Assembly (NCBI RefSeq): GCF_026343955.1
Contig: NZ_JAPKNI010000005.1
Coordinates: forward strand, 248,001-312,000
Length of the DNA stretch: 64,000 nucleotides
Direction of reading: 5' to 3'
Origin: Kaistia defluvii
GTDB taxonomy: Bacteria; Pseudomonadota; Alphaproteobacteria; Rhizobiales; Kaistiaceae
Part shown: positions 1 to 64,000 of the stretch, in pieces
Layout of the letters: each line of letters begins with the position of its first letter
Numbering within the stretch: position 1 is the first letter of the stretch
The notes under the pieces: model-generated
What the model saw: the letters and a program-made list of their open reading frames with translations, nothing else
The model's database searches: none
What the model was told of the DNA's origin: nothing
Made by a program: the position numbers and the translations under genes

Positions 1-782
1 GCCGGGTCGTGATCTCGCTCGAAAACGTCTCGGCCGCCGACGATCGCGGTCGTGCCGGGCTGATCGAGGCCAGCCTGCCGGTCCGGGCCGGCGAGATCCT
101 CGGCATCGCCGGGGTCGCCGGCAACGGCCAGCGCGAACTCTCCGAAATCCTCACCGGCGTGCGCAAGCCGACCAGCGGCAAGGTCCTCATCGAGGGCGTC
201 GCCGTCGAGGATCCCTCGCCCGCCCTCTTCCTCGATATCGGCGTCGGCCACATCCCGGAAGACCGGCTGCGCAGCGGCGTCGCGCCCAGCCTCTCGGTCA
301 GCGACAACGCCGTGCTGCGCGCCTACACCGAGCCGCCGATCGCGCAGGGAATCCTGTTCAAGCCGGGCGCCGCCGACACGCTCGCCAGAGAAATCGCGGC
401 CGATGCCGAGGTGACGCTGCCGTCGCTGCGCACGCCGATCCGCAACCTTTCCGGCGGCAACCAGCAACGCCTCGTCGCCCGGCGCGAGATGCGCATCGCC
501 AGGCTCGCCATCGTCGCCGCCTATCCGAGCCGCGGCCTCGATGTCGGCGCGATCTCGACCCTGCTTCGCTATCTGATCGACCTGCGCAATGCCGGCGTGG
601 CGGTCGTGCTGATCTCCGAGGAGCTATCCGAATTGTTCGACGTCACCGACCGTATCGCCGTCATGTTCAAGGGGCGGGTGATGGGCCTGTTCGAGACAAA
701 GGACGCCGATCTCGAGACGGTCGGCCTGCTGATGGGCGGCCAGACGAAGCCGGCCACCGCGCCAACCGTCGAGGCTGCCTGA
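1..782 (+). CDS. Nucleoside/sugar ABC importer ATPase, C-terminal half (5' partial)
   Basis: The gene enters from the left edge; the reading frame is open from base 3. The visible 259 residues are the second nucleotide-binding domain of a duplicated RbsA/NupA-type ATPase. It has the degenerate P-loop GVAGNGQREL usual for this half, the signature LSGGNQQRLVARRE and a Walker-B-like stretch ending PSRGLDVGA. The paired permeases downstream are of the nucleoside (BmpC/NupP-NupQ) type, so the substrate is probably a nucleoside or base. The binding-protein gene is not in the window and probably lies upstream. The stop is one base before the next start. Confidence 0.9.
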   Translation, partial: RVVISLENVSAADDRGRAGLIEASLPVRAGEILGIAGVAGNGQRELSEILTGVRKPTSGKVLIEGVAVEDPSPALFLDIGVGHIPEDRLRSGVAPSLSVSDNAVLRAYTEPPIAQGILFKPGAADTLAREIAADAEVTLPSLRTPIRNLSGGNQQRLVARREMRIARLAIVAAYPSRGLDVGAISTLLRYLIDLRNAGVAVVLISEELSELFDVTDRIAVMFKGRVMGLFETKDADLETVGLLMGGQTKPATAPTVEAA

Positions 783-783
783 C

Positions 784-1866
784 ATGAGCGGCCTGCAATC
801 CCTGCGCCTCGTGCGCGTCTCGGCCGTGTCTGGTCGCCGTATTCTCGCCGCCCGGGTCATCAGCTTCATCGCGGCGCTGGCGGTCGGCGCGGTCGTGCTC
901 GCCGCCTGCGGCTTCGACCCGCTGCATCTCGGCACCCAGATCCTCAAGAAGAGCCTCGGCTCGCGCTTCGGGCTGGAAGATCTCGGCCTGCTGCTGACGC
1001 CGCTGATCCTGACCGGCCTCGCCGTCACCGTGATGATGAAGATCGGCCTCTGGAACATCGGCGCCGACGGCCAGTTCTATATCGGCGCCTTCGCGGCGAC
1101 CGCAATCGGCCTGTTCGTCAAGGGACCGGAGCCGGCCATGCTGGTGCTCTGCTTCATCGCGGGCGCGGCCGGGGGCGCGCTCTGGATCCTCGTCCCGACG
1201 CTTGCCCGTGCCTATGGCAAGGTCGACGAGATCATCACCACGCTGCTGCTGAACTTCGTCGCCTTGCTGCTGGTCTATTACGTCGCCACCGGCCCGTGGC
1301 GCGACCGCACCACCGGCACCGTCGCCTCGACCGGCCGCGTGCCATACGAGATGCCGGATTTCTTCGGCTCGCTGCATTGGGGCTTCGTCATCGCGCTGAT
1401 TGCGCCGGTCCTGTTCGGACTGCTGCTGCGCTACACCAAATGGGGCTACGAGATCCGCCTGACCGGCGCCAATCCGGAAGCCGCGCACTATGCGGGCATC
1501 CCCGTCCGCCGCCGCATGATCACCATCATGCTGCTTTCCGGCGCCATCGCCGGCCTTGCCGGCATGCTGGAAGTGACCGGCACGGTGCATCGCCTGCAGG
1601 GCGGCATTTCCAACAATTACGGCTATCTCGGCGTCATGGTCGCGGTGCTGGCGCGCGGTTCGCCGGTCGGCGTCATCGCCGGCGCGGCTCTGATGGCGAT
1701 CATCCTGAACGCCGGCATCATCCTGCAGACGCAGGGCCTGACCACCGCCGCCGTGCTGGCGCTCACCGGGCTGATCATGATGTTCACGGCGGTTGCGGAC
1801 CAGTTCGCCCATTACCGCCTCGTCCGCGCCCTGCCCGTTCCGGCAGCGTCGGCGGCGGCGGGCTGA
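784..1866 (+). CDS. Nucleoside ABC importer permease 1
   Basis: A 360-residue inner-membrane permease of the BPD_transp_2 family. The hallmark is LWNIGADGQFYIGA near residue 90, typical of nucleoside (NupP/BmpC-like) permeases, followed by the EIRLTGANPEAAHYAGI coupling segment around residue 220. About eight to ten hydrophobic segments can be read. The ATG directly follows the ATPase stop, so the two genes are translationally coupled. It would pair with the second permease to form the channel. The exact substrate cannot be read from sequence, but the downstream purine deaminases favour purine nucleosides or bases. Confidence 0.9.
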   Translation: MSGLQSLRLVRVSAVSGRRILAARVISFIAALAVGAVVLAACGFDPLHLGTQILKKSLGSRFGLEDLGLLLTPLILTGLAVTVMMKIGLWNIGADGQFYIGAFAATAIGLFVKGPEPAMLVLCFIAGAAGGALWILVPTLARAYGKVDEIITTLLLNFVALLLVYYVATGPWRDRTTGTVASTGRVPYEMPDFFGSLHWGFVIALIAPVLFGLLLRYTKWGYEIRLTGANPEAAHYAGIPVRRRMITIMLLSGAIAGLAGMLEVTGTVHRLQGGISNNYGYLGVMVAVLARGSPVGVIAGAALMAIILNAGIILQTQGLTTAAVLALTGLIMMFTAVADQFAHYRLVRALPVPAASAAAG

Positions 1867-1875
1867 GGAAATCCC

Positions 1876-2811
1876 ATGGAACTCATCACCGGCATCCTGA
1901 CGACGGCGGTCCTGGCGGGCGGCGTTCTGGCGCTCGCGGCGCTGGGCGAAGTGCTGGCCGAGCGCGTCGGCGTCTTCAATCTCGGCGTCGAAGGGCTGAT
2001 GGCGCTGGGCGGCGTTACCGGCATCATCGCCGTGACGCTCTACCCCAATCCGTTCTTCGGCTTCGTCATGGCGCTGCTGGTCGGCCTCGGCTTCGGCGCG
2101 CTGTTCGCGCTGGCGACCGTCGTCTTCCGCGCCAACCAGGTGCTGTGCGGCCTGGCGCTGACCATGCTCGGCTCCGGCCTCGCCGTCACCATCGGCAAGA
2201 GCTATTCCGGCATGCCCGCCAAGGCGACGTTCGAGAAGATCATCGTTCCCTATCTCAGCGACCTGCCGATCGTCGGCCGCGCCTTCTTCTCGCAGAACAT
2301 CCTCGTCTATCTGATCTACCTGATCATCCCGGCCGTGATCTCCTTCATGCTGTTCCGCACCCGCCACGGCATGAATGTCCGCGCCGTTGGCGAAAACCCT
2401 GCTGCCGCTGATTCCGCCGGCATCCCTGTGACGCTGATCCGCTTCTGCTACGTCACCATCGGCGCGGCGCTCGGCGCCGGGGCCGGCGCCTATCTGACGC
2501 TCGCCTTCGTGCCGTCCTGGTCGGATGGCGTGGTGGCGGGGCGCGGCTGGATCGCCGTGGCGCTGGTGATCTTCGCCGGCTACCGGCCGTTCGGCGCGGT
2601 GTTCGGCGCGCTGCTCTTCGGCGTTATCACGGCGATTGGCTATGTCGGGCAGGCGCGCAACTGGCCGATCTCGCCCACCTTCCTGTCGATGCTGCCCTAT
2701 CTCGGCACCATGCTGGCGATGATCCTGCCGGTGTTCCTGTGGCGGCGGCTGCGGCTTGGCTTCACCGCGCCGGCCGGCCTCGGCGTGCCGTTCTTCCGCG
2801 ACGAACGATGA
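1876..2811 (+). CDS. Nucleoside ABC importer permease 2
   Basis: A 311-residue permease, shorter than its partner, as is usual for the NupQ/BmpD subunit. Near the N-terminus it has LGEVLAERVGVFNLGVEGLM, the standard motif of this subfamily, and later NVRAVGENPAAADSAGI, the cytoplasmic coupling helix. It starts 9 bases after permease 1 and completes the importer (ATPase plus two permeases). A hairpin lies directly after the stop at 2817-2836. Confidence 0.9.
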   Translation: MELITGILTTAVLAGGVLALAALGEVLAERVGVFNLGVEGLMALGGVTGIIAVTLYPNPFFGFVMALLVGLGFGALFALATVVFRANQVLCGLALTMLGSGLAVTIGKSYSGMPAKATFEKIIVPYLSDLPIVGRAFFSQNILVYLIYLIIPAVISFMLFRTRHGMNVRAVGENPAAADSAGIPVTLIRFCYVTIGAALGAGAGAYLTLAFVPSWSDGVVAGRGWIAVALVIFAGYRPFGAVFGALLFGVITAIGYVGQARNWPISPTFLSMLPYLGTMLAMILPVFLWRRLRLGFTAPAGLGVPFFRDER

Positions 2812-2816
2812 GCCCC

Positions 2817-2840
2817 GCCTGGCCGAGCGGCCAGGCTTCT
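2817..2840 (+). terminator. Hairpin after the nucleoside permease gene
   Basis: An 8-bp perfect stem GCCTGGCC/GGCCAGGC around a GAGC loop is followed by TTCT. The T-run is short, so it may be a weak terminator or an mRNA-stabilising hairpin separating the transport genes from the enzyme genes. Confidence 0.5.
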
Positions 2841-2892
2841 GCAACACTTCCACGGCACACCCCGCCGCCTCTGCCCCTTGAGGAGACAGCCC

Positions 2893-3762
2893 ATGGCAAG
2901 ACCGGCTGAAAAAGCATCCCTCGACCAATGGTACGTGATCGACATCGCGGCCGAGATTCCGGCCGAGGCGAAGCCGAACCGGCTGCTCGGCCGCGACCTC
3001 GTCGTTTCCCGCGATCCGGCGGGCGCCATCGTCGTGCGGGAAAAGCTGGAGGGCGGCGCCCTCGGCGAACCGCTTCCGACGCGCGATCGCTACGGCTTCG
3101 TCTGGACGACGCTGGGCACGCCGGAGCGCGAACTGTTCGACATTCCCGAGGCCGACGAGCCGGATCGCCGGCATGTCGTCTGCGGCGCGGTCGCGGTTCG
3201 CGCGTCAGGCCTGCGCATCGTCGAGAACTTCCTCGACATGGCGCATTTCCCCTTCGTCCACACCGACATCCTCGGCGCCGAGCCGCACACCGAAGTGCGT
3301 CACTACACGACCGAGATCCGCCGCGACGTCGACGAGGTCTGGGCGACGAATTGCGAGTTTTTCCAGCCGCAGGCGGCGCTGTCCGCCTCGGGCGGAATCA
3401 TGACACAGTACATGTATCGCGTCGCCGCGCCATTCCAGACGATGCTCTACAAGACCTGTCCCGCGGCGGCCAACCGCTGGGACGTGATCTGCCTGTTCGT
3501 GCAGCCGCTCGATCATGACCGCTGCCGCGCCCATCCGGTGATGTTCATCATCGACGACGAGAGCACGCTCACCAGCATGGTGCACTTCCAGCAGCTGATC
3601 TTCCTGCAGGATCGCATCATCCTGGAGAACCAGCGCCCGCGCCTCTTGCCTCTCGAACCGCGTGCGGAAATCCCGACGCGTGCCGACATCTCCTCGGTCG
3701 CCTATCGGCGCTGGCTGAAGGAGAAGGGCGTCACCTTCGGCACCGCCGAACGCGCCGCCTGA
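2893..3762 (+). CDS. Rieske-oxygenase-like protein lacking the Rieske domain
   Basis: The 289 residues begin at ATG 2893 after a clean AGGAG at 2881-2885. The C-terminal part matches the catalytic domain of VanA-type ring-hydroxylating or demethylating oxygenases. The mononuclear-iron motif LDMAHFPFVH (D115, H118, H123) is present, including the aspartate that normally bridges to the Rieske cluster of the neighbouring subunit. N-terminally the family's beta strands are recognisable (QWYVIDIA, LLGRDLVVSRD, RYGFVWTTLG). The CxH..CxxH cluster segment expected between about residues 50 and 65 is missing: the only cysteine nearby is C97. It is either an oxygenase fed by a separate ferredoxin or a repurposed fold. 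It lies between nucleoside permeases and purine deaminases, which suggests a purine or modified-base role. Confidence 0.7.
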   Translation: MARPAEKASLDQWYVIDIAAEIPAEAKPNRLLGRDLVVSRDPAGAIVVREKLEGGALGEPLPTRDRYGFVWTTLGTPERELFDIPEADEPDRRHVVCGAVAVRASGLRIVENFLDMAHFPFVHTDILGAEPHTEVRHYTTEIRRDVDEVWATNCEFFQPQAALSASGGIMTQYMYRVAAPFQTMLYKTCPAAANRWDVICLFVQPLDHDRCRAHPVMFIIDDESTLTSMVHFQQLIFLQDRIILENQRPRLLPLEPRAEIPTRADISSVAYRRWLKEKGVTFGTAERAA

Positions 3763-3848
3763 ACCCCCTTTCGTTCCGCCATCGTGCCATCCCGCCGGCC
3801 GATGGCGATCGTTTGTCCATCCTGCATGATCCCGAGGTTAAACGTTTC

Positions 3849-5177
3849 ATGACCATCGATATTGCCATCATCAACGGCACCGTGCTGCCGATGGGCGGCG
3901 CCAAGCCGATCGCGAACGGTGTCGTCGCCATCACCGGCAACACCATCGCCGCCGTCGGCCCGGCCGATCAGGTCGATATCCGCGGCGCGCGAAAGGTCGT
4001 CGATGCGTCGCTGTCGGCCGTCATGCCGGGCTTCTGCGACAGCCACACCCACATCGCCTCCAACATGCTGCTGCGTGGACTTCTGGAGGATGTGAAGCTG
4101 TTCGAATGGCTCTCGACCATGTGGCAGCTCAAGCGCAATTTCGACCCCGAGACGCTCTATTGGGCGAGCCTGACCGGCCTCGTCGAAATGGTGAAATCCG
4201 GCATCACCACTTTCAACGAGCACTTCGACGCCTATGCCGTCGAGCCCGAGATCGAGGCGCTGAAGAAGATCCCGCTGCGGGCGACGCTGGGCTATGGCTT
4301 CGCCGATCGCGGCCTCTATGCGCCGATCACCGACTGGTCGTGGAAGACACTCAACAATTTCGGCGATCTGGTCGCCAAGCATCACAAGACCCGCGATGGC
4401 CTGTTGCAGATCGGCCTGTCGCCGCATGCGCCCTATTCCTGCGGCGAGGAGATGTACCGGCTGACGCGCGAAGTGGCCGACGCCTACAGCGTGCCCATCC
4501 ACACCCACCTCGCCGAAGGCACGCAGGAAATGGCCTATATGGCCGAGAATTACGGCACCTCGCCGGTGCGCTGGCTGGAATCGCTCGGCTTCCTCAAGGG
4601 GGACATCACGGCGGCGCATTGCACGCAGCTCGACACCGAAGACATGAAGATCCTGGCGGCGCATGACGTCAAGATCGGCCATTGCCCCTGCTGCAACGCC
4701 AAGCTCAATTCCGGCACCATGCCGCTCAAATGCGTGCTGGAGCACGGCATCACGGTCGGCCTCGCCACCGACGGCCCCGCCAGCCACAACACGCTCGACA
4801 TGTTCCAGGAGATGAAGTTCGCCGGCCTGATCCACAAGGACAAGACCAACGACGTCGAGTTCCTGAAGACCCACGAGATCCTGGAGCTGGCGACGGCGCA
4901 GGGCGCCAAGGCGATGAACCGGCCGGAGACCGGCCAGCTCGTGCCGGGCATGATGGCCGACGTCATCGTCGTCGACCTCGACAAGGCGCATAGCCTGCCC
5001 GTCTATGACACCGCCGCCGCGCTGGTCTATTCGAGCCGTGCCGACGACGTCACGCATACGATCGTCAACGGGCGAATGCTGATGGAAAACCGCATCGTCG
5101 CGGGTATAGACGAGGCGGAAATCCGCCGCGAGTTCCGCACCCGCGCCCATGCGCTGCGCCAGCGCAGCCTCGGCTGA
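3849..5177 (+). CDS. Amidohydrolase, MTA/SAH- or purine-deaminase-like
   Basis: A 442-residue metal-dependent amidohydrolase. Visible ligands are the HxH pair in PGFCDSHTHIASN, the histidine in HTHLAEGTQE, the histidine in AAHCTQLD and the aspartate in GLATDGPASHNT. This is the layout of the S-adenosylhomocysteine/methylthioadenosine deaminase, AtzA/TrzN and 8-oxoguanine deaminase family. ATG 3849 was chosen over an upstream TTG (3813) because of GAGG at 3834-3837 and because the protein then begins directly with the first beta strand. Deamination of an imported purine derivative fits the neighbouring guanine deaminase; the exact substrate is open. Confidence 0.8.
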   Translation: MTIDIAIINGTVLPMGGAKPIANGVVAITGNTIAAVGPADQVDIRGARKVVDASLSAVMPGFCDSHTHIASNMLLRGLLEDVKLFEWLSTMWQLKRNFDPETLYWASLTGLVEMVKSGITTFNEHFDAYAVEPEIEALKKIPLRATLGYGFADRGLYAPITDWSWKTLNNFGDLVAKHHKTRDGLLQIGLSPHAPYSCGEEMYRLTREVADAYSVPIHTHLAEGTQEMAYMAENYGTSPVRWLESLGFLKGDITAAHCTQLDTEDMKILAAHDVKIGHCPCCNAKLNSGTMPLKCVLEHGITVGLATDGPASHNTLDMFQEMKFAGLIHKDKTNDVEFLKTHEILELATAQGAKAMNRPETGQLVPGMMADVIVVDLDKAHSLPVYDTAAALVYSSRADDVTHTIVNGRMLMENRIVAGIDEAEIRREFRTRAHALRQRSLG

Positions 5178-5206
5178 GCCCGACGACCTACGACAGGATC
5201 CGACCC

Positions 5207-6574
5207 GTGACCGATCTCCGCCACAAAACGATCGCCGGCACCTTCTGCCATGCGCCGATATTGGGCGAGATCGAGATCCTGAGGGATGCGCTGGTCGAGA
5301 TCGACGGCGAGGGCCGGATCGCCAAGGTGGTCGCCGCCGGCAGCGCCGCCCATGCCGAGGCACGCACGGCGGCGGAGGCGGCGGGAACGCTCATCGTCGC
5401 GCCGCCGCGCAGCTACATCCTGCCCGGATTCGTCGATCTGCACATCCACGCGCCGCAATACCCGCAGCTCGGCAAGGCGCTCGACGTGCCGCTCGAAGTC
5501 TGGCTACAGCAGCACACCTTCCCGCTCGAGGCGCGCTATGCCGACCTCGCCTTCGCCCGGCGACACTATTCCGCGCTGGTCGGGGACCTGATCGCCAATG
5601 GCACGACGACGGCGCTCTATTTCGCCACCCAGCACGTCGAGGCCTCGAAGGCGCTGGTCGACATCTGCCTCGAAAAGGGCCAGCGCGCTTTGGTCGGCAA
5701 GGTGGCGATGGATAATCCCGACGAATGCCCCGACTATTATCGCGATAGCTCGGCCGAGGAAGGCATCGCCGGCACGAAGTCGCTGATCGACTATGTGGCC
5801 GCGCACCCGGAAAACCACGGCCTCGTTCATCCGGTCATCACGCCGCGCTTCGTGCCCTCCTGCACCGATCCGCTGCTGGAAGGGCTCGGCGAACTGGCGC
5901 GCGAATGCGGCTGCCATGTCCAGACCCACTGCTCGGAGAGCGACTGGGCGCATGGCTATGTGCTCGACCGCTTCGGCCGCACCGACGCCGAGACGCTCGA
6001 CCGCTTCGGGCTGATGACGCGCCGGACCGTGCTGGCGCATTCGAACTTCCTGACCGAGGGCGACATGGACCTGATCCACGCGCGGGGCGCCGGCGTCGCG
6101 CATTGCCCGCTCTCCAACGCCTATTTCGCCAATTCGGTGTTCCCGCTGCGTGCAGCCCTGGCGAAAGGCGTGCGCGTCGGTCTCGGCACCGACATTTCCG
6201 GCGGCCCCACCGCCTCGATGATCGAGGCGCAGCGCATGGCCATCGCCGCCTCCCACATGCTCGAGACCGGCGTCGATCCCGCGCTGCCGCAAGGCACGCG
6301 CGGCCGCCCCGGCTCGCGCATCGATTTCGACATCGCGTTCCACCTGGCGACGGCCGGTGGCGGCGACGCGCTCCACCTTCCCGTCGGCCAGTTCGCGCCC
6401 GGCTACCATTTCGACGCCATCCTCGTCGATCCCGACGCGCCGGGCGGCACGATGCGCGTCTGGGACGATATCGACAGCGACGAGGACGCGCTGCAGAAGA
6501 TCGTCTACACGGCCTCGAAGGCCAATCTCGCCGCCGTCTGGATCGGCGGCCGGGGTGTCGCCGGCGCGCTCTAG
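5207..6574 (+). CDS. guaD: Guanine deaminase
   Basis: This 455-residue amidohydrolase converts guanine to xanthine. It shows the family's distinctive LPGFVDLHIHAPQYPQ near residue 75, the long insert with VWLQQHTFPLEARYAD, the HCSESDWAH stretch, VLAHSNFLTEGDMDL, VAHCPLSNAYFA and GLGTDISGGP. These cover the expected HxH, H, H and D metal ligands. The start is GTG at 5207. It lies 29 bases after the preceding amidohydrolase, in the same orientation as the nucleoside importer, making a purine-scavenging operon. Confidence 0.9.
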   Translation: MTDLRHKTIAGTFCHAPILGEIEILRDALVEIDGEGRIAKVVAAGSAAHAEARTAAEAAGTLIVAPPRSYILPGFVDLHIHAPQYPQLGKALDVPLEVWLQQHTFPLEARYADLAFARRHYSALVGDLIANGTTTALYFATQHVEASKALVDICLEKGQRALVGKVAMDNPDECPDYYRDSSAEEGIAGTKSLIDYVAAHPENHGLVHPVITPRFVPSCTDPLLEGLGELARECGCHVQTHCSESDWAHGYVLDRFGRTDAETLDRFGLMTRRTVLAHSNFLTEGDMDLIHARGAGVAHCPLSNAYFANSVFPLRAALAKGVRVGLGTDISGGPTASMIEAQRMAIAASHMLETGVDPALPQGTRGRPGSRIDFDIAFHLATAGGGDALHLPVGQFAPGYHFDAILVDPDAPGGTMRVWDDIDSDEDALQKIVYTASKANLAAVWIGGRGVAGAL

Positions 6575-6781
6575 CGGGACGGCTCCCCACCGGAAGCCGG
6601 CTTGGCAGCCCGGCACAACGGTTGCTGCAACAAACGACCCAGATTCCCGCTTGAATTGAAATCGCTTTTCTTTATGCCCATCGGCGGAACGCTAGCTTGG
6701 CAGCGAATTGCGGCGACCTGGCCGGCGCACCGTTCGCGGTCGCCTCGGCTGCTGCGAGCGACGTTCAGAAACTGACGGGGT
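6575..6781 (+). promoter_or_regulatory. Promoter region of the second ABC operon
   Basis: This 207-base gap separates guaD from the binding-protein gene. It contains the small palindrome GTTGCTGCAAC at 6621-6631 and an A/T-richer stretch at 6652-6677 that would suit a promoter. I cannot assign -35/-10 boxes with confidence. The half-sites GTTGC/GCAAC recur in the larger palindrome upstream of the paralogous binding protein at 17121-17150. Confidence 0.3.
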
Positions 6782-7828
6782 ATGGATATGGGCAAGAAGC
6801 TTCTCTCGTTCGCACTCGCTGCGAGCCTCACCGCGCTCTCCTCGGGCGCTTTCGCCGAAGGCATCGCCGGCGCGCCGGCGCCGTTCGACAAGGGCGGCGT
6901 CAAGATCGCCGTCATCAGCTTCCTCGGCTCGGGCGACTGGCTGCAGGCGTTCGAGGCCGGCGTGAAGCGCCAGGCCGATGCGCTCGGCGTCGAGGCCAAT
7001 CTCTCCCAGGCCCGCAACGACATCAACGCCCAGCGCGAGCTGATCCAGCAGGCGGTCAATCTCGGCGTGAAGGGCATCGTCATCAACAACGGCCAGCCCG
7101 AAGCGCTGAAGGACGTCGCCCAGGCGGCGCTCGACGCCGGCATCCCGGTCGTCGCCTATGACGTCAATCTCGACAACGCCAAGATCCCGCAGATCGAGCA
7201 GTCCGACGCCGACATGGCACGCCTGGTGCTGGAGCAGGCCGTCAAGGAGCAGGGCGAGACCTTTGACGGCGGCGCCGTCTACGTCTCCGGCTTCGCGCCG
7301 CTCGACCGCCGCTATGCCGTCTGGAAGGAATTCGGCCAGAAGTATCCGGGCATCAAGGAAGTCGCCACCTGGGGCGTCGTGAACGACAGCGTCCCGGCTT
7401 CCGTCGCCGACCAGACCAAGGCCGTGCTCGCCGCCAACCCGACGCTCTCCGTCGTCTTCACCCCCTGGGACGAGTTCGCCCGCGGCGTGAAGCTCGCCAT
7501 CGACGAGGCCGGCGTCGCCGACAAGGTCAAGATCTACGGCGTCGACATCTCGACCTCGGACATCCAGGCCATGCGCGAGCCGAACAGCCCCTGGGTCGCC
7601 ACCGCCGCCACCAACCCGGCGGTCGTCGGCGAGGTTTCGGTGCGCGCCCTGGCACAGCTGATCGCCGGCCAGGACCCCGGCCACTCGGTGCTGATCCAGC
7701 CGACTCTCGTCACCAAGCAGACGCTGGTCGACAACGACATCAAGACGATCGAGGAGCTGCAGGAAAAGTTCCCGGCCTTCAAGGACAGCGACGCTGCCAA
7801 GAAGGACTGGATCCCGGCCTCGAAGTAA
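6782..7828 (+). CDS. Periplasmic sugar-type binding protein (RbsB-like)
   Basis: A 348-residue exported binding protein: a lysine-containing start and hydrophobic core ending SSGAFAEG, a typical Sec signal peptide, then a two-lobed periplasmic-binding-protein fold (type 1). ATG 6782 follows a GGGG-type ribosome site. It is clearly paralogous to the binding protein at 16030-17079. Shared blocks include AGAPAPFDKGGVK, GQPEALKDVAQ, GFAPLDRR, DEFARGVKLA and SPWVATAATNPAVVGEVSVR. It belongs to the operon with the ATPase at 9447 and the permease at 10991. The ligand is unknown: a pentose-like or methylthioribose-like compound is my inference from the paralogue's position beside mtnK. Confidence 0.85.
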   Translation: MDMGKKLLSFALAASLTALSSGAFAEGIAGAPAPFDKGGVKIAVISFLGSGDWLQAFEAGVKRQADALGVEANLSQARNDINAQRELIQQAVNLGVKGIVINNGQPEALKDVAQAALDAGIPVVAYDVNLDNAKIPQIEQSDADMARLVLEQAVKEQGETFDGGAVYVSGFAPLDRRYAVWKEFGQKYPGIKEVATWGVVNDSVPASVADQTKAVLAANPTLSVVFTPWDEFARGVKLAIDEAGVADKVKIYGVDISTSDIQAMREPNSPWVATAATNPAVVGEVSVRALAQLIAGQDPGHSVLIQPTLVTKQTLVDNDIKTIEELQEKFPAFKDSDAAKKDWIPASK

Positions 7829-7845
7829 GAAGCACACTCAGCCTG

Positions 7846-7992
7846 AACCCTCCCCTCGAGGGAGGGTCAAAAGTGCGAAGCACTTTTGGGGAGGGGCGCT
7901 TGAAACATCGGGGTGGGAAAGCTGCGGTTCGCCGAAGTACCCCCTCCCCAAATCCGCCAAGGCGGATTTGACCCTCCCTCAAGGGGAGGGTT
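7846..7992. repeat. Inverted pair of intergenic palindromic elements
   Basis: Two roughly 52-base elements lie head to head. Each runs CCCTCCCC, GAGGGAGGGTCAAA, a short variable hairpin, then TTTGGGGAGGGG. The left copy is 7846-7896; the right copy is 7940-7992, inverted. The variable hairpins differ (AGTGC..GCACT against ATCCGCC..GGCGGAT), as expected of a dispersed REP-like family. They sit directly after a binding-protein gene. Confidence 0.75.
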
Positions 7993-8033
7993 TCACCCGT
8001 GAACTCGCCTTCCGCCAAGACGAAGAAAAGACC

Positions 8034-9287
8034 ATGACCCTTCCGACCCCCGACTATGCCAAGAACATTCGCCTGATCGGCCATTCCGACCAGGGCGGGC
8101 GGCCGGACGCGTTGCAGGTCATGGTGCATCGCGGCTTCGCCTATGTGGCGCATCCCTGGTCGCAGGGCTTCTCCATCATCGACGTGCGCGACCCGAAGAA
8201 TCCCGGCGAAACCACCTTCATTCCCGCGCCGCCAAACACCTGGACGATCCACCTGCAGACGCATGACGACCTGCTGCTCGTCATCCATGCGCGCGACCTG
8301 TTCGCCGACGCCGCCTTCGCGGTCGATGAGAAGGTCTATTACACCAGGTCGGTCGGCGAGACGGTCGGCACGGCCGGCGGCGCGAAAGGGTCGCGCAACT
8401 GGTCGGCCGGCATGGCGATCTACGATATTTCCAGGCCGACAGAACCGCGCCAGATCGGCTTCTTCCCGGTCGAGGGCGTCGGCATCCATCGCATCTGGTA
8501 TGTCGGAGGCCGCTACGCCTATGTCTCGGCGCTGGTCGATGGCTATAGCGACTACATCTTCATGATCGTCGACCTTCAGGACCCAACCCGGCCGGTCGAA
8601 GCCGGCCGCTGGTGGATCCCCGGCATGCATCTGGCCGGTGGCGAAAGCCCGAACTGGGGCGAGGGCCGGCGCTATGCGCTGCATCACAGCCTGGTCGAGG
8701 GCGACACCGCCTATGCCTGCTGGCGCGATGGCGGCCTCACCATCCTCGACATCGCCGACAAGTCGGCGCCGAAGCTGATCACGCACAAAAACTGGTCGCC
8801 GCCCTTCGGCGGCGGCACCCATTCGCCCCTGCCCCTGCCGAAGCGCGACCTGTTGATCGTCGCCGACGAGGCCGTGCTGGACCACGAGGAAGACGGCCGC
8901 AAGCGGACCTGGATCTTCGACATCAAGGACAAGGCGAACCCGATCTCGATCGCCACGCTGCCAACGCCGGCCGAAGCCGATTATACCGCCAAGGGCGGCC
9001 ATTTCGGCCCGCACAACCTGCATGAGAACCGGCCCGGCAGCTTCGTCTCCGACACGCTGATCTTTGCCACCTACCAGAATGCCGGCGTACGGGTGTTCGA
9101 TATTTCCAACCCGTTCGAGCCGAAGGAGACGGGCGCGCTGGTGCCGGCCGCGCCCGAGCGCATGGTCGACAAGCGGGACAATCGCCCGCGCGTGATCCAG
9201 TCGGCCGATCTCTTCGTCGACGCCAACGGCATCATCTATTCGACCGATTACAATGCCGGCCTGGCGATCATGGAGTATGGCGGCTAG
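8034..9287 (+). CDS. LVIVD-repeat beta-propeller-like protein in an ABC operon
   Basis: A 417-residue protein made of repeated units in which a beta strand is followed by a xxVxDIsxPxxP-like turn: FSIIDVRDPKNPGE, MAIYDISRPTEPRQ, FMIVDLQDPTRPVE, LTILDIADKSAPKL, TWIFDIKDKANPIS and VRVFDISNPFEPKE. This is the LVIVD repeat pattern, predicted to build a beta-propeller. No signal peptide is visible from ATG 8034, so it appears cytoplasmic. No catalytic motif is recognised, though it is rich in histidines (GTHSPLPLPK, HFGPHNLHE). Its place between the binding-protein and ATPase genes suggests a role in processing or sensing the imported compound. Confidence 0.8.
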   Translation: MTLPTPDYAKNIRLIGHSDQGGRPDALQVMVHRGFAYVAHPWSQGFSIIDVRDPKNPGETTFIPAPPNTWTIHLQTHDDLLLVIHARDLFADAAFAVDEKVYYTRSVGETVGTAGGAKGSRNWSAGMAIYDISRPTEPRQIGFFPVEGVGIHRIWYVGGRYAYVSALVDGYSDYIFMIVDLQDPTRPVEAGRWWIPGMHLAGGESPNWGEGRRYALHHSLVEGDTAYACWRDGGLTILDIADKSAPKLITHKNWSPPFGGGTHSPLPLPKRDLLIVADEAVLDHEEDGRKRTWIFDIKDKANPISIATLPTPAEADYTAKGGHFGPHNLHENRPGSFVSDTLIFATYQNAGVRVFDISNPFEPKETGALVPAAPERMVDKRDNRPRVIQSADLFVDANGIIYSTDYNAGLAIMEYGG

Positions 9288-9333
9288 GCGCGGTTTCGCC
9301 TTTTTCCTCGCGGGAGAAGTGGACCAAGAAGCC

Positions 9334-9385
9334 GCCGGGTGAGGGTTTACGGCCTCACCGGAAACACCGTAAACCCTCACCCGGC
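9334..9385. repeat. Perfect 19-bp inverted repeat inside the ABC operon
   Basis: Arms at 9334-9352 (GCCGGGTGAGGGTTTACGG) and 9367-9385 are exact reverse complements around a 14-base loop. The mRNA between the LVIVD gene and the ATPase gene would fold into a very stable hairpin. It belongs to the class of dispersed palindromes seen elsewhere in the window and could protect or process the transcript. Confidence 0.8.
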
Positions 9386-9446
9386 CCGATGGGCCGTCCT
9401 CTCCCCTTGGAGAGGCGACAAGACAAAACTGGAACCGGCTAGCGCC

Positions 9447-10994
9447 TTGCCCACATCTTCGACGCCCAAGAAAATCGCCGTCTCCGTATCGGGACTGGAA
9501 AAATCGTTCGGCCCGACGCGGGCACTTGCGGGCGCGGATCTCGTTGTCGAGGCTGGCGAGATCGTCGCGCTGATGGGCGCCAACGGCGCCGGCAAGTCGA
9601 CGCTGGTCAAGATCCTCTCCGGCTCGATCTCCGCGGATGCCGGCACGATCCTCCTGAACGGCCAGAGCGTGTCCTTCGCCTCGCCGGGCGAGGCGCAGGC
9701 GGCTGGCGTCGCCACCGTGCATCAGGCGACAGACCAGGCCGGCGCGGCGGGGCTGACCGTCGCGGAGAACCTGACGCTGAACGAGCTTTGCGGCACGGGC
9801 AGCTTCTTCGTCTCGCCGCGTTCGACCCGCAAGCGGGCCGCCGAAATCGCCGCGCTGATCGACCTCGACCTGCCGCTCGACCGCGACTTCATCGACCTGC
9901 GCCCGGCGGAACGCCAGTTGATCGCCATCGCCCGCGCCGTCGCGGCGAAGGCGTCGGTGCTGATCCTGGACGAGCCGACCTCCAGCCTGTCCTCGACCGA
10001 GGCCGAGCGGCTGTTTTCGGTGCTGCGCCGGCTGAAGGCGAGCGGCATCGCCATTCTCTACATCTCGCACCGCACCGGCGATCTGGCCGCGATCGCTGAT
10101 CGCGCCGTGGTGCTGCGCGGCGGCAAGGTCGTCGCCTCCTTCGCCAAGCCGATCGATTTTTCCGCCGCCGTCGCCGCCATGATCGGCCGCACGCTCTACG
10201 CCGCCCTGCATGACGGCACCGTATCGAGCGCGCCGATCCTCGCTTCCGTCAAGCGGGCGCGCCTCATCCCCGGCGCGAGGCCGTTCGATCTCGACCTCCG
10301 CTCCGGCGAGGTCGTCGCCATCACCGGCACGCTGGGCTCGGGCAAGAGCCGCCTGCTGCGCGCGCTGTTCGGGCTGGAAACGCTGGCCGAGGGCGAATTC
10401 ACGCTGGACGGCAAACCGTGGCTCTCGAACGGTCCTGCCCGCTCGATCGAGAACGGTGTGTTCATGGTGGCGGAAGACCGCTGGGCCTCGTCGCTGCTGC
10501 CGCCCGAAATCCCCGGCGCGTCGATCGCCGGCACCATCGCCTTGCCGCATCTGCCGCGCTGGTTCCCTCTGGGCCTGCTGCGCGAGACGCGCGAACGCCT
10601 GGTCGCAAGCGACGCCATTGGCCGCCTCGGCATCAAGGCGCGCGGCCCCGATGATACGCTCGACCAGCTTTCGGGCGGCAACCAGCAGAAGGTCGTGCTG
10701 GCGCGCTGGCAGGCGGCGCCCTGCCGGCTGCTGCTGCTCGACGAACCCTTCCAGGGCGTCGATGTCGGCGCCCGCGCCGATCTGATCGCCGCGATCCGCA
10801 ACAGCCAGTCCGGTTCGGCGACTCTGATCGCCACCAGCGACACCGAAGAAGCGCTGGAGGTTGCCGACCGCATCCTCGTCATGCGCGACCATTCCCTCTA
10901 CGAGGCCGACGGTAGTCATGAATCGCTCGCCGCCGTGATCGGCAGCGTCGAGAGCATCGAGACCCGCGCCGACGGCACAGGACAAACACCATGA
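9447..10994 (+). CDS. Sugar-type ABC importer ATPase (RbsA-like, two NBDs)
   Basis: A 515-residue duplicated ATPase. The first domain has Walker A GANGAGKST, an atypical signature (LRPAERQLIAIARA) and Walker B VLILDEPTSSL. The second domain has GTLGSGKSRLL, the signature LSGGNQQKVVLARW and LLLLDEPFQGVD. Unusually for RbsA-like proteins, the second P-loop keeps the GxGKS lysine. I place the start at TTG 9447, because an upstream in-frame extension translates through the 9334-9385 palindrome and is unlikely to be real. The stop overlaps the permease start by 4 bases. Confidence 0.85.
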   Translation: MPTSSTPKKIAVSVSGLEKSFGPTRALAGADLVVEAGEIVALMGANGAGKSTLVKILSGSISADAGTILLNGQSVSFASPGEAQAAGVATVHQATDQAGAAGLTVAENLTLNELCGTGSFFVSPRSTRKRAAEIAALIDLDLPLDRDFIDLRPAERQLIAIARAVAAKASVLILDEPTSSLSSTEAERLFSVLRRLKASGIAILYISHRTGDLAAIADRAVVLRGGKVVASFAKPIDFSAAVAAMIGRTLYAALHDGTVSSAPILASVKRARLIPGARPFDLDLRSGEVVAITGTLGSGKSRLLRALFGLETLAEGEFTLDGKPWLSNGPARSIENGVFMVAEDRWASSLLPPEIPGASIAGTIALPHLPRWFPLGLLRETRERLVASDAIGRLGIKARGPDDTLDQLSGGNQQKVVLARWQAAPCRLLLLDEPFQGVDVGARADLIAAIRNSQSGSATLIATSDTEEALEVADRILVMRDHSLYEADGSHESLAAVIGSVESIETRADGTGQTP

Positions 10995-12007
10995 CGGACC
11001 AAGCCACCGCATCGTCGAAGCCGGCTTCGACCTTCGCCGAAACCGCCCGCAAATATGCGCTCTTCGTGCTGCTGGCGGTGATGCTGGTCGGCTTCTGGTC
11101 GGCCCAGCCGGCCTTCATCAACTCGGCCAATCTGTTCTCCATCCTGCAGGCGGTCTCCGTCGTCGCGATCCTCGGCGTCGGGGTCTCGATCACCATGTCG
11201 GCCGGTGGTTTCGACCTGTCGGTCGGCAGCGTCGCCGCCTCCTCGGTCATGGCGGCGAGCTACGCCATGGTCGTGCTGCAGATGAACGCCTTCGAGACGC
11301 TCGGCCTCGTGCTGCTGATGGGCGCTTTCATCGGGCTGGTGAACGGCCTGCTGATCGTGCGCGTTGGCGTTCCGGACCTGCTGGCGACGCTTTCGACCAT
11401 GTTCCTGCTCGCCGGCCTGCAACTGATCCCGACCGGCGGCCGCTCGATCACCGCCGGCATGATGCTGCCGAACGGCACCACGGCGGCCGGCGCCTATGAT
11501 CCTGCCTTTCTCATCCTTGGCCGGGGGCGCCTGTTCGACACGGTGCCCTACCCTGTCATCGTCATGGCCGTCGTCGCCATCCTCGCCTGGTTCCTGATGG
11601 AGCGGACGCGCTGGGGCCGGGTGTTCTACGCGATCGGCGGCAACGAGACGGCGGCGCATCTCGCGGGCGCGCCGACCAAGGCCTATCGCCTCTGGGCCTA
11701 TGTGCTCTCCGGCACGCTGGCCTCGCTGGGCGGCCTGATCGTCGCTTCGCGCGTCGGCCGCGGCGACGTCTCGGCCGGCAATTCGCTGCTGCTCGACGCG
11801 GTCGCCGCCTCGCTGATCGGCTTCGCCGTCCTCGACAAGCGCCGCCCGCATGTGCTGGGCACCGTGCTCGGCGCGATCTTCGTCGGCGTGCTGCTGAACG
11901 GCCTCACCATGCTCAACGCCCCCTATTATACGCAGGACTTCGTCAAGGGCGTGGTGCTGGTCGGCGCGCTGGCGCTGACCTTCGGGCTGGGCAAGAAGAA
12001 GCGCTAG
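10991..12007 (+). CDS. Sugar-type ABC importer permease (RbsC-like)
   Basis: A 338-residue BPD_transp_2 permease with about nine hydrophobic segments. Family marks are VSITMSAGGFDLSVGSVAA around residue 75, FYAIGGNETAAHLAGAP around residue 215 and a C-terminal lysine-rich tail. ATGA overlap with the ATPase indicates translational coupling. With the binding protein at 6782 and the ATPase it makes a full importer. Only one permease gene is present, so it probably works as a homodimer, as in ribose-type systems. Confidence 0.9.
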   Translation: MTDQATASSKPASTFAETARKYALFVLLAVMLVGFWSAQPAFINSANLFSILQAVSVVAILGVGVSITMSAGGFDLSVGSVAASSVMAASYAMVVLQMNAFETLGLVLLMGAFIGLVNGLLIVRVGVPDLLATLSTMFLLAGLQLIPTGGRSITAGMMLPNGTTAAGAYDPAFLILGRGRLFDTVPYPVIVMAVVAILAWFLMERTRWGRVFYAIGGNETAAHLAGAPTKAYRLWAYVLSGTLASLGGLIVASRVGRGDVSAGNSLLLDAVAASLIGFAVLDKRRPHVLGTVLGAIFVGVLLNGLTMLNAPYYTQDFVKGVVLVGALALTFGLGKKKR

Positions 12008-12222
12008 CCGCAGGCGCACGAGCAGGAAACAAAGCGCCCCACGGTCGATATCCTATCTGGCGCGCGCGACTACGGGATATTCCGGAGGATCGGCACGACC
12101 GTACCCATGCTAGGAGTATCGGAAGCCGTGGCGCGCACCGTCGCGCCGCGACGTACCGAGATCAGTAGAACCCGAAGGCGTCGCGGGGCAGGCCAGGCAC
12201 ATCGCTTTCGGCTGGAGGCGTG

Positions 12223-13572
12223 ATGCGCAGCATCAAGATTGCATTCTGGGTGATCGCCGGAGCGCTCGTCCTGCTGTTTCTGCTGGCGGACCCTTCGATC
12301 CTCTTTCCGGCGGGGTTCTTGCCGTTCCGCACGACGATGGTCCAGTTGACGGGAATCCTGGCGATCGGCTTCATGAGCGTCGCCATGCTGCTGGCCTTGA
12401 GACCACAGTTTGCCGAGAACCGGCTCGGCGGCCTCGACAAGATGTATCGCCTGCACAAATGGCTGGGAATCGCCGCGCTGGTCCTATCCGTCCTGCATTG
12501 GCTATGGTCGCGAGGCCCCGGCTGGGCGGTTAGCCTCGGCTGGCTGCAGCGGGGCGCGCGGCCGCCACGCGTGCCGATCACCGATCCCGTCAAGGCGTTC
12601 CTGGCAAGCCAGCGCGGCTTCGCCGAAGGTATTGGCGAATGGGCCTTCTACGCCTCGGTGGCGCTGATCGTTCTCGCGCTGCTGCGCTATTTTCCCTATC
12701 GCTGGTTCTACAAGACACATCGTCTCATCGCGATCGCCTATCTCGTCCTTGTCCTCCACGCCGCTTTCCTGATGACCTACGAGTATTGGGCCACGCCGCT
12801 GGGCCTGATGACGGCCCTGCTGATGGCCGGAGGCGCGATCGCGGCCGTGCTGGCGCTGGCCGACAGGATCGGAGCCAACAGGCGCGTGAGCGGCCGGATC
12901 GTCGGCCTCCACAATTTTCCGGGTGTGCGAACGCTCGAGACCCAGATCCAGCTGGATGAGGGATGGCCGGGCCACATGGCCGGACAGTTCGCCTTTGCCA
13001 CGTCCGATCCGGCGGAAGGGCCCCATCCCTACACGATTGCCTCCGCTTGGAACGGCACGACACGGCAGATCACCCTGATCACCAAGGAACTGGGCGATCA
13101 CACCGCGCGGCTGCGATACAGGCTCCGCATCGGCCAACCCGTTCGCCTGGAGGGCCCATATGGCCGGTTCATCTTCGAGGATGGCGCCGATCGCCAGATC
13201 TGGATCGCCGGCGGCATCGGCATAACCCCCTTCATCGCGCGGATGGAGCAGCTAGCCCTTGCTCCCGCCGGAACGACGAGGCGGGCCGTGCAGGTAGACC
13301 TGTTCCACAGTACGGCCGACGTTGACGAAGAGGCCCTGGATCGACTGGCGGCCAGTGCCCGGGCGGCGGACATCCGGCTCCACCTGCTGATCGATGCCCG
13401 GGACGGCCGGCTGAGCGGGGATCGCATCCGCGCGACCGTGCCCGATTGGGCCAGGGCGAGCATCTGGTTCTGCGGGCCCGCGGGCTTCGGAGATGCCTTG
13501 CGACGGGACTTCGCCTCGCATGGCTTCCCCGTGGAGAAACGTTTCCACCAGGAACTGTTCTCGATGCGCTGA
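12223..13572 (+). CDS. NOX-like ferric-reductase-type flavocytochrome
   Basis: A 449-residue membrane oxidoreductase. The N-terminal half has about six transmembrane helices with two spaced histidine pairs for b-type hemes, in YRLHKWLGIAALVLSVLHW and YKTHRLIAIAYLVLVLHAAF. The C-terminal half is an FNR-type domain with the FAD motif HPYTIAS near residue 270, the NADPH-binding GGIGITPF near residue 330 and FCGPAGFG near residue 415. This is the architecture of ferric reductases and bacterial NADPH-oxidase-like proteins. It stands alone: no MsrP-like periplasmic partner is adjacent. ATG 12223 follows GGAGG. Confidence 0.85.
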   Translation: MRSIKIAFWVIAGALVLLFLLADPSILFPAGFLPFRTTMVQLTGILAIGFMSVAMLLALRPQFAENRLGGLDKMYRLHKWLGIAALVLSVLHWLWSRGPGWAVSLGWLQRGARPPRVPITDPVKAFLASQRGFAEGIGEWAFYASVALIVLALLRYFPYRWFYKTHRLIAIAYLVLVLHAAFLMTYEYWATPLGLMTALLMAGGAIAAVLALADRIGANRRVSGRIVGLHNFPGVRTLETQIQLDEGWPGHMAGQFAFATSDPAEGPHPYTIASAWNGTTRQITLITKELGDHTARLRYRLRIGQPVRLEGPYGRFIFEDGADRQIWIAGGIGITPFIARMEQLALAPAGTTRRAVQVDLFHSTADVDEEALDRLAASARAADIRLHLLIDARDGRLSGDRIRATVPDWARASIWFCGPAGFGDALRRDFASHGFPVEKRFHQELFSMR

Positions 13573-13814
13573 ATGGCGCCGCCGGGGCCGGGCGCTCGCG
13601 CGGAGACCATGCCCCGCGATGGCCGATGGTCGCGGCGCCCCCCCGGCCCGCGAACGATCTGCAACTTGGCTCGCCGCCAAAGGCCAGGGCCTGGCCGGTT
13701 CCCCGCTCGCTGGACGCCGAGCCGCGGGCTCGAACCTGCGGCTGGATCGCCTGCCTCCGCCGACCATGCTGAAAGCTCCAGCCGCGGCAGAGGCTTGCCG
13801 CCGCGCGGTCGGCC
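13573..13814. other. Intergenic stretch between convergent genes
   Basis: About 240 GC-rich bases separate the convergent flavocytochrome and mtnK genes. I see no gene, no strong terminator with a T-run and no member of the dispersed palindrome families here. Confidence 0.5.
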
Positions 13815-15077
13815 TCAGATCGCCCTCGCGCCCGCGACGATATCCTCCGGCGTGCGGAAGCTCCCCGGCTCCAGCAGGAACTTGCGGGCGAGCTGCGCCG
13901 CCCTGTTCTCCAGCGGCGCGCGGCGCGACGGGTCGGCGATCCATTCGAAATCGATATTGTGCGCGAAGCCCAGGACCCGACGGATCGTCTTGACGGCGGC
14001 ATAGCCGACGGCATCGGCGAACACGCCATCGAGGAAGGCTTCGCGCCGGGCCGCCAGCACCGCTGCGTCGGACGGGTTGGCAAACATCGTCGCCGGATAG
14101 GCATCGCCACGCGCGCTGGTCTCCCAGAGCGCCAGGAAGCGGGTCTTGAACGTGTTCCAGAACACCGGCACCTGGTCGAGGACCCAGTCGGCCTGCTCGC
14201 GGCGGTCATCGGCGGCCGTCGCATGACCGGGCTGCGCCAGATAGTTCATCACCAGATTGGCCAGAAAGGCGCCGACGTCATAGCCGATCGGTCCCACGAA
14301 GGAGAATTCCGGGTCCATGACCTTGGTGTCGGTCTCGGTCACCATCACCGAGCCGGTATGCAGATCGCCATGGATCAGCGCCTGTCCGCTGGTGAGGAAG
14401 CGCCAGCCGAAATCGGCGACGGCGCCCTTCAACGCGGAATCGGCGCGGAATTCCCGCGCCAGGCCGTCGAGCTGCGGGCTGGTCCAGCGATTGCGCGGCG
14501 ACTCGCTGAGCGGATCGGAGAACACGACCTCGGCGGTGATGCGGATCAGCGACGTGTTCCTGGCGAAGCTCGCCGTCCATTCCGCCTTCTCCTCGATCGT
14601 CGCGCCGATATCGGAGGTGGCGAAGGTCGAGCGCGCGGCGAACTCGCCGACATGCTGCGCGACATGGGGATAGCGCCGCCCCTCGATCAGGCCGCGCCGC
14701 AGGATGATATGCGGCGAGAGGCGCTCCATCACGAAGGCGTAGAGCTCGGGCTGGTAGTGATAGAAGCGCGGCGCCAGGCCTTCGACATGCGCCCCGACCG
14801 CCCGGTAATAGGACTGCTCGAAAAACGCCCGGTCGAGCGGCAGCGGCCAGCTTTCGCCCGCCGCGCGCACATAAGGAAGCGACTGCTTCACGCAGACCGA
14901 GCCGTCCGGCCCGTCGACCAGGAAGACGAGGTTCAGATTGCCGTCGCCGACTTCCTCGACCGCCCAGCTCTCCGGTGCGCCGCCGAGCTTGGCGCGCATC
15001 TCCCGCAGATCGTTCAGGAACGTGCGGACCGAATGATTGTCGAGGGCGTAGTAGCCGGCGGGCGTGGGAAGCGACAT
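13815..15077 (-). CDS. mtnK: S-methyl-5-thioribose kinase
   Basis: A 420-residue kinase of the APH fold that phosphorylates 5-methylthioribose in methionine salvage. Visible motifs are the nucleotide loop VGDGNLNLVFLV near residue 45, VCVKQSLPYVR with the ATP-binding lysine, and the catalytic loop LIHGDLHTGSVMV near residue 235. These are followed by KVMDPEFSFVGPIGYD, which carries the metal-binding DPE, a signature of MtnK. It is the last gene of a minus-strand operon behind a binding protein and an unknown exported protein, 91 bases after the latter. Confidence 0.93.
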   Translation of the reverse strand: MSLPTPAGYYALDNHSVRTFLNDLREMRAKLGGAPESWAVEEVGDGNLNLVFLVDGPDGSVCVKQSLPYVRAAGESWPLPLDRAFFEQSYYRAVGAHVEGLAPRFYHYQPELYAFVMERLSPHIILRRGLIEGRRYPHVAQHVGEFAARSTFATSDIGATIEEKAEWTASFARNTSLIRITAEVVFSDPLSESPRNRWTSPQLDGLAREFRADSALKGAVADFGWRFLTSGQALIHGDLHTGSVMVTETDTKVMDPEFSFVGPIGYDVGAFLANLVMNYLAQPGHATAADDRREQADWVLDQVPVFWNTFKTRFLALWETSARGDAYPATMFANPSDAAVLAARREAFLDGVFADAVGYAAVKTIRRVLGFAHNIDFEWIADPSRRAPLENRAAQLARKFLLEPGSFRTPEDIVAGARAI

Positions 15078-15168
15078 GGAACCTGCTCAGAAAGCGCGAC
15101 GTGAAGCATGAGACGGAACCGGGAGAGCGAGCATGGCCCGCCCTCCCGGGGAAGCGTTGGCGGAAAGG

Positions 15169-16011
15169 CTATTTCCAGCCGTAGCGGGTGGCAGCCGCGC
15201 CGACCAGGGCGGCATAGTCCGCCTCGATCGCGTCGAGCTTCTTGACCAGATCGGATCCGGCGCCGCCGAGACGGGCGATATAGTCCTCGCCGGCCGGCTT
15301 CGCAGCCCAGTCATTCTCGACGAAACGGGCGACCGCCTTGCCATTGTTGGAGACGGTGGGTTTCACCGGCTCGAACTCGGCCGCAGCCTTCTCCAGCCCG
15401 GCGAGGAACGCCGCGTGGTCGAGCCCGCTATAGGGCTTGCCGGCGGAATCCGTGACGTTCAGGAAAATCTGGTCGTCGCCAAAGGCCGTGTAGCCGCCGC
15501 CGAGACCCTTGTCGACCGAGGCCGCCTTCTCGAAGAAAGCCTGCGCCACGGCCGAGTCGAGCTTGTCGCGCGGGAAGGTGACCTTGACGAAATCGGTCTG
15601 GCCGCTCGGATCGTCGAGGCGCGAAATCAGCACGCTGTACTGGCGGAAGACATAGCCGAGGCTGGCGGCGAAGCGATCGGCCGCCTCGTCGTCGAGATCG
15701 GCCATGGTCTGCAGCGATGCGTTGGTCTTGAGCAGGTATCCGCCGGGCGTCACCTCGCTCACCATCTTCGAGTCGGGCACGCCGGCCGCGGCGGCGATCT
15801 TCGGCACGATGTCGGTCAGCGCCTGGAGCGCGAAGGCCGCGCGCACCGCATAGGTCGCCTGGTCCAGCTTCGGCAATTCGAAGCCGGAGGAAGGCGCCGC
15901 CTCATAGGAGATCAGGACGGGCTCGGCCGCCTGAGCGGCCGTGGCCGCCATCACGACAAAAGCGGCCCCGAGGGCCGCCTTGCCGAACTTGCTGCGCATG
16001 GGCAGGTTCAT
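15169..16011 (-). CDS. Exported protein of unknown function in the methylthioribose operon
   Basis: I do not recognise this 280-residue protein. It has a clear Sec signal peptide (KFGKAALGAAFVVMAATAA, cleavage near AQAAEP), so the mature part is periplasmic. The mature sequence is mostly helical, alanine-rich and without cysteines, transmembrane helices or an obvious catalytic motif. It lies 18 bases after the upstream binding protein gene and before mtnK, so it is almost certainly co-transcribed. A role in capture or periplasmic conversion of methylthioribose or methylthioadenosine is inferred from position only. Confidence 0.75.
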   Translation of the reverse strand: MNLPMRSKFGKAALGAAFVVMAATAAQAAEPVLISYEAAPSSGFELPKLDQATYAVRAAFALQALTDIVPKIAAAAGVPDSKMVSEVTPGGYLLKTNASLQTMADLDDEAADRFAASLGYVFRQYSVLISRLDDPSGQTDFVKVTFPRDKLDSAVAQAFFEKAASVDKGLGGGYTAFGDDQIFLNVTDSAGKPYSGLDHAAFLAGLEKAAAEFEPVKPTVSNNGKAVARFVENDWAAKPAGEDYIARLGGAGSDLVKKLDAIEADYAALVGAAATRYGWK

Positions 16012-16029
16012 AGGTCTGTTTCCATTCGT

Positions 16030-17079
16030 CTACTGTGTCGCGACGGGGATCCAGCTGGCGCTCGCCGCGTCGCTCTTGCCGAAAGCCGGCAGCTTGGCGT
16101 CGAGATCCTCGACCGTCTTGATGGCATTGTCGCGCAGATCCTTTTGCGTGATCAGGACCGGCTTCACAATGATGTTGTGGCCGGGATCTTCCCCCGCGAT
16201 CAACTTGGCGACGGCGCGCACCGAAACTTCGCCGACAACGGCCGGGTTGGTGGCGGCGGTGGCGACCCAGGGGCTGCCCTCGGCGGCGATCTCGGTGATG
16301 TCGGCGGTCGAAACGTCGGCCGAATAGATCTTCACCTTGTCGGAGATGCCGAGTTCGTCGGTGGCGAGCTTCACGCCGCGGGCAAATTCGTCATAGGGCG
16401 CGAAGACGACGGTGATGTCGGGATTGGCCTGGAAGGCGGCCTTGGTCTGGTCGGCGGTCGACGAGGCGGTGGTGTCGTTCACCGCGCCCCAGCGCGCCTT
16501 CTCGACGATTCCGGGATTGGCCTTCCTGGTCTCTTCCCAGATCTCGTTGCGGCGGTCGAGCGGCGCGAAGCCGGCGACATAGACATAGCCGGCGTTGAAG
16601 GCGGTGCCGTTGTCGGCGATCGCCTGGCCGAGCGCGGCCTTGGCCAGTTCATGATCGGACTGCTCGACCTGCGGAATGGCCGGATTGCCGAGGTCGACGT
16701 CGAAGGCGACGACCTTGATGCCGGCGTCGAGCGCCTTCTGCGCGACGTCCTTCAGCGCTTCCGGCTGGCCATGGTCAATGATGATGCCCTGGACGCCCAG
16801 ATTGATCGCCTGTTCGACCTGCTCGCGCTGGGCGGCGGCGTCCTGGCGGCCGGAGAAGATCTGCAGGTCGATGCCGAGCGCCTTGGCCTGCTTCTGCGCG
16901 CCGGCCTGGTAGGCCTGGAAGAAGTCGCCGGCCGAAATGAAGGTGACCAGCGCAACCTTGACGCCGCCCTTGTCGAAGGGAGCGGGCGCCCCAGCGATAC
17001 CCTCGCCATATGCGGGTGCGCCCAGCAGGCTGGTGGCCATGAGAGCCGCTCCGGCGAGGCCGATTGCGAAACGTTTCAT
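16030..17079 (-). CDS. Periplasmic binding protein, putative methylthioribose uptake
   Basis: A 349-residue exported type-1 periplasmic binding protein starting MKRFAIGLAGAALMATS with a Sec signal ending LGAPAYGEG. It is a close paralogue of the protein at 6782-7828; by eye more than half of the residues agree across the whole length. It heads the operon that ends with mtnK, divergent from mtnB-mtnD, so methylthioribose is a reasonable ligand guess. No ATPase or permease gene accompanies it. Either it uses the importer at 9447-12007 or one elsewhere. ATG 17079 was chosen because an upstream extension has no signal-peptide character. Confidence 0.85.
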   Translation of the reverse strand: MKRFAIGLAGAALMATSLLGAPAYGEGIAGAPAPFDKGGVKVALVTFISAGDFFQAYQAGAQKQAKALGIDLQIFSGRQDAAAQREQVEQAINLGVQGIIIDHGQPEALKDVAQKALDAGIKVVAFDVDLGNPAIPQVEQSDHELAKAALGQAIADNGTAFNAGYVYVAGFAPLDRRNEIWEETRKANPGIVEKARWGAVNDTTASSTADQTKAAFQANPDITVVFAPYDEFARGVKLATDELGISDKVKIYSADVSTADITEIAAEGSPWVATAATNPAVVGEVSVRAVAKLIAGEDPGHNIIVKPVLITQKDLRDNAIKTVEDLDAKLPAFGKSDAASASWIPVATQ

Positions 17080-17120
17080 ACTTGTCTCTCCCTCGCGTCC
17101 ATCCGGACGGCTTTGACCCG

Positions 17121-17150
17121 GCAACGCGTGCCAGCAGATGGCACGGTTGC
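17121..17150. promoter_or_regulatory. Large inverted repeat, putative operator between divergent mtn operons
   Basis: The core CGTGCCA-GCAGA-TGGCACG (17127-17145) is a perfect 7-bp inverted repeat. It extends outward to GCAAC and GTTGC with a single bulged base, giving 12 paired positions. It lies 42 bases upstream of the binding-protein start and 178 bases upstream of mtnB, ideally placed to control both directions. It could bind a LacI-family regulator (one is encoded at 19023) or act as a hairpin in the leader. Confidence 0.55.
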
Positions 17151-17328
17151 AATATAATTCTGATAGCGCGACCCCTGACGGGCGAGGAACGAAGGATTTT
17201 CTCTTTATACAAGCCGGAATGGGAAATTTGATCTACCCCATGCTTGCGCGCGCGTTTTAGTTAGTATGGTGGCGGTCGGCCGGCTGAAGCCCATGCCGGC
17301 ATCGCCTTTTTTTGACGGAGTAGCGTGG

Positions 17329-17997
17329 TTGGCGCAGACGATTTCCTTGAAGACCGAAGCCGGTTCCGCCAGCGACGACAGCGCCCTGGGTAAAGCCGTG
17401 GCGGGGGTCATTGCCGCCGGCCGCGCCGCGGCGCTTCGCCATTGGGTGCCGGCGACGTCCGGCAATTTCTCCGTCCGCATCGATGCCGAGACGATCGCGA
17501 TCACCCGTTCCGGCGTCGACAAGGGCAATCTTCAGCCTGCCGACATCCTGATCCAGCCGCTGGCCGTGCCCTTGCTGCCCGGATCCTCGGCCGAGGCCGA
17601 GCTGCACACCGCGCTGTATCGCAAACGCCCCGACCTCGGCGCGATCTTCCATGTCCACAGCCCCGCCGCGACCGTGCTGTCCCGCCTCGCCGCGCCCGAA
17701 GGAAGGCTGCGGCTGACAGACTGGGAACTGCAGAAGGCGCTTGCCGGCGTGCGCACGCATGAGGCGGTCGTCGAAATTCCCGTCTTCGCCAATGACCAGG
17801 ACATTTCCGCCCTGTCCGGCCGGGTCGATGCCCGCCTGGCCCAGCCGGCCGGTGACGCCATTCTCGCACCCGGCTATCTTCTCGCCGGACACGGACTCTA
17901 TGCATGGGGCGCCACCGAAGCGGAGGCCGCCCGCCATCTCGAAGCGCTCGAAACGCTGTTCGAATTCGAGCTTTCCTACAGGAGGTTCACGCCATGA
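17329..17997 (+). CDS. mtnB: Methylthioribulose-1-phosphate dehydratase
   Basis: A class II aldolase-fold dehydratase of the methionine salvage pathway. Motifs include TSGNFSVRID, the glutamate in SSAEAELHTALY, the zinc pair AIFHVHSPAA and the third zinc histidine in LLAGHGLYAWG near the C-terminus. I prefer TTG 17329: CGGAG lies 8 bases upstream and the resulting 222 residues match the family length. Upstream ATGs (17266, 17293) lack ribosome sites. The stop overlaps the mtnD start by 4 bases. Confidence 0.9.
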   Translation: MAQTISLKTEAGSASDDSALGKAVAGVIAAGRAAALRHWVPATSGNFSVRIDAETIAITRSGVDKGNLQPADILIQPLAVPLLPGSSAEAELHTALYRKRPDLGAIFHVHSPAATVLSRLAAPEGRLRLTDWELQKALAGVRTHEAVVEIPVFANDQDISALSGRVDARLAQPAGDAILAPGYLLAGHGLYAWGATEAEAARHLEALETLFEFELSYRRFTP

Positions 17998-18551
17998 CCA
18001 CACTGACCATCTATCCGGACAAGGATCCAGCCAATCCCGATCTCGTCACGTCCGACCCGGCTGAGATCGCGGCCGCACTGAACAAGGTCGGCGTGCTGTT
18101 CGAGCGCTGGAAGGCCGGCGCGGAACTCGCCGCCAACGCCAGCCATGAAGACATCCTCGCCGCCTACAAGGCCGAGGTCGACCGGCTTTCCGCCGCCGAG
18201 GGCTATCAGACGATCGACGTGATGCGCATCACGCCGGACAATCCCAACAAGCAGGCGATCCGCACCAAGTTCCTCGACGAGCACACCCATGACGAGGACG
18301 AAGTCCGCTTCTTCGTCGAGGGTTCTGGCGCGTTCTATCTGCATCTCGGCGACAAGGTCTATCAGGTGGTCTGCACCCGCGACGACCTGCTTTCTGTCCC
18401 GGCCGGCACGATGCACTGGTTCGACATGGGGCCTGAGCCGAACTTCACCTGCATCCGCCTGTTCATCTCGCCGGATGGCTGGGTCGCCAACTTCACGGGC
18501 GACAAGATCGCCTCGACGATCCCCGCCTTCGGCGAATCCGTCGCGGCCTGA
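17994..18551 (+). CDS. mtnD: Acireductone dioxygenase
   Basis: A 185-residue cupin that oxidises the acireductone of the methionine salvage pathway. The metal-binding motif HTHDEDEVRFFVEGSG near residues 95-110 carries the two histidines and glutamate, and the fourth ligand is the histidine in VPAGTMHWFDMG. ATG 17994 has a strong AGGAGG at 17980-17985 and overlaps mtnB. The other pathway genes (mtnA, mtnC or mtnW/mtnX) are not in the window. Confidence 0.93.
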   Translation: MTTLTIYPDKDPANPDLVTSDPAEIAAALNKVGVLFERWKAGAELAANASHEDILAAYKAEVDRLSAAEGYQTIDVMRITPDNPNKQAIRTKFLDEHTHDEDEVRFFVEGSGAFYLHLGDKVYQVVCTRDDLLSVPAGTMHWFDMGPEPNFTCIRLFISPDGWVANFTGDKIASTIPAFGESVAA

Positions 18552-18563
18552 CAATAGCTTCAG

Positions 18564-18594
18564 CCCTCTCCCGGCCGCCGGGAGAGGGTCTTCT
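18564..18594 (+). terminator. Terminator-like palindrome after mtnD
   Basis: An 11-bp stem CCCTCTCCCGG (18564-18574) pairs with CCGGGAGAGGG (18578-18588) around a 3-base loop and is followed by TCTTCT. It lies 12 bases after the mtnD stop. It shares its core with the CCCTCTCCCGC family at 20913-21043 and 32839-32893. Confidence 0.7.
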
Positions 18595-18882
18595 CCCCCA
18601 TGGCGAATCGGCCGGCACGCCGGCTCCCACCCGTGCAAGAGCCGGCGTCACATCGCTACGCCGCCATTCGGCCATGTCGTTCCGCAGGCCTGCAAGCAGG
18701 CCGGCGCGCTCTTTTGGCTCGCGAGCCCCGGCGCCCCAGATGGAACGGTCGCCTTCGTAAAAATTCCGAAACCGCAATGAGATCCAGCGTCACGCAGCGA
18801 CGTGGTGAAGGGACACGCGACGACTACCCTGCGTTGCAGCGGCGCGCCTGGCCAAGCTTGCCTTGTGCCGCAGCAACACAGC

Positions 18883-18902
18883 CGTTCGAACGATTGGCCA
18901 AT
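18883..18902. promoter_or_regulatory. Twin palindromes upstream of the LacI gene
   Basis: Two perfect 10-bp palindromes abut, CGTTCGAACG (18883-18892) and ATTGGCCAAT (18893-18902), about 120 bases before the regulator start. TTGACA occurs at 18929-18934 and could be a -35 box, but no convincing -10 follows. LacI-family proteins bind palindromes of this type, so autoregulation is plausible. The rest of the 18595-19022 gap shows only further GC-rich hairpins. Confidence 0.4.
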
Positions 18903-19022
18903 GCAACTTGGAAGCGTTACAGTCATTGATTGACAGGGGCCGTCACAATTCATGCTCCCGTCAGGCGGCATGACAATCTGGCGAGACATGCTGGGCCGTT
19001 TCGGTAGCCGCCAGGGGGCAAG

Positions 19023-20060
19023 ATGACCGGGAAGCAGGACGAACCTGCGCGACGGAACGCGACGCTCAAGGATGTCGCGGCAGCCTGCGGTCTCTCCGTG
19101 GCGGCTGTGTCGCGCTATCTCAACCACTCCATCAAGCTGCCGAGGGCGACGACCGACCGCATCGACGCCGCGATCCGGGAGCTGCGCTACCAGCCCAACC
19201 CGCATGCGCGCAGCCTGAGCCTAGGCCGCTCGGAGACGATCGGGCTCGTGATTCCCGATATTGCCAACCCGTATTTCGCCCATCTGGCTGCGGAGGTGGA
19301 ACGCGCGGCTGCCGAGTTCGGGCTCGGCCTCCTGCTCTGCCCAACGCTGAGCCGCACCGATCGCGAGCTCGACTATCTCGGTCGCCTTTCCGGGCGCCAT
19401 GTCGACGGACTGCTCTTCGTCACCAACAATGGCGATGATCCCGCCCTCGCCCTCGCGCTGAAGGGCTCCGACACCGTCGTGCTCGTCGATGACGACATCG
19501 ATGGCGCGACCGCGCCGACGATCATGGCCGACAGCGACCAGGGCGGCTTTCTCGCGGGCTCGCACCTGATCGACAAAGGCCATCGCCGGATCGCCTATGT
19601 CGGCGGGCCGGCCGGGCTTTCCAGCAGCCGGGGCCGTCTCGGCGGATTCCGCCGCGCCATCGCCAAGGCGAATGGCTCGGTCACGGTCGTGGCGGAGTTG
19701 CAGGGCCCCTACTCGTCAGAGCATGGCCGGAACGCCGCGAACCAGCTTCTGGCGCTCGAGCCCCGCCCCACCGCCATCTTCGTTGCCAGCGACGAGATTG
19801 TCCTCGGCCTGCTCACGGTGTTTAAACATCAGGGTGTGAAGGTCGGGGCGGATATCTCCGTCGTCGCCTTCGACGATGTCGGTCCGCTGGAACTGTTCGA
19901 TCCGCCGCTGACGGCCATCCGCCAGCCCGTCGCCGCGCTGGGCCGGCGCGCTGTCGAACGGGTGTTCGCCCTGATCAAGGGCGATACCCTGGCGCCGGTC
20001 ACCGAACTGCTTCCCGTCGAACTGATCATCCGCAGTTCCGTCAAGCCGCTCCACCGTTGA
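19023..20060 (+). CDS. LacI-family transcriptional regulator
   Basis: A 345-residue repressor-type protein. The N-terminal helix-turn-helix is ATLKDVAAACGLSVAAVSRYL (without its last residue, residues 14-33), followed by the hinge helix segment NPHARSLSLGRSETIGLVIP and a periplasmic-binding-protein-like effector domain with the dimer-interface stretch GRRAVERVFALI. The effector is unknown. It lies upstream of the amidotransferase-like gene in the same direction, 24 bases away, and between the methionine-salvage and the sugar-importer genes. It could serve either. Confidence 0.9.
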   Translation: MTGKQDEPARRNATLKDVAAACGLSVAAVSRYLNHSIKLPRATTDRIDAAIRELRYQPNPHARSLSLGRSETIGLVIPDIANPYFAHLAAEVERAAAEFGLGLLLCPTLSRTDRELDYLGRLSGRHVDGLLFVTNNGDDPALALALKGSDTVVLVDDDIDGATAPTIMADSDQGGFLAGSHLIDKGHRRIAYVGGPAGLSSSRGRLGGFRRAIAKANGSVTVVAELQGPYSSEHGRNAANQLLALEPRPTAIFVASDEIVLGLLTVFKHQGVKVGADISVVAFDDVGPLELFDPPLTAIRQPVAALGRRAVERVFALIKGDTLAPVTELLPVELIIRSSVKPLHR

Positions 20061-20083
20061 GGGCGGCATCAAAGGGGAAGAGA

Positions 20084-20860
20084 ATGACCGCCAAGAAGGT
20101 GTTGCTCGTCGGCGAAAGCTGGATGTCGAGCGCCACGCACTACAAGGGCTTCGACCAGTTCGGCAGCGTGACCTTCCATCTCGGCGCCGAGCCGCTGGTG
20201 AAGGCGCTGGCCGGAAGCGAGTTTGAACTCACCTACATGCAGGCGCATCAGGTGCCGACCGAGCTGCCCCTTACGATGGAGGGGCTCAACGCCTATGACG
20301 CGATCATCCTGTCGGATATCGGCTCCAACTCGATCCTGCTGCATCCCGATGTCTGGCTGCAGGGCAAGCCGATGCCGAACCGGGTCAAGCTGCTGCGCGA
20401 ATGGACGCGCCAGGGCGGCGGCCTGATCATGATCGGCGGCTACCTGACCTTCCAGGGCATTGACGGGCGCGGCCGCTGGGCGCGCACGGCAGTCGAGGAC
20501 GCGCTGCCCGTGACCTGCCTGCCGCATGACGACCGTATCGAGGTGCCGGAAGGATTCCGCGCCGAGATCGTCGGCAATCGCGCGCATCCGCTGCTTGCCG
20601 GCCTCGACGGCGAATGGCCGCTGCTGCTCGGCGCCAACGAGGTCAAGCTGCGAGACCGGGCGGATGTCGAGCTTCTGGCCCGCCTGCCCGAGTCCGAGGG
20701 TGGCCATCCGCTGCTGGTGGCGGGCGAGTTCGGCGAAGGCCGCAGCGTCGCCTGGACCTCCGACATCGGCCCGCACTGGCTGCCCAACAGCTTCGTCGAA
20801 TGGCCGGGCTATGCGCGGCTCTGGAAGAACGTGCTTGGCTGGGTGACGAAGGCGAGTTGA
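20084..20860 (+). CDS. Glutamine-amidotransferase-like protein (GATase1_like)
   Basis: A 258-residue cytoplasmic protein matching the GATase1_like (PF07090-type) family. It has the opening strand VLLVGESWMSSATHYKGFD, the loop YDAIILSDIGSN near residue 80, GGGLIMIGGYLTF near residue 120 and GRSVAWTSDIGPHW near residue 230. Related proteins occur with sugar catabolic genes and are often annotated as ThuA-like. The nucleophilic cysteine of true class I amidotransferases is absent at the elbow, so glutaminase activity is unlikely. ATG 20084 follows GGGGAAG. Confidence 0.75.
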   Translation: MTAKKVLLVGESWMSSATHYKGFDQFGSVTFHLGAEPLVKALAGSEFELTYMQAHQVPTELPLTMEGLNAYDAIILSDIGSNSILLHPDVWLQGKPMPNRVKLLREWTRQGGGLIMIGGYLTFQGIDGRGRWARTAVEDALPVTCLPHDDRIEVPEGFRAEIVGNRAHPLLAGLDGEWPLLLGANEVKLRDRADVELLARLPESEGGHPLLVAGEFGEGRSVAWTSDIGPHWLPNSFVEWPGYARLWKNVLGWVTKAS

Positions 20861-20912
20861 GAATAGCCCTGTCGCGATTCTCGCTCGCGAAACGCGGTCC
20901 AGTCGAAGGTAA

Positions 20913-21043
20913 GCAAGCCCCTCACCCCTCCCTCTCCCGCAAGCGGGCGAGGGCTTTTCGGCCTAGGTGATGTCGACAGCGAGGCTGGCCGAGGTCAGCC
21001 CCCTCTCCCGCGCGCGGGAGAGGGTTGGGGTGAGGGTCTTGCT
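20913..21043. repeat. Paired palindromic repeats with terminators
   Basis: Two hairpins, one at 20930-20957 (CCCTCTCCCGC against GCGGGCGAGGG, followed by CTTTTCGG) and one at 21001-21024 (CCCTCTCCCGCG with CGCGGGAGAGGG). They are enclosed by inverted flanks AGCCCCTCACCCC and TGGGGTGAGGGTCTT. They lie between convergent genes and can terminate transcription from both sides. Confidence 0.7.
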
Positions 21044-21120
21044 ACCCTCAGGCCCCAAACAGGCTGAGGCGCCCGCAAGGTAGGCGTCTCGAAGCGCCGG
21101 TCCCAAGCCCACAAAGAGAG

Positions 21121-21855
21121 CTAGAAAATCCCCAGCGTCCGCTGCAGCGCGTTGGAGAAATGCGTCTGCAACGCGGCTTCGGCGGCGTCGGCGTCACGGG
21201 CCTTGCAGGCTTCCAGCAGCACCAGATGCTCGCGCAGGGTCCGGAGCACGATCGGCGTCGTCAGCGTGCGATCGAGACGAATCAGCTGCAGATAATTGTG
21301 GACGCGGCGATAGGTCGATCCGACCAGGACATTGCCCAACGCGCCGATGATCTCGAAATGCAGGGCCGCGTCGATCGCCACGATTTCCGGTGCGATCGCC
21401 GGCGTGAAGCCTTTGCTTTCCAGTTCGGCGATGCCGCGATGATGCCGCTCGATCATCGCATCGAGCAATTCATGCGATGCCGTCTCGGCGAAGACGCGGA
21501 CCGCGGGGCGCTCCAGGATCGAGCGGAACTGATAGGTATTCCGCGCAAATTCGAAGTCCGCCTTCATGAAGCGGATGCCGGAGCGCGGATGGATCGTCAG
21601 CAATCCTTCCGTCTGCAGCACGCGCAGCGCATCGCGCAACGGCGCGACCGGCACGCCGACCAGCTTGACCAGATCGTTCTGCGAGACGAAGGCGCCGGCC
21701 GGCAATTCCCGTCCGAACAGCATGTCGAGAATACGCTCATACGCCAGCTCGCTCAACGAAACGGTGACACTGTCGGCGACCCGCTCGACCGGCTCGGGCG
21801 CGCCGGCGTCTTGCGATACAATCGGATCTGATCTATCAGATCGGTTACGTGACAT
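21121..21855 (-). CDS. GntR-family (FadR-like) regulator
   Basis: A 244-residue regulator. The winged helix covers residues 30-100 (LAYERILDMLFGRELPAG, VSQNDLVKLVGVPVAPLRDALRVL, EGLLTIHPRSGIRFM) and an all-helical FCD effector domain follows with metal-binding-type histidines (LHFEIIGAL, REHLVLLEAC). It is divergent from the enolase-superfamily gene with only 37 bases between starts, so it probably controls it and the importer behind it. An 18-bp palindrome overlaps its own first codons. Confidence 0.9.
   Translation of the reverse strand: MSRNRSDRSDPIVSQDAGAPEPVERVADSVTVSLSELAYERILDMLFGRELPAGAFVSQNDLVKLVGVPVAPLRDALRVLQTEGLLTIHPRSGIRFMKADFEFARNTYQFRSILERPAVRVFAETASHELLDAMIERHHRGIAELESKGFTPAIAPEIVAIDAALHFEIIGALGNVLVGSTYRRVHNYLQLIRLDRTLTTPIVLRTLREHLVLLEACKARDADAAEAALQTHFSNALQRTLGIF
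21825..21842. promoter_or_regulatory. 18-bp palindrome overlapping the GntR start, putative operator
   Basis: GATCTGAT-CT-ATCAGATC is a perfect inverted repeat with a 2-base centre. It lies inside codons 5-11 of the divergent GntR gene and 50 bases upstream of the enolase-superfamily start. The size and symmetry fit a FadR-type operator; binding here would affect both genes. Confidence 0.55.
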
Positions 21856-21892
21856 ATCAACACTCTCATTTGATCGATTAGGCGAGCATAGC

Positions 21893-23029
21893 ATGCGCAT
21901 CGTGGATTTTCGAATTGTCCGTTTCCAGTTCGCCCGCGACCGTGTCATCGGCGACAGTCAGGTCCGCATCGCCCATGCCCATGTCGCGACGCTGGAGCTG
22001 ATCACCGACACCGGCCTGGTCGGACTGGGCTTCTGCGCCTCGCTGTTCAACCCGCTGCCGTCGCAGGCCGAGATCGAGCGCATCTTCCGCGCCGAGATCT
22101 GGCCGGGCCTTGAAGGCCAGGAGCCGGCGGGGCTCGTCCACCGCGTTCGCCGCCCGCGCGGTGGCAACATCCGCGGCGCCTCGCTGCCCTTCGGCGAAGG
22201 CGTCGACCAGGCGCTGTGGGACCTGACCGCCAAGGAAGTGAAGATGCCGCTCTGGAAGCTTCTCGGCGGCACCAAGTCGCGCGTGAAGGCCTATGCCAGC
22301 GGCCTCGACTATCACCTGTCGGACGAGGATTTCTGCGCCCTGTTCGAGCATGCGGCGTCGGTCGGCTACAAATCCTTCAAGATCAAGGTCGGCCACCCGG
22401 ACATCGAGCGCGACCTGCACCGGCTCGAATTGCTGGTGAAGACCGTCGGCAAGCCCGAGGCGATCATGATCGACGCCAATGAAGGCTGGTCGCCGCAGCA
22501 GACGGTCCGCAACATGAACAAGATCAAGGATGCCGGTTTCGACATCCTGTGGATCGAGGATCCCTGCCTTCGCTACGATTTCGAGGGCCTGAAGATGATC
22601 CGCCAGGGCTGCCCGTTCACGCTCGTCAATTCTGGCGAGTATTTCGACGCCCATGGCAAGCGCCAGTTGATCGAAGCGCGCGGCACCGACATGATCAACG
22701 TGCACGGCTTCGTGTCGGAGGTGATGCGCATCGGCTGGCTGGCGGCCGAGCACGGCATCCCGGTCAGCCTCGGCAATTCGTTCCTCGAGATCGGCGTCAA
22801 CATGGCGATCGCCCTGCCCGAGGTCGAATGGCTCGAATACTCGTTCCAGAATTTCGACCATCTGGTCGAGCAGCCCTTCGAGATCCGCGACGGCTGGATC
22901 CATGCGCATGACCGCCCGGGCCACGGCCTGGTGCTGGCGGAATCCGCGCGCAGCGACTGGGCGGTTCCCGACGTGATGGCCAATGACGATCTGCCGGCCG
23001 GTCCCGTCAACACGCGCCTGCCGCACTGA
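21893..23029 (+). CDS. Enolase-superfamily (mandelate racemase-like) dehydratase
   Basis: A 378-residue enzyme. The N-terminal capping domain ends near LWKLLGG (residue 120). The barrel shows the KxK pair in SFKIKVGHPD near residue 165, metal ligands in IDANEGW and WIEDPCLRYD, a third acidic strand in NSGEYFDAHG, and the C-terminal PVSLGNSFLEIG. Such enzymes abstract a proton alpha to a carboxylate, and most relatives with this context are sugar-acid dehydratases. The neighbouring rhamnose-mutarotase-like gene suggests a deoxy-sugar acid, but the substrate cannot be read from motifs. ATG 21893 starts the first strand directly. Confidence 0.85.
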   Translation: MRIVDFRIVRFQFARDRVIGDSQVRIAHAHVATLELITDTGLVGLGFCASLFNPLPSQAEIERIFRAEIWPGLEGQEPAGLVHRVRRPRGGNIRGASLPFGEGVDQALWDLTAKEVKMPLWKLLGGTKSRVKAYASGLDYHLSDEDFCALFEHAASVGYKSFKIKVGHPDIERDLHRLELLVKTVGKPEAIMIDANEGWSPQQTVRNMNKIKDAGFDILWIEDPCLRYDFEGLKMIRQGCPFTLVNSGEYFDAHGKRQLIEARGTDMINVHGFVSEVMRIGWLAAEHGIPVSLGNSFLEIGVNMAIALPEVEWLEYSFQNFDHLVEQPFEIRDGWIHAHDRPGHGLVLAESARSDWAVPDVMANDDLPAGPVNTRLPH

Positions 23030-23039
23030 GTTTTGAGGG

Positions 23040-23068
23040 ACCCAAAGCCGCGCTCGCCGGCTTTGGGT
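23040..23068 (+). repeat. Hairpin before the CUT1 binding-protein gene
   Basis: An 11-bp stem ACCCAAAGCCG (23040-23050) pairs with CGGCTTTGGGT (23058-23068). No T-run follows. It lies between the dehydratase and binding-protein genes of one operon and may set their relative expression. Confidence 0.6.
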
Positions 23069-23100
23069 GGGGAGAGATCTGCGAGGGAGGAGACACAGAC

Positions 23101-24378
23101 ATGAAGACGACGAACCGGATCCTGCGCGCCGGCACGATGCTCGCCACCGCGCTTGTCATGACGCTCGGCGTGGCGACATCCGCCAAGGCCGATACGACCC
23201 TGACCGTCTGGGACTGGAAGTCGGGCGATCCGACGACGGCTCCCTATTTCGAGAAGGTGAAGACCGATTTCGAGGCCGCCCATCCCGGCGTGACCGTGAA
23301 GTTCGTCATGCAGCCGCATGACCAGTATTACACGCTGCTCGGCACGGCGATCGCCGCCAGCCAGGGCCCGGACGTCGTGCTCGTGCATGGCGGTTCACAG
23401 GCCAAGGAGCGCATCGCCGCCTTCTCGAAGCTCGACGACAAGATCGCCGACATCAAGACGCGTGTCGCCGGCTGGGACGAATTCGCCGGCCCCGATGGCA
23501 GCGCCTATGCCGTGCCGATCTCGATCCAGGGTCTGGCGGTCTATTACAACAAGGAACTCTACAAGAAGGCCGGCCTCGATCCCGAGGCCACGCCCAAGAG
23601 CTGGGCCGAGCTGGAGGCGATCTGCGCCAAGCTGAAGGCCGCCGGCACGACCTGCTTCGCGCTCGGCAACAAGGAGGGCTTCGGCGCCGACTTCTTCTAT
23701 TCCGCCGCCGCCGCCAACGCGCTGACCGCGGAGCAGCAGGCCGCCTGGACCGCTGGCGACCTGAAGTGGTCGAGCCCGGAAATCAAGGCGATCGTCCAGA
23801 AGTGGGTCGATACCCAGAAGGACGGCTGGTACGCGGAAGGCGCCAACTCGACCGCCAAGTTCATGGACGAATACCAGAGCTTCGAGCGCGGCGAGAACGC
23901 CAACACGATCGGCCTGCTGTCGGATGTCGCGCACTGGAAGGAATTCGATGAATTCCTCGAGCCGCAGAATGTCGGCGTCTTCGTCATGCCGCCGGTCACC
24001 GCCAGCGTGAACGACAAGCTGCGCATGCCGCTTGCCGGCGGCATCGGCTATGCCGTGACCAAGTTCTCGCCGAACCAGGACCTCGCCGTCGAGCTCGCCA
24101 AGAGCTTCACCGCGACGCCCGCGATGCAGGTGTTCTTCGAGGCGGCCGGCGCGGTTCCCTCGGATACGGCCGTCGATACGTCGAAGGTCGAGAGCCCCTC
24201 GGCCAAGATCGTGCTGGGTTCGCTTTCGGACGGGGCGCCGCTGCTGCACAACAACACGTCCACGGCCGAGACCGAGGAATGGCATCGCCAGAGCCAGATG
24301 CTGTTCACGGGCGAGACCACGGTCGACAAGGCCGTCGCCCGCCTCGACGAAGTCCAGGCCCAGGCGAAGAAGAAGTAG
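23101..24378 (+). CDS. Extracellular sugar-binding protein (family 1)
   Basis: A 425-residue MalE-like solute-binding protein for a CUT1 importer. The Sec signal covers residues 1-30 (LATALVMTLGVATSAKAD). The mature protein begins TTLTVWDWKSGDP and carries the family strand QPHDQYYTLLGTAIAASQGPD and VPISIQGLAVYYNKELY. ATG 23101 follows GGAGG at 23086-23090. It is the first component of the importer with permeases at 24590 and 25530. Confidence 0.92.
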   Translation: MKTTNRILRAGTMLATALVMTLGVATSAKADTTLTVWDWKSGDPTTAPYFEKVKTDFEAAHPGVTVKFVMQPHDQYYTLLGTAIAASQGPDVVLVHGGSQAKERIAAFSKLDDKIADIKTRVAGWDEFAGPDGSAYAVPISIQGLAVYYNKELYKKAGLDPEATPKSWAELEAICAKLKAAGTTCFALGNKEGFGADFFYSAAAANALTAEQQAAWTAGDLKWSSPEIKAIVQKWVDTQKDGWYAEGANSTAKFMDEYQSFERGENANTIGLLSDVAHWKEFDEFLEPQNVGVFVMPPVTASVNDKLRMPLAGGIGYAVTKFSPNQDLAVELAKSFTATPAMQVFFEAAGAVPSDTAVDTSKVESPSAKIVLGSLSDGAPLLHNNTSTAETEEWHRQSQMLFTGETTVDKAVARLDEVQAQAKKK

Positions 24379-24417
24379 TCCTTCTTCGAAATTGCTCCGC
24401 ATTCCAACCACTCCGAC

Positions 24418-24502
24418 GTCATCCCGGGCTTGACCCGGGATCCATACAACCACGGCCCCAGGCGACTTGGGCTGCATGGATCCCCGCTTTCGCGGGGATG
24501 AC
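24418..24502. repeat. Dispersed GTCATCCCGG repeat
   Basis: The element starts GTCATCCCGGGCTTGACCCG and ends GGATCCCCGCTTTCGCGGGG followed by ATGAC. It is the alphaproteobacterial repeat with two internal hairpins. A second copy, with a longer variable centre, lies at 26384-26492. Here it separates the binding-protein gene from the permease genes. Confidence 0.8.
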
Positions 24503-24589
24503 GGCCATGGGTTGCCCGCGCGAGCCAAACGACATTCCGGACGAATTGCCTCGCCCGGAATCTCTCTATCGGATGACCAGAGGCCTCGC

Positions 24590-25519
24590 ATGACCCAGAC
24601 CCTGACCGCCAAGGACAGCAAGAGCACGGCCAAGGCCGTTTCGCGCCCAAAATCCGGCGGCCACAATGCCGAGCGCCTCGCCTATCTGTTCGTGCTGCCG
24701 GCTTTGGCGCTGGTCGTGGTGTTCCGCATCATCCCGCTGATCTGGGGCCTCGGCTATTCCTTCACCGATTATGACGGCATGTCGGCGCCGCGCTTCGTCG
24801 GGCTCGACAACTATATCGGCATCGCGCATGACCCGGTCTTCCTCGACAGCCTGGTCAACATGCTGATCCTGCTGGCGACGCTGCCGATCTGGATCGGCCT
24901 GCCGCTGGTGCTGGCCATCCTGATCCATCAGGGCGTGCCGGGCGGCAAGCTGTTCCGCGCCGTCTATTTCTTCCCGGCCGTGCTCTCCTCCGTCATCGTC
25001 GGCGCGATCTTCAACGTGCTGCTGCGCTATGACGGCTCATTCAACCTGTTCCTGAAAGCGATGGGCTTCTCCGCCGTCGACTGGCTCGGCAATTCGTCGA
25101 CGGCCCTGTTCAGCCTGATCGCGGTGCAGCTCTGGGCGACCTTCGGCATGAGCCTGCTGATCTTCATCGCCGGCCTCTCGACCGTCTCGGCCGAAATGCT
25201 CGAAGCCGCCAAGCTCGACGGCGCCAAGCTGCTGCAGACCTGGTGGTACATCGTCATTCCGTCGATCCGGCCGATCATCGAATTCGCCGCCGTGGTCACC
25301 ACGATCGGCATGCTGACCTCGATGTTCGGGCTGATCTACGTGCTGACCGCCGGCGGCCCGGGCACCTCGACCATCCTGCCGGAATTCCTGATCTGGCTCG
25401 AGCAGGGCAAGATGAACCGCCCCGGCTATGCGAGCGCGATCTCGATGGTGCTGTTCCTGATGATGGCCGGCCTCGCCGCCATCCAGATCCGCATCATGTC
25501 CCGCAACGCCGACATCTAG
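24590..25519 (+). CDS. CUT1 sugar importer permease (MalF-like)
   Basis: A 309-residue permease with six transmembrane helices. The cytoplasmic EAA motif is EMLEAAKLDGAKLLQTWWYI around residue 205, followed by PSIRPIIEF. ATG 24590 was chosen because upstream codons run through the 24418-24502 repeat. It would form a heterodimer with the next permease. No ATPase gene accompanies them, so an MsmX/UgpC-type shared ATPase must be encoded elsewhere. Confidence 0.9.
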   Translation: MTQTLTAKDSKSTAKAVSRPKSGGHNAERLAYLFVLPALALVVVFRIIPLIWGLGYSFTDYDGMSAPRFVGLDNYIGIAHDPVFLDSLVNMLILLATLPIWIGLPLVLAILIHQGVPGGKLFRAVYFFPAVLSSVIVGAIFNVLLRYDGSFNLFLKAMGFSAVDWLGNSSTALFSLIAVQLWATFGMSLLIFIAGLSTVSAEMLEAAKLDGAKLLQTWWYIVIPSIRPIIEFAAVVTTIGMLTSMFGLIYVLTAGGPGTSTILPEFLIWLEQGKMNRPGYASAISMVLFLMMAGLAAIQIRIMSRNADI

Positions 25520-25529
25520 GGCCCGCGCC

Positions 25530-26363
25530 ATGGCAGCCGTTCAGACCCGCGAGAAGCGCATTCTCTGGATCCTCTCGATCCCGATGGCGCTGCTCGCCCT
25601 CTCCGCCGTCTATCCCGTCTATTTCACGATCAACGCCGCGCTGAAGACCCGAAAGGGCTATGTGCTCGATCGCTTCGGCCTGACGACCGACCCGACCTTC
25701 GTCAACTTCTCGCAGGCCTGGAACCAGTCGCGCCTGTCGGAATATTTCACCAATTCCGTCGTCGTCACGGTCGGCGCCGTGATCGCTCTGCTGGTGGTCG
25801 CCTCGATGGCCGGCTTCGCCCTCGCCATCCTGCGCTTCCGTGGCCGCAAGATCATCTTCATCACCATCCTGGTGTCGCTGATGATCCCGGTGCAGGTGGT
25901 GCTGGTGCCGTTCTATCGCACGATGATCGGCCTCAACCTGATCGACAGCCGGCCGGGCCTGATCATCGCCTATACGGCGTTCTTCCTGCCGTTCAGCGTC
26001 TACCTGATGACCGCTTTCTATGCCCGCCTGCCGCGCGAACTGTTCGAGGCGGCGCAGATCGACGGCGCCAATCTGCTCCGGGTCTGGTGGCACATCATGC
26101 TGCCGATGGGGAAGCCGGCGCTGGTGACGCTGGGCATCCTCAACACGCTCTATTGCTGGAACGACGTGCTGATCTCGCTGCTGGTGCTGCAGGACCAGCG
26201 CACCCTGATGGTCGGCATCGCGGCGCTCCGGGGCGAATACACCACCAACGTGCCGCTGCTCGCCGCCGGCATCTGCCTGGCCGCCGCGCCGATCGTCCTG
26301 ATCTACGTCATCTTCCAGCGCCAGATCGTCAACGGCATCGCGGTGGGCGCGGTGAAGGGGTAG
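25530..26363 (+). CDS. CUT1 sugar importer permease (MalG-like)
   Basis: A 277-residue permease with six transmembrane helices. The EAA motif is ELFEAAQIDGANLLRVWWHI followed by MLPMGKPALVTLGI around residues 175-205, and the C-terminal IVNGIAVGAVKG is the usual GltT/MalG-type ending. It starts 10 bases after its partner. A dispersed repeat follows at 26384. Confidence 0.92.
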   Translation: MAAVQTREKRILWILSIPMALLALSAVYPVYFTINAALKTRKGYVLDRFGLTTDPTFVNFSQAWNQSRLSEYFTNSVVVTVGAVIALLVVASMAGFALAILRFRGRKIIFITILVSLMIPVQVVLVPFYRTMIGLNLIDSRPGLIIAYTAFFLPFSVYLMTAFYARLPRELFEAAQIDGANLLRVWWHIMLPMGKPALVTLGILNTLYCWNDVLISLLVLQDQRTLMVGIAALRGEYTTNVPLLAAGICLAAAPIVLIYVIFQRQIVNGIAVGAVKG

Positions 26364-26383
26364 CCCCTTCATCCCGTGCTCGC

Positions 26384-26492
26384 CATCATCCCGGGCGGAG
26401 CGCAGCGGAGACCCGGGACCCATTCAGCCGGGTTTTCAGGCCTAAGGCTCCGGCCTCAGGCTGTATGGATCCCCGCCTTCGCGGGGATGACG
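26384..26492. repeat. Dispersed GTCATCCCGG repeat, second copy
   Basis: The element begins ATCATCCCGGGCGGAGCGCA and ends TGGATCCCCGCCTTCGCGGG followed by GATGACG, matching the outer arms of the 24418-24502 copy. The centre contains an extra hairpin (CCTAAGGCTCCGGCCTCAGG region). It lies between the permease and mutarotase genes. Confidence 0.8.
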
Positions 26493-26526
26493 CCAAGTTG
26501 AAACCTCAAGAAAGCAGGATCCAGAA

Positions 26527-26856
26527 ATGCAGCGCATGGGCATGGTGATCGGCGTGAAGCCGGGGGCGATCGCGGAATACAAGCGGCTGCATGCGACCGG
26601 CTCGGCCGAGGTCAACGCGCTGCTCTCGGCCTGCGGCGTGAGGAACTATTCGATCTATCTGCGCGAGCCGGAAAACCTGCTGTTCGGCTATTGGGAATAT
26701 CAAGGCGCCGACTGGCCGGCCGATGCGGCCCGCCTCGACAAGGAGCCTGCGATCCGGGCCTGGCTCGGCCAGACCGATCCCTGCCAGCAGCCCCTCGCCT
26801 CGGCCGGGCCGGGCGAATGGTGGTCTTCCATGGAAGAAGTCTTCCACCTCGACTGA
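26527..26856 (+). CDS. L-rhamnose mutarotase family protein
   Basis: A 109-residue protein of the RhaM (DUF718) family, dimeric ferredoxin-like barrels that interconvert sugar anomers. Typical pieces are MVIGVKPGAIAEYKRLHA with the active-site histidine, GVRNYSIYLREPENLLFGYW near residue 45 and the C-terminal WWSSMEEVFHLD. It closes the operon with the CUT1 importer and the enolase-superfamily enzyme, pointing to rhamnose, fucose or a similar deoxysugar. Confidence 0.85.
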   Translation: MQRMGMVIGVKPGAIAEYKRLHATGSAEVNALLSACGVRNYSIYLREPENLLFGYWEYQGADWPADAARLDKEPAIRAWLGQTDPCQQPLASAGPGEWWSSMEEVFHLD

Positions 26857-27087
26857 GGCACGGCTCGTCTTCCCGGCCCCGGCTTCATGCGGATGCGAAA
26901 GCGAATCGCACCCGTGTCACTCCGAGCCCGCTCCACTTCTTGCGCTCGCGCTCCACAACCAGCGCGAAGGCTTTCGCGCGCATCCCGGACGGATTGCAAC
27001 CCAGACCCGCAGCCTCGTTGCGTCAACCGTGCTGCCGGTCCGGATCGAGCGCCATGGCTATTGATCTCTTAGGGTTAACCGGGTTCT
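26857..27087. other. Intergenic region before the signalling operon
   Basis: About 230 bases with no gene I can support. A likely promoter for the downstream signalling genes must lie here, but no clear boxes are visible. Confidence 0.4.
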
Positions 27088-27462
27088 ATGCGGCCGCATT
27101 CGCTCCGATGGGGGGACGAGATTTCTGGTCGGCTTGGCGCACAGTCTTCCGAACGCGGTAGCTGGCTGGATCTGATCCCAGCCGGCCTGCTTCTGGTTGC
27201 AAGCGCGATCGCAATTTTTCTCAGCACGCTGACTGCGGACGCCGGCAGCCAGGAAGTCGCCGTGGTCGCGCCGCTCTGGTCGAACGCGGCGGAAACCGCC
27301 GGGATCGTGGCGCGCGCCGGCGGCAGCATCGTCGCAAGCGCCGGATTGTCCAATGTGATCATCGCCCACTCGGACAATCCGGACTTCATCTCGACGCTTT
27401 ATCGCTCCGGCGCATGGCTCGTCCTCGACGCCGTCAAGCTGCGTGGCTGCTTCTCCCTCTAG
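27088..27462 (+). CDS. Small membrane-anchored or exported protein of unknown function
   Basis: A 124-residue protein with one hydrophobic segment, LIPAGLLLVASAIAIFLSTL (residues 29-48), after a positively charged start. The remainder is periplasmic in this orientation. It contains VVAPLWSNAAETAGIVARAG and a C-terminal cysteine in KLRGCFSL. I recognise it only as a conserved hypothetical of rhizobial genomes. It lies 33 bases before the hybrid kinase gene and may be a sensory partner. No strong ribosome site precedes ATG 27088. Confidence 0.65.
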   Translation: MRPHSLRWGDEISGRLGAQSSERGSWLDLIPAGLLLVASAIAIFLSTLTADAGSQEVAVVAPLWSNAAETAGIVARAGGSIVASAGLSNVIIAHSDNPDFISTLYRSGAWLVLDAVKLRGCFSL

Positions 27463-27495
27463 GCGACTTACCCAGATCGTTTCAAGGATTTCCGG

Positions 27496-30348
27496 ATGGC
27501 CGAACTCGACAGGTTGCGACACAGGTTTGGCTTGTTCCTGGTCTTCCTGATCTGGGCGCATGTCCCGTTCGTCGCCTTCGTGGCGTGGTGGATCGATCGC
27601 GGCATCGTCGCGCCGACGCTGGTCGCCATCCTGCTGGCGGCAGCGCTGCAGGTGTCGTGGACGCTGCGAGGGCCCGCGCCGGTGACGCGCTATGTCTCCG
27701 CCGTCGCCCTGATGGGCCAGCCGGCGCTGCTGGTGTTCATGTTCTCGGGCCATCCATGGCAGATGGACATGCACATGTACTTCTTCGCGACGCTGGCGCT
27801 GGTGATCGGCTGGTGCGACTGGCGCCCCGTCGTCGTCGCCGCCATCGCGGTCGCCGTTCATCACCTGATGCTCAATTTCGTCTTCCCCTATGCGGTGTTC
27901 CCGCTCGGCGCCGACCTGCCCCGCGTCTATCTGCACGCCGCGATCGTCGCTTTCCAGACCGTCGTTCTGGTCTGGCTCAGCGTACGGCTGGTCGCCAGCT
28001 TCCGCCGTATCAAGGCGATGAGCGACGAGATCGTTCTGGCCAACGAGATGCTGGAGCAGAAGGTGGCCGAGCGCACGCGCGAGGCCAATGCGGCGAACAT
28101 CGCCAAGAGCCTGTTCCTGGCCAATATGAGTCACGAGATCCGCACGCCGATGAACGCCATCCTCGGCTTCAGCCATCTGGCGCTGCGCACCGAGATGACG
28201 CCGAAGCAGGCGGATTATGTCAGCAAGATCAAGGCGGCCAGCACTGCGTTGCTGGCGCTGATCAACGACATTCTCGACTTCTCCAAGATCGAGGCGGGCA
28301 TGCTCTCGCTGGAGAACACCCATTTCAAGATCCGCGAGACGATCGAGAACGCTACGTCCATCTCCGCCGTCAAGGCGGCCGAGAAGGGCGTCGATATCCG
28401 CATCAACATCGACGACAACGTGCCGACCACCCTGCTCGGCGATGCGCTGCGGCTGAACCAGATCCTTCTCAACCTGGTCTCCAACGCGGTGAAGTTCACC
28501 GAGCGCGGCGGCGTCATCGTATCCATCCGTGCGCTGGAGAAGCGGGAGCGCAGGCTTGTCCTCGAAGTCGCCATCCGCGATACCGGCATCGGCATGACGC
28601 CGGAACAGCAGCGCCTGCTGTTCCGGTCGTTCAGCCAGGCCGACAGCTCCATGACGCGCAAGTTCGGCGGCACGGGGCTCGGCCTCGCCATCAGCAAGCA
28701 GCTGGTCGAGCTGATGGGCGGCTCGATCCACGTCGAAAGCGCGGCAGGCGCCGGCAGCACCTTCACCTTCACCGTGCAGATGGAGGAAGGCGACGCGCAA
28801 CTGCTGGCCGAGGCGGCCGATGTCGAGACGTTGCGCGGGCTCCGCGTGCTGATCGCCGACGACAACCCGGCCTCGCGCGAGATCCTGCATTCGGTGTTCG
28901 AGGGCTGGTCGGTGCAGGCAGATCTGGTGGCCTCCGGCACCGAGGCGATCGCGCTGCTCGAAGCGGCCGAGGCGCGCGGCGTCTCCTACGATCTGATGCT
29001 GATCGACTGGAAGATGCCCGGCCTGGACGGCATCGAATCCGTCGAGGCGATGCGCAGCAGCGAGACGCTGACCCGCCTGCCGACCATCATGATGGTCAGC
29101 GCCTATGCGCGCGAGGAGGCGATGGAGAGCGCCAGCGAGGCCGGGATTTCCGCCTTCCTCGTCAAGCCGATCGACACGGCGCTGCTGCTGGCCGAGATAA
29201 CCCGGCTGATCGGCGCTTCTTCCAGCGAGGAACCCGTCGCGACCTCCGCCGTCCAGTCCATTCCCATGGTCTCGCCGGAGTTGCGCGGCTCGCGCATCCT
29301 GCTGGTCGAGGACAACGAGATCAACAGCGAGGTGGCCATGGAGATTCTCACCGATGGCGGCCTCGTGGTGGAACTGGCCCCGAACGGCCGCATCGCCTGT
29401 GAAATGGCGCTCGACTCCGACAGGCGCTACGACCTCGTGCTGATGGACGTGCAGATGCCCGAGATGGACGGCATCGAGGCGACCAAGCGCATCCGCCAGA
29501 CGATCCCGGCCGACCGACTGCCGATCCTCGCCATGACGGCGCATGCCTATGAGCAGGAGCGGCAGAACTGCTTCAACGCCGGCATGAACGATCATGTCGC
29601 CAAGCCGGTAGACCCGGCGACGCTGATGCGCGCGCTGGAGCGCTGGCTGAAGCCTCGCAAGCCCGAGGGCACCGCCGCGACGGCGGCCACGGACGCCCCT
29701 GCCCCGGCAGAAGCGCCTGCGGAGCTGCCCCCGGCGCTGCCGCCCTTCGATCTCGATACCGCCCTCGTGCGGGTCAACGGCAAGAAGGCGCTGCTGCGCA
29801 AGCTGATCCTCAGCTTCGCGACCAATTACGGCGACGTCATCGCCACGCTGAGGGCCGAGATCGCGGCCGACGGGTTCGACGATGCCCGGCGACTGGCGCA
29901 TTCGCTCAAGGGGGTTTCCGGATCCCTGGAATTGCGTAAGGTAGCCGAAGCTTCTCGTCAGCTGGAGGATGCGATCGCGCATCGGGAACTGATGAATATC
30001 GAGGATCTCATCGAGCGCCTGGACGAGGCTTTGCAGCCGGCGCTGGACGCGGCCCGTTCGCTGACCTCCGCCGATGCATCGATCCCGACCGCTTCGGACG
30101 CGTGTCTCGATCCCGCATCGCGGGCGGAGGCCACACGACTGATCGGCGAACTGCGCCAGCAACTCGCCAAGCGCAGCATGCGCGCGCGCAAGACCTTCGA
30201 GGCGCTGGAAACAGCGCTGCAGGGAACACCGGAAGCGGCCCATCTCGGTCAGATCCGCGATCCGATCAGCCGGCTCGATTTCAGCAATGCCCTTGCGGGG
30301 CTGGACGCCGTCGAGCGTGAATTCGATATCAGGGAAGTGCAGAAGTGA
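27496..30348 (+). CDS. Hybrid sensor histidine kinase with two receivers and HPt
   Basis: A 950-residue phosphorelay kinase. Residues 1-170 hold about six transmembrane helices with conserved membrane histidines (GHPWQMDMHMYFFA, H86 and H93; VHHLMLNF, H122 and H123; H147). A coiled coil at 175-205 leads to HisKA with H213 in ANMSHEIRTPMN. HATPase motifs are DTGIGM and GGTGLGLAIS. The first receiver carries LIDWKMPG, the second LMDVQMPEMDG, and the C-terminal HPt domain has LAHSLKGVSGSLEL. The stop overlaps the diguanylate cyclase start by 4 bases, so the two form a signalling pair. The signal is unknown; the histidines suggest metal or heme. Confidence 0.93.
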   Translation: MAELDRLRHRFGLFLVFLIWAHVPFVAFVAWWIDRGIVAPTLVAILLAAALQVSWTLRGPAPVTRYVSAVALMGQPALLVFMFSGHPWQMDMHMYFFATLALVIGWCDWRPVVVAAIAVAVHHLMLNFVFPYAVFPLGADLPRVYLHAAIVAFQTVVLVWLSVRLVASFRRIKAMSDEIVLANEMLEQKVAERTREANAANIAKSLFLANMSHEIRTPMNAILGFSHLALRTEMTPKQADYVSKIKAASTALLALINDILDFSKIEAGMLSLENTHFKIRETIENATSISAVKAAEKGVDIRINIDDNVPTTLLGDALRLNQILLNLVSNAVKFTERGGVIVSIRALEKRERRLVLEVAIRDTGIGMTPEQQRLLFRSFSQADSSMTRKFGGTGLGLAISKQLVELMGGSIHVESAAGAGSTFTFTVQMEEGDAQLLAEAADVETLRGLRVLIADDNPASREILHSVFEGWSVQADLVASGTEAIALLEAAEARGVSYDLMLIDWKMPGLDGIESVEAMRSSETLTRLPTIMMVSAYAREEAMESASEAGISAFLVKPIDTALLLAEITRLIGASSSEEPVATSAVQSIPMVSPELRGSRILLVEDNEINSEVAMEILTDGGLVVELAPNGRIACEMALDSDRRYDLVLMDVQMPEMDGIEATKRIRQTIPADRLPILAMTAHAYEQERQNCFNAGMNDHVAKPVDPATLMRALERWLKPRKPEGTAATAATDAPAPAEAPAELPPALPPFDLDTALVRVNGKKALLRKLILSFATNYGDVIATLRAEIAADGFDDARRLAHSLKGVSGSLELRKVAEASRQLEDAIAHRELMNIEDLIERLDEALQPALDAARSLTSADASIPTASDACLDPASRAEATRLIGELRQQLAKRSMRARKTFEALETALQGTPEAAHLGQIRDPISRLDFSNALAGLDAVEREFDIREVQK

Positions 30349-31310
30349 GCGAGCGGCCGTCGATCCTGATCGTCGATGACGAGGTCAGCAATATCGAGAT
30401 CCTGAGCGCCGTGCTCGAGGAGGATTACGATATCTACTTCGCGACCTCCGGAACCGAGGCGCTGGAGATCGCCCGTACCACCCTGCCCGACCTGATCCTG
30501 CTCGACGTGCTGATGCCGGGCATGGATGGCTACGAGGTCTGCGCGACGATCAAGGCCGATCCGCTGATCGCCGACGTTCCCGTCATCTTCACCACGGCGC
30601 TGGGCGACCAGGAGGCCGAGGTGAAAGGCCTGATGCTGGGCGCGATCGACTACATCACCAAGCCGATCCTGCCTGTCGTCGTGCAGGCGCGCGTGCGCAA
30701 TCATCTCGACATGAAGCGGATGCGCGACGAACTGGCCGAGATGGCCGTTACCGACGCCCTGACCGGCCTCGGCAACCGCAGGCGGCTGGAACAGGCGCTG
30801 AACCAGGAAACCGCGCGCCTGTCGCGTACAGGCGGCCAGCTCTCCGTCATCATCCTCGACATCGATTTCTTCAAGAAGTTCAACGATCTCTACGGTCACA
30901 CCGCCGGCGACCGCTGCCTCACCATGGTGGCGGCGGCGCTCAACCGCGCCGTCCACCACGCCAGCGATGTGACGATCCGCTATGGCGGCGAGGAATTCGC
31001 CTGCGTGCTGCCCGAGATCGAACATCTTGAAGCGATGGAGATCGCACTGGGCATCCGCGACCGCGTGCAGGCGCTCGGCATCCCGCATTCCGGTTCCGAC
31101 GCCTCGCCCTACGTCTCGGTCAGCCTCGGCGTCGCGACGGCGCCCTGCCTGCCAGGCAGCCAGCCCGAGGCCTGGATCAAGGCGGCCGATAAGCAGCTCT
31201 ATGTCGCGAAGGCGGCCGGCCGCAACCTCGTCGAAGGCATCATTTTCGACGCCAAGGAAACACTGTCGGCCGCCACCGCCGGGCGGATGAACGAAGACGA
31301 CGATTCATAA
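30345..31310 (+). CDS. Response regulator diguanylate cyclase (REC-GGDEF)
   Basis: A 321-residue protein starting at GTG 30345. The receiver domain (residues 5-120) has the acidic pair VDDE, the phospho-acceptor aspartate in LILLDVLMPGMDG and the lysine in YITKPI. The GGDEF domain follows with DALTGLGNRRRLEQ, DIDFFKKFNDLYGH and the active-site GGEEF. At the position of the inhibitory I-site (RxxD, five residues before the active site) the sequence is HASD, so product inhibition by c-di-GMP is probably weakened. It is overlapped by the hybrid kinase gene, its likely phosphodonor. Confidence 0.93.
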   Translation: MSERPSILIVDDEVSNIEILSAVLEEDYDIYFATSGTEALEIARTTLPDLILLDVLMPGMDGYEVCATIKADPLIADVPVIFTTALGDQEAEVKGLMLGAIDYITKPILPVVVQARVRNHLDMKRMRDELAEMAVTDALTGLGNRRRLEQALNQETARLSRTGGQLSVIILDIDFFKKFNDLYGHTAGDRCLTMVAAALNRAVHHASDVTIRYGGEEFACVLPEIEHLEAMEIALGIRDRVQALGIPHSGSDASPYVSVSLGVATAPCLPGSQPEAWIKAADKQLYVAKAAGRNLVEGIIFDAKETLSAATAGRMNEDDDS

Positions 31311-31397
31311 GTCGGGAGACAATCCCCACGGGCTGTGCTTCGATCGACACAGCCCGCATCGAATCCCAGAGACGGGCGTCATTTCGGGAGGATGATT

Positions 31398-32135
31398 GTG
31401 GGAGTAATACTCGTCACGGGCGCGTCGCGCGGACTTGGTGCAGCGATCGCAAAGGGACTGGGCGCCGCCGGCTGGACGGTGGCCGTCAACTTCGCACATG
31501 ACGACCGGGGCGCCGGCAGCGTCGTCGACGCCATCACCAGCGCGGGCGGCAAGGCCGCCGCCTTCAAGTTCGACGTCACCGACAAGGCCAGCGTTCGCCA
31601 CGGCATCGCCGAGATCGACCGCCAGATCGGTCCTGTCGACGTGATCGTCAACAATGCCACCGGCCCGCAGCCGCTGATCCCGATCGAGGAACAGACCTGG
31701 GACGACCATCTCGACCAGCTTCGCTTCTTCGTCAAGGCGCCGCTCCTCCTGCTTCAGGCGGTGCTGCCGGACTGGCGGGCTCGCCATGCCGGCCGCGTCA
31801 TCCACATCGGCTCGGAAGTGGTCGACATGGGCAACCCGCAATTCGGTCACTACGTCGCCGCCAAGGCCGCGATGGTCGGACTGACGCGCTCCTGGGCGCG
31901 CGAATTGGGGCCCGAGGGCATCACCGTCAATCTCGTCGCGCCGGGCTTCATTCCCGTCGAGCGCCATGCCGAAACCCTGGTCGAGGAGCTCGAGGATTAC
32001 CGCCGCCTGGTGCCGCTTGGCCACCAGGGCGTGCCGGAGGACATCGCCGGGATCGTCACCTTCCTGGCCTCGCCTGCGGCCGATTTCATCACCGGCCAGA
32101 CGTTCGCCGTGAATGGTGGGCGCACCCTGGCCTGA
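31398..32135 (+). CDS. Short-chain dehydrogenase/reductase (FabG-like)
   Basis: A 245-residue classical SDR. The cofactor motif GASRGLGAAIAKG is at the N-terminus, NNATGP near residue 90, and the catalytic serine, tyrosine and lysine are in IHIGSEVV and GHYVAAKAAM. It ends with TGQTFAVNGGRTLA. I choose GTG 31398 because GGGAGG ends 6 bases upstream; the ATG at 31392 overlaps that site. Substrate is unknown. It stands between the signalling genes and a GNAT gene. Confidence 0.88.
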   Translation: MGVILVTGASRGLGAAIAKGLGAAGWTVAVNFAHDDRGAGSVVDAITSAGGKAAAFKFDVTDKASVRHGIAEIDRQIGPVDVIVNNATGPQPLIPIEEQTWDDHLDQLRFFVKAPLLLLQAVLPDWRARHAGRVIHIGSEVVDMGNPQFGHYVAAKAAMVGLTRSWARELGPEGITVNLVAPGFIPVERHAETLVEELEDYRRLVPLGHQGVPEDIAGIVTFLASPAADFITGQTFAVNGGRTLA

Positions 32136-32197
32136 TCGCCCTCGACAATCGCGGCCGGGAGGTTTCCCGGCCGTTGTCCTCCGCCGACGGAACCGAC

Positions 32198-32830
32198 ATG
32201 ACGACCCTGACCCGCGATGATTTCCGCTTGCGCCCGGCTGACCTCGCCGACATGCCGGCCGTCTACCGGGTCTGCCTCAAGACCGGCAATGCCGGCCAGG
32301 ACGCGACGGATCGCGAGGACGACCCGGACGCGCTCGGCCACATGTTCATCGGCCCCTATCTGGTGCTGCAACCGGATTTCGCCTTCGTGCTCGACGGGCC
32401 GAAGGGCGTCGCCGGCTATGTCATGGGTGCGCTCGACACGCCGGATTTCTACCTGCGCATGGAGCGCGACTGGCTATCGCGGATCCGCGCCCGCGTGAGG
32501 GATCCGGGCGATGACGAAAGCCGCTGGTTAGGCAGCGACTGGGTGCGTCGGCTGATCCACCGGCCGCCCTATCTCTATCCGCCGGCCCTGCACCCCTACC
32601 CTTCGCATGGCCATGTCGACTTCCTGCCCGAGGCGCGCGGCCTCGGCTGGGGCAGGTCGGGCTTCGAGCATCTGATGACGGCGCTCGCGGAAGCCGGCTC
32701 GCCCGGCATGCATCTCGACGTCAGCCCGCACAACCATTCGGCCATCGCGTTCTACCGCAAGCTCGGCTTCGCCCCGGTCATCTCCGACGAACTGCCGGCC
32801 GGCGGCCTAACCATGGCGCGGCGGTTTTAG
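32198..32830 (+). CDS. GNAT-family N-acetyltransferase
   Basis: A 210-residue acetyltransferase. The fold is read from the N-terminal FRLRPADLADMPAVYRVC, the central VAGYVMGALDTPDF, the acetyl-CoA-binding region around residues 145-165 (EARGLGWGRSGFEHLM) and the C-terminal HNHSAIAFYRKLGF motif. The acceptor cannot be predicted. It lies 62 bases after the SDR gene and ends at a bidirectional palindrome. Confidence 0.85.
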   Translation: MTTLTRDDFRLRPADLADMPAVYRVCLKTGNAGQDATDREDDPDALGHMFIGPYLVLQPDFAFVLDGPKGVAGYVMGALDTPDFYLRMERDWLSRIRARVRDPGDDESRWLGSDWVRRLIHRPPYLYPPALHPYPSHGHVDFLPEARGLGWGRSGFEHLMTALAEAGSPGMHLDVSPHNHSAIAFYRKLGFAPVISDELPAGGLTMARRF

Positions 32831-32838
32831 GATCAAGC

Positions 32839-32893
32839 AAGACCCTCACCCTACCCTCTCCCGCCGGCGGGAGAGGGTTGGGGTGAGGGTCTT
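32839..32893. terminator. Bidirectional palindrome between convergent genes
   Basis: Arms of about 27 bases (32839-32865 and 32866-32893), running AAGACCCTCACCC.. inward to CCCTCTCCCGCC and back, form a nearly perfect hairpin with no loop to spare. It lies between convergent genes ending at 32830 and 32906 and belongs to the CCCTCTCCCGC repeat family. Confidence 0.8.
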
Positions 32894-32905
32894 CTTTAGA
32901 TCAGA

Positions 32906-33871
32906 TCACCCCAGCGACTTCATCCAGTCCGCCACCGCCTCATAGGTTGCCAGCGTTGCCGGCGGCGGGTTGGGGGCGCCGATGAAGCCGTGGTTGACGC
33001 CCTCGACATGCAGATAGGTCGTCGCCACGCCGGCCGATTTCAGCCGCGCGGCGAACAGCGCGCCGTCCTCCGCCAGCACGTCATAGGCCGCGGTGATGAC
33101 GAGCGTCGGCGGGAAGCCGGAAAGGTCGGCAAGCTCGGCGGTGAGCGGCGAGCAGCGCGGATCATTCCAATCGGCCGGATCGGGCGCGTAGAGGTCGCGG
33201 AACCAGATCATGTCCGCCTCGGACAGGCCGACCGAGCCATCGCCGAACGCCTCGTAGGAGACGCCCGCCCCGATCGCTGTCATGTCGGTGACGGGATAGA
33301 AGGCGACCAGCCCGGCGAGATCGGGACCGCGGCCATCGCGGCCGGCCAGTATCGCGGCAATCGCCAGCGTCGCCCCGGCGCTGTCGCCGGCGAGGAAGAT
33401 GCGTTCGGGATCGACACCCAGTTCGGCGGCCCGCCCGACGAGATCGACCACGGCCGCGAAGGCGTCGTTCGCGCCGGCCGGAAACGGCGCTTCCGGCGCC
33501 AGCCGGTAGTTGACCGACACGACCAGCGCGCCGGTCGCATTGACCAGGCGGCGGGCGTTGCGGTCATGCGTATCGTAGCTGCCCAGCACGAAGCCGCCGC
33601 CATGCAGATAGACGATCAACGGCGGCTGTTCCGCGCTGGCTTCGGGGCGGTAAATCCTGGCCGAAAGCGGCCCTTCGGCGCCGGCAACCGTCGTTTCCTC
33701 GATGCCGGCGACTTCCGGCTGACCGCTGGTGTTCGCCTGCATTGCCTCGAACAGCGCCTTCGCCGCTTCGGGCCCGATATCGGGGAAAGCCGGCCGGGTC
33801 TGGCGCGCCTTCACCCCCTCGGCGAGCAGCGGGTGCAACGGCTCGACCGCCACGAAATCAGAATTTTCCAT
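32906..33871 (-). CDS. Alpha/beta hydrolase, hormone-sensitive-lipase-type esterase
   Basis: A 321-residue esterase. Motifs are the oxyanion-hole VYLHGGGFVLGSYDTHD near residue 95, the nucleophile GDSAGATLA near residue 165, the aspartate in AAYDVLAEDG near residue 265 and the histidine in VEGVNHGFIG near residue 295. It is the last gene of a minus-strand operon with an RraA-like and UxaA-like genes, overlapping the former by 14 bases. Hydrolysis of a lactone or ester feeding the dehydratase is possible but inferred from position. Confidence 0.87.
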   Translation of the reverse strand: MENSDFVAVEPLHPLLAEGVKARQTRPAFPDIGPEAAKALFEAMQANTSGQPEVAGIEETTVAGAEGPLSARIYRPEASAEQPPLIVYLHGGGFVLGSYDTHDRNARRLVNATGALVVSVNYRLAPEAPFPAGANDAFAAVVDLVGRAAELGVDPERIFLAGDSAGATLAIAAILAGRDGRGPDLAGLVAFYPVTDMTAIGAGVSYEAFGDGSVGLSEADMIWFRDLYAPDPADWNDPRCSPLTAELADLSGFPPTLVITAAYDVLAEDGALFAARLKSAGVATTYLHVEGVNHGFIGAPNPPPATLATYEAVADWMKSLG

Positions 33872-34505
33872 GCTTCAGATATGCCTGTTGCGGATCGGTG
33901 CCGGCGAGGATCGCCTTGCGAACGAGGTTTTCGGTCGAGATCGCCGTCTCGGCGCGCTCGACGACTTCGAGAAGATATTGCGCCGGAATACGGACGAGAC
34001 CATCCCGGTCGCCGAGAAAATAGTCGCCGGGGCGGATGTCGATGCCGCCGATGACGATCGGCACGTCGGTCGCGACCGGCAGCCAGTGTCCGACGATATC
34101 ACGCGGCGTGAAGCCACGGCACCAGGTCTGGAAGCCCATTTCGAGCAAGAAATTGGTATCGCGGATGAAGCCGTCGACGATCGCGCCGCGCACGCCCTTG
34201 TTCTTCAGCGTTTCGGCTGAAAGCTCGCCCATATGCGCGACGATGCGGTCGTTGGGCTGCGACACCCAGATCGAGCCGGAAGGCGCCTTGGAGAGCAGGC
34301 CGGTCCAGGCCAGAAGCGTCTCATGGCCATCCGCGTCCGGATCGGCGCGGCCCTCGATGGTGAAGGCCGGCCCGGCCAGTGCGCGCTCGGGCATGATCGG
34401 GCGCATCTCGGCCGGCAGCGTGAAATCGCGCAGTCCCATGGCGCGCATCACGTCATGCACGACGCCGGTATAGCAGGCCTCCAGGCGTGCGGTCAGATCG
34501 GTCAA
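33858..34505 (-). CDS. RraA-family protein (aldolase/demethylmenaquinone methyltransferase-like fold)
   Basis: A 215-residue member of the RraA superfamily, which includes 4-hydroxy-4-methyl-2-oxoglutarate aldolases. The central block GVRGAIVDGFIRDTNFLLEMG (without its last residue) near residue 115 includes the catalytic Gly-x-Arg-Asp region, and PGDYFLGDRDGLVRIP near residue 165 is the family's D-G-V/L signature. In this operon it would be a retro-aldol enzyme acting on a keto acid made by the UxaA-type dehydratase. Confidence 0.85.
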   Translation of the reverse strand: MTDLTARLEACYTGVVHDVMRAMGLRDFTLPAEMRPIMPERALAGPAFTIEGRADPDADGHETLLAWTGLLSKAPSGSIWVSQPNDRIVAHMGELSAETLKNKGVRGAIVDGFIRDTNFLLEMGFQTWCRGFTPRDIVGHWLPVATDVPIVIGGIDIRPGDYFLGDRDGLVRIPAQYLLEVVERAETAISTENLVRKAILAGTDPQQAYLKHGKF

Positions 34506-34535
34506 AACATCCTCCCCGATGTCTCTATTTCCACG

Positions 34536-35789
34536 TCAGACCGGCAGGCAGGCCGGGCCGATCGGCTCGAAGCTCTTGTAGCCGAGCACGAATTCCTGAT
34601 GCGCCAGTTCCTCCGACTTGGTGCGCTTGCCGCGCGCGAGGTCGATGACCAGGTCATGGATCTCGCGGCCGACCGCGTCGAGGCTGGCGCGGCCCTCGAT
34701 GATCCGGCCGGCATCGACATCCATGTCGTCCTCCATCCGGCGATAGGTCTCGGGATTGGCGCAGATCTTCACCACCGGCGAGATCGCCGAGCCGACGACC
34801 GAGCCGCGGCCGGTGACGAACAGCACGGCATGGCTGCCGCAGGCGATCAGTTCGGCGATTTCGGCATTGTCGTTGATGTTGGGGAAGCCGAAGCGCACGT
34901 CGCCATCCGGCACCACGTCGAGCAGATAGAGCCCGCCATGCGGGGGCACGTCGCCCGGCTTGATCAGCCCGGAGATCGCCGAGGCGCCGGACTTCGCATA
35001 GGCGCCCATCGACTTTTCCTCGATGGTGGTGAGCCCGCCCTCGGCATTGCCGGCAGCGAACGAGCCATAGCCAAGCGTCGCGTAATAGCGCGCCGCCTTG
35101 GCGACGGACGCCTCCAGGATGGCGCCCAGTTCCGGCGTCACGGCGCGGGCCGCCATGATGTGCTCGCAGCCGATCAGTTCGCCGGTTTCCTCGAAGATGC
35201 AGGCCGCCCCCTCCTCGACGAACTGGTCGAAGGCGCGGCCGGCCGCCGGATTACCGGAAATGCCGGACGTGCCGTCCGAACCGCCGCACACCGTGCCGAT
35301 GATCAGTTCGCTCGGATCCATTTCGACCGTCGACGCCTCGTCCAGAGCCGCGCGCTGCTCGGCGACGAAGGCCCTGCCCTCGGCCATCGATTTGCGCGTG
35401 CCACCGGCGGCCTGGATGACGATGGTCTTCACGGGCCGGCCGCTGTCGCGCACCTTCTTTTCCAGCGCGTATTTGTTGAAACTCTCGCAGCCGAGCGAGA
35501 TCAGCAGCACCGCGCCGACATTGGGATGGGTGCAGAGGCGCTCCATCATCCGCTCGGCATAAGGGTTGGGATAGCAGCCGGGAAAGCCGATGACATGCAC
35601 GTCGTGCTCGCGGAACGGGATCGCGATCTCGCGGGCGACGTGATGGGCGCATTCGACGAGATAGGCGACGACGACCGTGTTGCGGATGCCCTTGCGGCCA
35701 TCGCTGCGCAGCCAGCCGCGCATGGTTTCCGTCTGGGCGACCCTGGATGGGACGGACGCCGCGGTCCCTGTGGCGACAGCCATGCTCAT
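34536..35789 (-). CDS. UxaA-family dehydratase/sulfo-lyase, large subunit
   Basis: A 417-residue protein of the altronate/galactarate dehydratase C-terminal family. It has GRKGIRNTVVVAYLVECAHH near residue 30, GFPGCYPNPYAERMM near residue 70, VGAVLLISLGCE and VCGGSDGTSGISGNPAAG, the usual conserved segments including cysteines likely to bind Fe. The start overlaps the end of the small-subunit gene by 4 bases. Split small and large subunits are known for sulfolactate sulfo-lyase (SuyAB) and for some sugar-acid dehydratases; I cannot decide between them by eye. Confidence 0.82.
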   Translation of the reverse strand: MSMAVATGTAASVPSRVAQTETMRGWLRSDGRKGIRNTVVVAYLVECAHHVAREIAIPFREHDVHVIGFPGCYPNPYAERMMERLCTHPNVGAVLLISLGCESFNKYALEKKVRDSGRPVKTIVIQAAGGTRKSMAEGRAFVAEQRAALDEASTVEMDPSELIIGTVCGGSDGTSGISGNPAAGRAFDQFVEEGAACIFEETGELIGCEHIMAARAVTPELGAILEASVAKAARYYATLGYGSFAAGNAEGGLTTIEEKSMGAYAKSGASAISGLIKPGDVPPHGGLYLLDVVPDGDVRFGFPNINDNAEIAELIACGSHAVLFVTGRGSVVGSAISPVVKICANPETYRRMEDDMDVDAGRIIEGRASLDAVGREIHDLVIDLARGKRTKSEELAHQEFVLGYKSFEPIGPACLPV

Positions 35790-36136
35790 GCGCCTGCTCC
35801 CGGCTTGTCCGCGTCCATCAGATGATAGGTCGGCGTGTAGTCGCTCCTGACGTTGTGGACGTGGACCGGCGTGCCGATGGCGATCGATTCCGTCGCCGTG
35901 CCGATCGGCGCGCCATATTTGACGATCTTCTGGCCGGCCGCGATCGGGCGCCGCGCCAGCTTGTGGCCGAGCGGCAGGTCGGCGGCGAGCGTCACCTCGG
36001 CTCCCGCGACGAAAAGGGTCTCGCCGGCGCGGATCCGCGTCCGGGCGACCAGCACATTGTCCCCCTCGAAGAGCAAAAGCAGACGGCCGTCCGTCGCGCC
36101 CGCGACGGTTGCAAGGTCAGGCAAAGGGTTCGGCAT
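35786..36136 (-). CDS. UxaA-family small subunit (SAF domain)
   Basis: A 116-residue SAF-domain protein that in fused relatives forms the N-terminal domain of UxaA. Recognisable parts are DNVLVARTRIRAGETL, PLGHKLARRPIAAGQKIVKY and PIGTATESIAIGTPVHVHNV, the histidines probably contributing to the active site. It is the first gene of the minus-strand operon and is coupled to the large subunit by a 4-base overlap. Confidence 0.85.
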   Translation of the reverse strand: MPNPLPDLATVAGATDGRLLLLFEGDNVLVARTRIRAGETLFVAGAEVTLAADLPLGHKLARRPIAAGQKIVKYGAPIGTATESIAIGTPVHVHNVRSDYTPTYHLMDADKPGAGA

Positions 36137-36207
36137 GGCGATGGGGCTCTGCTCAAAAATCCCGCGTCTCCTTAACGCTGCTAGCCCATCGCCCGCCTAA
36201 ATGAAAC

Positions 36208-36221
36208 ATAAAATTTTTTAT
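36208..36221. promoter_or_regulatory. A/T-rich inverted repeat in the divergent GntR/UxaA promoter
   Basis: ATAAAA-TT-TTTTAT lies in the 120-base gap between the divergent small-subunit and GntR genes, 35 bases before the GntR start. In this GC-rich genome the A/T-rich block marks the promoter region, and the repeat is a candidate GntR operator. Confidence 0.4.
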
Positions 36222-36256
36222 TGCGTGGCGAGTAAATCCAAGCCTATCGTTGCGGC

Positions 36257-36937
36257 ATGCCCAAGCTGAAACGCGCCACGCTCGCAGAACAGGCCTATGA
36301 GGAGTTGCGGAGCCAGATCGTCTCCGGACGCCTGCCGGCGGGCCAGCGCCTGCTCGCGGAGCAGCTTGCGGGAGAGCTCCTGATCAGCCAGACGCCGGTC
36401 AAGGAAGCGATCGCGATGCTGGAGCGCGACGGGCTCGTCGAGGGCACCGCGCGGCGCTCCTCCATCGTGCGTCGCTTCACCCCAGCCGCCATCGAGGAGA
36501 TCTTCGAGGCGCGGATGCTGGTCGAGCTGGACGCCATCGCCAAGGGGATCGCGGCCGGCCGCGCCACGCCGGAATTCGTCGCCCGGCTGCGCGCCATCTT
36601 CGATGCGCACATGACCGAGGTCGCCAAGCAGAGTGACGAGGCGCTGGTCGATGCCATCCGCCTCGACCGCGAGTTCCACGAGCTGATCGTCCAGCTCGGC
36701 GCCAATGACACGATCGCCAGCTGGCATCGCGTCATCCAGCGCCAGACCCAGACGATCCGCAACTTCACGCTGAAGAGCTACACGCTGGAACGGACGCGGC
36801 AGGAGCATTCCGCGATCGTCGAGGCGGTGGCGGAAGGCGATGCCGAACAGGCGGTTTCGGCGCTCAAGGCCCATCTGGCCGCGAGCCGGGACGCCATGAT
36901 GTCGCGCGCACCGGAGGATTTTCCGGTCCGCGCCTGA
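36257..36937 (+). CDS. GntR-family (FadR/VanR-like) regulator
   Basis: A 226-residue regulator. The winged helix spans residues 8-75 (LAEQAYEELRSQIVSGRLPA, LLISQTPVKEAIAMLERDGLV minus its ends) and the FCD helical effector domain follows, with likely metal ligands in RLDREFHELIVQLG and RTRQEHSAIVEAVAEGD. It is divergent from the UxaA operon and upstream of an importer, and probably controls both. Confidence 0.92.
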   Translation: MPKLKRATLAEQAYEELRSQIVSGRLPAGQRLLAEQLAGELLISQTPVKEAIAMLERDGLVEGTARRSSIVRRFTPAAIEEIFEARMLVELDAIAKGIAAGRATPEFVARLRAIFDAHMTEVAKQSDEALVDAIRLDREFHELIVQLGANDTIASWHRVIQRQTQTIRNFTLKSYTLERTRQEHSAIVEAVAEGDAEQAVSALKAHLAASRDAMMSRAPEDFPVRA

Positions 36938-37061
36938 GGCGGACGACAGCCAAGGTGAAGCGCGATGTCGGAGGAGGACGTCGCCGCGGAAACGACAAAC
37001 CGGATCAACCGGACGCTCCGCGGCACGGGACTGCGTGAATGAACCCGTGGGAGGAAACCAC

Positions 37062-38078
37062 ATGAAGATGCTGAAGAAGACTGCGCCGATTCTGGGCGCG
37101 GCAATGCTCGCGACCCTGCTCGGGGCCGGTGCGGCCAGGGCCGAGGGCGAGAAGGTGGCGGTCGATCTGACGACGCTGACCTCGCCGTTCTGGACTTCGT
37201 ACAACAAGTACATCGTCGAGGAAGCGAAGAAGCAGGGCGTCGACCTGCTCGAGCCCTTTAATTCCGAGTTCGACACGGCCAAGCAGATCACCGGCGTCCA
37301 GAACGCGCTGTCGCTCGGCGCGAAGGGCATCATCTTCTCGCCGTTCGAATCCGCCGCCGCCGGCTCCGTGCTCAAGGCGGCCGAAAAGGCGGGCGCCAAG
37401 GTCGTGGCCGTCGACGTCGCGCCGGATGCCGGGCCCGTGGCGATCGTCGTGCGCGCCAACAACCTCGCCTATGGCGAGAAGGCCTGCAAATTCATCGGCG
37501 ACAACGTCAAGGAAGGCCCCGTGGTCCAGATCATGGGCGACCAGGCCTCGATCAACGGACGCGATCGCGGCAACGGCTTCCGCGAGTGCATCACCAAGAA
37601 CTATCCGAACCTGAAGCTGCTCGAAATCCCGACCAAGGCCTGGTCGGGTGAAGACGCCGCCGCCGGTCTCGACGCGCTGCTCAACGCGCAGCCCGACCTG
37701 AAGGCGATCTACATGCATGCCGGCGGCGTGTTCCTGGCGCCGACCCTGCAGACCCTCAAGCGCAAGAACCTGCTGAAGCCGGCCGGGGAAGAGGGCCACA
37801 TCGTCATCGTCTCGAATGACGGCATCCCGCAGGAATTCGACGCCATCCGCAAGGGTGAGATCGACGCCACGGTTTCGCAGCCTGCCGATCTCTATGCCAA
37901 ATACGGCATCCAGTATCTGAAGGAAGCGATGGCCGGAAAGACGTTTGCCGCCGGTCCGACCGACCACGACAGCACCATCCTCGAAGTGCGCCCCGGCGTG
38001 CTGGAGGACCAGCTCTCGGCGCCGCTCGTCACCAAGGAGAATGTCGACGACAAGAGCTTCTGGGGCAACCAGCTCTAA
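37062..38078 (+). CDS. Periplasmic sugar-binding protein (RbsB-like)
   Basis: A 338-residue binding protein with a Sec signal (KMLKKTAPILGAAMLATLLG, ending ARAEGEK). The mature fold shows TLTSPFWTSYNKYIVEEAKK, NALSLGAKGIIFSP, VVQIMGDQASINGRDRGNGF and VIVSNDGIPQEFDAI, all ribose-binding-protein-type landmarks. ATG 37062 follows GGGAGG. It pairs with the ATPase at 38220 and permease at 39728 under a GntR regulator. The ligand is probably related to the substrate of the divergent UxaA operon. Confidence 0.92.
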   Translation: MKMLKKTAPILGAAMLATLLGAGAARAEGEKVAVDLTTLTSPFWTSYNKYIVEEAKKQGVDLLEPFNSEFDTAKQITGVQNALSLGAKGIIFSPFESAAAGSVLKAAEKAGAKVVAVDVAPDAGPVAIVVRANNLAYGEKACKFIGDNVKEGPVVQIMGDQASINGRDRGNGFRECITKNYPNLKLLEIPTKAWSGEDAAAGLDALLNAQPDLKAIYMHAGGVFLAPTLQTLKRKNLLKPAGEEGHIVIVSNDGIPQEFDAIRKGEIDATVSQPADLYAKYGIQYLKEAMAGKTFAAGPTDHDSTILEVRPGVLEDQLSAPLVTKENVDDKSFWGNQL

Positions 38079-38083
38079 GCGCG

Positions 38084-38157
38084 TGATTTCGAACGAAATC
38101 ATGCACTTGGCGTGAGGTTTTCATAAGCCTGATCCATGCCGGCGGCATGGGTCAGGC
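38084..38157 (+). repeat. Two hairpins between binding-protein and ATPase genes
   Basis: The first stem, TGATTTCG-AA-CGAAATCA, covers 38084-38101. The second has 15-base arms, GCCTGATCCATGCCG (38127-38141) and CGGCATGGGTCAGGC (38143-38157), with one G-T pair. Such intercistronic hairpins commonly keep binding-protein mRNA in excess over the membrane components. Confidence 0.7.
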
Positions 38158-38219
38158 CTCCCGAACTCCGGAGACCCCGATGCAGTTTCCCTCTCTTCTC
38201 GACGCCGGACGGGGGCACC

Positions 38220-39731
38220 ATGCAGCCGCCTGACACCATCATTCCGATCGTCGAGGCCCGCGGCGTCTCCAAGCGCTACGGCCCGACGACGGCGCTGCAC
38301 GAGGCGCATATCAAGGTCTTCGCCGGCGAGTCGCACGCGCTGGTCGGCCGCAACGGCGCCGGCAAGTCGACGCTGGTCGGCATCCTCACCGGACTGCGCG
38401 CGCCGGATTCCGGCCAGGTGCTGTTCTCCGGCGTGCCGGCCCCGGCCATCTCCGACCGCGAAGGCTGGCGCAAACACGTCGCCTGCGTCTACCAGCACTC
38501 GACGATCATCCCCGACCTGACGGTCGCGGAGAACCTGTTCATCAACCGCCATCCAACCGAGCGCGGCTTCATCAGCTGGTCGACGCTGCGCCGTCGCGCC
38601 CGCGAAGTGCTGGACCAGTGGGGCGTCAATGTCTCGGAAGACGCCCGCGCCGGTGACCTTCGCATCGAGGCGCGGCAGCTGGTCGAGATCGCCCGCGCCC
38701 TCTCCTATGGCGCCCGCTTCATCATCCTCGACGAGCCGACGGCGCAGCTGGACGGCGACGAGATCAAGCGCCTGTTCACCCGCATCCGCGAGCTTCAGGC
38801 CGCCGGCGTCACTTTCCTGTTCATCTCGCATCATCTGCAGGAAGTGTATGAAATCTGCCAGGCGGTGACGGTGCTGCGCGACGCGCGCCACATCATCACC
38901 GCGCCGGTCGCCGACCTGCCGAAGGACCGGCTGATCGAGGCAATGACCGGCGAACACGTCCATCTCGGCGTCTCCGACGCCGCCGGCCGCACCGTGCCGG
39001 AGAGCGCCGCCGTGGCGCTCGAGATCGACCGCGTCTCCGGCGACGACTTCCAGGATGTCAGCTTCAACATCCGCCGCGGCGAGGTCGTCGGCCTTTCCGG
39101 CCCGACCGGCGGCGGCCGCATCGGCCTCGCCGAGGCGGTGGCGGGACTCTCGCCCTATACCGGCGGGACGATCCGCATCGACCGGAAGACCCTGCCCTCC
39201 GGCGACGTCGCCGCCGCGTTGGAGCTCGGCGTCGGCTGCGTTCCGAAGAGCCGGCACGACCAGGGCCTGGTGCTGTCGCAATCCGTCGCCGACAACGCGA
39301 TCATGACGATGAACCGCCATCTCGGCCCCTTCGGCTTCATCGCGCCCAGACGGCGATCGGAACTGACCAACCGGACGATAGCCTCGCTCGGAATCGTCAC
39401 CCAGGGGCCCGACCAGCTCGTCTCCGGCCTCTCCGGCGGCAACCAGCAGAAGGTCGTGATGGGCCGCGCGCTCGCCAACGACCCGTCCGTCCTCGTGCTG
39501 ATGGACCCGACCGCCGGCGTCGACGTCAAGTCGAAGGAAGCGCTGCTGACCGTCATCGAGCGGATGCGGCAGGAGGGCAAGGCCATCCTCGTCGTCAGCA
39601 GCGAGATCGAGGATCTGAGAACCTGTGACCGGGTGCTGGTGATGCAGCATGGATCGGTCGTCGCGGAACACAAGGCAGGCTGGAGCGACAATGCGCTCGT
39701 CGCCTCCATCGAAGGGATCGAGCTCGCATGA
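38220..39731 (+). CDS. Sugar-type ABC importer ATPase (RbsA-like, two NBDs)
   Basis: A 503-residue duplicated ATPase. The first domain has Walker A GRNGAGKST, the signature region LRIEARQLVEIARAL and Walker B FIILDEPTAQLD. The second has a degenerate P-loop GPTGGGRIGL, lacking the lysine as is normal for this half in RbsA proteins, the signature LSGGNQQKVVMGRA and LVLMDPTAGVD. The start at ATG 38220 has a GGGG-type site; upstream codons run through the hairpins. It overlaps the permease gene by 4 bases. Confidence 0.9.
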   Translation: MQPPDTIIPIVEARGVSKRYGPTTALHEAHIKVFAGESHALVGRNGAGKSTLVGILTGLRAPDSGQVLFSGVPAPAISDREGWRKHVACVYQHSTIIPDLTVAENLFINRHPTERGFISWSTLRRRAREVLDQWGVNVSEDARAGDLRIEARQLVEIARALSYGARFIILDEPTAQLDGDEIKRLFTRIRELQAAGVTFLFISHHLQEVYEICQAVTVLRDARHIITAPVADLPKDRLIEAMTGEHVHLGVSDAAGRTVPESAAVALEIDRVSGDDFQDVSFNIRRGEVVGLSGPTGGGRIGLAEAVAGLSPYTGGTIRIDRKTLPSGDVAAALELGVGCVPKSRHDQGLVLSQSVADNAIMTMNRHLGPFGFIAPRRRSELTNRTIASLGIVTQGPDQLVSGLSGGNQQKVVMGRALANDPSVLVLMDPTAGVDVKSKEALLTVIERMRQEGKAILVVSSEIEDLRTCDRVLVMQHGSVVAEHKAGWSDNALVASIEGIELA

Positions 39732-40747
39732 ACACGCAACCATCCGCCACGGCGACGCTGAATGCCGGCGCCAAGCCCGCGCCGCGCCGCTCGATGATCC
39801 GCCTCCATGACCTTGCGCTGCTGCCGGCGCTGGTGATCCTGATCATCATCGGCGCCTTCATCAGCCCGGCCTTCCTGACCCAGGGCAACATCAACACCAT
39901 CCTCACCTCCTCCGCCGCGCTGGCGCTGGTGGTGCTGGCGGAATCGCTCATCATCATCACCGGCAAGTTCGACCTGTCGCTGGAATCGACGGCCGGCTTT
40001 GCGCCTGCGATCGGCGCCCTGCTCGTCCTTCCCGTCGCCAATAACGGCTTCGGCGTCGAGCTGCCGACCTTCGTCGGCATCCTGATCGTCATCGGCGTCG
40101 GCGCGCTGATCGGCCTGATCAACGGCATCCTCGTCGTCCGCTTCACGCTCAACGCCTTCATCGTGACGCTCGCCATGCTGATCATCCTGCGCGGCATGCT
40201 GGTCGGCGCCACCAGCGGGCGAACCCTGTTCGACCTGCCCGACGCCTTCTACGCGCTGATGATCATCACCATCCTCGGCCTGCCGCTGGCGGTCTGGCTG
40301 GCGGCGCTGGCCTTCCTCGTGGCGGGCATCGTGCTGCGCTATCACCGGCTCGGCCGCGCGCTCTATGCCATCGGCGGCAATCCCGAGGCGGCCCGCGCGG
40401 CGGGCATCCGGGTCGAGCGCATCACCACCGGCGTCTATGTTCTGGCCGGCATGCTGGCGGCGGTCGGCGGGCTGGTGATCACCGGCTATGTCGGCGCCAT
40501 CAGCGCCAACCAGGGCAATGGCATGATCTTCACGGTCTTCGCCGCGGCGGTGATCGGCGGCATCTCGCTCGATGGTGGACGCGGCACGATGTTCGGTGCG
40601 TTGACCGGCGTGCTGCTGCTCGGCGTGGTGCAGAACCTGCTGACCCTGGCCCAGGTGCCCTCCTTCTGGATCCAGGCGATCTATGGCGCCATCATCCTCG
40701 GCGCGCTGATGATCGCCCGCATGGCGTCCGGCAAGGCTCAGACCTGA
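39728..40747 (+). CDS. Sugar-type ABC importer permease (RbsC-like)
   Basis: A 339-residue BPD_transp_2 permease with about nine hydrophobic segments. It has LIIITGKFDLSLESTAGFA near residue 80 and LYAIGGNPEAARAAGIRVE near residue 215, the family's membrane and coupling motifs. It is coupled to the ATPase by ATGA and ends the importer operon before a strong terminator. Confidence 0.92.
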   Translation: MNTQPSATATLNAGAKPAPRRSMIRLHDLALLPALVILIIIGAFISPAFLTQGNINTILTSSAALALVVLAESLIIITGKFDLSLESTAGFAPAIGALLVLPVANNGFGVELPTFVGILIVIGVGALIGLINGILVVRFTLNAFIVTLAMLIILRGMLVGATSGRTLFDLPDAFYALMIITILGLPLAVWLAALAFLVAGIVLRYHRLGRALYAIGGNPEAARAAGIRVERITTGVYVLAGMLAAVGGLVITGYVGAISANQGNGMIFTVFAAAVIGGISLDGGRGTMFGALTGVLLLGVVQNLLTLAQVPSFWIQAIYGAIILGALMIARMASGKAQT

Positions 40748-40768
40748 ACGGCGTTCGGGCCAAACAAA

Positions 40769-40805
40769 AGCCGCCGCATCGATGGATGCGGCGGCTTTCT
40801 TGTTG
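40769..40805 (+). terminator. Rho-independent terminator of the importer operon
   Basis: A perfect 12-bp stem AGCCGCCGCATC (40769-40780), loop GATG, GATGCGGCGGCT (40785-40796), then TTCTTGTT. It lies 21 bases after the permease stop. Confidence 0.9.
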
Positions 40806-40819
40806 TCATCGACTGCGGG

Positions 40820-41911
40820 TCAGATCCGGCTTGCCATCTTGCAGAGCTTGACCAGGTCCGCATCGAACGAGAACGGATTGCGCAGGATGGTCGGGCACTT
40901 GTTGCGCAGAGCCTGCTTGTCCGCGCCGCTCAGGCCGCTGTCCGAGACAGAGGTCGGGCCGTCGGGATTGCCGGCACCGGGACCGCCGGGGCCTCCCGGT
41001 CCGCCAGGGCCGCCGGGGCCTCCGGGACCGCCAGGGCCTCCCGGACCGCGGGTGCCGGAACCGCAGGAGCCGCCGACGCTCAGGCACAGATTGAGCAGCT
41101 TGCCTGGTTGAAGCACGGCCAGTCGCGTATCCAGCAGGCCCAGAATCTGGCTGCGATTGCCATTGCCGCAGGCGGAGCCGCCGCCGGCATTCAGGCAGAC
41201 CTTCACCAGATCCTTCTTGGAAAGCACGGCCGCCTTGGCGTTGATGCCGCCGATCAGGCGGGAACGGACCCGGGCATTGGCGACGCCGTTCTTGCCCAGC
41301 ACATTGGCCGTGATCTTGGTACCGCCCTTGGCGCCGCAGCTCGCCCCGACATTGACGCAGACATTGGCGAGCTGATCCTTGGAGAGAAGCTTCAGCCGGG
41401 CATCGACAAGCCGGACCACCTGCTCGCGGTTGCCGCCGCAAGAGGCCTGACCACCGACACTGAGACAAAGCCGGATCAGCTCGCGCTTGGACAGGCGATC
41501 CATGCGCGCGTCGATACCGCTGAGAAGCGTCGACCGGGGTGTGTTGCGATAGGCGGAAGTGGTGCCGGTGGAAGAACTGCCGGTCATGCTGCCAACCGTG
41601 CTGCCGACGGCGCCTGTCACGCTCCCGACCGTGCTGCCAACGGCTCCGGTCACACCGTTGACCGTGCCGCCAACGGTATTGCCGACACTGGAAACCGTGC
41701 CGCCAACGGCGCTGCCCGTGTTGCTGACCGTGCTGCCGACGCCGCCGCCAACGGCGCCTCCAACACTGCCGGTGACGCCGGAGACCGTGCCGCCGACCGC
41801 TCCGGTGACGCCGCTGACGACTCCTCCCAGTCCGCCGCCAGCGTAGGCCGGCACCAGCATAGTTCCCACCAGCAAGACTGCCGATGTGGCCGCGATTCGA
41901 AGTCTGAACAT
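40820..41911 (-). CDS. Exported collagen-like protein with cysteine repeats
   Basis: I do not recognise a named family for this 363-residue exported protein. A Sec signal ends near AYA (residue 24). Residues 26-112 are a low-complexity Gly/Val/Ser/Thr region (repeats of GGTVSGVTG type). Residues 125-287 hold four repeats of about 45 residues with the pattern IDARxxxLSKxxLxxxCLxVGGxxxC (Cys pairs 149/158, 185/192, 239/248, 276/283). Residues 289-312 are eight GPG triplets, a short collagen-like stretch, before a tail with C339 and C357. ATG 41911 has GGAGGG just upstream. Probably a secreted or surface structural protein. Confidence 0.75.
   Translation of the reverse strand: MFRLRIAATSAVLLVGTMLVPAYAGGGLGGVVSGVTGAVGGTVSGVTGSVGGAVGGGVGSTVSNTGSAVGGTVSSVGNTVGGTVNGVTGAVGSTVGSVTGAVGSTVGSMTGSSSTGTTSAYRNTPRSTLLSGIDARMDRLSKRELIRLCLSVGGQASCGGNREQVVRLVDARLKLLSKDQLANVCVNVGASCGAKGGTKITANVLGKNGVANARVRSRLIGGINAKAAVLSKKDLVKVCLNAGGGSACGNGNRSQILGLLDTRLAVLQPGKLLNLCLSVGGSCGSGTRGPGGPGGPGGPGGPGGPGGPGGPGAGNPDGPTSVSDSGLSGADKQALRNKCPTILRNPFSFDADLVKLCKMASRI
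40976..41047 (-). repeat. Collagen-like GPG-coding tandem repeat
   Basis: Eight consecutive 9-base units encode Gly-Pro-Gly on the minus strand. Third positions vary between units, so the repeat is maintained at the protein level rather than being a recent DNA slippage product. Confidence 0.85.
41576..41833 (-). repeat. Degenerate Gly/Val/Thr-coding repeat
   Basis: Imperfect tandem units of about 12-36 bases encode a glycine-, valine-, serine- and threonine-rich stretch (residues 27-112 of the exported protein). Many units read as GGTVxxV or GSTVGSV. Confidence 0.75.
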
Positions 41912-42649
41912 GAAGCCCTCCATTGCCGATCGCTACTTAAAGCCCATCCTATTGGCTAGGTAACGAGGTTACCGCGCAGATGGTTTCAGAGAAACCTCAA
42001 TAATCTTGCAAAAAATGATCAACATCGGAATCGAAACCCTACGGTAGGGTGAATCAAACTTGGATCCTGGAAAAATCTGATCGATATCCGGCGCTGATCT
42101 GACTCCGAAAGTCGGGATAAAGCGGTTTACCAACTGCACCGAACGCAAAATATGCCGACCTACCTTTTCGTAATGCACTCAATAATAGCCCTGACGAGAA
42201 CACATATATCCAACGTGGCAACGCTGGGACTGACGTTGATTCACTCGCCAGAACGCGATCTTTCCGACCGGAAAGCGCCAGGTCAGGTGCAGGCGACAAA
42301 AATCTCCCCTCAAAACGCCGTCGCCGAAGTATAAATTCGACTCGTAATTATGATATGCCGGCAAATTAATCACTGGTTCGGGATAATTAAGCCACTAGTG
42401 AAATTCATAAAACCGTTATACTTGCGGCACGGACCATTTTGCATTGCACCATCGAGCGTGGTCGCTAGGTTGCCGGTGCCTGACGCGAGGGGTCGCAGCG
42501 GGCACCGTACGCAGTGTCCGCAAACGGATGCGCGGCGGCCAACATGATGGGGGTCTGGGCGCTTGATGTCGCGACGGCCTGATCTGCGGATCAGCTCGGA
42601 GCCGGAGCGGCTGCGCATTCGTACCCTCCCAATATTTGGAAGGTCAGAA
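41912..42649. promoter_or_regulatory. Long A/T-richer divergent intergenic region
   Basis: This gap of about 740 bases lies between the divergent collagen-like and porin genes. Its A/T content is clearly above the surroundings (for example 41990-42060 and 42340-42425). No gene is supported: the short open frames inside lack ribosome sites and protein-like composition. It probably holds both promoters and a long 5' leader for the porin; TTATAC at 42416-42421 is a possible -10 box. A regulatory RNA could also fit here. Confidence 0.4.
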
Positions 42650-43888
42650 ATGACGTTTAAGTCTGTTATCCTCGGCTCCGCGGCCGCGATCATCGTCGCT
42701 GGCGCAGCCAATGCCGCCGATCTCACCATTGCCGAGCCGGTTGACTACGTGAAGGTCTGCGACGCCTTCGGCAAGGGCTTCTTCTACTCGCCCGGCACGG
42801 ACACCTGCATCAAGGTCGGCGGCTATGTGAAGTTCATCACCACCTTTGGCGACTCTGACTACGGCGCATTCAACAAGGCCTATCCGGACAGCAACTGGGG
42901 CAACTTCGTCACCGAAGCCTCGATCCAGGTGACCGCCTCGTCGATCACGGAATACGGCAACCTGACCGGCTGGATCGACTACCGCGCCAAGACCGGCAAC
43001 ACGGCTGGCGGCGAGACTCTTGCTGACTACGTCAACGCCTCGACCAACTCGGCCTATGTCGACACCGCCTGGCTGCAGTTCGGCCCGGTCAAGGCCGGCT
43101 ACTTCGACTCGCTGTTCGATTTCGGCCAGGGCTTCACCGACAAGGGCAGCTACTCGTCGGACACCAAGACCGACCACATCGAGCTGTCCTACACGGTCAA
43201 CGGCTTCGGTCTGGCGATCTCGCTGGAAGACCCGCGTGACCGCGGCGCCGTCGGAACCTTCATTGACGACCTCGGCATTGACCGGGGTGGCAACAACAAT
43301 ATCCCGGACATCATTGCTGCCGTGACCTACAGCAGCGGCATCTTCAAGACCAAGATCGCCGGTGCCTACTTCCAGCACGCCGCCGATATCGATCTTGATA
43401 ACAACCTGCGTCACGACAAGACCGGCTTCGCCGTCGGTGGCATTGTCGAGCTGGCGCTCGACAACATCTCGAAGGGCGACAAGTTCCAGCTCTACGCGGC
43501 CTATGCCCAGAACGGCAACTCGTTCACCGGCATCACCGGCGGCTCTTCGGTCGCTGGCTACACCACCGGCTCGGTTGCCGGCGGCGCGGGTCTCGACGCA
43601 GTCCCGGGCGACAGCTGGAGCACCTTCGCTTCGTACAAGCACGTCTGGACCGACCGCGTTTGGTCGGCTCTTACGGTTGGCTACGCCAAGTTCGAAGGCA
43701 CGACCGACTACACGTTCTTCAAGGATCGCGAGTTCGACGCCTTCCGCGTTGGTGGTGCCGTCAACTTCACGCCGGTCAAGGGTCTCGACCTGATGGTCGA
43801 CGCTGCCTACAACAAGATCGATTCCGACACCGCCGCGATCGACGGTGACGCCTGGGCCACCACGATCTGGCTGAAGCGCTCCTGGTAA
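42650..43888 (+). CDS. Outer-membrane porin (Porin_2 / RopA family)
   Basis: A 412-residue porin. The signal peptide (MTFKSVILGSAAAIIVAGAA) is followed by the Rhizobiales porin landmark VKVCDAFGKGFFYSPGTDTC then IKVGGYVKF, with the conserved cysteine pair. Alternating beta strands run throughout and the protein ends in the outer-membrane signature with a terminal aromatic, WLKRSW. ATG 42650 follows GGAAGG. A strong terminator follows. Codon use is very regular, as expected of a highly expressed gene. Confidence 0.93.
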   Translation: MTFKSVILGSAAAIIVAGAANAADLTIAEPVDYVKVCDAFGKGFFYSPGTDTCIKVGGYVKFITTFGDSDYGAFNKAYPDSNWGNFVTEASIQVTASSITEYGNLTGWIDYRAKTGNTAGGETLADYVNASTNSAYVDTAWLQFGPVKAGYFDSLFDFGQGFTDKGSYSSDTKTDHIELSYTVNGFGLAISLEDPRDRGAVGTFIDDLGIDRGGNNNIPDIIAAVTYSSGIFKTKIAGAYFQHAADIDLDNNLRHDKTGFAVGGIVELALDNISKGDKFQLYAAYAQNGNSFTGITGGSSVAGYTTGSVAGGAGLDAVPGDSWSTFASYKHVWTDRVWSALTVGYAKFEGTTDYTFFKDREFDAFRVGGAVNFTPVKGLDLMVDAAYNKIDSDTAAIDGDAWATTIWLKRSW

Positions 43889-43925
43889 GCGATACGGCTC
43901 CACGCCGCGAGGCATGGATCCTGAG

Positions 43926-43957
43926 CCCGGCGGAGCGATCCGCCGGGTTTCTTTTTT
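43926..43957 (+). terminator. Rho-independent terminator of the porin gene
   Basis: The stem CCCGGCGGA (43926-43934), loop GCGA and TCCGCCGGG (43939-43947) are followed by TTTCTTTTTT. It lies 37 bases after the porin stop. Confidence 0.93.
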
Positions 43958-43961
43958 GCGG

Positions 43962-44270
43962 TCAATCCCGCAGCAGGGCCGCCAGGATGGTCGAGCGCTC
44001 GGCGGCGAGGTCGCCCTCGGCGGCCTTCTGTCCGGCCTGGCCATACCAGTAGCGCGCGTTCCAGAGATCGCCCTCGATGCGGTGGACATGGGCGTGCACC
44101 CAGGCGCCGGCGCGGCTGGCGTCGTCCTGGACCAGGGTATGCGCCGCCTCCCACTCGCCCTTTTCCAGATGCCAGAGCGCCTGCAGCGGCGCCGAGAGCC
44201 CCGCGGGCGGCTCGGCATCGGCAAGCGTCGCGCGAAAACCATCCGCCGACAGGGTAGGTATCCGGTCCAT
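43962..44270 (-). CDS. Small conserved protein of unknown function
   Basis: This 102-residue protein starts MDRIPTLSADGFRATLAD and has a conserved core PLQALWHLEKGEWEAAHTLV, AWVHAHVHRIEGDLWNARYW with many tryptophans and histidines. I recognise it as a widespread bacterial hypothetical with a TPR-like helical repeat character, but no function is known to me. GGAGGAAGAGG precedes ATG 44270. It is divergent from the YjhX-like gene. Confidence 0.75.
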   Translation of the reverse strand: MDRIPTLSADGFRATLADAEPPAGLSAPLQALWHLEKGEWEAAHTLVQDDASRAGAWVHAHVHRIEGDLWNARYWYGQAGQKAAEGDLAAERSTILAALLRD

Positions 44271-44343
44271 CCTCTTCCTCCCAAACGAACGTTGCCGCGC
44301 AGCAACGGAGGCAAACGCGCCACGCACACCATGCCAAACGAGC

Positions 44344-44372
44344 TTGCCCGCGCCAATGGATAGCACTATAAG
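44344..44372 (+). promoter_or_regulatory. Sigma70-type promoter for the YjhX-like gene
   Basis: TTGCCC (44344-44349) and TATAAG (44367-44372) are separated by exactly 17 bases. Transcription would start near 44379, leaving about 15 bases before the leader ATG at 44395 and a 140-base leader before the YjhX-like gene. Confidence 0.6.
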
Positions 44373-44394
44373 CGCTGCCGTCTCAGGAGTTTGG

Positions 44395-44421
44395 ATGTCG
44401 ACTACTTCGCAGTCCCGGTGA
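44395..44421 (+). CDS. Putative 8-codon leader peptide (MSTTSQSR)
   Basis: The short frame MSTTSQSR begins at ATG 44395, 6 bases after AGGAG (44384-44389 region), a better ribosome site than the downstream gene possesses, and ends at TGA 44419-44421. It is immediately followed by a 7-bp hairpin (44424-44444). In E. coli the homologous toxin gene topAI (yjhX) is controlled by a translated leader peptide that responds to ribosome-targeting antibiotics. The same arrangement here is inferred, not shown. Confidence 0.5.
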   Translation: MSTTSQSR

Positions 44422-44423
44422 TC

Positions 44424-44488
44424 CCCTGCCCGTAAGCGGCAGGGATTGAAGTCCTCGCGCCCTCGGCGCGCGGCCCGCGGAATCGCGG
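44424..44488 (+). promoter_or_regulatory. Leader hairpins between the leader peptide and the YjhX-like gene
   Basis: CCCTGCC (44424-44430) pairs with GGCAGGG (44438-44444), starting two bases after the leader stop codon. A second stem, CCGCG-GAAT-CGCGG, is at 44475-44488. Translation or stalling on the leader peptide would change this folding. No T-run follows, so any attenuation would be Rho-dependent or at translation initiation. Confidence 0.5.
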
Positions 44489-44522
44489 CTGCGATCACCT
44501 GATTCCTGAACGAAATCCCATC

Positions 44523-44780
44523 ATGAATGTCTCGAAACTCGAGCAGCGCGTCTTGCACGCGCTCGCTCAGGGCGGCGTTATCCGCCATCGCAAGAATGAA
44601 TCCGGCCGCATCATCGCGGCGGACTGCACGACCAGGGACGGTTGGATCCTGACGGATTGTTCGCTTGACCTGTTCCAGCGCCTGAAGCGGCGGCGGCTGA
44701 TCGCGTCGCAGAACGGCGCGCCCTACCGCATCACGCGGGCAGGCCTGGACGCGGTACGCGCCCAGTTGGACAACCGCTAA
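44523..44780 (+). CDS. YjhX/TopAI family protein (UPF0386, topoisomerase I-inhibiting toxin family)
   Basis: An 85-residue protein collinear with E. coli YjhX/Top[60 protein letters not shown] and the C-terminal VRAQLDNR all correspond. E. coli TopAI binds and inhibits topoisomerase I and is neutralised by the GNAT protein YjhQ; no yjhQ-like gene is adjacent here. No Shine-Dalgarno precedes ATG 44523, consistent with a controlled leader. Activity as a toxin in this organism is inferred from the family only. Confidence 0.85.
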
Positions 44781-44786
44781 ACAATT

Positions 44787-44816
44787 AGGCCGGCGGGCTC
44801 CCGGGCTCGCCGGCCT
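44787..44816. terminator. Hairpin after the YjhX-like gene
   Basis: AGGCCGGCG (44787-44795) pairs with CGCCGGCCT (44808-44816), six bases after the stop. No T-run follows. A further small hairpin (ACCTCTCC/GGAGAGGT, 44884-44904) of the dispersed palindrome type lies before the convergent chorismate mutase gene. Confidence 0.5.
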
Positions 44817-44960
44817 GCCCATGGGCAGTACGAGGGCTATGGACTGGAGGAGGATCCATCAAGGGACCGTTGCCCTGCCCTTCACCTCTCCCTGAAGGAG
44901 AGGTCGGCGTTCGTGCTACACTCTCCGTGGATGCTTACCACGGGGGCCGCCGGCCCTGCC

Positions 44961-45266
44961 TTACTGCGCGAGGCGGGCGGCGATGGTGCGCCGCTCGAAC
45001 TCGATGTTCCACTCGATCAGCCGGCGCCAGAGATCGCGCGCCAGCTGTTCGTCGAGGCCAGCCTCGCCCGCGGCCAAGGCGACGCGGTCGAGCACCTCGT
45101 CGACCCGTTCCGGTACCAGCGCCTCGTCCGGCGAAGACTTGATCTCGGCCATCCGCTGCACATAGCCGAAGCGCTCAGCCAGCAAAGCGACGAGATCGGC
45201 GTCCAGGCGGTCGATCTCGGTGCGGATATGCGCCTTGGTCGTGCAGTCAGCCGGCTTGCGGATCAT
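44961..45266 (-). CDS. Chorismate mutase (AroQ class)
   Basis: A 101-residue all-helical mutase that turns chorismate into prephenate. AroQ landmarks are RTEIDRLDADLVALLAERF near residue 15, YVQRMAEIKSS, VPERVDEVLDRV and the C-terminal LWRRLIEWNIEFERR with the catalytic-region glutamate. It lies one base after gatA on the same strand, and appears to be co-transcribed with it. Confidence 0.9.
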   Translation of the reverse strand: MIRKPADCTTKAHIRTEIDRLDADLVALLAERFGYVQRMAEIKSSPDEALVPERVDEVLDRVALAAGEAGLDEQLARDLWRRLIEWNIEFERRTIAARLAQ

Positions 45267-45267
45267 G

Positions 45268-46755
45268 TCACCACCACTTGGACGGCGTGAAGGTGCCAGC
45301 AGCGTCCTCGATCACCTGTCCGAGACGGAACAGCGTCTCTTCCTCGAACGGACGGCCGATCAGCTGCAGGCCGAGCGGCAGCTTCGACTTGTCGAGGCCG
45401 GCCGGAACGGCGAGGCCCGGCAGGCCGGCCATGTTGACCGTCACCGTGAAGATGTCGTTCAGATACATCTCGACCGGCGAGGCCGTGGTCATTTCCGCGA
45501 GGCCGAAGGCGGCCGAAGGAGTCGCCGGCGTCAGCACGGCATCGACGCCCGCTTCGAAAGCGAGATCGAAATCGCGCTTGATCAGCGTGCGGATCTTCTG
45601 CGCGCGGACGTAATAGGCGTCGTAATAGCCGGCCGAGAGCACATAGGTGCCGATCAGGATGCGGCGCTTCACTTCATGGCCGAAGCCGGCCGAACGGGTG
45701 TTTTCATACATCGAGGCGATGTCTTCGCCCGGAACCCGCAGGCCATAGCGTACGCCGTCATAGCGGGCGAGGTTGGACGAGGCCTCGGCGGGCGCCACGA
45801 TGTAATAGGCCGGCAGGGCATATTTCGTGTGCGGCAGCGAGATGTCGACGATCTCGGCGCCGGCTTCCTTGAGCCAGGCAATGCCCTGCTGCCAGAGCGC
45901 CTCGATCTCGGCCGACATGCCGTCGAGCCGGTATTCGCGCGGGATGCCGATCCGCAGGCCCTTGACCGACTGGCCGATCGCGCCCTCGTAATCGCCCACC
46001 GGCACGTCGACGGAGGTGGTGTCCTTGGCGTCGACCGAGGCCATCGACTTCAGCAGGATGGCGGCGTCGCGCACCGTGCGGGCGATCGGGCCGGCCTGGT
46101 CCAGCGACGAGGCGAAGGCGACCGTGCCCCAGCGCGAGCAGCGGCCATAGGTCGGCTTGATGCCGACCGTGCCGGTGAAGGCGGCCGGCTGGCGGATCGA
46201 GCCGCCGGTATCGGTCGCGGTCGCGCCGGCGCAAAGGCGCGCGGCCACGGCGGCGGCGGAACCGCCCGACGAGCCGCCCGGCACCAGCGGCGCGTTGGAG
46301 CCTTCCTTGCGCCAGGGATTGACGACCGGGCCGTAGAACGACGTCTCGTTCGACGAGCCCATGGCGAACTCGTCCATGTTCAGCTTGCCGAGCATGACCG
46401 CGCCGTCGTTCCAGAGATTGGCCGTGACGGTCGATTCATAGTTGGGCTTGAACTTGTCGAGGATGTGCGACGCGGCCTGGGTATGCACGCCCTCGGTCGC
46501 GAACAGGTCCTTGACGCCGATCGGCACGCCTTCCAGCGCACGCGCCTCGCCCTTGGCCAGCTTTGCGTCGGAAGCCGCCGCCATGCTGAGCGCCTGCTCC
46601 GGCGTCTCGACGATATAGGCATTGAGCGCGCGCGCCGCCTCCATCGAGGCGAGATAGGCCTGGGTCAGTTCGGTGGCGGAGAAGGCCTTGGCGGTCAGGC
46701 CGTCGCGGATTTCGGCAATGGTCAGGCTGGTCAGATCGGTCGAAGACATCGGCAT
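45268..46755 (-). CDS. gatA: Glutamyl-tRNA(Gln)/aspartyl-tRNA(Asn) amidotransferase subunit A
   Basis: A 495-residue amidase-signature protein that supplies ammonia from glutamine in the indirect tRNA amidation pathway. The catalytic Ser-cisSer-Lys triad is visible: lysine in [13 protein letters not shown], serines in [14 protein letters not shown] and [29 protein letters not shown] and [19 protein letters not shown] are GatA-specific. gatC lies just upstream, separated by 89 bases; gatB is outside the window. Confidence 0.96.
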
Positions 46756-46844
46756 CTCGAATGTCAGGAGGCGGTGCGCGGCGTCACCGGGCTTGAGGAC
46801 GCGCGGCGCCCTCTTCGGAAAAGTCGGCGTCTAGCGCCCGGCGG

Positions 46845-47132
46845 TCACTCGACGACCTTGGGCACGACGAAGAAATCATCGTCCGAGACGGGCGCATTGG
46901 CGACGACGCGATCGGCATAGAAGCCGTCGGTGACGACATCGGCGCGCTTCTTCATCGTCTGCGCGACGACCGAGGTCAGCGGCTCGACGCCCTCGACATC
47001 GACCTCGTTCAATTGCTCGGCAAAGCCGAGAATCGCGTTGATCTCGCCCTGGAAGGATTGGGCTTCCTCCTCGGTGACAGCGATCCGGGCGAGATGAGCG
47101 ACCCGCTTGACGGTGGCGATGTCGACGGACAT
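46845..47132 (-). CDS. gatC: Aspartyl/glutamyl-tRNA amidotransferase subunit C
   Basis: A 95-residue GatC. It reads [20 protein letters not shown], then [20 protein letters not shown] and VEPLTSVV, the usual structural-subunit motifs, with the C-terminal [12 protein letters not shown] 47132 begins the canonical protein; upstream codons are not family-like. It stabilises the GatA-GatB complex and heads the operon gatC-gatA-chorismate mutase. Confidence 0.96.
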
Positions 47133-47366
47133 GGCGAGAACCCTTTGGCAAGAGCCGTTGACGAGGCGGTTGAGCGCGCCGGCCACGGCGGAAATGATCC
47201 GCTCGCTATATCACCCGCCTCTGCCGCATCGCAACTGAACAGGCCACACGCAGGAAGGATTGCCGCCCGCGGCGACCCTGCGCCGCCGCTGCGCCGGATC
47301 GATTGCGGCCCCGCTCCCGGACGGATAGTTTCCCCTCACGCGGCATCGCGCCGCCACCGGGCCGTC

Positions 47367-48644
47367 ATGTCGATCCCTGCCAATGCCCTCGCCGGCTTCT
47401 GCCGCGACTGCCTGACGCCCGCTTCCGGGCCGCGTTGCCGCGCCTGCGGCAGCCCGCGCATCGCTTCGCATCCAGAACTCGGCACGCTCTCCATCACCCA
47501 TGTCGATTGCGACGCCTTCTACGCCTCGATCGAGAAGCGCGACGACCCGAGCCTTGCCGACCAGGCCGTCATCATCGGCGGGGGAAAACGCGGCGTCGTC
47601 TCGACCTGCTGCTACATCGCCCGCATCCACGGCGTCCGCTCGGCCATGCCGATGTACAAGGCGCTCGACCTTTGCCCGGACGCGGTTGTGATTCGGCCGA
47701 ACATGGAGAAATACGTCGCCGTCGGCCAGCAGATCCGCGCGCTGATGCAGGAACTGACGCCGCTGGTCGAGCCGATCTCGATCGACGAGGCCTTCCTCGA
47801 TCTCTCCGGCACGGAGCGGCTGCATGGCGCGCCACCGGCGCTGACCATCGCCCGCTTCGCCCGCCGCGTCGAACAGGAGATCGGCATCACCATCTCGGTC
47901 GGGCTCTCCTTCAACAAGTTCCTGGCCAAGCTCGCCTCCGACCTCGACAAGCCGCGCGGCTTCTCCGTCATCGGCCGCGCCGAAGCGCTGACCTTCCTGG
48001 CCGAAAAGCCGGTCGGCATGATCTGGGGCGTCGGCAAGGCGCTGGAAGCGAAGCTCGCCGAACAGGGCATCAAGACGATCGGCCAGCTGCAGCGCATGGA
48101 GGAAAGCGACCTCGCCAGGCGCTATGGCGTCATGGGCCTGCGGCTCGCCCGCCTCGCCCGCGCCGACGACCGCCGCACCGTCGAGCCGCGCCACGAGGCC
48201 AAATCGATCGGCGCCGAGACCACCTTCGACCACGACCACGCCGACCTCGCCACACTCAGGCCGATCCTGCGCCGCCTGTCGGAGAAGGTATCCGCCCGGC
48301 TGAAGCGCGCCGAGCTCGCCGCCTGCAACGTGACGCTGAAGCTCAAATCCTCCGATTTCAAGCTGCGCACCCGCTCGCGCCAGCTCGCCGACCCGACCCG
48401 CCTCGCCGACCGCATTTTTCGCACGGCCGAGCAGCTTCTGGCGCACGAGACCGACGGCACCACCTATCGCCTGATCGGTGTGTCGGTATCGGATTTCTCC
48501 GATCCGCAGCGGGCCGATCCGGACGATCTCGTCGACCCCGCCGCCGCCAAGCGCGCCAAGGCAGAGGCCGCGATCGACAAGGTGCGCGGCAAGTTCGGCA
48601 AGGCCGCCGTCGAGCACGGCCTGACCTTTCGCAAGCCGGAATAG
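47367..48644 (+). CDS. dinB: DNA polymerase IV with N-terminal zinc-ribbon-like extension
   Basis: A 425-residue Y-family translesion polymerase. The palm motifs are [17 protein letters not shown] (residue 45 on) and the catalytic [30 protein letters not shown] and [11 protein letters not shown] complete the catalytic core, with a little-finger domain at the C-terminus. Residues 12-27 carry CxxC-x8-CxxC (C12, C15, C24, C27), a probable zinc-binding extension absent from E. coli DinB but seen in alphaproteobacterial relatives. It lacks an obvious beta-clamp motif at the extreme C-terminus. Confidence 0.93.
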
Positions 48645-48671
48645 GGCTCGAACCGCCCGGGAGGACACGCC

Positions 48672-49103
48672 ATGACCAAGCCCACGCACGACGCGGAGCC
48701 GGCGGCAGGCGTCGCCGCCTCCGACATCATCGACGCGAAGATCCGCGACCTCGCCGACTGGCGCGGCGAGACGCTGGCGCAGGTCCGCCGGCTGATCCGC
48801 GACGCCGACCCGGATGTCGTGGAGGAGGTGAAATGGCGCGGCGTGCCCGTCTGGTCGCAGGACGGCATCCTCTGCACCGGCGAGACCTACAAATCCGCCG
48901 TCAAGCTGACCTTCGCCCACGGCGCCGCGCTCGACGACCCTTCCGGCCTGTTCAATGCGAGCCTCGAGGGAAACACCCGCCGCGCCATCGACCTCCACGA
49001 GGGCGAGGCGATCGACGGGCCGGCGTTCCAGGCGCTGATCGGCGCGGCGATCGCGCGCAACCGGGCGAAGGGCAAAAAGCCCCGGAAACCCGGGGCTGGC
49101 TGA
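48672..49103 (+). CDS. DUF1801-domain protein
   Basis: A 143-residue protein with the DUF1801 (YdhG-like) pattern: WRGETLAQVRRLIRDADPDV near residue 32, VEEVKWRGVPVWSQDG and CTGETYKSAVKLTFAHGA, then LDDPSGLFNASLEGNTRRAI. The fold is known but the function is not. It starts 27 bases after dinB. A small hairpin (AGCCCCGG/CCGGGGCT) lies over its last codons, 49078-49097. Confidence 0.85.
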   Translation: MTKPTHDAEPAAGVAASDIIDAKIRDLADWRGETLAQVRRLIRDADPDVVEEVKWRGVPVWSQDGILCTGETYKSAVKLTFAHGAALDDPSGLFNASLEGNTRRAIDLHEGEAIDGPAFQALIGAAIARNRAKGKKPRKPGAG

Positions 49104-49219
49104 CCCGGCCTTTGCCCGCTATCCCCGCCTCGCGAACGAACCCGAAAACGGTGGTTGCCCGCGCCCGCGCCGCCGATCATGATCCTCTCCCGATCGTGTG
49201 GAATCGCAGAGAAAACAAT

Positions 49220-50875
49220 ATGTCGGAAGCAACGCTCCATCCTCTCGCCGGCAAGCCGGTTCCCCGCTCGGCCCTCACCAACATTCCGCGGCTGATGACC
49301 GCCTATTTCGCGCTGACGCCGGACCCGGCGATCGCGACCCAGAAGGTGGCGTTCGGCACGTCGGGCCATCGCGGCTCGGCCTTCGCCTCCGCCTTCAACG
49401 AATGGCACATCCTGGCGATCACCCAGGCCGTCTGCCTCTATCGGAGCCAAGCCGGCATCACCGGCCCGCTCTTCATCGGCATGGACAGCCACGCCCTCTC
49501 CGAGGCCGCCCTCACCTCGGCGATCGAGGTGCTGGCCGCCAATGGCGTCGAGACCCTGGTCGACGAGCATCTTGGCTATACGCCGACGCCGGTCATCTCG
49601 CATGCCATCCTCACCTACAACAAAGGCCGCACCGAAGGCCTCGCCGACGGCATCGTGATCAGCCCGTCGCACAATCCGCCCGATGATGGCGGCTTCAAGT
49701 ACAACCCGACCAATGGCGGCCCGGCCGATGTCGACGTCACCTCATGGATCGGCAAGGCGGCCAACGAGTTCCTGGCGACAAAACTCGCCGGCGTGAAGCG
49801 CATGCCCTTCGCCCGCGCCCGCAAGGAAGCCTGCATCCGCCCGTATGACTACATCACCCCCTATGTCGCCGATCTCGCCTCCGTCATCGACATGGAAGCC
49901 ATTCGCGCGGCGGGTGTAAAAATCGGCATCGACCCACTCGGCGGCGCCGCCGTGCGCTACTGGGAGCCGATGATCGAGCGCTTCAAGCTCGACGCCACGG
50001 TCGTCAACGACATCGTCGACCCGACCTTCGCCTTCATGACGGCGGACTGGGACGGCAAGATCCGCATGGACTGCTCCTCGCCCTACGCCATGGCGCCGCT
50101 GATCGCGCTCGCCGAAAAATTCGACATCGCCTTCGCCAACGACACCGACGCCGACCGCCACGGCATCGTCACGCCCTCGGGCGGGCTGATGAACCCCAAC
50201 CAGTACCTCTCCGCCTCGATCGCCTATCTCTGCCGCCACCGGCCGGAATGGAGCGAAGCGAGCGCCTTCGGCAAGACGGCCGTCTCCAGCGGCATGATCG
50301 ATCGCGTCGTCGCCAAGATGGGCCGAAAATTGGTCGAGGTCCCGGTCGGCTTCAAATGGTTCAGCGCCGGGCTGATCGATGGTTCGCTCGCCTTTGGCGG
50401 CGAGGAAAGCGCCGGCGCCTCGTTCCTGCGCCGCGACGGCTCTGTCTGGACCACCGACAAGGACGGCCTGATCATGGGCCTGCTGGCGGCCGAGATCACC
50501 GCCACCACCGGGCAGGACCCCAACCAGCTCTACCAGTCGGTCACGTCGGATCTTGGCAAATCCTATTACGCGCGCATCGACGCCCCGGCGACGGTGGAGC
50601 AGAAGGCGATCCTTGGAAAACTCGATCCGTCCAAGATCGACGCGGCGGAGCTTGCCGGCGAGCCGGTGACGGCCCGCCTCACCCGCGCGCCGGGCAACGA
50701 CGCCTCGATCGGCGGCATCAAGGTGGTGACCGAAAACGGCTGGTTCGCCGCCCGCCCCTCCGGCACGGAAGAAGTCTACAAGATCTACGCGGAGAGCTTC
50801 TTGAGCGCCGAGCACCTGGCGCAGATCCAGTCGGACGCAAGGGCTGTGGTGGCAAAGGTGTTTGCGGGGGGATGA
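49220..50875 (+). CDS. pgm: Phosphoglucomutase (alpha-D-glucose-specific)
   Basis: A 551-residue mutase interconverting glucose 1- and 6-phosphate. It has KVAFGTSGHRGSAF near residue 45, the phosphoserine loop VISPSHNPPDDGGFKYNP near residue 150, metal-binding FANDTDADRHGI near residue 305, GGEESAGASF near residue 395 and the phosphate-binding ARPSGTEEVYKIYAE near the C-terminus. Gene length is that of the bacterial Pgm (not PgcA/GlmM) subfamily. The start is ATG 49220. Confidence 0.96.
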   Translation: MSEATLHPLAGKPVPRSALTNIPRLMTAYFALTPDPAIATQKVAFGTSGHRGSAFASAFNEWHILAITQAVCLYRSQAGITGPLFIGMDSHALSEAALTSAIEVLAANGVETLVDEHLGYTPTPVISHAILTYNKGRTEGLADGIVISPSHNPPDDGGFKYNPTNGGPADVDVTSWIGKAANEFLATKLAGVKRMPFARARKEACIRPYDYITPYVADLASVIDMEAIRAAGVKIGIDPLGGAAVRYWEPMIERFKLDATVVNDIVDPTFAFMTADWDGKIRMDCSSPYAMAPLIALAEKFDIAFANDTDADRHGIVTPSGGLMNPNQYLSASIAYLCRHRPEWSEASAFGKTAVSSGMIDRVVAKMGRKLVEVPVGFKWFSAGLIDGSLAFGGEESAGASFLRRDGSVWTTDKDGLIMGLLAAEITATTGQDPNQLYQSVTSDLGKSYYARIDAPATVEQKAILGKLDPSKIDAAELAGEPVTARLTRAPGNDASIGGIKVVTENGWFAARPSGTEEVYKIYAESFLSAEHLAQIQSDARAVVAKVFAGG

Positions 50876-50876
50876 G

Positions 50877-50898
50877 AGTTGCGGCTTGAGCCGCAACT
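50877..50898. terminator. Hairpin directly after pgm
   Basis: AGTTGCGGCT (50877-50886) and AGCCGCAACT (50889-50898) form a perfect 10-bp inverted repeat immediately after the pgm stop. It marks the boundary with the lower-GC cassette that follows on the opposite strand. Confidence 0.6.
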
Positions 50899-50933
50899 TA
50901 ATGCACTGACCACTATCCAACCGGGCTAGACAA

Positions 50934-53702
50934 CTAGCTTGTCAAACCCAAGCGTTGCCTCGCCCGTCGGCGCAGATTGATAACACTGTGCCGAGCACCA
51001 CTATGCTTGAGATTGAGCCCCATTCGAAACAATTCTGGCACCTCGTAAGGTGGCGAGTCCCCAAAAAGGATAGCGTGGCGCTGCAGGAGCCTGATATCCG
51101 CCTCACTAAGCCCTAGTTTTACTATGGCCTCACTATCAAGCGGAGCAACAACACTATCCGGATATTTTCTGAACTTGTCAAAAACAGGCTTAAGCTCTGC
51201 TATTTCCTCTTGCGTCTCACTAACCTTTGCAACGCTAGTTGGCTTCACCGCATCTTTCAACGCCCTCGGAGCCAGCAATCGCGACGCGGAGAATTCCACG
51301 TCGTTTGCCGAAACCGACGCTGCAGCCGCATTTTCAAGTAACCTGACCAAATCGCGCGCAACCAACCGGCTCTGAAGATCGGAGAGAACCGCGATAACCC
51401 AGTTTGCCGTATAAGCCTCAGCAGTTCTCTTGCTTGGCTTATCATCTGGGCCGAGCTTTCGTCCCCAAAGAGGATAGAGGCGTTCCTCTTTCTCTGCTTG
51501 CGGCATTGACCGAAAAGCTGGCGTCCAAACGTCAAGAGCCCCAGACTTCGTAGCCAACCAAGCCGCCAACTCGATAACGTCGCTGTCGCTCCACGAAAGC
51601 GCGAAAGATTGATATGCTCGCCTAAACTGGTCACTATTCTGCGGTACAGCTGCATCGACGCTATCGCGCCGAGCGAAGATAATTAGACCTATAGGACGCC
51701 CCGGCTCCGCCCTTACACGTTGTGGCAAATCGACAAGAAGGCTCCGCAACCACAGGGGAGTATTGCCAGAAAAAGGATCCTTATAGAGCTCTTCTATTCC
51801 CTCAATCACGACCAGAAGATTCTGCCCACGATCACGAAGTTCCTTGGGGAAACGCTCGCCCGCAGTAGTATTACCCACATCGAAACCAGCTGCCCAAGCT
51901 ATACTATTTAACCAAACTGTGGCGCGTTCCTGCTCGTTCGCCGCCACCGTCAATGCCGAATTGAGATAGCTTTTCGTTTCATAGACGGTCTGCGCCTGTC
52001 CGAAACCGAGCTTTGCGGCAACCGCTTGGCGACAACTATCAATCTCAACTTGATACGCCTCGCTGGACTGGATCGACCCAAGTACCGGCAGGATTGGGGC
52101 GTCCACCGCGTCGCTCGCACCGGAAAGCGCCTCCACAACAGAGACCCAATCACCGCGAGCGGCGACAAAACGCGCCGTCAGCGTCTTGCCGGTTCCCTTT
52201 GCACCTTCAGCTACTATGACTGGGAGTTGGGATTTAAATTGCTCGGCTAACGCGCGTAAGGGGCCCGTAATCAGAGGTGTTTCAATAGGCGCCTCGGCAA
52301 GTTCCGCTGCCACTAGTTTTCCTGCGAAAGTTCGAAGCAGCTTGCAGCGTTCCTGGTGGCTGACATCTAAATTGAGAGTCGGTAAATTTGGCGCGGTAGA
52401 GGCTGCGCCCATGTCGTCAAGCGTCCGGGTCAGCCAATCGCCAAAATCACCCGTAATCCTCTTTTGAAAACCTGACGACCGCAATTGCTCGACAAAACCG
52501 TCCCATCCAGCGGAGGATACTTGCAAATCAGATATTTCAGGCATTCTGACAACCGAGATTGCGCTGATGTCTTGCTCGACCGAGAAAATTGCTTCATCAG
52601 CACCAGTTGCAGCATCTCTGCCTCGAAGCAGTTCCACCGTAACTCTATCCAGTACCGGCCTAAGGATGCTCTCATCGGCCCCAGTCTCACGGATGATCGA
52701 CGGAATTCGGTTAACTAGGAGCAGCGGCTCCGGTAAAATCGTATTCCGCCTACGGGCCTCTCTCGAGAGATACGCGATCAGAGCGGCTGTGCCGTCTAGC
52801 GATTGGCCCGCCAAAGTACAAACGAACATCCGCCCAACACTGGGATCGAGTATTAGCTGGGCTGCTAGGGGCACCAAGCCAGCACGTATGTCTACCACTA
52901 TGCCTGCGCAGTCAGTTCGGTCGGCAATTGCTCGCAGCAGTTCAGCCAAAGCAAATGGACGTTCAGGCGTCGAAAGATGTTCAGCTCGAATAGATGAGCT
53001 TGCTAATTCTTCGAGATTCCTCCTGAGGGGTAATACGAAGATGTCGTCAATTCTCTGGTCTCGCAACCGCCCGGCAGCGAAGTCAATCGTGTCTTCCCAA
53101 GCTGGGCTAGCATCACGATGAGCGAGTGCTACTATATCCTCGAACGCAATTTTTGCGTGCCCACGGGATCGCTGAAAAAGATAACTTAGTCCCGGGGCCT
53201 CCAAATCGGCATCGACGATCAGAACCGGCTTGCGAGCACGCCGCGCCCACTCAATCGCGCACGCAATTGCCGCGGTAGTACGGCCACTGCCACCCTTGAC
53301 GCTGTGACAGGCGATAATCGGGAGGCCGCCGTTAGAAACTAACGGCTCGGGTCTAAAATTGACCGAGCTCTCTATGGCACCGATCGGCATCAACTGTGCG
53401 ATAGGCGCTTGTCGTAACTCTAGTTCTATCGGTAGCCTTTCGGCTTTAGGACCCTCCAGTATTAGGGAGGCTTCGGCATCCGAACGCTCAATTCGTTGAG
53501 GAAAGACCTTCTCAAGCCAATCGTGGAACGCCGCCTCAGGAATTGCGTCGCCATCAAACTCGAACGTAGCTGCCGACCAATCGATGTCAGCTCTGATTAA
53601 CTCTTTGGGACGGCCTAACCAGAGATCGGACGTAGGCTCGATCTGCCCCAATGCGCGAGCAACATCCATCCAGGTGACGGGCGGATCAATCTCGATAGTC
53701 AT
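50934..53702 (-). CDS. Fused MinD/ParA-type (KGGxGR) and P-loop NTPase, putative conflict-system ATPase
   Basis: A 922-residue two-NTPase protein. After about 125 residues of unknown fold comes a deviant Walker A, CHSVKGGSGRTTAA (K136..R141), then VLIVDADLEAPGLS (162-173) and VDIRAGL, the MinD/ParA switch elements. The P-loop lysine is replaced by arginine, a variant I know from KGGVGRT proteins of bacterial conflict systems. From residue 490 a second, canonical P-loop (AEGAKGTGKTLTA, 498-510) and Walker B NLLVVIEGIEEL (628-639) form an AAA/STAND-like domain. A helical C-terminal part follows. The base composition is lower in GC than all neighbours. It follows the HEPN-like gene by 17 bases. 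Function is not established. Confidence 0.75.
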   Translation of the reverse strand: MTIEIDPPVTWMDVARALGQIEPTSDLWLGRPKELIRADIDWSAATFEFDGDAIPEAAFHDWLEKVFPQRIERSDAEASLILEGPKAERLPIELELRQAPIAQLMPIGAIESSVNFRPEPLVSNGGLPIIACHSVKGGSGRTTAAIACAIEWARRARKPVLIVDADLEAPGLSYLFQRSRGHAKIAFEDIVALAHRDASPAWEDTIDFAAGRLRDQRIDDIFVLPLRRNLEELASSSIRAEHLSTPERPFALAELLRAIADRTDCAGIVVDIRAGLVPLAAQLILDPSVGRMFVCTLAGQSLDGTAALIAYLSREARRRNTILPEPLLLVNRIPSIIRETGADESILRPVLDRVTVELLRGRDAATGADEAIFSVEQDISAISVVRMPEISDLQVSSAGWDGFVEQLRSSGFQKRITGDFGDWLTRTLDDMGAASTAPNLPTLNLDVSHQERCKLLRTFAGKLVAAELAEAPIETPLITGPLRALAEQFKSQLPVIVAEGAKGTGKTLTARFVAARGDWVSVVEALSGASDAVDAPILPVLGSIQSSEAYQVEIDSCRQAVAAKLGFGQAQTVYETKSYLNSALTVAANEQERATVWLNSIAWAAGFDVGNTTAGERFPKELRDRGQNLLVVIEGIEELYKDPFSGNTPLWLRSLLVDLPQRVRAEPGRPIGLIIFARRDSVDAAVPQNSDQFRRAYQSFALSWSDSDVIELAAWLATKSGALDVWTPAFRSMPQAEKEERLYPLWGRKLGPDDKPSKRTAEAYTANWVIAVLSDLQSRLVARDLVRLLENAAAASVSANDVEFSASRLLAPRALKDAVKPTSVAKVSETQEEIAELKPVFDKFRKYPDSVVAPLDSEAIVKLGLSEADIRLLQRHAILFGDSPPYEVPELFRMGLNLKHSGARHSVINLRRRARQRLGLTS

Positions 53703-53719
53703 TATCAGATCATCCAATC

Positions 53720-54136
53720 TCAAAGATGCTTCTCAGTATAAGCCAGAATTTTACGGAGCCAAGACACAACATCATCCTGACCGTCTAGCTTTTCTCCATA
53801 TCTCCAAGCCTCGTGAAGCTCAGATACATGAATATGATCACCGCTTCGAAGCTTAATCGCAGCGGGTCGCAAAGGGCAGTCTTCTGCACTAACGCGAAGG
53901 GCTGATAGAATGCTATCCAGCCTATGCAGGTGGGCCCGTGCCGAACTACCCGCTGCTGTATTAGATTCGGAAGTCGTATTTAGCGAAAACTTGGCTAAAT
54001 ACAACGCCTTCAAACTGCACTCTGCGGCATAAAAAAGAAGCAATGCGGCAGCGTCAGCATCAGACGTTTCCGATGACGCCAGCTTCAACTCATTCGCTCG
54101 CCGCTTGAGAGTTCTGCGGTTCGGATCAATTGGCAT
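53720..54136 (-). CDS. Small HEPN-like protein, partner of the KGGxGR NTPase
   Basis: A 138-residue helical protein. The stretch AALLLFYAAECSLKALYLAK (residues 30-49) looks like the core helix of HEPN domains, whose members are often toxin RNases. A candidate R-x5-H motif is at R97-H103 (RSGDHIH), followed by LHEAWRYGEKLDG. The match is by eye and the HEPN assignment is tentative. ATG 54136 is preferred over an upstream TTG. It is the first gene of the cassette and is co-directional with the NTPase. Low GC supports acquisition together. Confidence 0.55.
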   Translation of the reverse strand: MPIDPNRRTLKRRANELKLASSETSDADAAALLLFYAAECSLKALYLAKFSLNTTSESNTAAGSSARAHLHRLDSILSALRVSAEDCPLRPAAIKLRSGDHIHVSELHEAWRYGEKLDGQDDVVSWLRKILAYTEKHL

Positions 54137-54226
54137 CAAACGGTTCCGTACCAAAATGTAACTATACAGATAGACCTGTCGAACCGCATTTGATTCGAAT
54201 CATCGCCATGCCAAGGGCACCCACTC

Positions 54227-54742
54227 CTACTCCATAAACACCGGCGTGCCGTCCGGCTCCGCCTTCAGCTTGGCGGCGGCGGCGCAGAAGTCTTGCTTGT
54301 CGCCATGGGCCTCGGCGATGAAAAGGCCGTAGCGGGCGCCGAAGGCGACGAGGATGGCGGTCTTGCGTTCCTCGGCCTGCTCGTCGGTCAGTTCCTTGTC
54401 GCCGCTGGCAATCACATCGCCGATCGCCTTGCCAAACGTTTCCCTGGCGAGGCCGTGGCCGTCGCAGACGCGGACCGCCGCCGCCTGGAAGGCGAGGTTG
54501 TTCAGCGCCGCGAACTGGGCGTCGGCGAGGATGGCGCCTTCCGTCTCCAGGAAATCGGCCCAGGACGCGTCGGCGCGGTCATTGTCGGCACCGGGCGCCG
54601 GCGCGGTGGCGCCGGCCGGCGGCGCCGGCGCGATGTTTCCCGTCTGCGCGAAGGCAGGGGCGGCGGCGAAAAGGACGGCGAGCGCGGTGGCGGCGAGGGC
54701 TGCGCGGATCGCGCGGGCTGGCCGGAAGCTATGTGCGAGCAT
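54227..54742 (-). CDS. Exported protein of unknown function
   Basis: A 171-residue protein with a long signal peptide (ATALAVLFAAAPAFAQTG, cleavage near residue 34) and a Pro/Ala linker, then a helical domain with two cysteines (VCDGHGLARETFGKAIGDV and KQDFCAAAAKLKAEP) likely to form a disulfide. GAGGGG precedes ATG 54742. I do not recognise a family. It lies 10 bases downstream of another small exported protein, so the two probably form an operon. Confidence 0.75.
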   Translation of the reverse strand: MLAHSFRPARAIRAALAATALAVLFAAAPAFAQTGNIAPAPPAGATAPAPGADNDRADASWADFLETEGAILADAQFAALNNLAFQAAAVRVCDGHGLARETFGKAIGDVIASGDKELTDEQAEERKTAILVAFGARYGLFIAEAHGDKQDFCAAAAKLKAEPDGTPVFME

Positions 54743-54752
54743 GGTGTTCCCC

Positions 54753-55079
54753 TCAGCGGCCATAAACGCGCCAGGTCCAGTTGCCACTATAGGCGCCGCC
54801 ATTGTTGTAGCAGGCGCGCTGTTCGGGATAGCAGATGATGCCGCCGGCGGGCGAGAACGGCGCCGGCGGGCGATAGGAAGGCGGCGGCGGCGCGCCATAG
54901 ATGTCGTTGTTGCGGTTGGCGCTGTCGGCGATGGCAGCCCCCACGGCGAGGCCGGCAAGGCCGCCGATGATGGCGGCGGCGTTCTTGCCATCCTTCGCCT
55001 GGCCGGGCTGGCCGGCCGCGACCAGCAAGGCCGGCGCCAGCACCGCGACGACGGCCAGTCTTCGAATCATTGTCTGCAT
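54753..55079 (-). CDS. Small exported protein with glycine-zipper-like segment
   Basis: This 108-residue protein has a signal peptide (LAVVAVLAPALLVAAGQPGQ), a glycine-rich hydrophobic stretch AAAIIGGLAGLAVGAAIADS of the glycine-zipper type, a proline-rich loop PPPPSYRPPAPF and a C-terminal domain with two cysteines (IICYPEQRACYNNGG). Such proteins are usually envelope-associated. AGAGGG precedes ATG 55079. No specific function can be assigned. Confidence 0.7.
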   Translation of the reverse strand: MQTMIRRLAVVAVLAPALLVAAGQPGQAKDGKNAAAIIGGLAGLAVGAAIADSANRNNDIYGAPPPPSYRPPAPFSPAGGIICYPEQRACYNNGGAYSGNWTWRVYGR

Positions 55080-55304
55080 GGCAGTTCCCTCTGCGCTCCC
55101 GCCTGCATTGAACAGGCCCGCCCGGCGCCGGTCAATTGAGCGCCGCGCTTTCGCAACCGGAGATGGGAGGCGGCCGGGTGCAGCCGCGTCGCGCCACCTG
55201 TTTCCGTAGCGTCATCGGGTGTATGCTCGGCGCCGTGGTGGATGGACTGCATCGCATGGCAAGGGAAGCCGGGTTTCGGGCGAAAGCCGGCGCAGGTGGT
55301 CAAC

Positions 55305-56999
55305 ATGCACTCCGGCCGGTGGACCTTTCCGCTGCGCCTGCCCGCGGGGCTTGCCGGCTACCAGCCGGCCTGGCTGACGCGCGACATCTCGGCCGGGCTC
55401 GCGGTCGCCGCCATCGGCCTGCCCAGCGCCATCGCCTATCCCGCCATTGCCGGCCTGCCGCCGCAGACCGGGCTCTATGCCAGCATCACGCCGCTCGCCG
55501 CCTATGCGCTGTTCGGCCCGTCCAGGATCCTGATCGTCGGGCCGGATGCCGCGACCATGACCATACTGGCGGCGACGCTCGCGGCCGTCACGGCCAGCGT
55601 GCCGGATGTCGGCTCGGGCGAGCGGGTGGCGATCGCGGCGATGCTGGCGCTCGGCGTCGGGCTGCTCTGCCTGCTCGCCTGGCTGTTCCGGCTCGGCGTG
55701 CTGGCGAGCTTCCTGTCACGGCCGATCCTGACCGGCTTCTTCATCGGCATCTCGTTCTCGATCCTGATCGGCCAGATCAGCCGCGTCACCGGGGTCAAGG
55801 TCGATTCCGATGGCCTGCTGCGGCCGCTGATCGACCTGCTGCGCAAGGCGGGATCGATCCATTGGCCGTCGCTGATCCTGGCGCTTTCGATGGTCGCGCT
55901 GCTGCAGCTGGTGCGGATCACGAAATTCCCGGTTCCGGGGCCGGTGCTGGTGGTGGTTCTGTCGGTGCTGCTTTCGGCGGTGTTCGGCTTCGAGGCGCGG
56001 GGCATCGCGGTGGTCGGCGACATTCCGTCCGGCCTGCCGCATCTCGCCCTGCCCCGCTTCGCCGGCCTGCCGCTGCAGACGCTGGCGCTGGGCTCGGCGG
56101 CGATCTTCCTGGTCAGCTACGGCTCCGGCATCATCGCCGCGCGCAGCTTCGGCGCCCGCTCCGGAGAGGCGGTCGATCCCAACCGCGAGTTGATCGGCTT
56201 CGGCGCCGCGAACCTCGCCGCCGGCCTGTTCGGCGCCTTCCCGGTCTCGGCGTCGGATTCGCGCACCGCGGTCAATCTGACGGTCGGCGGCCGCTCGCAG
56301 CTGACCAGCCTGGTCGCCGCGCTGACGCTGGTGGCGACGCTGCTGTTCCTCGGCCCGGCGCTGCGCATCATCCCGCTTCCGGCGCTCGGCGCCATTCTCG
56401 CCGCCACCGCGCTCGGCATGATCGACATCGGCGCCATGCGGCAGATCTGGCGCATCAGCCGGACGGAGTTCGTGTTCGCGCTGATCGCGATGTGGGGCCC
56501 GATCGGCCTCGGCGTGCTCAACGGCGTGGTCATCGCCATCGGCGCGACGCTCGCCTATGTGCTGCGCAAGCTGATGTTCCCGCGCGACGCCATGCTCGGC
56601 CGGATCGCCGGTCACGAAGGCTTCTACAAGCTGCACCGGACCCCGCAGGCGCGCGCCGTGCCCGGCTTCGCCGTCTGCCTGATCCAGGGCAGCCTGCTGT
56701 TCTTCAACACCGATTATATCGCGACGCGGCTGGACGCCATCGCCGACGGCCTGCCGGAAGGAACGCGCTGGCTGGTGCTCGACGCGAGCGCGATCGCGCA
56801 GATCGACAGCTCCGCGGCCGAAATGCTCGGCAAGGTCTGCGAGGCACTGCGCCAGCGCGGCCTCCGGCTCGGCCTCGCGGACCTGCATGCCGAGGCGCGC
56901 GACCTTCTCGAGCGCGCCGGCATCATCGACGTCATCGGGGCCGACATGATCTTCGACATTCTCGACGATGCGTATCAGGCGTTCGAGGCCAGGACCTGA
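55305..56999 (+). CDS. SulP-family anion transporter with STAS domain
   Basis: A 564-residue secondary transporter. The membrane domain (residues 20-410) begins with the SulP signature DISAGLAVAAIGLPSAIAYP and PPQTGLYASITPLAAYALFG and has about eleven to twelve helices; NRELIGFGAANLAAGLFGAF is the family's second motif. The C-terminal STAS domain (residues 440-560) includes VLDASAIAQIDSSAAEML. Substrates in the family are sulfate, bicarbonate or other anions. ATG 55305 has only a modest AGGTGG site. PPK2 follows 33 bases after. Confidence 0.9.
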   Translation: MHSGRWTFPLRLPAGLAGYQPAWLTRDISAGLAVAAIGLPSAIAYPAIAGLPPQTGLYASITPLAAYALFGPSRILIVGPDAATMTILAATLAAVTASVPDVGSGERVAIAAMLALGVGLLCLLAWLFRLGVLASFLSRPILTGFFIGISFSILIGQISRVTGVKVDSDGLLRPLIDLLRKAGSIHWPSLILALSMVALLQLVRITKFPVPGPVLVVVLSVLLSAVFGFEARGIAVVGDIPSGLPHLALPRFAGLPLQTLALGSAAIFLVSYGSGIIAARSFGARSGEAVDPNRELIGFGAANLAAGLFGAFPVSASDSRTAVNLTVGGRSQLTSLVAALTLVATLLFLGPALRIIPLPALGAILAATALGMIDIGAMRQIWRISRTEFVFALIAMWGPIGLGVLNGVVIAIGATLAYVLRKLMFPRDAMLGRIAGHEGFYKLHRTPQARAVPGFAVCLIQGSLLFFNTDYIATRLDAIADGLPEGTRWLVLDASAIAQIDSSAAEMLGKVCEALRQRGLRLGLADLHAEARDLLERAGIIDVIGADMIFDILDDAYQAFEART

Positions 57000-57032
57000 A
57001 CTCTCCATCACGGCGCGCCGCAGGAGGCAAGC

Positions 57033-57881
57033 ATGAGCAAGGACAAGAAGGCCAAGCGGAAATCAGCCCCGCGCCCCGCCGGATCCACGATCGCCGAGGC
57101 GGCCCCGGGGCCCGGCAAGAGCTACGCCAGCGAGCTGGCGCGGCTGCAGGTGGAGCTTGCCCATCTCCAGGCCTGGGTGAAGACCTCCGGCGCCCGCATC
57201 GTCATCATCTTCGAGGGGCGCGACGCCGCCGGCAAGGGCGGCGTGATCAAGCGCCTCGTCGAGCGGGTGAGCCCGCGCGTCTTCCGCGTCGTCGCCCTGC
57301 CGGCGCCGACCGACCGCGAGAAGACCCAGATCTACATGCAGCGCTATGTCCAGCATCTGCCGGCCGGCGGCGAGGTCGTGATCTTCGACCGCTCCTGGTA
57401 CAACCGCCCCGGCGTCGAGCGGGTGATGGGCTTCTGCAGCGAGGAGAAGGCCCGCCGCTTCCTGGAGCTGACGCCGCGTTTCGAGGCCGCCCTGATCGAA
57501 GGCGGCATCACCCTGCTCAAATATTTCCTCGATGTCTCCGAGGCGGAGCAGGAGCGCCGCTTCCGCCAGCGCCTGCTGGACCCGCTGCGGCAATGGAAGC
57601 TGAGCCCGATGGACATCGAATCCTACAATCGATGGTGGGAATACACCCGCGCCTATGACGAGATGATCAGCGCCACCGATACGCACCACGCTCCCTGGTG
57701 GATCGTGCCGTCCGACGACAAGAAGCGCGCGCGGGTCAATTGCATCGCCCACATCCTGAGCCAGATTCCCTACGAGCACGTCCCGTTCGACACCCCGAAA
57801 CTCGGCAGGCGGCAGAAGCGGCCATCCGATTTCGCGGAGGACGCGGCACCGCGCAACATCGTCCCCGACATTCTCGGCTGA
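57033..57881 (+). CDS. ppk2: Polyphosphate kinase 2
   Basis: A 282-residue class I PPK2 that moves phosphate between polyphosphate and nucleoside diphosphates. Walker A IIFEGRDAAGKGGVIKRL near residue 62, the lid-region RVVALPAPTDREKTQIYMQR, Walker B VIFDRSWYNRPGVERVMG near residue 118, and YFLDVSEAEQERRFRQR are all present. CAGGAGG precedes ATG 57033. It forms a two-gene set with the SulP transporter. Confidence 0.95.
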   Translation: MSKDKKAKRKSAPRPAGSTIAEAAPGPGKSYASELARLQVELAHLQAWVKTSGARIVIIFEGRDAAGKGGVIKRLVERVSPRVFRVVALPAPTDREKTQIYMQRYVQHLPAGGEVVIFDRSWYNRPGVERVMGFCSEEKARRFLELTPRFEAALIEGGITLLKYFLDVSEAEQERRFRQRLLDPLRQWKLSPMDIESYNRWWEYTRAYDEMISATDTHHAPWWIVPSDDKKRARVNCIAHILSQIPYEHVPFDTPKLGRRQKRPSDFAEDAAPRNIVPDILG

Positions 57882-58204
57882 AGCTTCCTTCTGGCTGGAG
57901 CGGGATACCGTTTCGCGACACCGTCCTATTGCCGCATGAACTCGATCTCCGACGTGTTCCCCCCACCGGCGGACGGACGCAGGTCAATGTCATCTGGGAA
58001 CTGATCGCCGAACCCATCGAGGGCAACCGCACCCGCTACACCAACAAGGTCACCTGCCACCCGACGGACGTCTTCATGACCTTCTTCGCGGAACACGGCC
58101 AGACCTTCGAGCAGGCCGCGGGCGGCGATCACAACAGCCGCGAGACGCCGCTTTTCGCGAAAAGCATCGCCCGCACATCCCTTGCCAAGGCCGCGTCCCG
58201 GTAG
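57882..58204 (+). pseudogene. Remnant of an SRPBCC-type gene
   Basis: In one frame the 3' part reads VNVIWELIAEPIEGNRTRYT, then CHPTDVFMTFFAEHGQTFEQ and HNSRETPLFAKSIAR, the C-terminal half of an SRPBCC (START-like) family protein. Its N-terminal half is missing and the preceding segment is readable only in a different frame (MNSISDVF at 57935), implying a frameshift near 57960 in a run of C. It abuts the ppk2 stop. It looks like a degraded gene. Confidence 0.55.
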
Positions 58205-58273
58205 GCCGGTCACCCCTTGATCCATTCGGGGAGGCGGGCGGCACGCCGCCGCCCCTCCGGTTGCCATTGCCGG

Positions 58274-58305
58274 GACGCCTGGGAGTGGTGACGCCTGGGA
58301 ATGGT
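58274..58305. repeat. Two tandem 16-base repeats
   Basis: GACGCCTGGGAGTGGT (58274-58289) is followed by GACGCCTGGGAATGGT (58290-58305), differing at one base. It lies between the SRPBCC remnant and the regulator gene and looks like a recent duplication. Confidence 0.7.
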
Positions 58306-58328
58306 GACGCGTCGGTCTTCGTTTCCCG

Positions 58329-59012
58329 CTATGTCTCCCGGAGCCTTGCAAGGTAATCCCGCAAGAGCCTCACCCGGCGGGGACGAAAGCTCGCTCCGTT
58401 GCTGGAAAGGCTTGCGATCCGGTCGACCCTGAACATCCGGAAGTCATCCCGCAGGCAACACCAGGCCAGAACCGTCAGGACGTGATCGCTGTACATGATC
58501 GCGAGGGGGCGAATGATGCGCTGGCTGGCGGTGCCCGCCTGGTCGCGATAGCCGATCTCGATCTCCTGCTCTTCCCAGCACGCCTGCCGTATGGCCTGCA
58601 GATGCGGCTGCGCGCCGTAGCGACCGCTTGGCCGATAGACATGGGATATGGAATGCAGCAATTGCTGCTCGCGATCGTCCGGCAGCGTCGCGGCAACCTT
58701 GGCAAGCACAGATTCGGCGGCGCGCGCCAGATCCGGGTCGCCCATCTGGCGCACTTCGCCGAGCCCCACGGTGATCGCCTCGATTTCCAGACGATCGAAT
58801 GTCTGCGGCGGCAGTGCATAGTCCTCGATCAATCGATAGCCATAGCCGCGTTCTCCCTCGATCCGGGCGCCAGACAGCCGCAGCAGCTCGATATCGCGAT
58901 AGATCGAGCGTACGGACACGCCGCGTTCGACCGCCAGGCGTCCGGCCGTGATCGGGGGCGCCATGACGCGCATGAGCTGAAGAAGGCGCAGCAATCGATC
59001 GGGTCCGCTCAT
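58329..59012 (-). CDS. YafY-type HTH/WYL transcriptional regulator
   Basis: A 227-residue regulator. An N-terminal helix-turn-helix (PITAGRLAVERGVSVRSIYR, then DIELLRLSGARIEGERGYGY) of the HTH_11 type is followed by a WYL-like domain (EIEIGYRDQAGTASQRIIRP, LAIMYSDHVLTVLAWCCLRD, FRMFRVDRIASL). It is divergent from the VOC/PhnB-like gene; this regulator-plus-PhnB pair is common and the regulator probably controls its neighbour. ATG 59012 fits the family start. Confidence 0.9.
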   Translation of the reverse strand: MSGPDRLLRLLQLMRVMAPPITAGRLAVERGVSVRSIYRDIELLRLSGARIEGERGYGYRLIEDYALPPQTFDRLEIEAITVGLGEVRQMGDPDLARAAESVLAKVAATLPDDREQQLLHSISHVYRPSGRYGAQPHLQAIRQACWEEQEIEIGYRDQAGTASQRIIRPLAIMYSDHVLTVLAWCCLRDDFRMFRVDRIASLSSNGASFRPRRVRLLRDYLARLRET

Positions 59013-59090
59013 CGTCCAACTGCCGTGAAGTGTCAGTTGGGCGCAACTATACCCGGTTCGTCCACTTCCCATAGCCAGAGGGCGAAGACG

Positions 59091-59513
59091 TTGAGCATCC
59101 AGACCGTCGCACACATCAATTTCCGGGGCGAGGCGCGCCCGGCACTGTCCTTTTACCAATCCGTCTTCGGTGGCGACCTGGTGCTGCTGACCCATGCGCA
59201 GATATACGGCACGACCGATCCGGCGGAAGCCGATCGGGTCGGCTGGGGTCGCGTCGTTTCGAAAGACGGCTTTGTCATCATGGCCTATGACGTGCCGACG
59301 AGCCGGGCCTACGATCCGGGTCAGAGCCCGTTCTTCATTTCCATCAGCGGCAATGCCAGCGACGAGATCATCACCTATTGGGACAGGCTCAAGCTTGACG
59401 GCGAGATCCTGCAAGACCTTGCGCCGGCCGGCTGGTCCCCGCTCTACGGAATGCTCAAGGACAGGTTCGGCATCACCTGGGTTCTCGACGTGCAGAACGG
59501 CGACGCCCGGTGA
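59091..59513 (+). CDS. VOC-superfamily (PhnB-like) protein
   Basis: A 140-residue glyoxalase/VOC-fold protein of the PhnB/3-demethylubiquinone type: VAHINFRGEARPALSFYQSV, FGGDLVLLTHAQI, FISISGNASDEIITYWDRL and GMLKDRFGITWVLDV. TTG 59091 is used because AGAGGG lies 8 bases upstream and the protein then starts at its first strand. The metal ligands typical of glyoxalase I are only partly present, so the activity is unknown. Confidence 0.88.
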   Translation: MSIQTVAHINFRGEARPALSFYQSVFGGDLVLLTHAQIYGTTDPAEADRVGWGRVVSKDGFVIMAYDVPTSRAYDPGQSPFFISISGNASDEIITYWDRLKLDGEILQDLAPAGWSPLYGMLKDRFGITWVLDVQNGDAR

Positions 59514-59617
59514 ACGTCCCGCGACGCGTGGCCAGGCATCCTTGAATCCGTGCCGGCGATCCCCGCTGGCGGCAGAGATCGCGGGCGATTTCGCGCCCGC
59601 GCCGGGATCCCTCGGGC

Positions 59618-60088
59618 CTACCGGACCTCGCTCTTCCAGCTCAGGAAGAAGCCGACATCACCGGGCATGCCGTTTGGAAAATTGATGATCATGGCGCTGA
59701 GCCGGAAACCCTGCGGCTTGGCGTATTGGAGATAGCGGTCATAGAACTGCCGGGCCTTGCCCTGCAGCGTCTCGGGCCAGTCCGGATCGGCGCTGTTGAT
59801 CGCCCGGCCGCTATCGGTGCAGAGCACGGAGGGGAAGGTGTAGACCATCGCCTCGTACTTGCCGTTCTTGACCGCGTTCATCGCCACCCGGCGCACGCTG
59901 GCGATCTCCTCGTCGCTGACCTGGTCGCGCAGGAAGCTTTCGGTGAACTGGTTGAGCGCCTCGTTCTGCGACGACCGATGCGCCTGTTCCTTGGCGACCT
60001 CCTTCATCCGCTCTTCGAGAATGGCCTTCCGCAACGACTCGGCACTCGGCGGCGGCGCATTGACATCGACGTCCTTGATTTCGGCCAT
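59618..60088 (-). CDS. Conserved hypothetical protein
   Basis: A 156-residue cytoplasmic protein that I do not recognise. It is helical at the N-terminus (LRKAILEERMKEVAKEQAHR) and mixed at the C-terminus (AMVYTFPSVLCTDSGRAINS, RLSAMIINFPNGMPGDVGFF, LSWKSEVR). No signal peptide or metal motif is visible. A GGAGGAA site precedes ATG 60088. It is monocistronic. Confidence 0.75.
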   Translation of the reverse strand: MAEIKDVDVNAPPPSAESLRKAILEERMKEVAKEQAHRSSQNEALNQFTESFLRDQVSDEEIASVRRVAMNAVKNGKYEAMVYTFPSVLCTDSGRAINSADPDWPETLQGKARQFYDRYLQYAKPQGFRLSAMIINFPNGMPGDVGFFLSWKSEVR

Positions 60089-60519
60089 GTCTTCCTCCTG
60101 AAAAATTTGCCGGCGAAAGAAGTGCGCGGGTGCGTTTGGCTAGCCCTTGTCCGCGCCCTCTGGCAGGCCGTCGCAGGGATCGAAACGGCAACGGAAATGC
60201 CGCTGGAAAGCGCGCTGCGGCATCGTTCCTGTCCTACGCTCCCATTATACGACGCCACCTTCCGCATGGGAAGGATTCAGCGGGAGAGAGCGGCGCTCGA
60301 CGGATGCCCGATTTCACGACGCATTGGGACCGAAGACCAGCTTTGGAGGCGATTTTAGTAAGGTGCGTCTCCGACGAGGAAAGCGAGGCAGCCACATTGC
60401 TTTGCAGTCGAGCGGCAGATACCGACCCCATTTCGGTAATTCAGAGCTAATGCGTGAATTCCTGAAAGCTGCCTTGCGCCGCCTCGTTGAGATGCCAGCT
60501 ATACGCGCGTTAGTGCAGA
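60089..60519. other. Intergenic region before the RES module
   Basis: About 430 bases without a supported gene. The left part has normal high GC; from about 60340 the composition falls towards that of the RES module, so the edge of that insertion probably lies here. No integrase, tRNA or direct repeat was seen. Confidence 0.45.
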
Positions 60520-61293
60520 TCAGCCGGGTTGCTGCTCGATTTTGTGTGTAATGTCTTTCACTTGAAACAGCCGACACCACCCGACTTCGAAATCATCGAT
60601 ATTGAAAATCGCGACATTGTAGCCGTCCTCGCCGAACGCGCTTTTGTACGCTACCCCGTCGTAACCAAGGGAGCGGAACAATTCCGCAAGGATCTGTGTG
60701 GGAGCGTACTCCGCTGCGTCGTCGGACCTATCTGCCGGCGCTGAAAATGCTCGGTCGATATCCGACCAAACGGCTTTCTCCATCTTCTCGCGTTCTGGCT
60801 CTTTGAAGTATAAAAAGTGCTTTTTGGCGAGAACGCTGCAGTCGATCAGTTTCAGTTCGCGCAAGCATTTCATACCGGCGACGGTCACGTAGGCGCCGAT
60901 GGCAGGCCTGACTTCCGATACCGCCGTAACGTCGTTTGTCGCCATATAGAGACACGGTATTCCGCGGGGATTCACGCGTCCGTCGCCGGCCCGGTCACGC
61001 AACGGGATCATGCGGGCCCTGTTGGCCGCGCACTCGATATCGTCGATGTAGATTTCTTCACCGTCGTCGCCGGTTTGATAAATCGGTCTCAGGTTGTGTG
61101 CTACTTGGGCTCGCCTCAATCCCGCGCCCACATTAATGATACTCTCCCGAGCATGACACGTGGCACCGACGGCTTGCAGAAATGCTTCCGTCTCCGGAGA
61201 CCGGATGAAACGACGTGACTTCACGACCTCGCGTCGGAAATTATAGTAATCATGGCGCGATTTGAAAGTCGGAGGCAAACTCTCTTCCGTCAC
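60520..61293 (-). CDS. RES-domain protein (putative NAD+-degrading toxin family)
   Basis: A 257-residue protein. The C-terminal part carries the RES-like core: R110 in NPRGIPCLYMATNDVTAVSE followed by VRPAIGAYVTVA, with Y116 and E127 as likely active-site residues, then SLGYDGVAYKSAFGEDGYNV and IFNIDDFEV. About 100 N-terminal residues of unknown fold precede it. RES toxins phosphorolyse NAD+ and are normally paired with an Xre/MbcA-type antitoxin, which is not present; the upstream gene is unrelated. GTG 61293 has GGGGA 8 bases upstream; in-frame TTG codons further upstream are alternatives. GC is lower than in neighbouring genes. Confidence 0.7.
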   Translation of the reverse strand: MTEESLPPTFKSRHDYYNFRREVVKSRRFIRSPETEAFLQAVGATCHARESIINVGAGLRRAQVAHNLRPIYQTGDDGEEIYIDDIECAANRARMIPLRDRAGDGRVNPRGIPCLYMATNDVTAVSEVRPAIGAYVTVAGMKCLRELKLIDCSVLAKKHFLYFKEPEREKMEKAVWSDIDRAFSAPADRSDDAAEYAPTQILAELFRSLGYDGVAYKSAFGEDGYNVAIFNIDDFEVGWCRLFQVKDITHKIEQQPG

Positions 61294-61344
61294 GAATTTA
61301 GTCCCCAAAATCGACAATCATTCGGTCACTGCGACACGCACTTG

Positions 61345-62106
61345 TCAAAGCCGGATTTCGCCATCGTCTGTGAAGACACAATGGACCGCCCCATACACCA
61401 ATTCAAATGGTCCGCTATCGCCAAAGGCCTTCGCTGCGACGGCGACGGCCATCATTGCACGATGCACATACAGGACGTACTGCCTCATCATGTCAGATAG
61501 CCGCCGATCTGTGGTTTGAAGTGGCAGTACGAACTTGTGACCATCGTATACATCCATGATGTGCACCGCCGCACCGTGCACATAACCGGAGAACGTGGCG
61601 TCAATGGTCTCAGTTACCGCTACGACTTGGCTTACCGGCAATCCCGCATTGTAAGTGCGGGCCACATAGGCTCTGATGTCGCGGCGGGAGACACGATTTC
61701 GCCTCTGCGTCGCCTGAAGAGGATCCGGGTGATCAAATTCCTCCTGAAAGAATTCGGCAAGATACTGGTCGTGACGCGGTTCGCGCGGGTGCTGAAATAC
61801 GAGCGGCCCCGCAATGAACATGATGTCAGAGTCGAGCTCGTCCATGGCTCTCATAGTTGCGCCAGCATCTAGAACTAAGCCGTTTTGCAGCAACACCCAG
61901 CCAGCTCTCAACGCGCTCGACAATCGAACCGACTTTAGAACTAGAGCCTGACGCGCCTGATGCTCGACATACCGATGGGCACGATCATCTCCATGGAGAT
62001 GCGTCCATGCTGGCTGGGGCACCAGATTCTCCATGCGCGCAACAGCTTGATCAATAGTTTGCACGGCTGTTGTGAATGCCGCTTCTTCTTTAGTCGAGAA
62101 AGGCAT
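61345..62106 (-). CDS. Unknown protein upstream of the RES gene
   Basis: I do not recognise this 253-residue protein. It is predicted helical, rich in aromatic and charged residues, with LSSALRAGWVLLQNGLVLDA near residue 65, LDSDIMFIAGPLVF, RRNRVSRRDIRAYVARTYN and a second helical part HGAAVHIMDVYDG..RRLSDMMRQYVLYVHRAMM. No signal or clear membrane helix is seen. TGAGG precedes ATG 62106. It ends 51 bases before the RES start and is probably co-transcribed with it, as an antitoxin, cofactor or sensor. Confidence 0.7.
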   Translation of the reverse strand: MPFSTKEEAAFTTAVQTIDQAVARMENLVPQPAWTHLHGDDRAHRYVEHQARQALVLKSVRLSSALRAGWVLLQNGLVLDAGATMRAMDELDSDIMFIAGPLVFQHPREPRHDQYLAEFFQEEFDHPDPLQATQRRNRVSRRDIRAYVARTYNAGLPVSQVVAVTETIDATFSGYVHGAAVHIMDVYDGHKFVLPLQTTDRRLSDMMRQYVLYVHRAMMAVAVAAKAFGDSGPFELVYGAVHCVFTDDGEIRL

Positions 62107-62418
62107 GGAACCTCAATGGGGGTCGAATTTCAGGACGCTAACAGGTGCTTCCGCAATCTAGATGTCTGATGTCCACACTGTCTTGCCCAAAAGCAGACCG
62201 TCAGCAAACCACCCCTACTCGCCATTCTGGCTCAGAGCGCCACCGGCAACCGTTGAGGAAAAGTGCAATTGGCGAAGACTGCCGGAAATGGAGCGCCAAG
62301 CCAGGGGACAGGGCCCAAGCTCCTCGCTTCCCCCAAAAATTCAAAAGCAAGGGCCGGAGTGCGCGCGGTATCTCCGGGGCCTACCTAGTGGGCATGATCC
62401 ATGCGAAGGATGATGCCC
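62107..62418. promoter_or_regulatory. Divergent promoter region between the RES module and ada
   Basis: About 310 bases separate the divergent genes. The left part has lower GC like the RES module, the right part normal GC. It must hold promoters for both directions; no operator could be recognised, although Ada proteins usually bind just upstream of their own gene. Confidence 0.4.
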
Positions 62419-63534
62419 ATGGCCCACGCCCTGCACCCAGACGCCCCTGCCCCCGCCAGCACCCTCGCGCCCGCTGATGCGCTTGCGCCGGTCGAGCGCG
62501 ATCCCCGCTGGCAGGCGGTGGTGGCGCGCGATCGCGCCTTCGATGGCGCGTTCGTTTTCGCGGTCCGCACCACCGGAATCTATTGCCGGCCCTCCTGCCC
62601 TTCCCGCCACGCCAGGCCGGAGAATGTCCGCTTCTTCGACGCCTGCGAAGACGCGGAGGCGGCAGGCTTCCGCGCCTGCCGGCGCTGCACGCCCAACGCT
62701 GCGTCGCTGGCCGAGCAGCATGCCGAGATCGTGGCCAACGCCTGCCGCATGCTCGAGGCGGCCGAGACGGAACCGTCGCTCGCGAAGCTCGCCGCGACGG
62801 TCGGCCTCAGCCCGTTCCATTTCCACCGGATCTTCAAGGCGCAGACCGGGGTGACGCCCAAGGCCTATGCGGCGGCGCACCGCGCCTCGCGGGCGCGAAA
62901 CCAGCTGGCGGGCGGCGCCGGCAGCGTCACCGAGGCGATCTATGATGCCGGCTTCCAGTCGAGCGGCCGCTTCTATGCGACGTCTAACGCCGTGCTCGGC
63001 ATGACGCCGACCGCGTTCCGGGCCGGCGGCGCCGACACGCGGATCCACTTTGCGATCGGGCAATGTTCGCTCGGCGCCATCCTGGTCGCGCGCAGCAGCC
63101 GGGGAATCTGCGCCATCACGCTTGGCGACGACCCCGAGGCGCTGGCGCGCGAGCTGCAGGACTGTTTTCCCAAGGCCGAGCTGATCGGCGGCGACGCCGA
63201 ATTCGAGAGGCTGGTGGCGCAGGTGGTCGGCTTCATCGAGGCTCCGAAACTTGGACTCGACCTGCCGCTCGACGTGCGCGGCACGGCCTTCCAGCAGCGG
63301 GTCTGGCAAGCGCTGCGCGAGATTCCGGCCGGCGAGACCGCGAGCTATGCCGATATTGCCCGCCGCATCGGCGCGCCCAAGGCCGTGCGGGCGGTGGCCG
63401 GCGCCTGCGCCGCCAACGCCATCGCGGTGGCGATCCCCTGCCACCGTGTGGTGCGGAACGACGGCGCGCTGTCGGGCTATCGCTGGGGCGTCGAGCGCAA
63501 GCGGGCGCTGCTGGACAAGGAAGCGCGCGGATGA
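62419..63534 (+). CDS. ada: Ada: methyl-phosphotriester sensor and O6-methylguanine-DNA methyltransferase
   Basis: A 371-residue adaptive-response protein with all three parts. The N-terminal zinc domain has C56, C60, C87 and C90 (TTGIYCRPSCPSRHARPENV and FRACRRCTP), C56 being the methyl acceptor for phosphotriesters. An AraC-type HTH follows (LAATVGLSPFHFHRIFKAQT and DAGFQSSGRFYATS). The C-terminal methyltransferase has AIPCHRVVRNDGALSGYRWG with acceptor C341. I use ATG 62419, 8 bases after GAAGGA; in-frame ATGs at 62401, 62410 and 62413 are alternatives. The stop overlaps the next start by 4 bases. Confidence 0.93.
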   Translation: MAHALHPDAPAPASTLAPADALAPVERDPRWQAVVARDRAFDGAFVFAVRTTGIYCRPSCPSRHARPENVRFFDACEDAEAAGFRACRRCTPNAASLAEQHAEIVANACRMLEAAETEPSLAKLAATVGLSPFHFHRIFKAQTGVTPKAYAAAHRASRARNQLAGGAGSVTEAIYDAGFQSSGRFYATSNAVLGMTPTAFRAGGADTRIHFAIGQCSLGAILVARSSRGICAITLGDDPEALARELQDCFPKAELIGGDAEFERLVAQVVGFIEAPKLGLDLPLDVRGTAFQQRVWQALREIPAGETASYADIARRIGAPKAVRAVAGACAANAIAVAIPCHRVVRNDGALSGYRWGVERKRALLDKEARG

Positions 63535-64000
63535 ACGCCGACCCGCGCCCGGCCGGCTTCGGGCCGGAGGCTGCAAGCCGCGGCGCGATCCGCCTGTCGC
63601 TCGAGGCCATCCCGACGCCGATCGGCGACATGCTGCTGGTCGCCGACGAAGAGGATTTTCTGCGCGCGGCGGATTTCGCCGATTGCGAGGATCGGCTGGC
63701 TCGGCTGCTCGATCGCCGGCTGGGTCGGGGCGGCTATGCGCTGACGCGGGAAGCGGTCCCGGCTGGCATCGCCGCGCGCCTGCGGGATTATTTCGCCGGC
63801 GACCTCGCCGCCCTCGATGCAATTGCGGTCCGATCCGACGGCACCCCATTCCAGCAGACGGTCTGGCAGGCGCTGCGCACCATCCCGCCCAGCACCCCGC
63901 TCAACTATGGAGGGCTCGCCGAGCGGCTGGGGCGGCCGCAATCGGCGCGGGCGGTCGGCCATGCCAATGGCGCCAATCCGTTCTGCGTCGTCATCCCCTG
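63531..64000 (+). CDS. Second O6-methylguanine-DNA methyltransferase (3' partial)
   Basis: The visible 156 residues belong to a stand-alone Ogt-like methyltransferase: IPTPIGDMLLVADEEDFLRA, the DNA-binding FQQTVWQALRTIPPSTPLNY, GRPQSARAVGHANGANPF and CVVIP. The window stops inside the codon expected to be the active-site cysteine of PCHR. It is coupled to ada by an ATGA overlap, so one alkylation-response operon encodes two methyltransferases. Confidence 0.92.
   Translation, partial: MNADPRPAGFGPEAASRGAIRLSLEAIPTPIGDMLLVADEEDFLRAADFADCEDRLARLLDRRLGRGGYALTREAVPAGIAARLRDYFAGDLAALDAIAVRSDGTPFQQTVWQALRTIPPSTPLNYGGLAERLGRPQSARAVGHANGANPFCVVIP

Follow-up and report, generated by a model that had tools for sequence, protein, structure and literature searches.

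A Rieske-less oxygenase of Kaistia defluvii and a stand-alone Rieske protein as its probable partner

Introduction

How can an oxygenase of the Rieske type receive electrons when the segment that binds its [2Fe-2S] cluster is missing from the polypeptide? The question is raised by a protein, here called OXY, that is encoded in a 64,000-nucleotide stretch of the Kaistia defluvii genome (the window; contig NZ_JAPKNI010000005.1, positions 248,001 to 312,000). In ordinary Rieske oxygenases (ROs), the electron step from cluster to iron takes place between domains of identical subunits, so that the two sites cannot be varied independently. A preliminary description of the window had concluded that OXY would need either another electron donor or a different chemistry. 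The evidence assembled here favours the former, namely that OXY serves as catalytic subunit in an RO built from two polypeptides, the cluster being carried by a separate Rieske protein (RSK), a reading to which we assign a probability of roughly 0.82.

An oxygenase without its cluster-binding segment

The gene and its diagnostic positions are as follows.

2893..3762, plus strand: OXY, Rieske-less oxygenase, putative catalytic subunit, 289 aa (ORF, Pfam, PDB matches, alignment, conservation, predicted fold)
3043..3084, plus strand: deletion point, where roughly 55 residues that would bind the cluster, CxH and CxxH included, are gone (alignment with full-length ROs)
3235..3261, plus strand: codons of the bridging D115 and of the iron ligands H118 and H123, in ENFLDMAHFPFVH (invariant in 44/44 homologues)
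3610..3612, plus strand: codon of D240, third iron ligand by alignment with NdmA/SxtT (invariant in 44/44)

The reading frame opens with an ATG behind a GAGGAG site, and the bias at its third codon positions identifies it as a real coding ORF. The protein is of the VanA/SxtT type: Pfam places VanA_C (PF19112) at residues 103-277 (E 5.6e-21) and returns no match to the Rieske domain (PF00355), and sequence matches in the PDB (SxtDIOX/GxtA, SxtT, NdmA and NdmB) begin, in every case, at residue 63 or beyond. Alignment with full-length ROs indicates that the N-terminal strands of the Rieske sandwich (WYVI...NRLLGRDLVV) are retained and that the chain picks up again at RYGFVW after the deletion; C97 is the sole cysteine of the first 110 residues, as the preliminary description had stated.

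The same architecture recurs throughout the family, in which the deletion is shared by 80 of 80 relatives, CxH...CxxH occurs in none of the 80 members and NxxDxxHxxxxH in all of them. Furthermore, a comparison of 44 homologues at 40-97% identity shows no variation at N112, D115, H118, H123 or D240. The loss of the cluster segment and the intact iron motif D115/H118/H123, both proposed at the outset, are thereby borne out, with D240 added as a ligand that the preliminary description did not contain, and neither of the findings it had feared, a cluster motif restored in relatives by a sequencing gap or frameshift and a lack of conservation of the three iron-motif residues, was encountered. Structure prediction, one of the checks it had proposed, returned an RO fold minus the cluster segment (pLDDT 85.4), and this model superimposes on GxtA over 276 residues (Z 31.2, 2.3 A). 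Compared with a canonical RO alpha subunit, OXY possesses the 2-His-1-Asp iron site, the bridging Asp and, in its predicted model, an SRPBCC catalytic fold on a Rieske-like N-terminal sandwich, and it is without a Rieske motif in the same polypeptide. As judged from sequence, OXY is devoid of the segment that binds the [2Fe-2S] cluster, whereas its bridging Asp and mononuclear iron site are retained.

A stand-alone Rieske protein with the complementary defect

A Rieske-domain search of the genome located a candidate donor on the same contig, 5.6 kb upstream of OXY and just beyond the window edge.

G000:C17:244548-245276, minus strand: RSK, stand-alone Rieske protein, 243 aa, outside the window
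G000:C17:243922-244548, minus strand, with RSK: GST-like gene, outside the window, in an operon divergent from OXY

The RSK and GST-like genes overlap by ATGA and are followed by an adenine deaminase gene; the layout of divergent operons may allow co-expression of OXY and RSK. The cluster motif of RSK is intact (CPHRG...CLYHGW), and its best PDB match comprises residues 9-123 of SxtDIOX/SxtT, the same proteins of which OXY covers residues 109-333. CxH...CxxH is present in 23 of 23 RSK sequences and the iron-site motif in none of them.

The model of RSK, built from the homologue at L004 (pLDDT 91.9), aligns over 219/225 residues to residues 2-313 of a dicamba monooxygenase chain (Z 19.6), and on this account the last 90 residues are read as a putative shortened catalytic domain without the iron site. 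This C-terminal kinship is based on the predicted-fold alignment together with a motif alignment with NdmD; when the RSK and OXY families were compared profile against profile, just the shared N-terminal Rieske-like strands emerged. On the predicted fold, RSK would be a degenerate oxygenase that spans both domains and has lost its iron site. The defects of the two proteins are complementary, with OXY devoid of the cluster and RSK of the iron site, and the pair has the look of one oxygenase divided in two, each part having lost what the other kept.

Relation to NdmCDE and other known systems

The closest known case is NdmCDE, the 7-methylxanthine N7-demethylase of Pseudomonas putida CBB5. According to reviews, NdmC is without a Rieske cluster and works with NdmD, which supplies an extra Rieske domain, and with the GST-like NdmE (PMC4408171, PMC10380055); together the three make up an active complex of 3:3:3 stoichiometry with 7-methylxanthine as its specific substrate (PMC10380055). 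The likeness to the present system extends to the Rieske-less catalytic subunit, the Rieske domain in trans, the GST-like protein, here encoded next to RSK, and the purine context. OXY shares the deletion and common ancestry with the NdmC type, forming one clade (support 100/99) with the NdmC-like proteins of Klebsiella and S. meliloti, which stand for that type in a tree that does not include the P. putida NdmC sequence.

This proximity raises the alternative that OXY is an ordinary NdmC orthologue, which would remove the N7-methyl group of methylxanthine with electrons from an NdmD-type Rieske-reductase fusion encoded elsewhere, as would fit its 54% identity to the Klebsiella NdmC-like protein over 235 residues and the 39% identity of the GST-like protein to the NdmE-like protein of Klebsiella. 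However, no fused NdmD-type protein is present among the PF00355 and PF00970 matches of the genome, and the oxygenases linked to NdmD, whose fused clusters were found in S. meliloti and Klebsiella, group together as a sub-clade of their own inside the Rieske-less oxygenase clade (95/98). Moreover, caffeine-type clusters carry formaldehyde and methylxanthine genes as neighbours, whereas OXY is accompanied by a BMP-type nucleoside importer and by guanine, adenine and 8-oxoguanine deaminases. Altogether, these differences make orthology improbable.

The donor differs as well. In NdmCDE the donor domain shares one polypeptide with an FNR-type reductase, whereas RSK is a free protein with no linked reductase at 80 of 81 stand-alone-type loci. 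The N-terminal region of NdmD (~250 residues), consisting of a Rieske domain and a shrunken remnant of a catalytic domain, can be aligned with RSK along its full length, and RSK stops where the FMN/NADH/ferredoxin reductase of NdmD starts; in the trees, stand-alone RSK proteins and NdmD Rieske domains are sister groups (88/89 and 99/97). Among other relatives, SxtT/GxtA (SxtDIOX) is, of the proteins with a solved structure, the nearest in sequence to either half and one of the nearest in fold, but bears both metal sites on a single polypeptide and acts on other substrates, and HpxD, the oxygenase of a Mo-independent xanthine hydroxylase, is a related RO annotated as purine-acting, but is full-length with its own Rieske domain. 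A literature search, with most subscription journals outside its scope, found no published description of a stand-alone Rieske donor for a Rieske-less oxygenase. The OXY/RSK system is of the NdmC type with a free-standing donor, and represents no new kind of chemistry.

As to the source of electrons for RSK, an unlinked reductase or ferredoxin would presumably reduce it. The Rieske proteins of the genome comprise RSK, a bc1-type Rieske protein followed by cytochrome b (L085), a further short Rieske protein (L083) and a full-length RO that has a reductase of its own, and no dedicated RSK reductase was found among the Rieske and FAD-reductase matches of this genome. The reductase beside that full-length RO (G000:C1, L087), although unlinked to RSK, is a candidate for this role. 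The single stand-alone-type locus with a reductase relative in its flanks (L056) encodes, at 10220-11161, a VanB-like reductase that is 41% identical to the corresponding portion of the NdmD-like protein from S. meliloti and is another candidate RSK reductase.

Co-occurrence of the two polypeptides

Equally important is the distribution of the genes. OXY occurs in 13 of the 28 genomes of the family, and RSK (E <= 4.3e-59) and GST (E <= 8.6e-64) occur in exactly those 13 (Fisher p 2.7e-8, without phylogenetic correction). Among 289 genomes sampled across the class, six carry OXY; five of the six, and no further genome, carry RSK, and the one without it is 64% complete. Eight loci and one plasmid have no RSK in their flanks; in all cases it is found elsewhere in the genome or record. 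In Rhizobium johnstonii, Shinella and Sinorhizobium sp. B11, a single operon contains RSK, OXY, GST, an amidohydrolase (deaminase) and the BMP transporter, in this order and in one direction. Part of the co-occurrence could reflect joint inheritance as one island. Five genomes (G015, G016, G022, G025, G027) hold two OXY genes with a single RSK and a single GST, which suggests that one RSK/GST pair is shared as donor by both copies. A short contig (L055) codes for a pair of dissimilar Rieske-less oxygenases, together with a GST and a divergent Rieske protein of greater length (open frame of 331 aa).

These patterns bear on two further alternatives. With its complete iron site, OXY could in principle be reduced directly by a ferredoxin or reductase while RSK serves another enzyme; yet RSK tracks OXY exactly across genomes, including those where one RSK accompanies two OXY copies, and the invariant bridging Asp is useful chiefly with a docked Rieske cluster, so that direct reduction has very little in its favour. 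Fainter still are the prospects of OXY having abandoned redox chemistry to become a binding protein, or an oxygenase with another cofactor or no need of electrons: taken by itself, the window with its missing cluster domain would suit such a role, but no member of the family departs from the bridging Asp or from any of the iron ligands, and a cognate Rieske protein exists. A degraded gene or assembly error, to which the missing domain alone might point, is rejected, since the identical deletion is common to 80 homologues from many genera, among them two at 97% and 88% identity from independent assemblies, and the ORF shows coding bias. The need for another donor, as originally proposed, finds its most likely answer in RSK, which always accompanies OXY, and the 'different chemistry' offered beside it becomes superfluous.

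The purine neighbourhood

OXY belongs to a plus-strand operon in the order given below.

L091 13761-15131, plus strand, upstream of the window: BMP-family binding protein of the same transporter as the ATPase (gene neighbourhood)
1..782, plus strand, starting upstream of the window (L091 15206): nucleoside-type ABC transporter ATPase (profile match)
784..1866, plus strand: ABC permease 1 (PF02653)
1876..2811, plus strand: ABC permease 2, 81 bp upstream of OXY (PF02653)
3849..5177, plus strand: amidohydrolase, TRZ/ATZ-type deaminase, starting 86 bp after the end of OXY (PF01979; the top NCBIfam match, PRK06038, falls short of its cut-off)
5207..6574, plus strand: guanine deaminase (TIGR02967, 409.1 bits against a cut-off of 375.4)

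The link to purines that the preliminary description had drawn from this operon is strengthened by the guanine deaminase and by the related loci, 20 of which have an 8-oxoguanine deaminase family gene upstream of OXY (9/9 tested above cut-off); in the window genome none adjoins OXY and two lie elsewhere. No formaldehyde-oxidation gene was seen among the conserved neighbours of OXY, and no Rfam riboswitch hinting at a ligand in the window, L091 or three related loci.

A second paralogue group (L058-L081, OXY at 8001) has a different operon, with RSK-GST-adenine deaminase, LysR, a TPP-type enzyme, a GMC oxidoreductase, an amidohydrolase, OXY and a xanthine dehydrogenase-like gene. Position 233 is E in this group and Q in the other, and probably lines the substrate pocket, since it aligns with the site of the N-to-Q substitution that the NdmA QL mutant chains of the PDB carry.

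Other features were noted in the surroundings. Window positions 6782-7828, 7968-9287 and 16030-17124 hold the genes of two sugar-type binding proteins with similar N-termini and an LVIVD beta-propeller gene, the latter situated between one of these binding-protein genes and the transporter genes at 9339-12007. The product of 12220-13572 is a membrane ferric-reductase-like protein with an FAD/NAD domain and a weak PF00970 match. In L091, 2745-2970 on the plus strand matches the Rfam family Cis90_sRNA (75.6 bits) and overlaps a transporter-binding-protein-like gene on the opposite strand.

Proposed mechanism and substrate

In the two-polypeptide RO favoured here, RSK would occupy the place that, in an ordinary trimer, belongs to the adjacent subunit's Rieske domain, an arrangement for which the available models are single chains. 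From the RSK cluster the electron would travel by way of D115 in OXY to the iron that H118, H123 and D240 coordinate, and the GST-like protein may act as a scaffold or folding factor, like NdmE in NdmCDE.

The assignment of substrate and reaction is the weakest part of this account. The substrate is probably a purine, judging from the nucleoside importer and the guanine, adenine and 8-oxoguanine deaminases of the neighbourhood, and the reaction would be an O2-dependent oxidation at the imidazole side (C8 or an N7 substituent) of the imported molecule. Hydroxylation of guanine at C8 to 8-oxoguanine is a tentative proposal, placed slightly ahead of N7-demethylation, for example of 7-methylguanine, because of the 8-oxoguanine deaminases adjacent to OXY in related loci and the lack of a conserved formaldehyde gene; the latter counts mildly against demethylation, and each of the two reactions is by itself less likely than not.

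More broadly, it is conceivable, though we would not wager on it, that an ancestral oxygenase was duplicated and that the copies underwent reciprocal loss of cluster and iron site, leaving the free RSK with its GST-like scaffold as an interchangeable donor for at least two catalytic subunits that differ in their purine specificity and among which there would be a route to 8-oxoguanine or urate that needs no molybdenum.

Significance

With the cluster and the iron site apparently located on separate polypeptides, the two can be purified, mutated and mixed separately. Such a split system would allow titration of cluster against iron site, a test of the bridging Asp, and the swapping of catalytic subunits on a common donor. 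The two-piece oxygenase arrangement is common in root-nodule bacteria and their kin, and rhizobial genes annotated just as 'aromatic ring-hydroxylating dioxygenase subunit alpha', 'Rieske protein' and 'glutathione S-transferase' would together constitute one purine-degrading enzyme.

Follow-up and report, generated by a model that had tools for sequence, protein, structure and literature searches.

Gene organization at the locus

The window, i.e. the whole stretch of 64,000 nucleotides of Kaistia defluvii DNA that was analysed, holds a two-gene cassette within an interval of low G+C content:

53720-54136, minus strand: small gene (A), ATG start, encoding a 138-aa protein of predicted HEPN fold, the likely effector
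50934-53702, minus strand: large gene (BC), encoding 922 aa with an N-terminal alpha/beta part, a MinD/ParA domain, a second P-loop NTPase and a mostly helical C-terminal part
50876-54226, no strand: low-G+C variable interval between pgm and the gene at 54227-54991, both conserved and convergent, with other cargo in close congeners

Gene A comes first, both open reading frames are intact and a gap of 17 bases separates A from BC, in agreement with the two-gene arrangement that the first-pass annotation had described. The three 1-kb bins that cover 51001-54000 have a G+C content of 53-55%, compared to 65-66% in the bins flanking them.

The large protein

The following features were located in the large protein:

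52407-53330, minus strand: MinD/ParA-type domain, residues 125-432, supported by NCBIfam NF047398 (2.5e-36) and by fold matches
53274-53297, minus strand: KGGSGRTT, residues 136-143, in which Arg141 replaces the P-loop Lys in 49 of 49 aligned sequences
52182-52205, minus strand: second P-loop GAKGTGKT, residues 500-507, with Lys506 in 49 of 49
51786-51821, minus strand: Walker B NLLVVIEGIEEL of the second NTPase, residues 628-639, position 634 being D in 43 of 49 and E in 6 of 49

The middle domain, for which a MinD/ParA type with Arg in place of the P-loop Lys had been claimed, indeed belongs to this fold, and the exchange is invariant in the alignment. NF047398, a model for KGGVGR-motif variant AAA ATPases, scored 125.8 bits for the window protein against a cut-off of 90. 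Fold comparison of the domain gave at least 50 PDB matches at Z 18.5-22.1, and a search of PDB sequences with the large-protein profile likewise returned ParA/MinD chains. The DADLEAPG sequence corresponds to residues 164-171. The second canonical P-loop was present as described, with its Lys kept throughout. The fold expected for the NTPase around it was confirmed only in part: a second P-loop NTPase accompanies the MinD/ParA domain, but it fits no one clear fold in the profile and fold searches of the large protein, the profile matches to ORC/Cdc6- and RFC-type chains being weak. A single match to BrxC (9.2e-4 over 587 columns) was set aside as evidence.

The small protein

For the small protein an AlphaFold2 model with a pLDDT of 95.3 was obtained. 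In VIA-align its best match reached a Z of 10.9 over 108 residues and the HEPN domain of sacsin, among the top matches, a Z of 10.0, in a range (below about 13) where helical bundles may share merely a common arrangement. Among the PDB matches listed, all 23 with Z of at least 6.2 were HEPN-type or nucleotidyltransferase-linked. We take TT1696, 7bxo and 5yep to be structures of these types. The typing of the other matches among the 23 relied on titles or on the consulted part of a HEPN review (PMC3710099). A Foldseek search with the same model gave a best E-value of 0.26 and no match below 0.001.

The Pfam HEPN family PF05168 was matched by 14 of 59 family members at E-values of at most 0.01, and HEPN_AbiV by one (0.0092). 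The window protein itself had no Pfam match, while the Calothrix member scored above the gathering cut-off of the HEPN model. Our own HEPN profile was seeded from small open reading frames upstream of BC using a loose motif, such that its E-values are not independent, whereas the Pfam matches are. When run against PDB sequences this profile returned two chance-like matches only and none to HEPN structures. Taken together, the VIA-align matches, the Pfam matches of the relatives and the conserved residues described below lead us to assign a predicted HEPN fold to the small protein. The HEPN-like character proposed at first sight thus stands, since the structure prediction on which it was made to depend returned this fold.

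The residues of interest map as follows:

53798-53803, minus strand: codons for R112 and Y113, which belong to the WRYG motif at the end of helix 3 and do not vary over the 59 sequences aligned
53924-53926, minus strand: codon of H71, a candidate for the alternative HEPN histidine, located between helices 2 and 3 and present in 58 of 59, its putative role taken from the consulted part of PMC3710099
54008-54022, minus strand: codons of residues 39-43 in helix 2, with E39 and K43 invariant, from alignment and model
53828-53848, minus strand: R97-SGDHI-H103, an R-x5-H sequence, not conserved

The R-x5-H sequence had originally been noted as a motif next to a HEPN-like core helix. Its letters are present, but R97 and H103 both fall outside the columns that are conserved at 85% or more in the 59 sequences, window included, and a role as active site is not supported. 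In one alignment R97 of the window protein was placed as the counterpart of the relatives' RY; this was a misalignment, which another alignment corrected. In the alignment including the window, E39, K43, R112 and Y113 were kept in 59 of 59 sequences and H71 in 58. R112 is kept, yet a conserved His after it is absent: a canonical Rx4-6H at the end of helix 3 was not found, with RYx3-5H occurring in just 3 of 79 proteins (80-locus set plus window). The HEPN review, as far as consulted, assigns the acidic residue to helix 2, the Arg to the end of helix 3 and the alternative His to the stretch connecting helices 2 and 3 (PMC3710099). For the HEPN-T/AbiV subtype the same text describes an Arg that is kept, a motif His that is lost and a second conserved His located N-terminally between helices 2 and 3. 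The small protein shows this pattern, with H71 in 58 of 59 sequences, R112 in 59 of 59 and helix positions taken from the predicted model. The E39/H71/R112-Y113 set hence forms a candidate active site resembling the 'alternative' one of AbiV/HEPN-T. Given the absence of the canonical Rx4-6H, the protein may also be a non-catalytic binder.

Pairing and distribution

The best 80 relatives of the large protein span about eight phyla and include named Azospirillum, Burkholderia, Rhizobium and Streptomyces strains. In 77 of them the large gene is preceded by a HEPN gene on the same strand. As full-length relatives of the large protein from so many phyla have this neighbour, the arrangement goes beyond chance. 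In 72 of the 80 loci the HEPN reading frame overlapped the called large one or ended at most 60 bases from it. At L090, L117, L122, L142 and L146 the large reading frame was uncalled or partial, and the HEPN frame lay directly upstream of the tblastn match. Gene calling was mechanical, taking the longest open reading frames; by these calls no HEPN gene was found at three of the 80 loci (L150, L154 and L158). The pairing predicted across genomes was thus recovered, and a large gene confined to housekeeping contexts without its small partner was not what we saw.

Some side observations concern these loci. The contig of L150 starts near the gene, and a fragment like the last part of a HEPN gene is visible there by eye. 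The genome of L158 has matches to the HEPN profile on other contigs.

The two genes also diverged in parallel (Mantel r 0.96 for 68 pairs, 0 of 999 permutations as high), which linkage could explain. Judged from their sequences, A and BC are retained as a pair from one phylum to the next.

Within the class the large protein had a patchy distribution: at 1e-60 it occurred in 1 of 385 genomes, the window's own. A single-sequence search of the class gave 22 of 385 genomes including that one, the remaining matches being confined to the MinD-type domain and its surroundings. Queried directly, the large protein returned one plasmid record, one phage record and no viral contigs, and the small protein no plasmids. 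A tree was calculated from 97 rows, of which 4 lacked a usable domain and another 4 were dropped as duplicates, including a fused copy from Magnetococcales (L153, the same as L066). It crosses classes and phyla.

Genomic setting

The window copy occupies a swap-site adjoining pgm. In close congeners the cargo of the site includes PifA-like genes (1.8e-93), an MTase_II with Vsr and HNH genes, or a Dsr1-like gene (2e-96). Of the 5 close congeners whose cargo differs, 3 have genes at the pgm site that match defence models. A clear defence-type gene after pgm was absent, by eye, in 6 of 11 pgm-bearing congeners, for one of which the contig ends there. One relative sits within a P2-like prophage, flanked by portal and gpA-like genes. 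This region is described as a defence hotspot in the consulted part of PMC9122126. Near L085 and L151 we found mad3/mad8-like genes, and an annotated type III restriction gene lies near the Calothrix copy.

The enrichment near defence genes that had been suggested as a check was addressed with a coarse scan, in which a single protein can match dozens of PADLOC models. Around 22 cassettes (among them L158, without HEPN gene) 122 of 126 reading frames were scanned and matched 68 PADLOC families at 1e-10. In the control, 120 of 163 reading frames taken from 20 of these 22 genomes gave matches to 26 families at the same threshold, mad3 and mad2 included. The frames omitted, 4 cases and 43 controls, were chosen by hand. 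The direction of the difference is as expected, but it favours a defence setting only mildly. When large neighbours were scanned singly, 2 of 10 matched a defence model and 8 matched none. A defence-type setting is supported at the pgm site and in the prophage. Since the pgm swap-site holds defence-type cargo and a further copy lies at the prophage hotspot, the cassette is probably an anti-phage system.

Proposed function and alternatives

HEPN effectors under the control of NTPase sensors recur in bacterial immunity. We know of no such system that relies on a MinD-like switch with an invariant Arg in the place of the P-loop Lys. On balance we favour the reading that the cassette is a mobile two-gene anti-phage system of the abortive-infection type. 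In this model the large protein would act as a nucleotide-driven sensor and switch, which in uninfected cells would keep the HEPN protein idle, probably in a complex. During infection the state of the MinD-like domain would change, either through NTP turnover at the second NTPase or through a phage ligand acting there, such that the HEPN protein would be released or activated. The latter would then cleave RNA and halt growth ahead of phage release. More tentatively, and with considerable doubt, the Arg-for-Lys MinD-like domain and the second NTPase could constitute a two-step switch on a non-canonical HEPN RNase, defining a class of abortive defence against which Microcystis-type phages would employ, as a decoy inhibitor, a fragment of the second NTPase with a degenerate P-loop. 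If the phage fragment does inhibit, it offers a ready-made test of the sensor function. The window branch is a compact two-gene system with clear residues for mutation.

An unlikely alternative is a toxin-antitoxin module, for which phage defence would be a side effect or absent. The fixed gene order, the small or missing gap and the variable or mobile locations are what such a module would display. The putative toxin is paired, though, with a double NTPase of 900 aa, while usual antitoxins are far smaller than this. The defence-model matches next to pgm, seen in 3 of the 5 close congeners that carry other cargo, and the prophage copy at a defence hotspot also speak against it. A dyad of the MAE_18760 HEPN and ParA/Soj has been postulated as a toxin-antitoxin module (PMC3710099), but the HEPN proteins studied here match PF05168, and the 4 Pfam families to which any of the 59 members have matches include no MAE-type model.

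We consider it rather improbable that the HEPN protein is a nucleotide- or RNA-binding adaptor instead of an RNase, leaving the large NTPase as the effector on the membrane, on DNA partition or on phage assembly. The HEPN domain of sacsin is thought to be such an adaptor, and it is among the best fold matches of the small protein (Z 10.0). The missing canonical Rx4-6H and the MinD/ParA domain, a fold known for membrane and DNA positioning, would fit as well. A pure scaffold, however, would not obviously need a His and an Arg-Tyr pair that are nearly invariant over many phyla. AbiV likewise lacks the canonical motif according to the consulted part of PMC3710099, and yet it is an RNase by the title of PDB 9bj6. 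A housekeeping switch for division, secretion or polysaccharide without any role in conflict, which the presence of Soj/ParA, MinD, FleN and BcsQ among the nearest folds of the middle domain might suggest, was already disfavoured and is very improbable in view of the occurrence in 1 of 385 class genomes at 1e-60, the low-G+C island at the pgm swap-site, the tree crossing classes and phyla and the prophage copy. The cassette is probably an uncharacterised virus defence.

Comparison with known systems

NF047398 describes the same MinD-like domain as found in the window; the model covers this one domain, whereas the window protein joins it to a second NTPase and a HEPN gene partner. With MNT-HEPN (HepT/MntA) the small protein has the HEPN fold in common (Z about 6-7), but there the partner is a nucleotidyltransferase instead of a double NTPase, which places the cassette outside that system. 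AbiV of Lactococcus shares the fold as well (Z 5.1-5.3) and, like the small protein, has an alternative conserved His in place of the canonical Rx4-6H (PMC3710099, consulted part). The text consulted mentions no MinD/ATPase partner for AbiV, and its sequence link to the family consists of one member (E 0.0092). By the title of PDB 9bj6 AbiV is 'an RNase in a two-component antiphage system'. Among the 31 validated systems of DefensePredictor 4 have HEPN, and its main text, as distinct from its supplements, mentions neither MinD nor ParA (PMC13092281).

The first-pass annotation knew of no named system with this pair, a view that has to be revised on two counts. Firstly, Anantharaman et al. postulated the dyad of HEPN (MAE_18760) and ParA/Soj as a toxin-antitoxin system in 2013 (PMC3710099, consulted part). 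As in the window, a HEPN gene stands beside a ParA-type ATPase gene. However, Table 1 of that article lists the MAE_18760 HEPN as keeping Rx4-6H and its partner is only ParA/Soj-like, while the small protein of the window lacks the motif. As the Pfam matches of the 59 members comprise 4 families, none of them of the MAE type, the cassette falls outside that family.

Secondly, PADLOC-DB holds a split relative, the candidate PDC-M28 A/B/C. The PDC set is the subject of the Payne 2024 preprint, as cited in the part of PMC12988326 consulted; in our literature search PDC-M28 was named in no paper, and a search for KGGVGR gave nothing related. PDC-M28 has the same three modules in the same order, namely HEPN (A), a KGGVGR MinD-like protein (B) and a P-loop ATPase (C). 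All modules are thus present in the window, where B and C are fused instead of forming the three separate genes that we assume from the model names. Genes on a Calothrix plasmid matched the A/B/C models at 5.6e-14, 2e-59 and 1.4e-81, while the matches of the window proteins were weak and partial (0.0017, 2.1e-14 and 7.7e-6). We found 18 further PDC-M28-type loci, mostly split and all with a HEPN gene. Their A genes were recovered in 11 of 18 loci by the initial reading-frame calls, in 16 of 18 with the other profile and in 18 of 18 by an all-frame search with a profile built from 11 of these loci; RYx3-5H occurred in 2 of 11 of their HEPN proteins. In the tree, which is rooted at its midpoint and comes with a warning of long branches meeting, a branch of 1.8 changes per column separates the window's side from the split operons. 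Fusion by itself is no distinction, as the two modules are also joined in 19 of 38 rows across that branch; the window-side rows labelled split, L123 and L128, reach a contig edge. By its sequence the window cassette is a separate branch from PDC-M28, with the two NTPase modules fused. The PDC-M28 candidate in turn gains a wider family, conserved residues and independent evidence from its location.

Conservation of the gene pair

The gene arrangement described in the first-pass annotation, a 138-residue protein followed after 17 bases by a 922-residue protein, is present on the minus strand of the window:

53720-54136, minus strand: small gene (A), 138 codons
50934-53702, minus strand: large gene (BC), 922 codons, 17 bases after the small gene
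54227-54991: unnamed flanking gene, convergent with pgm

The G+C content of the cassette is 53-55% compared to 65-66% in the adjoining bins. Two convergent genes flank the cassette with their stop codons: the one at 54227-54991 and a gene that we take from its sequence to be pgm (phosphoglucomutase).

Relatives of the large protein were obtained from a contig scan using an alignment of nine relatives and patterns from the MinD-type motifs, which provided at least 593 stretches and at least 377 confirmed relatives. When the pair was followed across genomes, as proposed previously, a same-strand HEPN gene was found upstream in 77 of the best 80 of these at least 377 relatives; it was not found at the remaining three loci (L150, L154, L158). 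The distances among the HEPN proteins correlated with those among the large proteins (r 0.96, 68 pairs), the highest of 999 permutations giving 0.09.

Small protein

The window's small protein alone matched no Pfam family at 0.01 and only weakly (0.0017) PDC-M28A, the HEPN model of the PADLOC-DB candidate PDC-M28. An AlphaFold2 model based on an alignment of 58 relatives (pLDDT 95.3, pTM 0.89) was structurally re-aligned to 334 PDB chains using VIA-align. The top match was TT1696, with a Z of 10.9 in the range (under about 13) where helical bundles can share just a common arrangement. It was followed by ST0689, the sacsin HEPN, AF0298, TM0613 and Csm6 and, lower, by HEPN-MNT toxins. Each of the 23 entries among those listed at Z of at least 6.2 was either of HEPN type or linked to a nucleotidyltransferase; AbiV, like the first unrelated helical proteins, scored about 5. 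Foldseek's own E-values were weak. In a Pfam scan 14 of 59 family members matched PF05168 (HEPN) and one matched HEPN_AbiV. Since the modelled fold and the matches of the relatives both support it, we take the small protein as a HEPN protein, in agreement with the HEPN-like fold proposed before.

E39, K43, R112 and Y113 are kept in all 59 aligned small proteins and H71 in 58. In the model E39 falls inside helix 27-49, H71 occupies the stretch separating helices 66-69 and 73-79, and R112 closes helix 104-112. This predicted placement is the same as the layout that Anantharaman et al. (PMC3710099) give for the AbiV/HEPN-T alternative site, with an acidic residue in helix 2, a His between helices 2 and 3 and an Arg ending helix 3. 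By analogy the protein would be catalytic. The previously highlighted R-x5-H motif (R97-x5-H103) is without conservation in the family. The first-pass annotation picked out the right object for partly wrong reasons.

Large protein

The large protein reached 125.8 bits with the NCBIfam KGGVGR-motif ATPase model (cut-off 90) and 33.6 with the Sll1717 P-loop family, under the cut-off of 75. In its structure model (pLDDT 86.1) residues about 125-432 match ParA, Soj, MinD and FleN (50 entries among those listed, Z 18.5-22.1). Across 49 aligned sequences (window plus 48 relatives) G137, G138, R141, D164, D166, E168, D271 and R273 of the MinD/ParA part as well as G500, G503 and K506 of the second P-loop are invariant. 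Position 136 is Lys in 47 sequences, and Walker B position 634 carries Asp (43 sequences) or Glu (six). Judged from this alignment, the Arg-for-Lys swap of the first P-loop characterises the whole family, because R141 is invariant, and the second P-loop is canonical, because its three residues are. Both modules had been recognized correctly.

Distribution and mobility

Of 398 genomes of the phylum, 28 matched the PADLOC PDC-M28B model at 1e-15. The 18 strongest places, our PDC-M28-type set, mostly carry separate genes A-B-C; one (L066) is fused. A HEPN gene was found in 18/18 of these loci by a profile built from 11 of them and in 16/18 by the other profile. Three split operons (L067, L070, L071) have a much longer ATPase gene C, which encodes 1691-1790 aa and bears an extension; in L072 gene C runs on to at least 1328 aa near the contig end. 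On a Calothrix plasmid (L030, 8526-10277) two more genes follow C, one with HEAT-like repeats below cut-off. A further locus (L002, 1621-3582) encodes another KGGVGR-type protein of 653 aa with an MqsA-like antitoxin-type ORF ahead (by eye), which suggests that this domain serves several conflict modules.

The MinD-type domains (89 rows) gave a midpoint-rooted tree whose two sides are separated by a long branch. The window's side (51 rows: 49 fused, 2 cut short) covers Pseudomonadota, Actinomycetota, Bacillota, Acidobacteriota, Aminicenantes, Thermodesulfobacteriota and some Cyanobacteriota. The remaining 38 rows, across the long branch, are half fused (19) and half split or short (19); they comprise the PDC-M28 operons together with copies from Cyanobacteriota, Chloroflexota, Bacillota and Actinomycetota. 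The window clusters (100/100) with copies of Azospirillum, another alphaproteobacterium, Rhizobium, Xanthobacter, Burkholderia and Paraburkholderia. This group spans two classes and thus points to transfer of the cassette. Among 385 genomes of the window's class, with two or fewer candidates scored per genome, the sole match at 1e-60 was the window's own genome.

The pgm end was matched at full strength in 11 congeners, in four of which the right-hand flanking gene also lay inside the fetched stretch. In these four, similarity to the window stops within about a dozen bases of both stop codons, and the cargo in between differs in each:

Congener cargo 1: KAP NTPase matching PifA (PADLOC, 1.8e-93)
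Congener cargo 2: 277-aa protein without match and GHKL-type ATPase (MzaB model, 7.5e-6)
Congener cargo 3: cytosine methylase, Vsr and HNH endonuclease
Congener cargo 4: 1301-aa Dsr1/SIR2 protein (2e-96)

A fifth congener (L187), with the right flank further along, carries an HD-CE and GHKL-type ATPase protein without PADLOC match. Clear PADLOC matches were thus found in three of five congeners (PifA, methylase/Vsr/HNH and Dsr1), with weaker or no matches in the others. In the remaining six of the 11, read by eye, no clear defence-type gene was seen after pgm; one contig ends there. The interval after pgm in the five loci (L183-L187) is a swap-site of the genus, whose cargo is PifA-like, Dsr1-like, a GHKL-type ATPase or methylase + Vsr + HNH.

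About 6 kb from the cassette the window contains a second variable stretch of low G+C (60444-62209). Compared to three of these congeners (L183, L185, L186), similarity is lost at about 60056-60444 and regained at 62209-62344. It contains two ORFs without PDB sequence match, which are possibly another toxin or defence pair:

60520-61317, minus strand: RES-domain-like ORF (by eye)
61345-62106, minus strand: ORF of no assigned kind

Phage and plasmid copies

Among 22 confirmed matches on viral contigs one (L218, 4508-7673) is a full cassette, carried by a P2-like prophage. One flank encodes a head scaffold protein, terminase and portal (phrog_68), the opposite one a gpA-like nicking protein (phrog_91), which is a P2-like layout. 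In P2-like phages the gpA-gpQ region, where P2's old and tin sit, is described in PMC9122126 as a hotspot of anti-phage systems, and the L218 cassette occupies this position. Two of 10 large neighbours of cassettes matched mad3/mad8 in single scans, and on the Calothrix plasmid the cassette is two genes away from a gene annotated as type III restriction. A wider, coarse neighbour count against control stretches leans toward a defence location. Overall, the cassette is a real, conserved and mobile two-gene module that very likely serves in defence or conflict.

Microcystis phage Mic1 (L031, 5013-5633) and four IMG/VR contigs (L214-L217, near 4944-5519; 67-69% identical, L214 and L215 apparently a single phage) carry a gene for a protein of 187-206 aa. 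This protein corresponds to an isolated central piece of the second NTPase (residues 554-700 in the alignment), and its P-loop is degenerate (GEDVAKKT, GEGVAENT, GADVAEYT). Its called neighbours showed neither a MinD nor a HEPN gene. The piece is a candidate decoy or dominant-negative, or else a remnant.

Possible mechanism

ParA/MinD proteins form dimers on ATP and release upon hydrolysis. The Arg in place of the P-loop Lys should alter or slow this step. Probably the HEPN protein acts as the effector, with the double NTPase as sensor and switch. Recognition of infection, or a response to it, would fall to the second NTPase, and the HEPN protein, once released or activated, would then cut RNA. 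For HEPN + ParA/Soj dyads, restraint of the HEPN by its partner was proposed in 2013 (PMC3710099).

Comparison with known systems

The nearest named relative of the cassette is PDC-M28 of PADLOC-DB. We found no paper under this name. PMC12988326 credits the PDC candidates to a 'guilt-by-embedding' approach, with reference to a preprint by Payne and colleagues, and PMC11811056 terms the PDC systems unpublished candidates. Set against PDC-M28, the cassette of the window is divergent and fused, a relative rather than a clear member.
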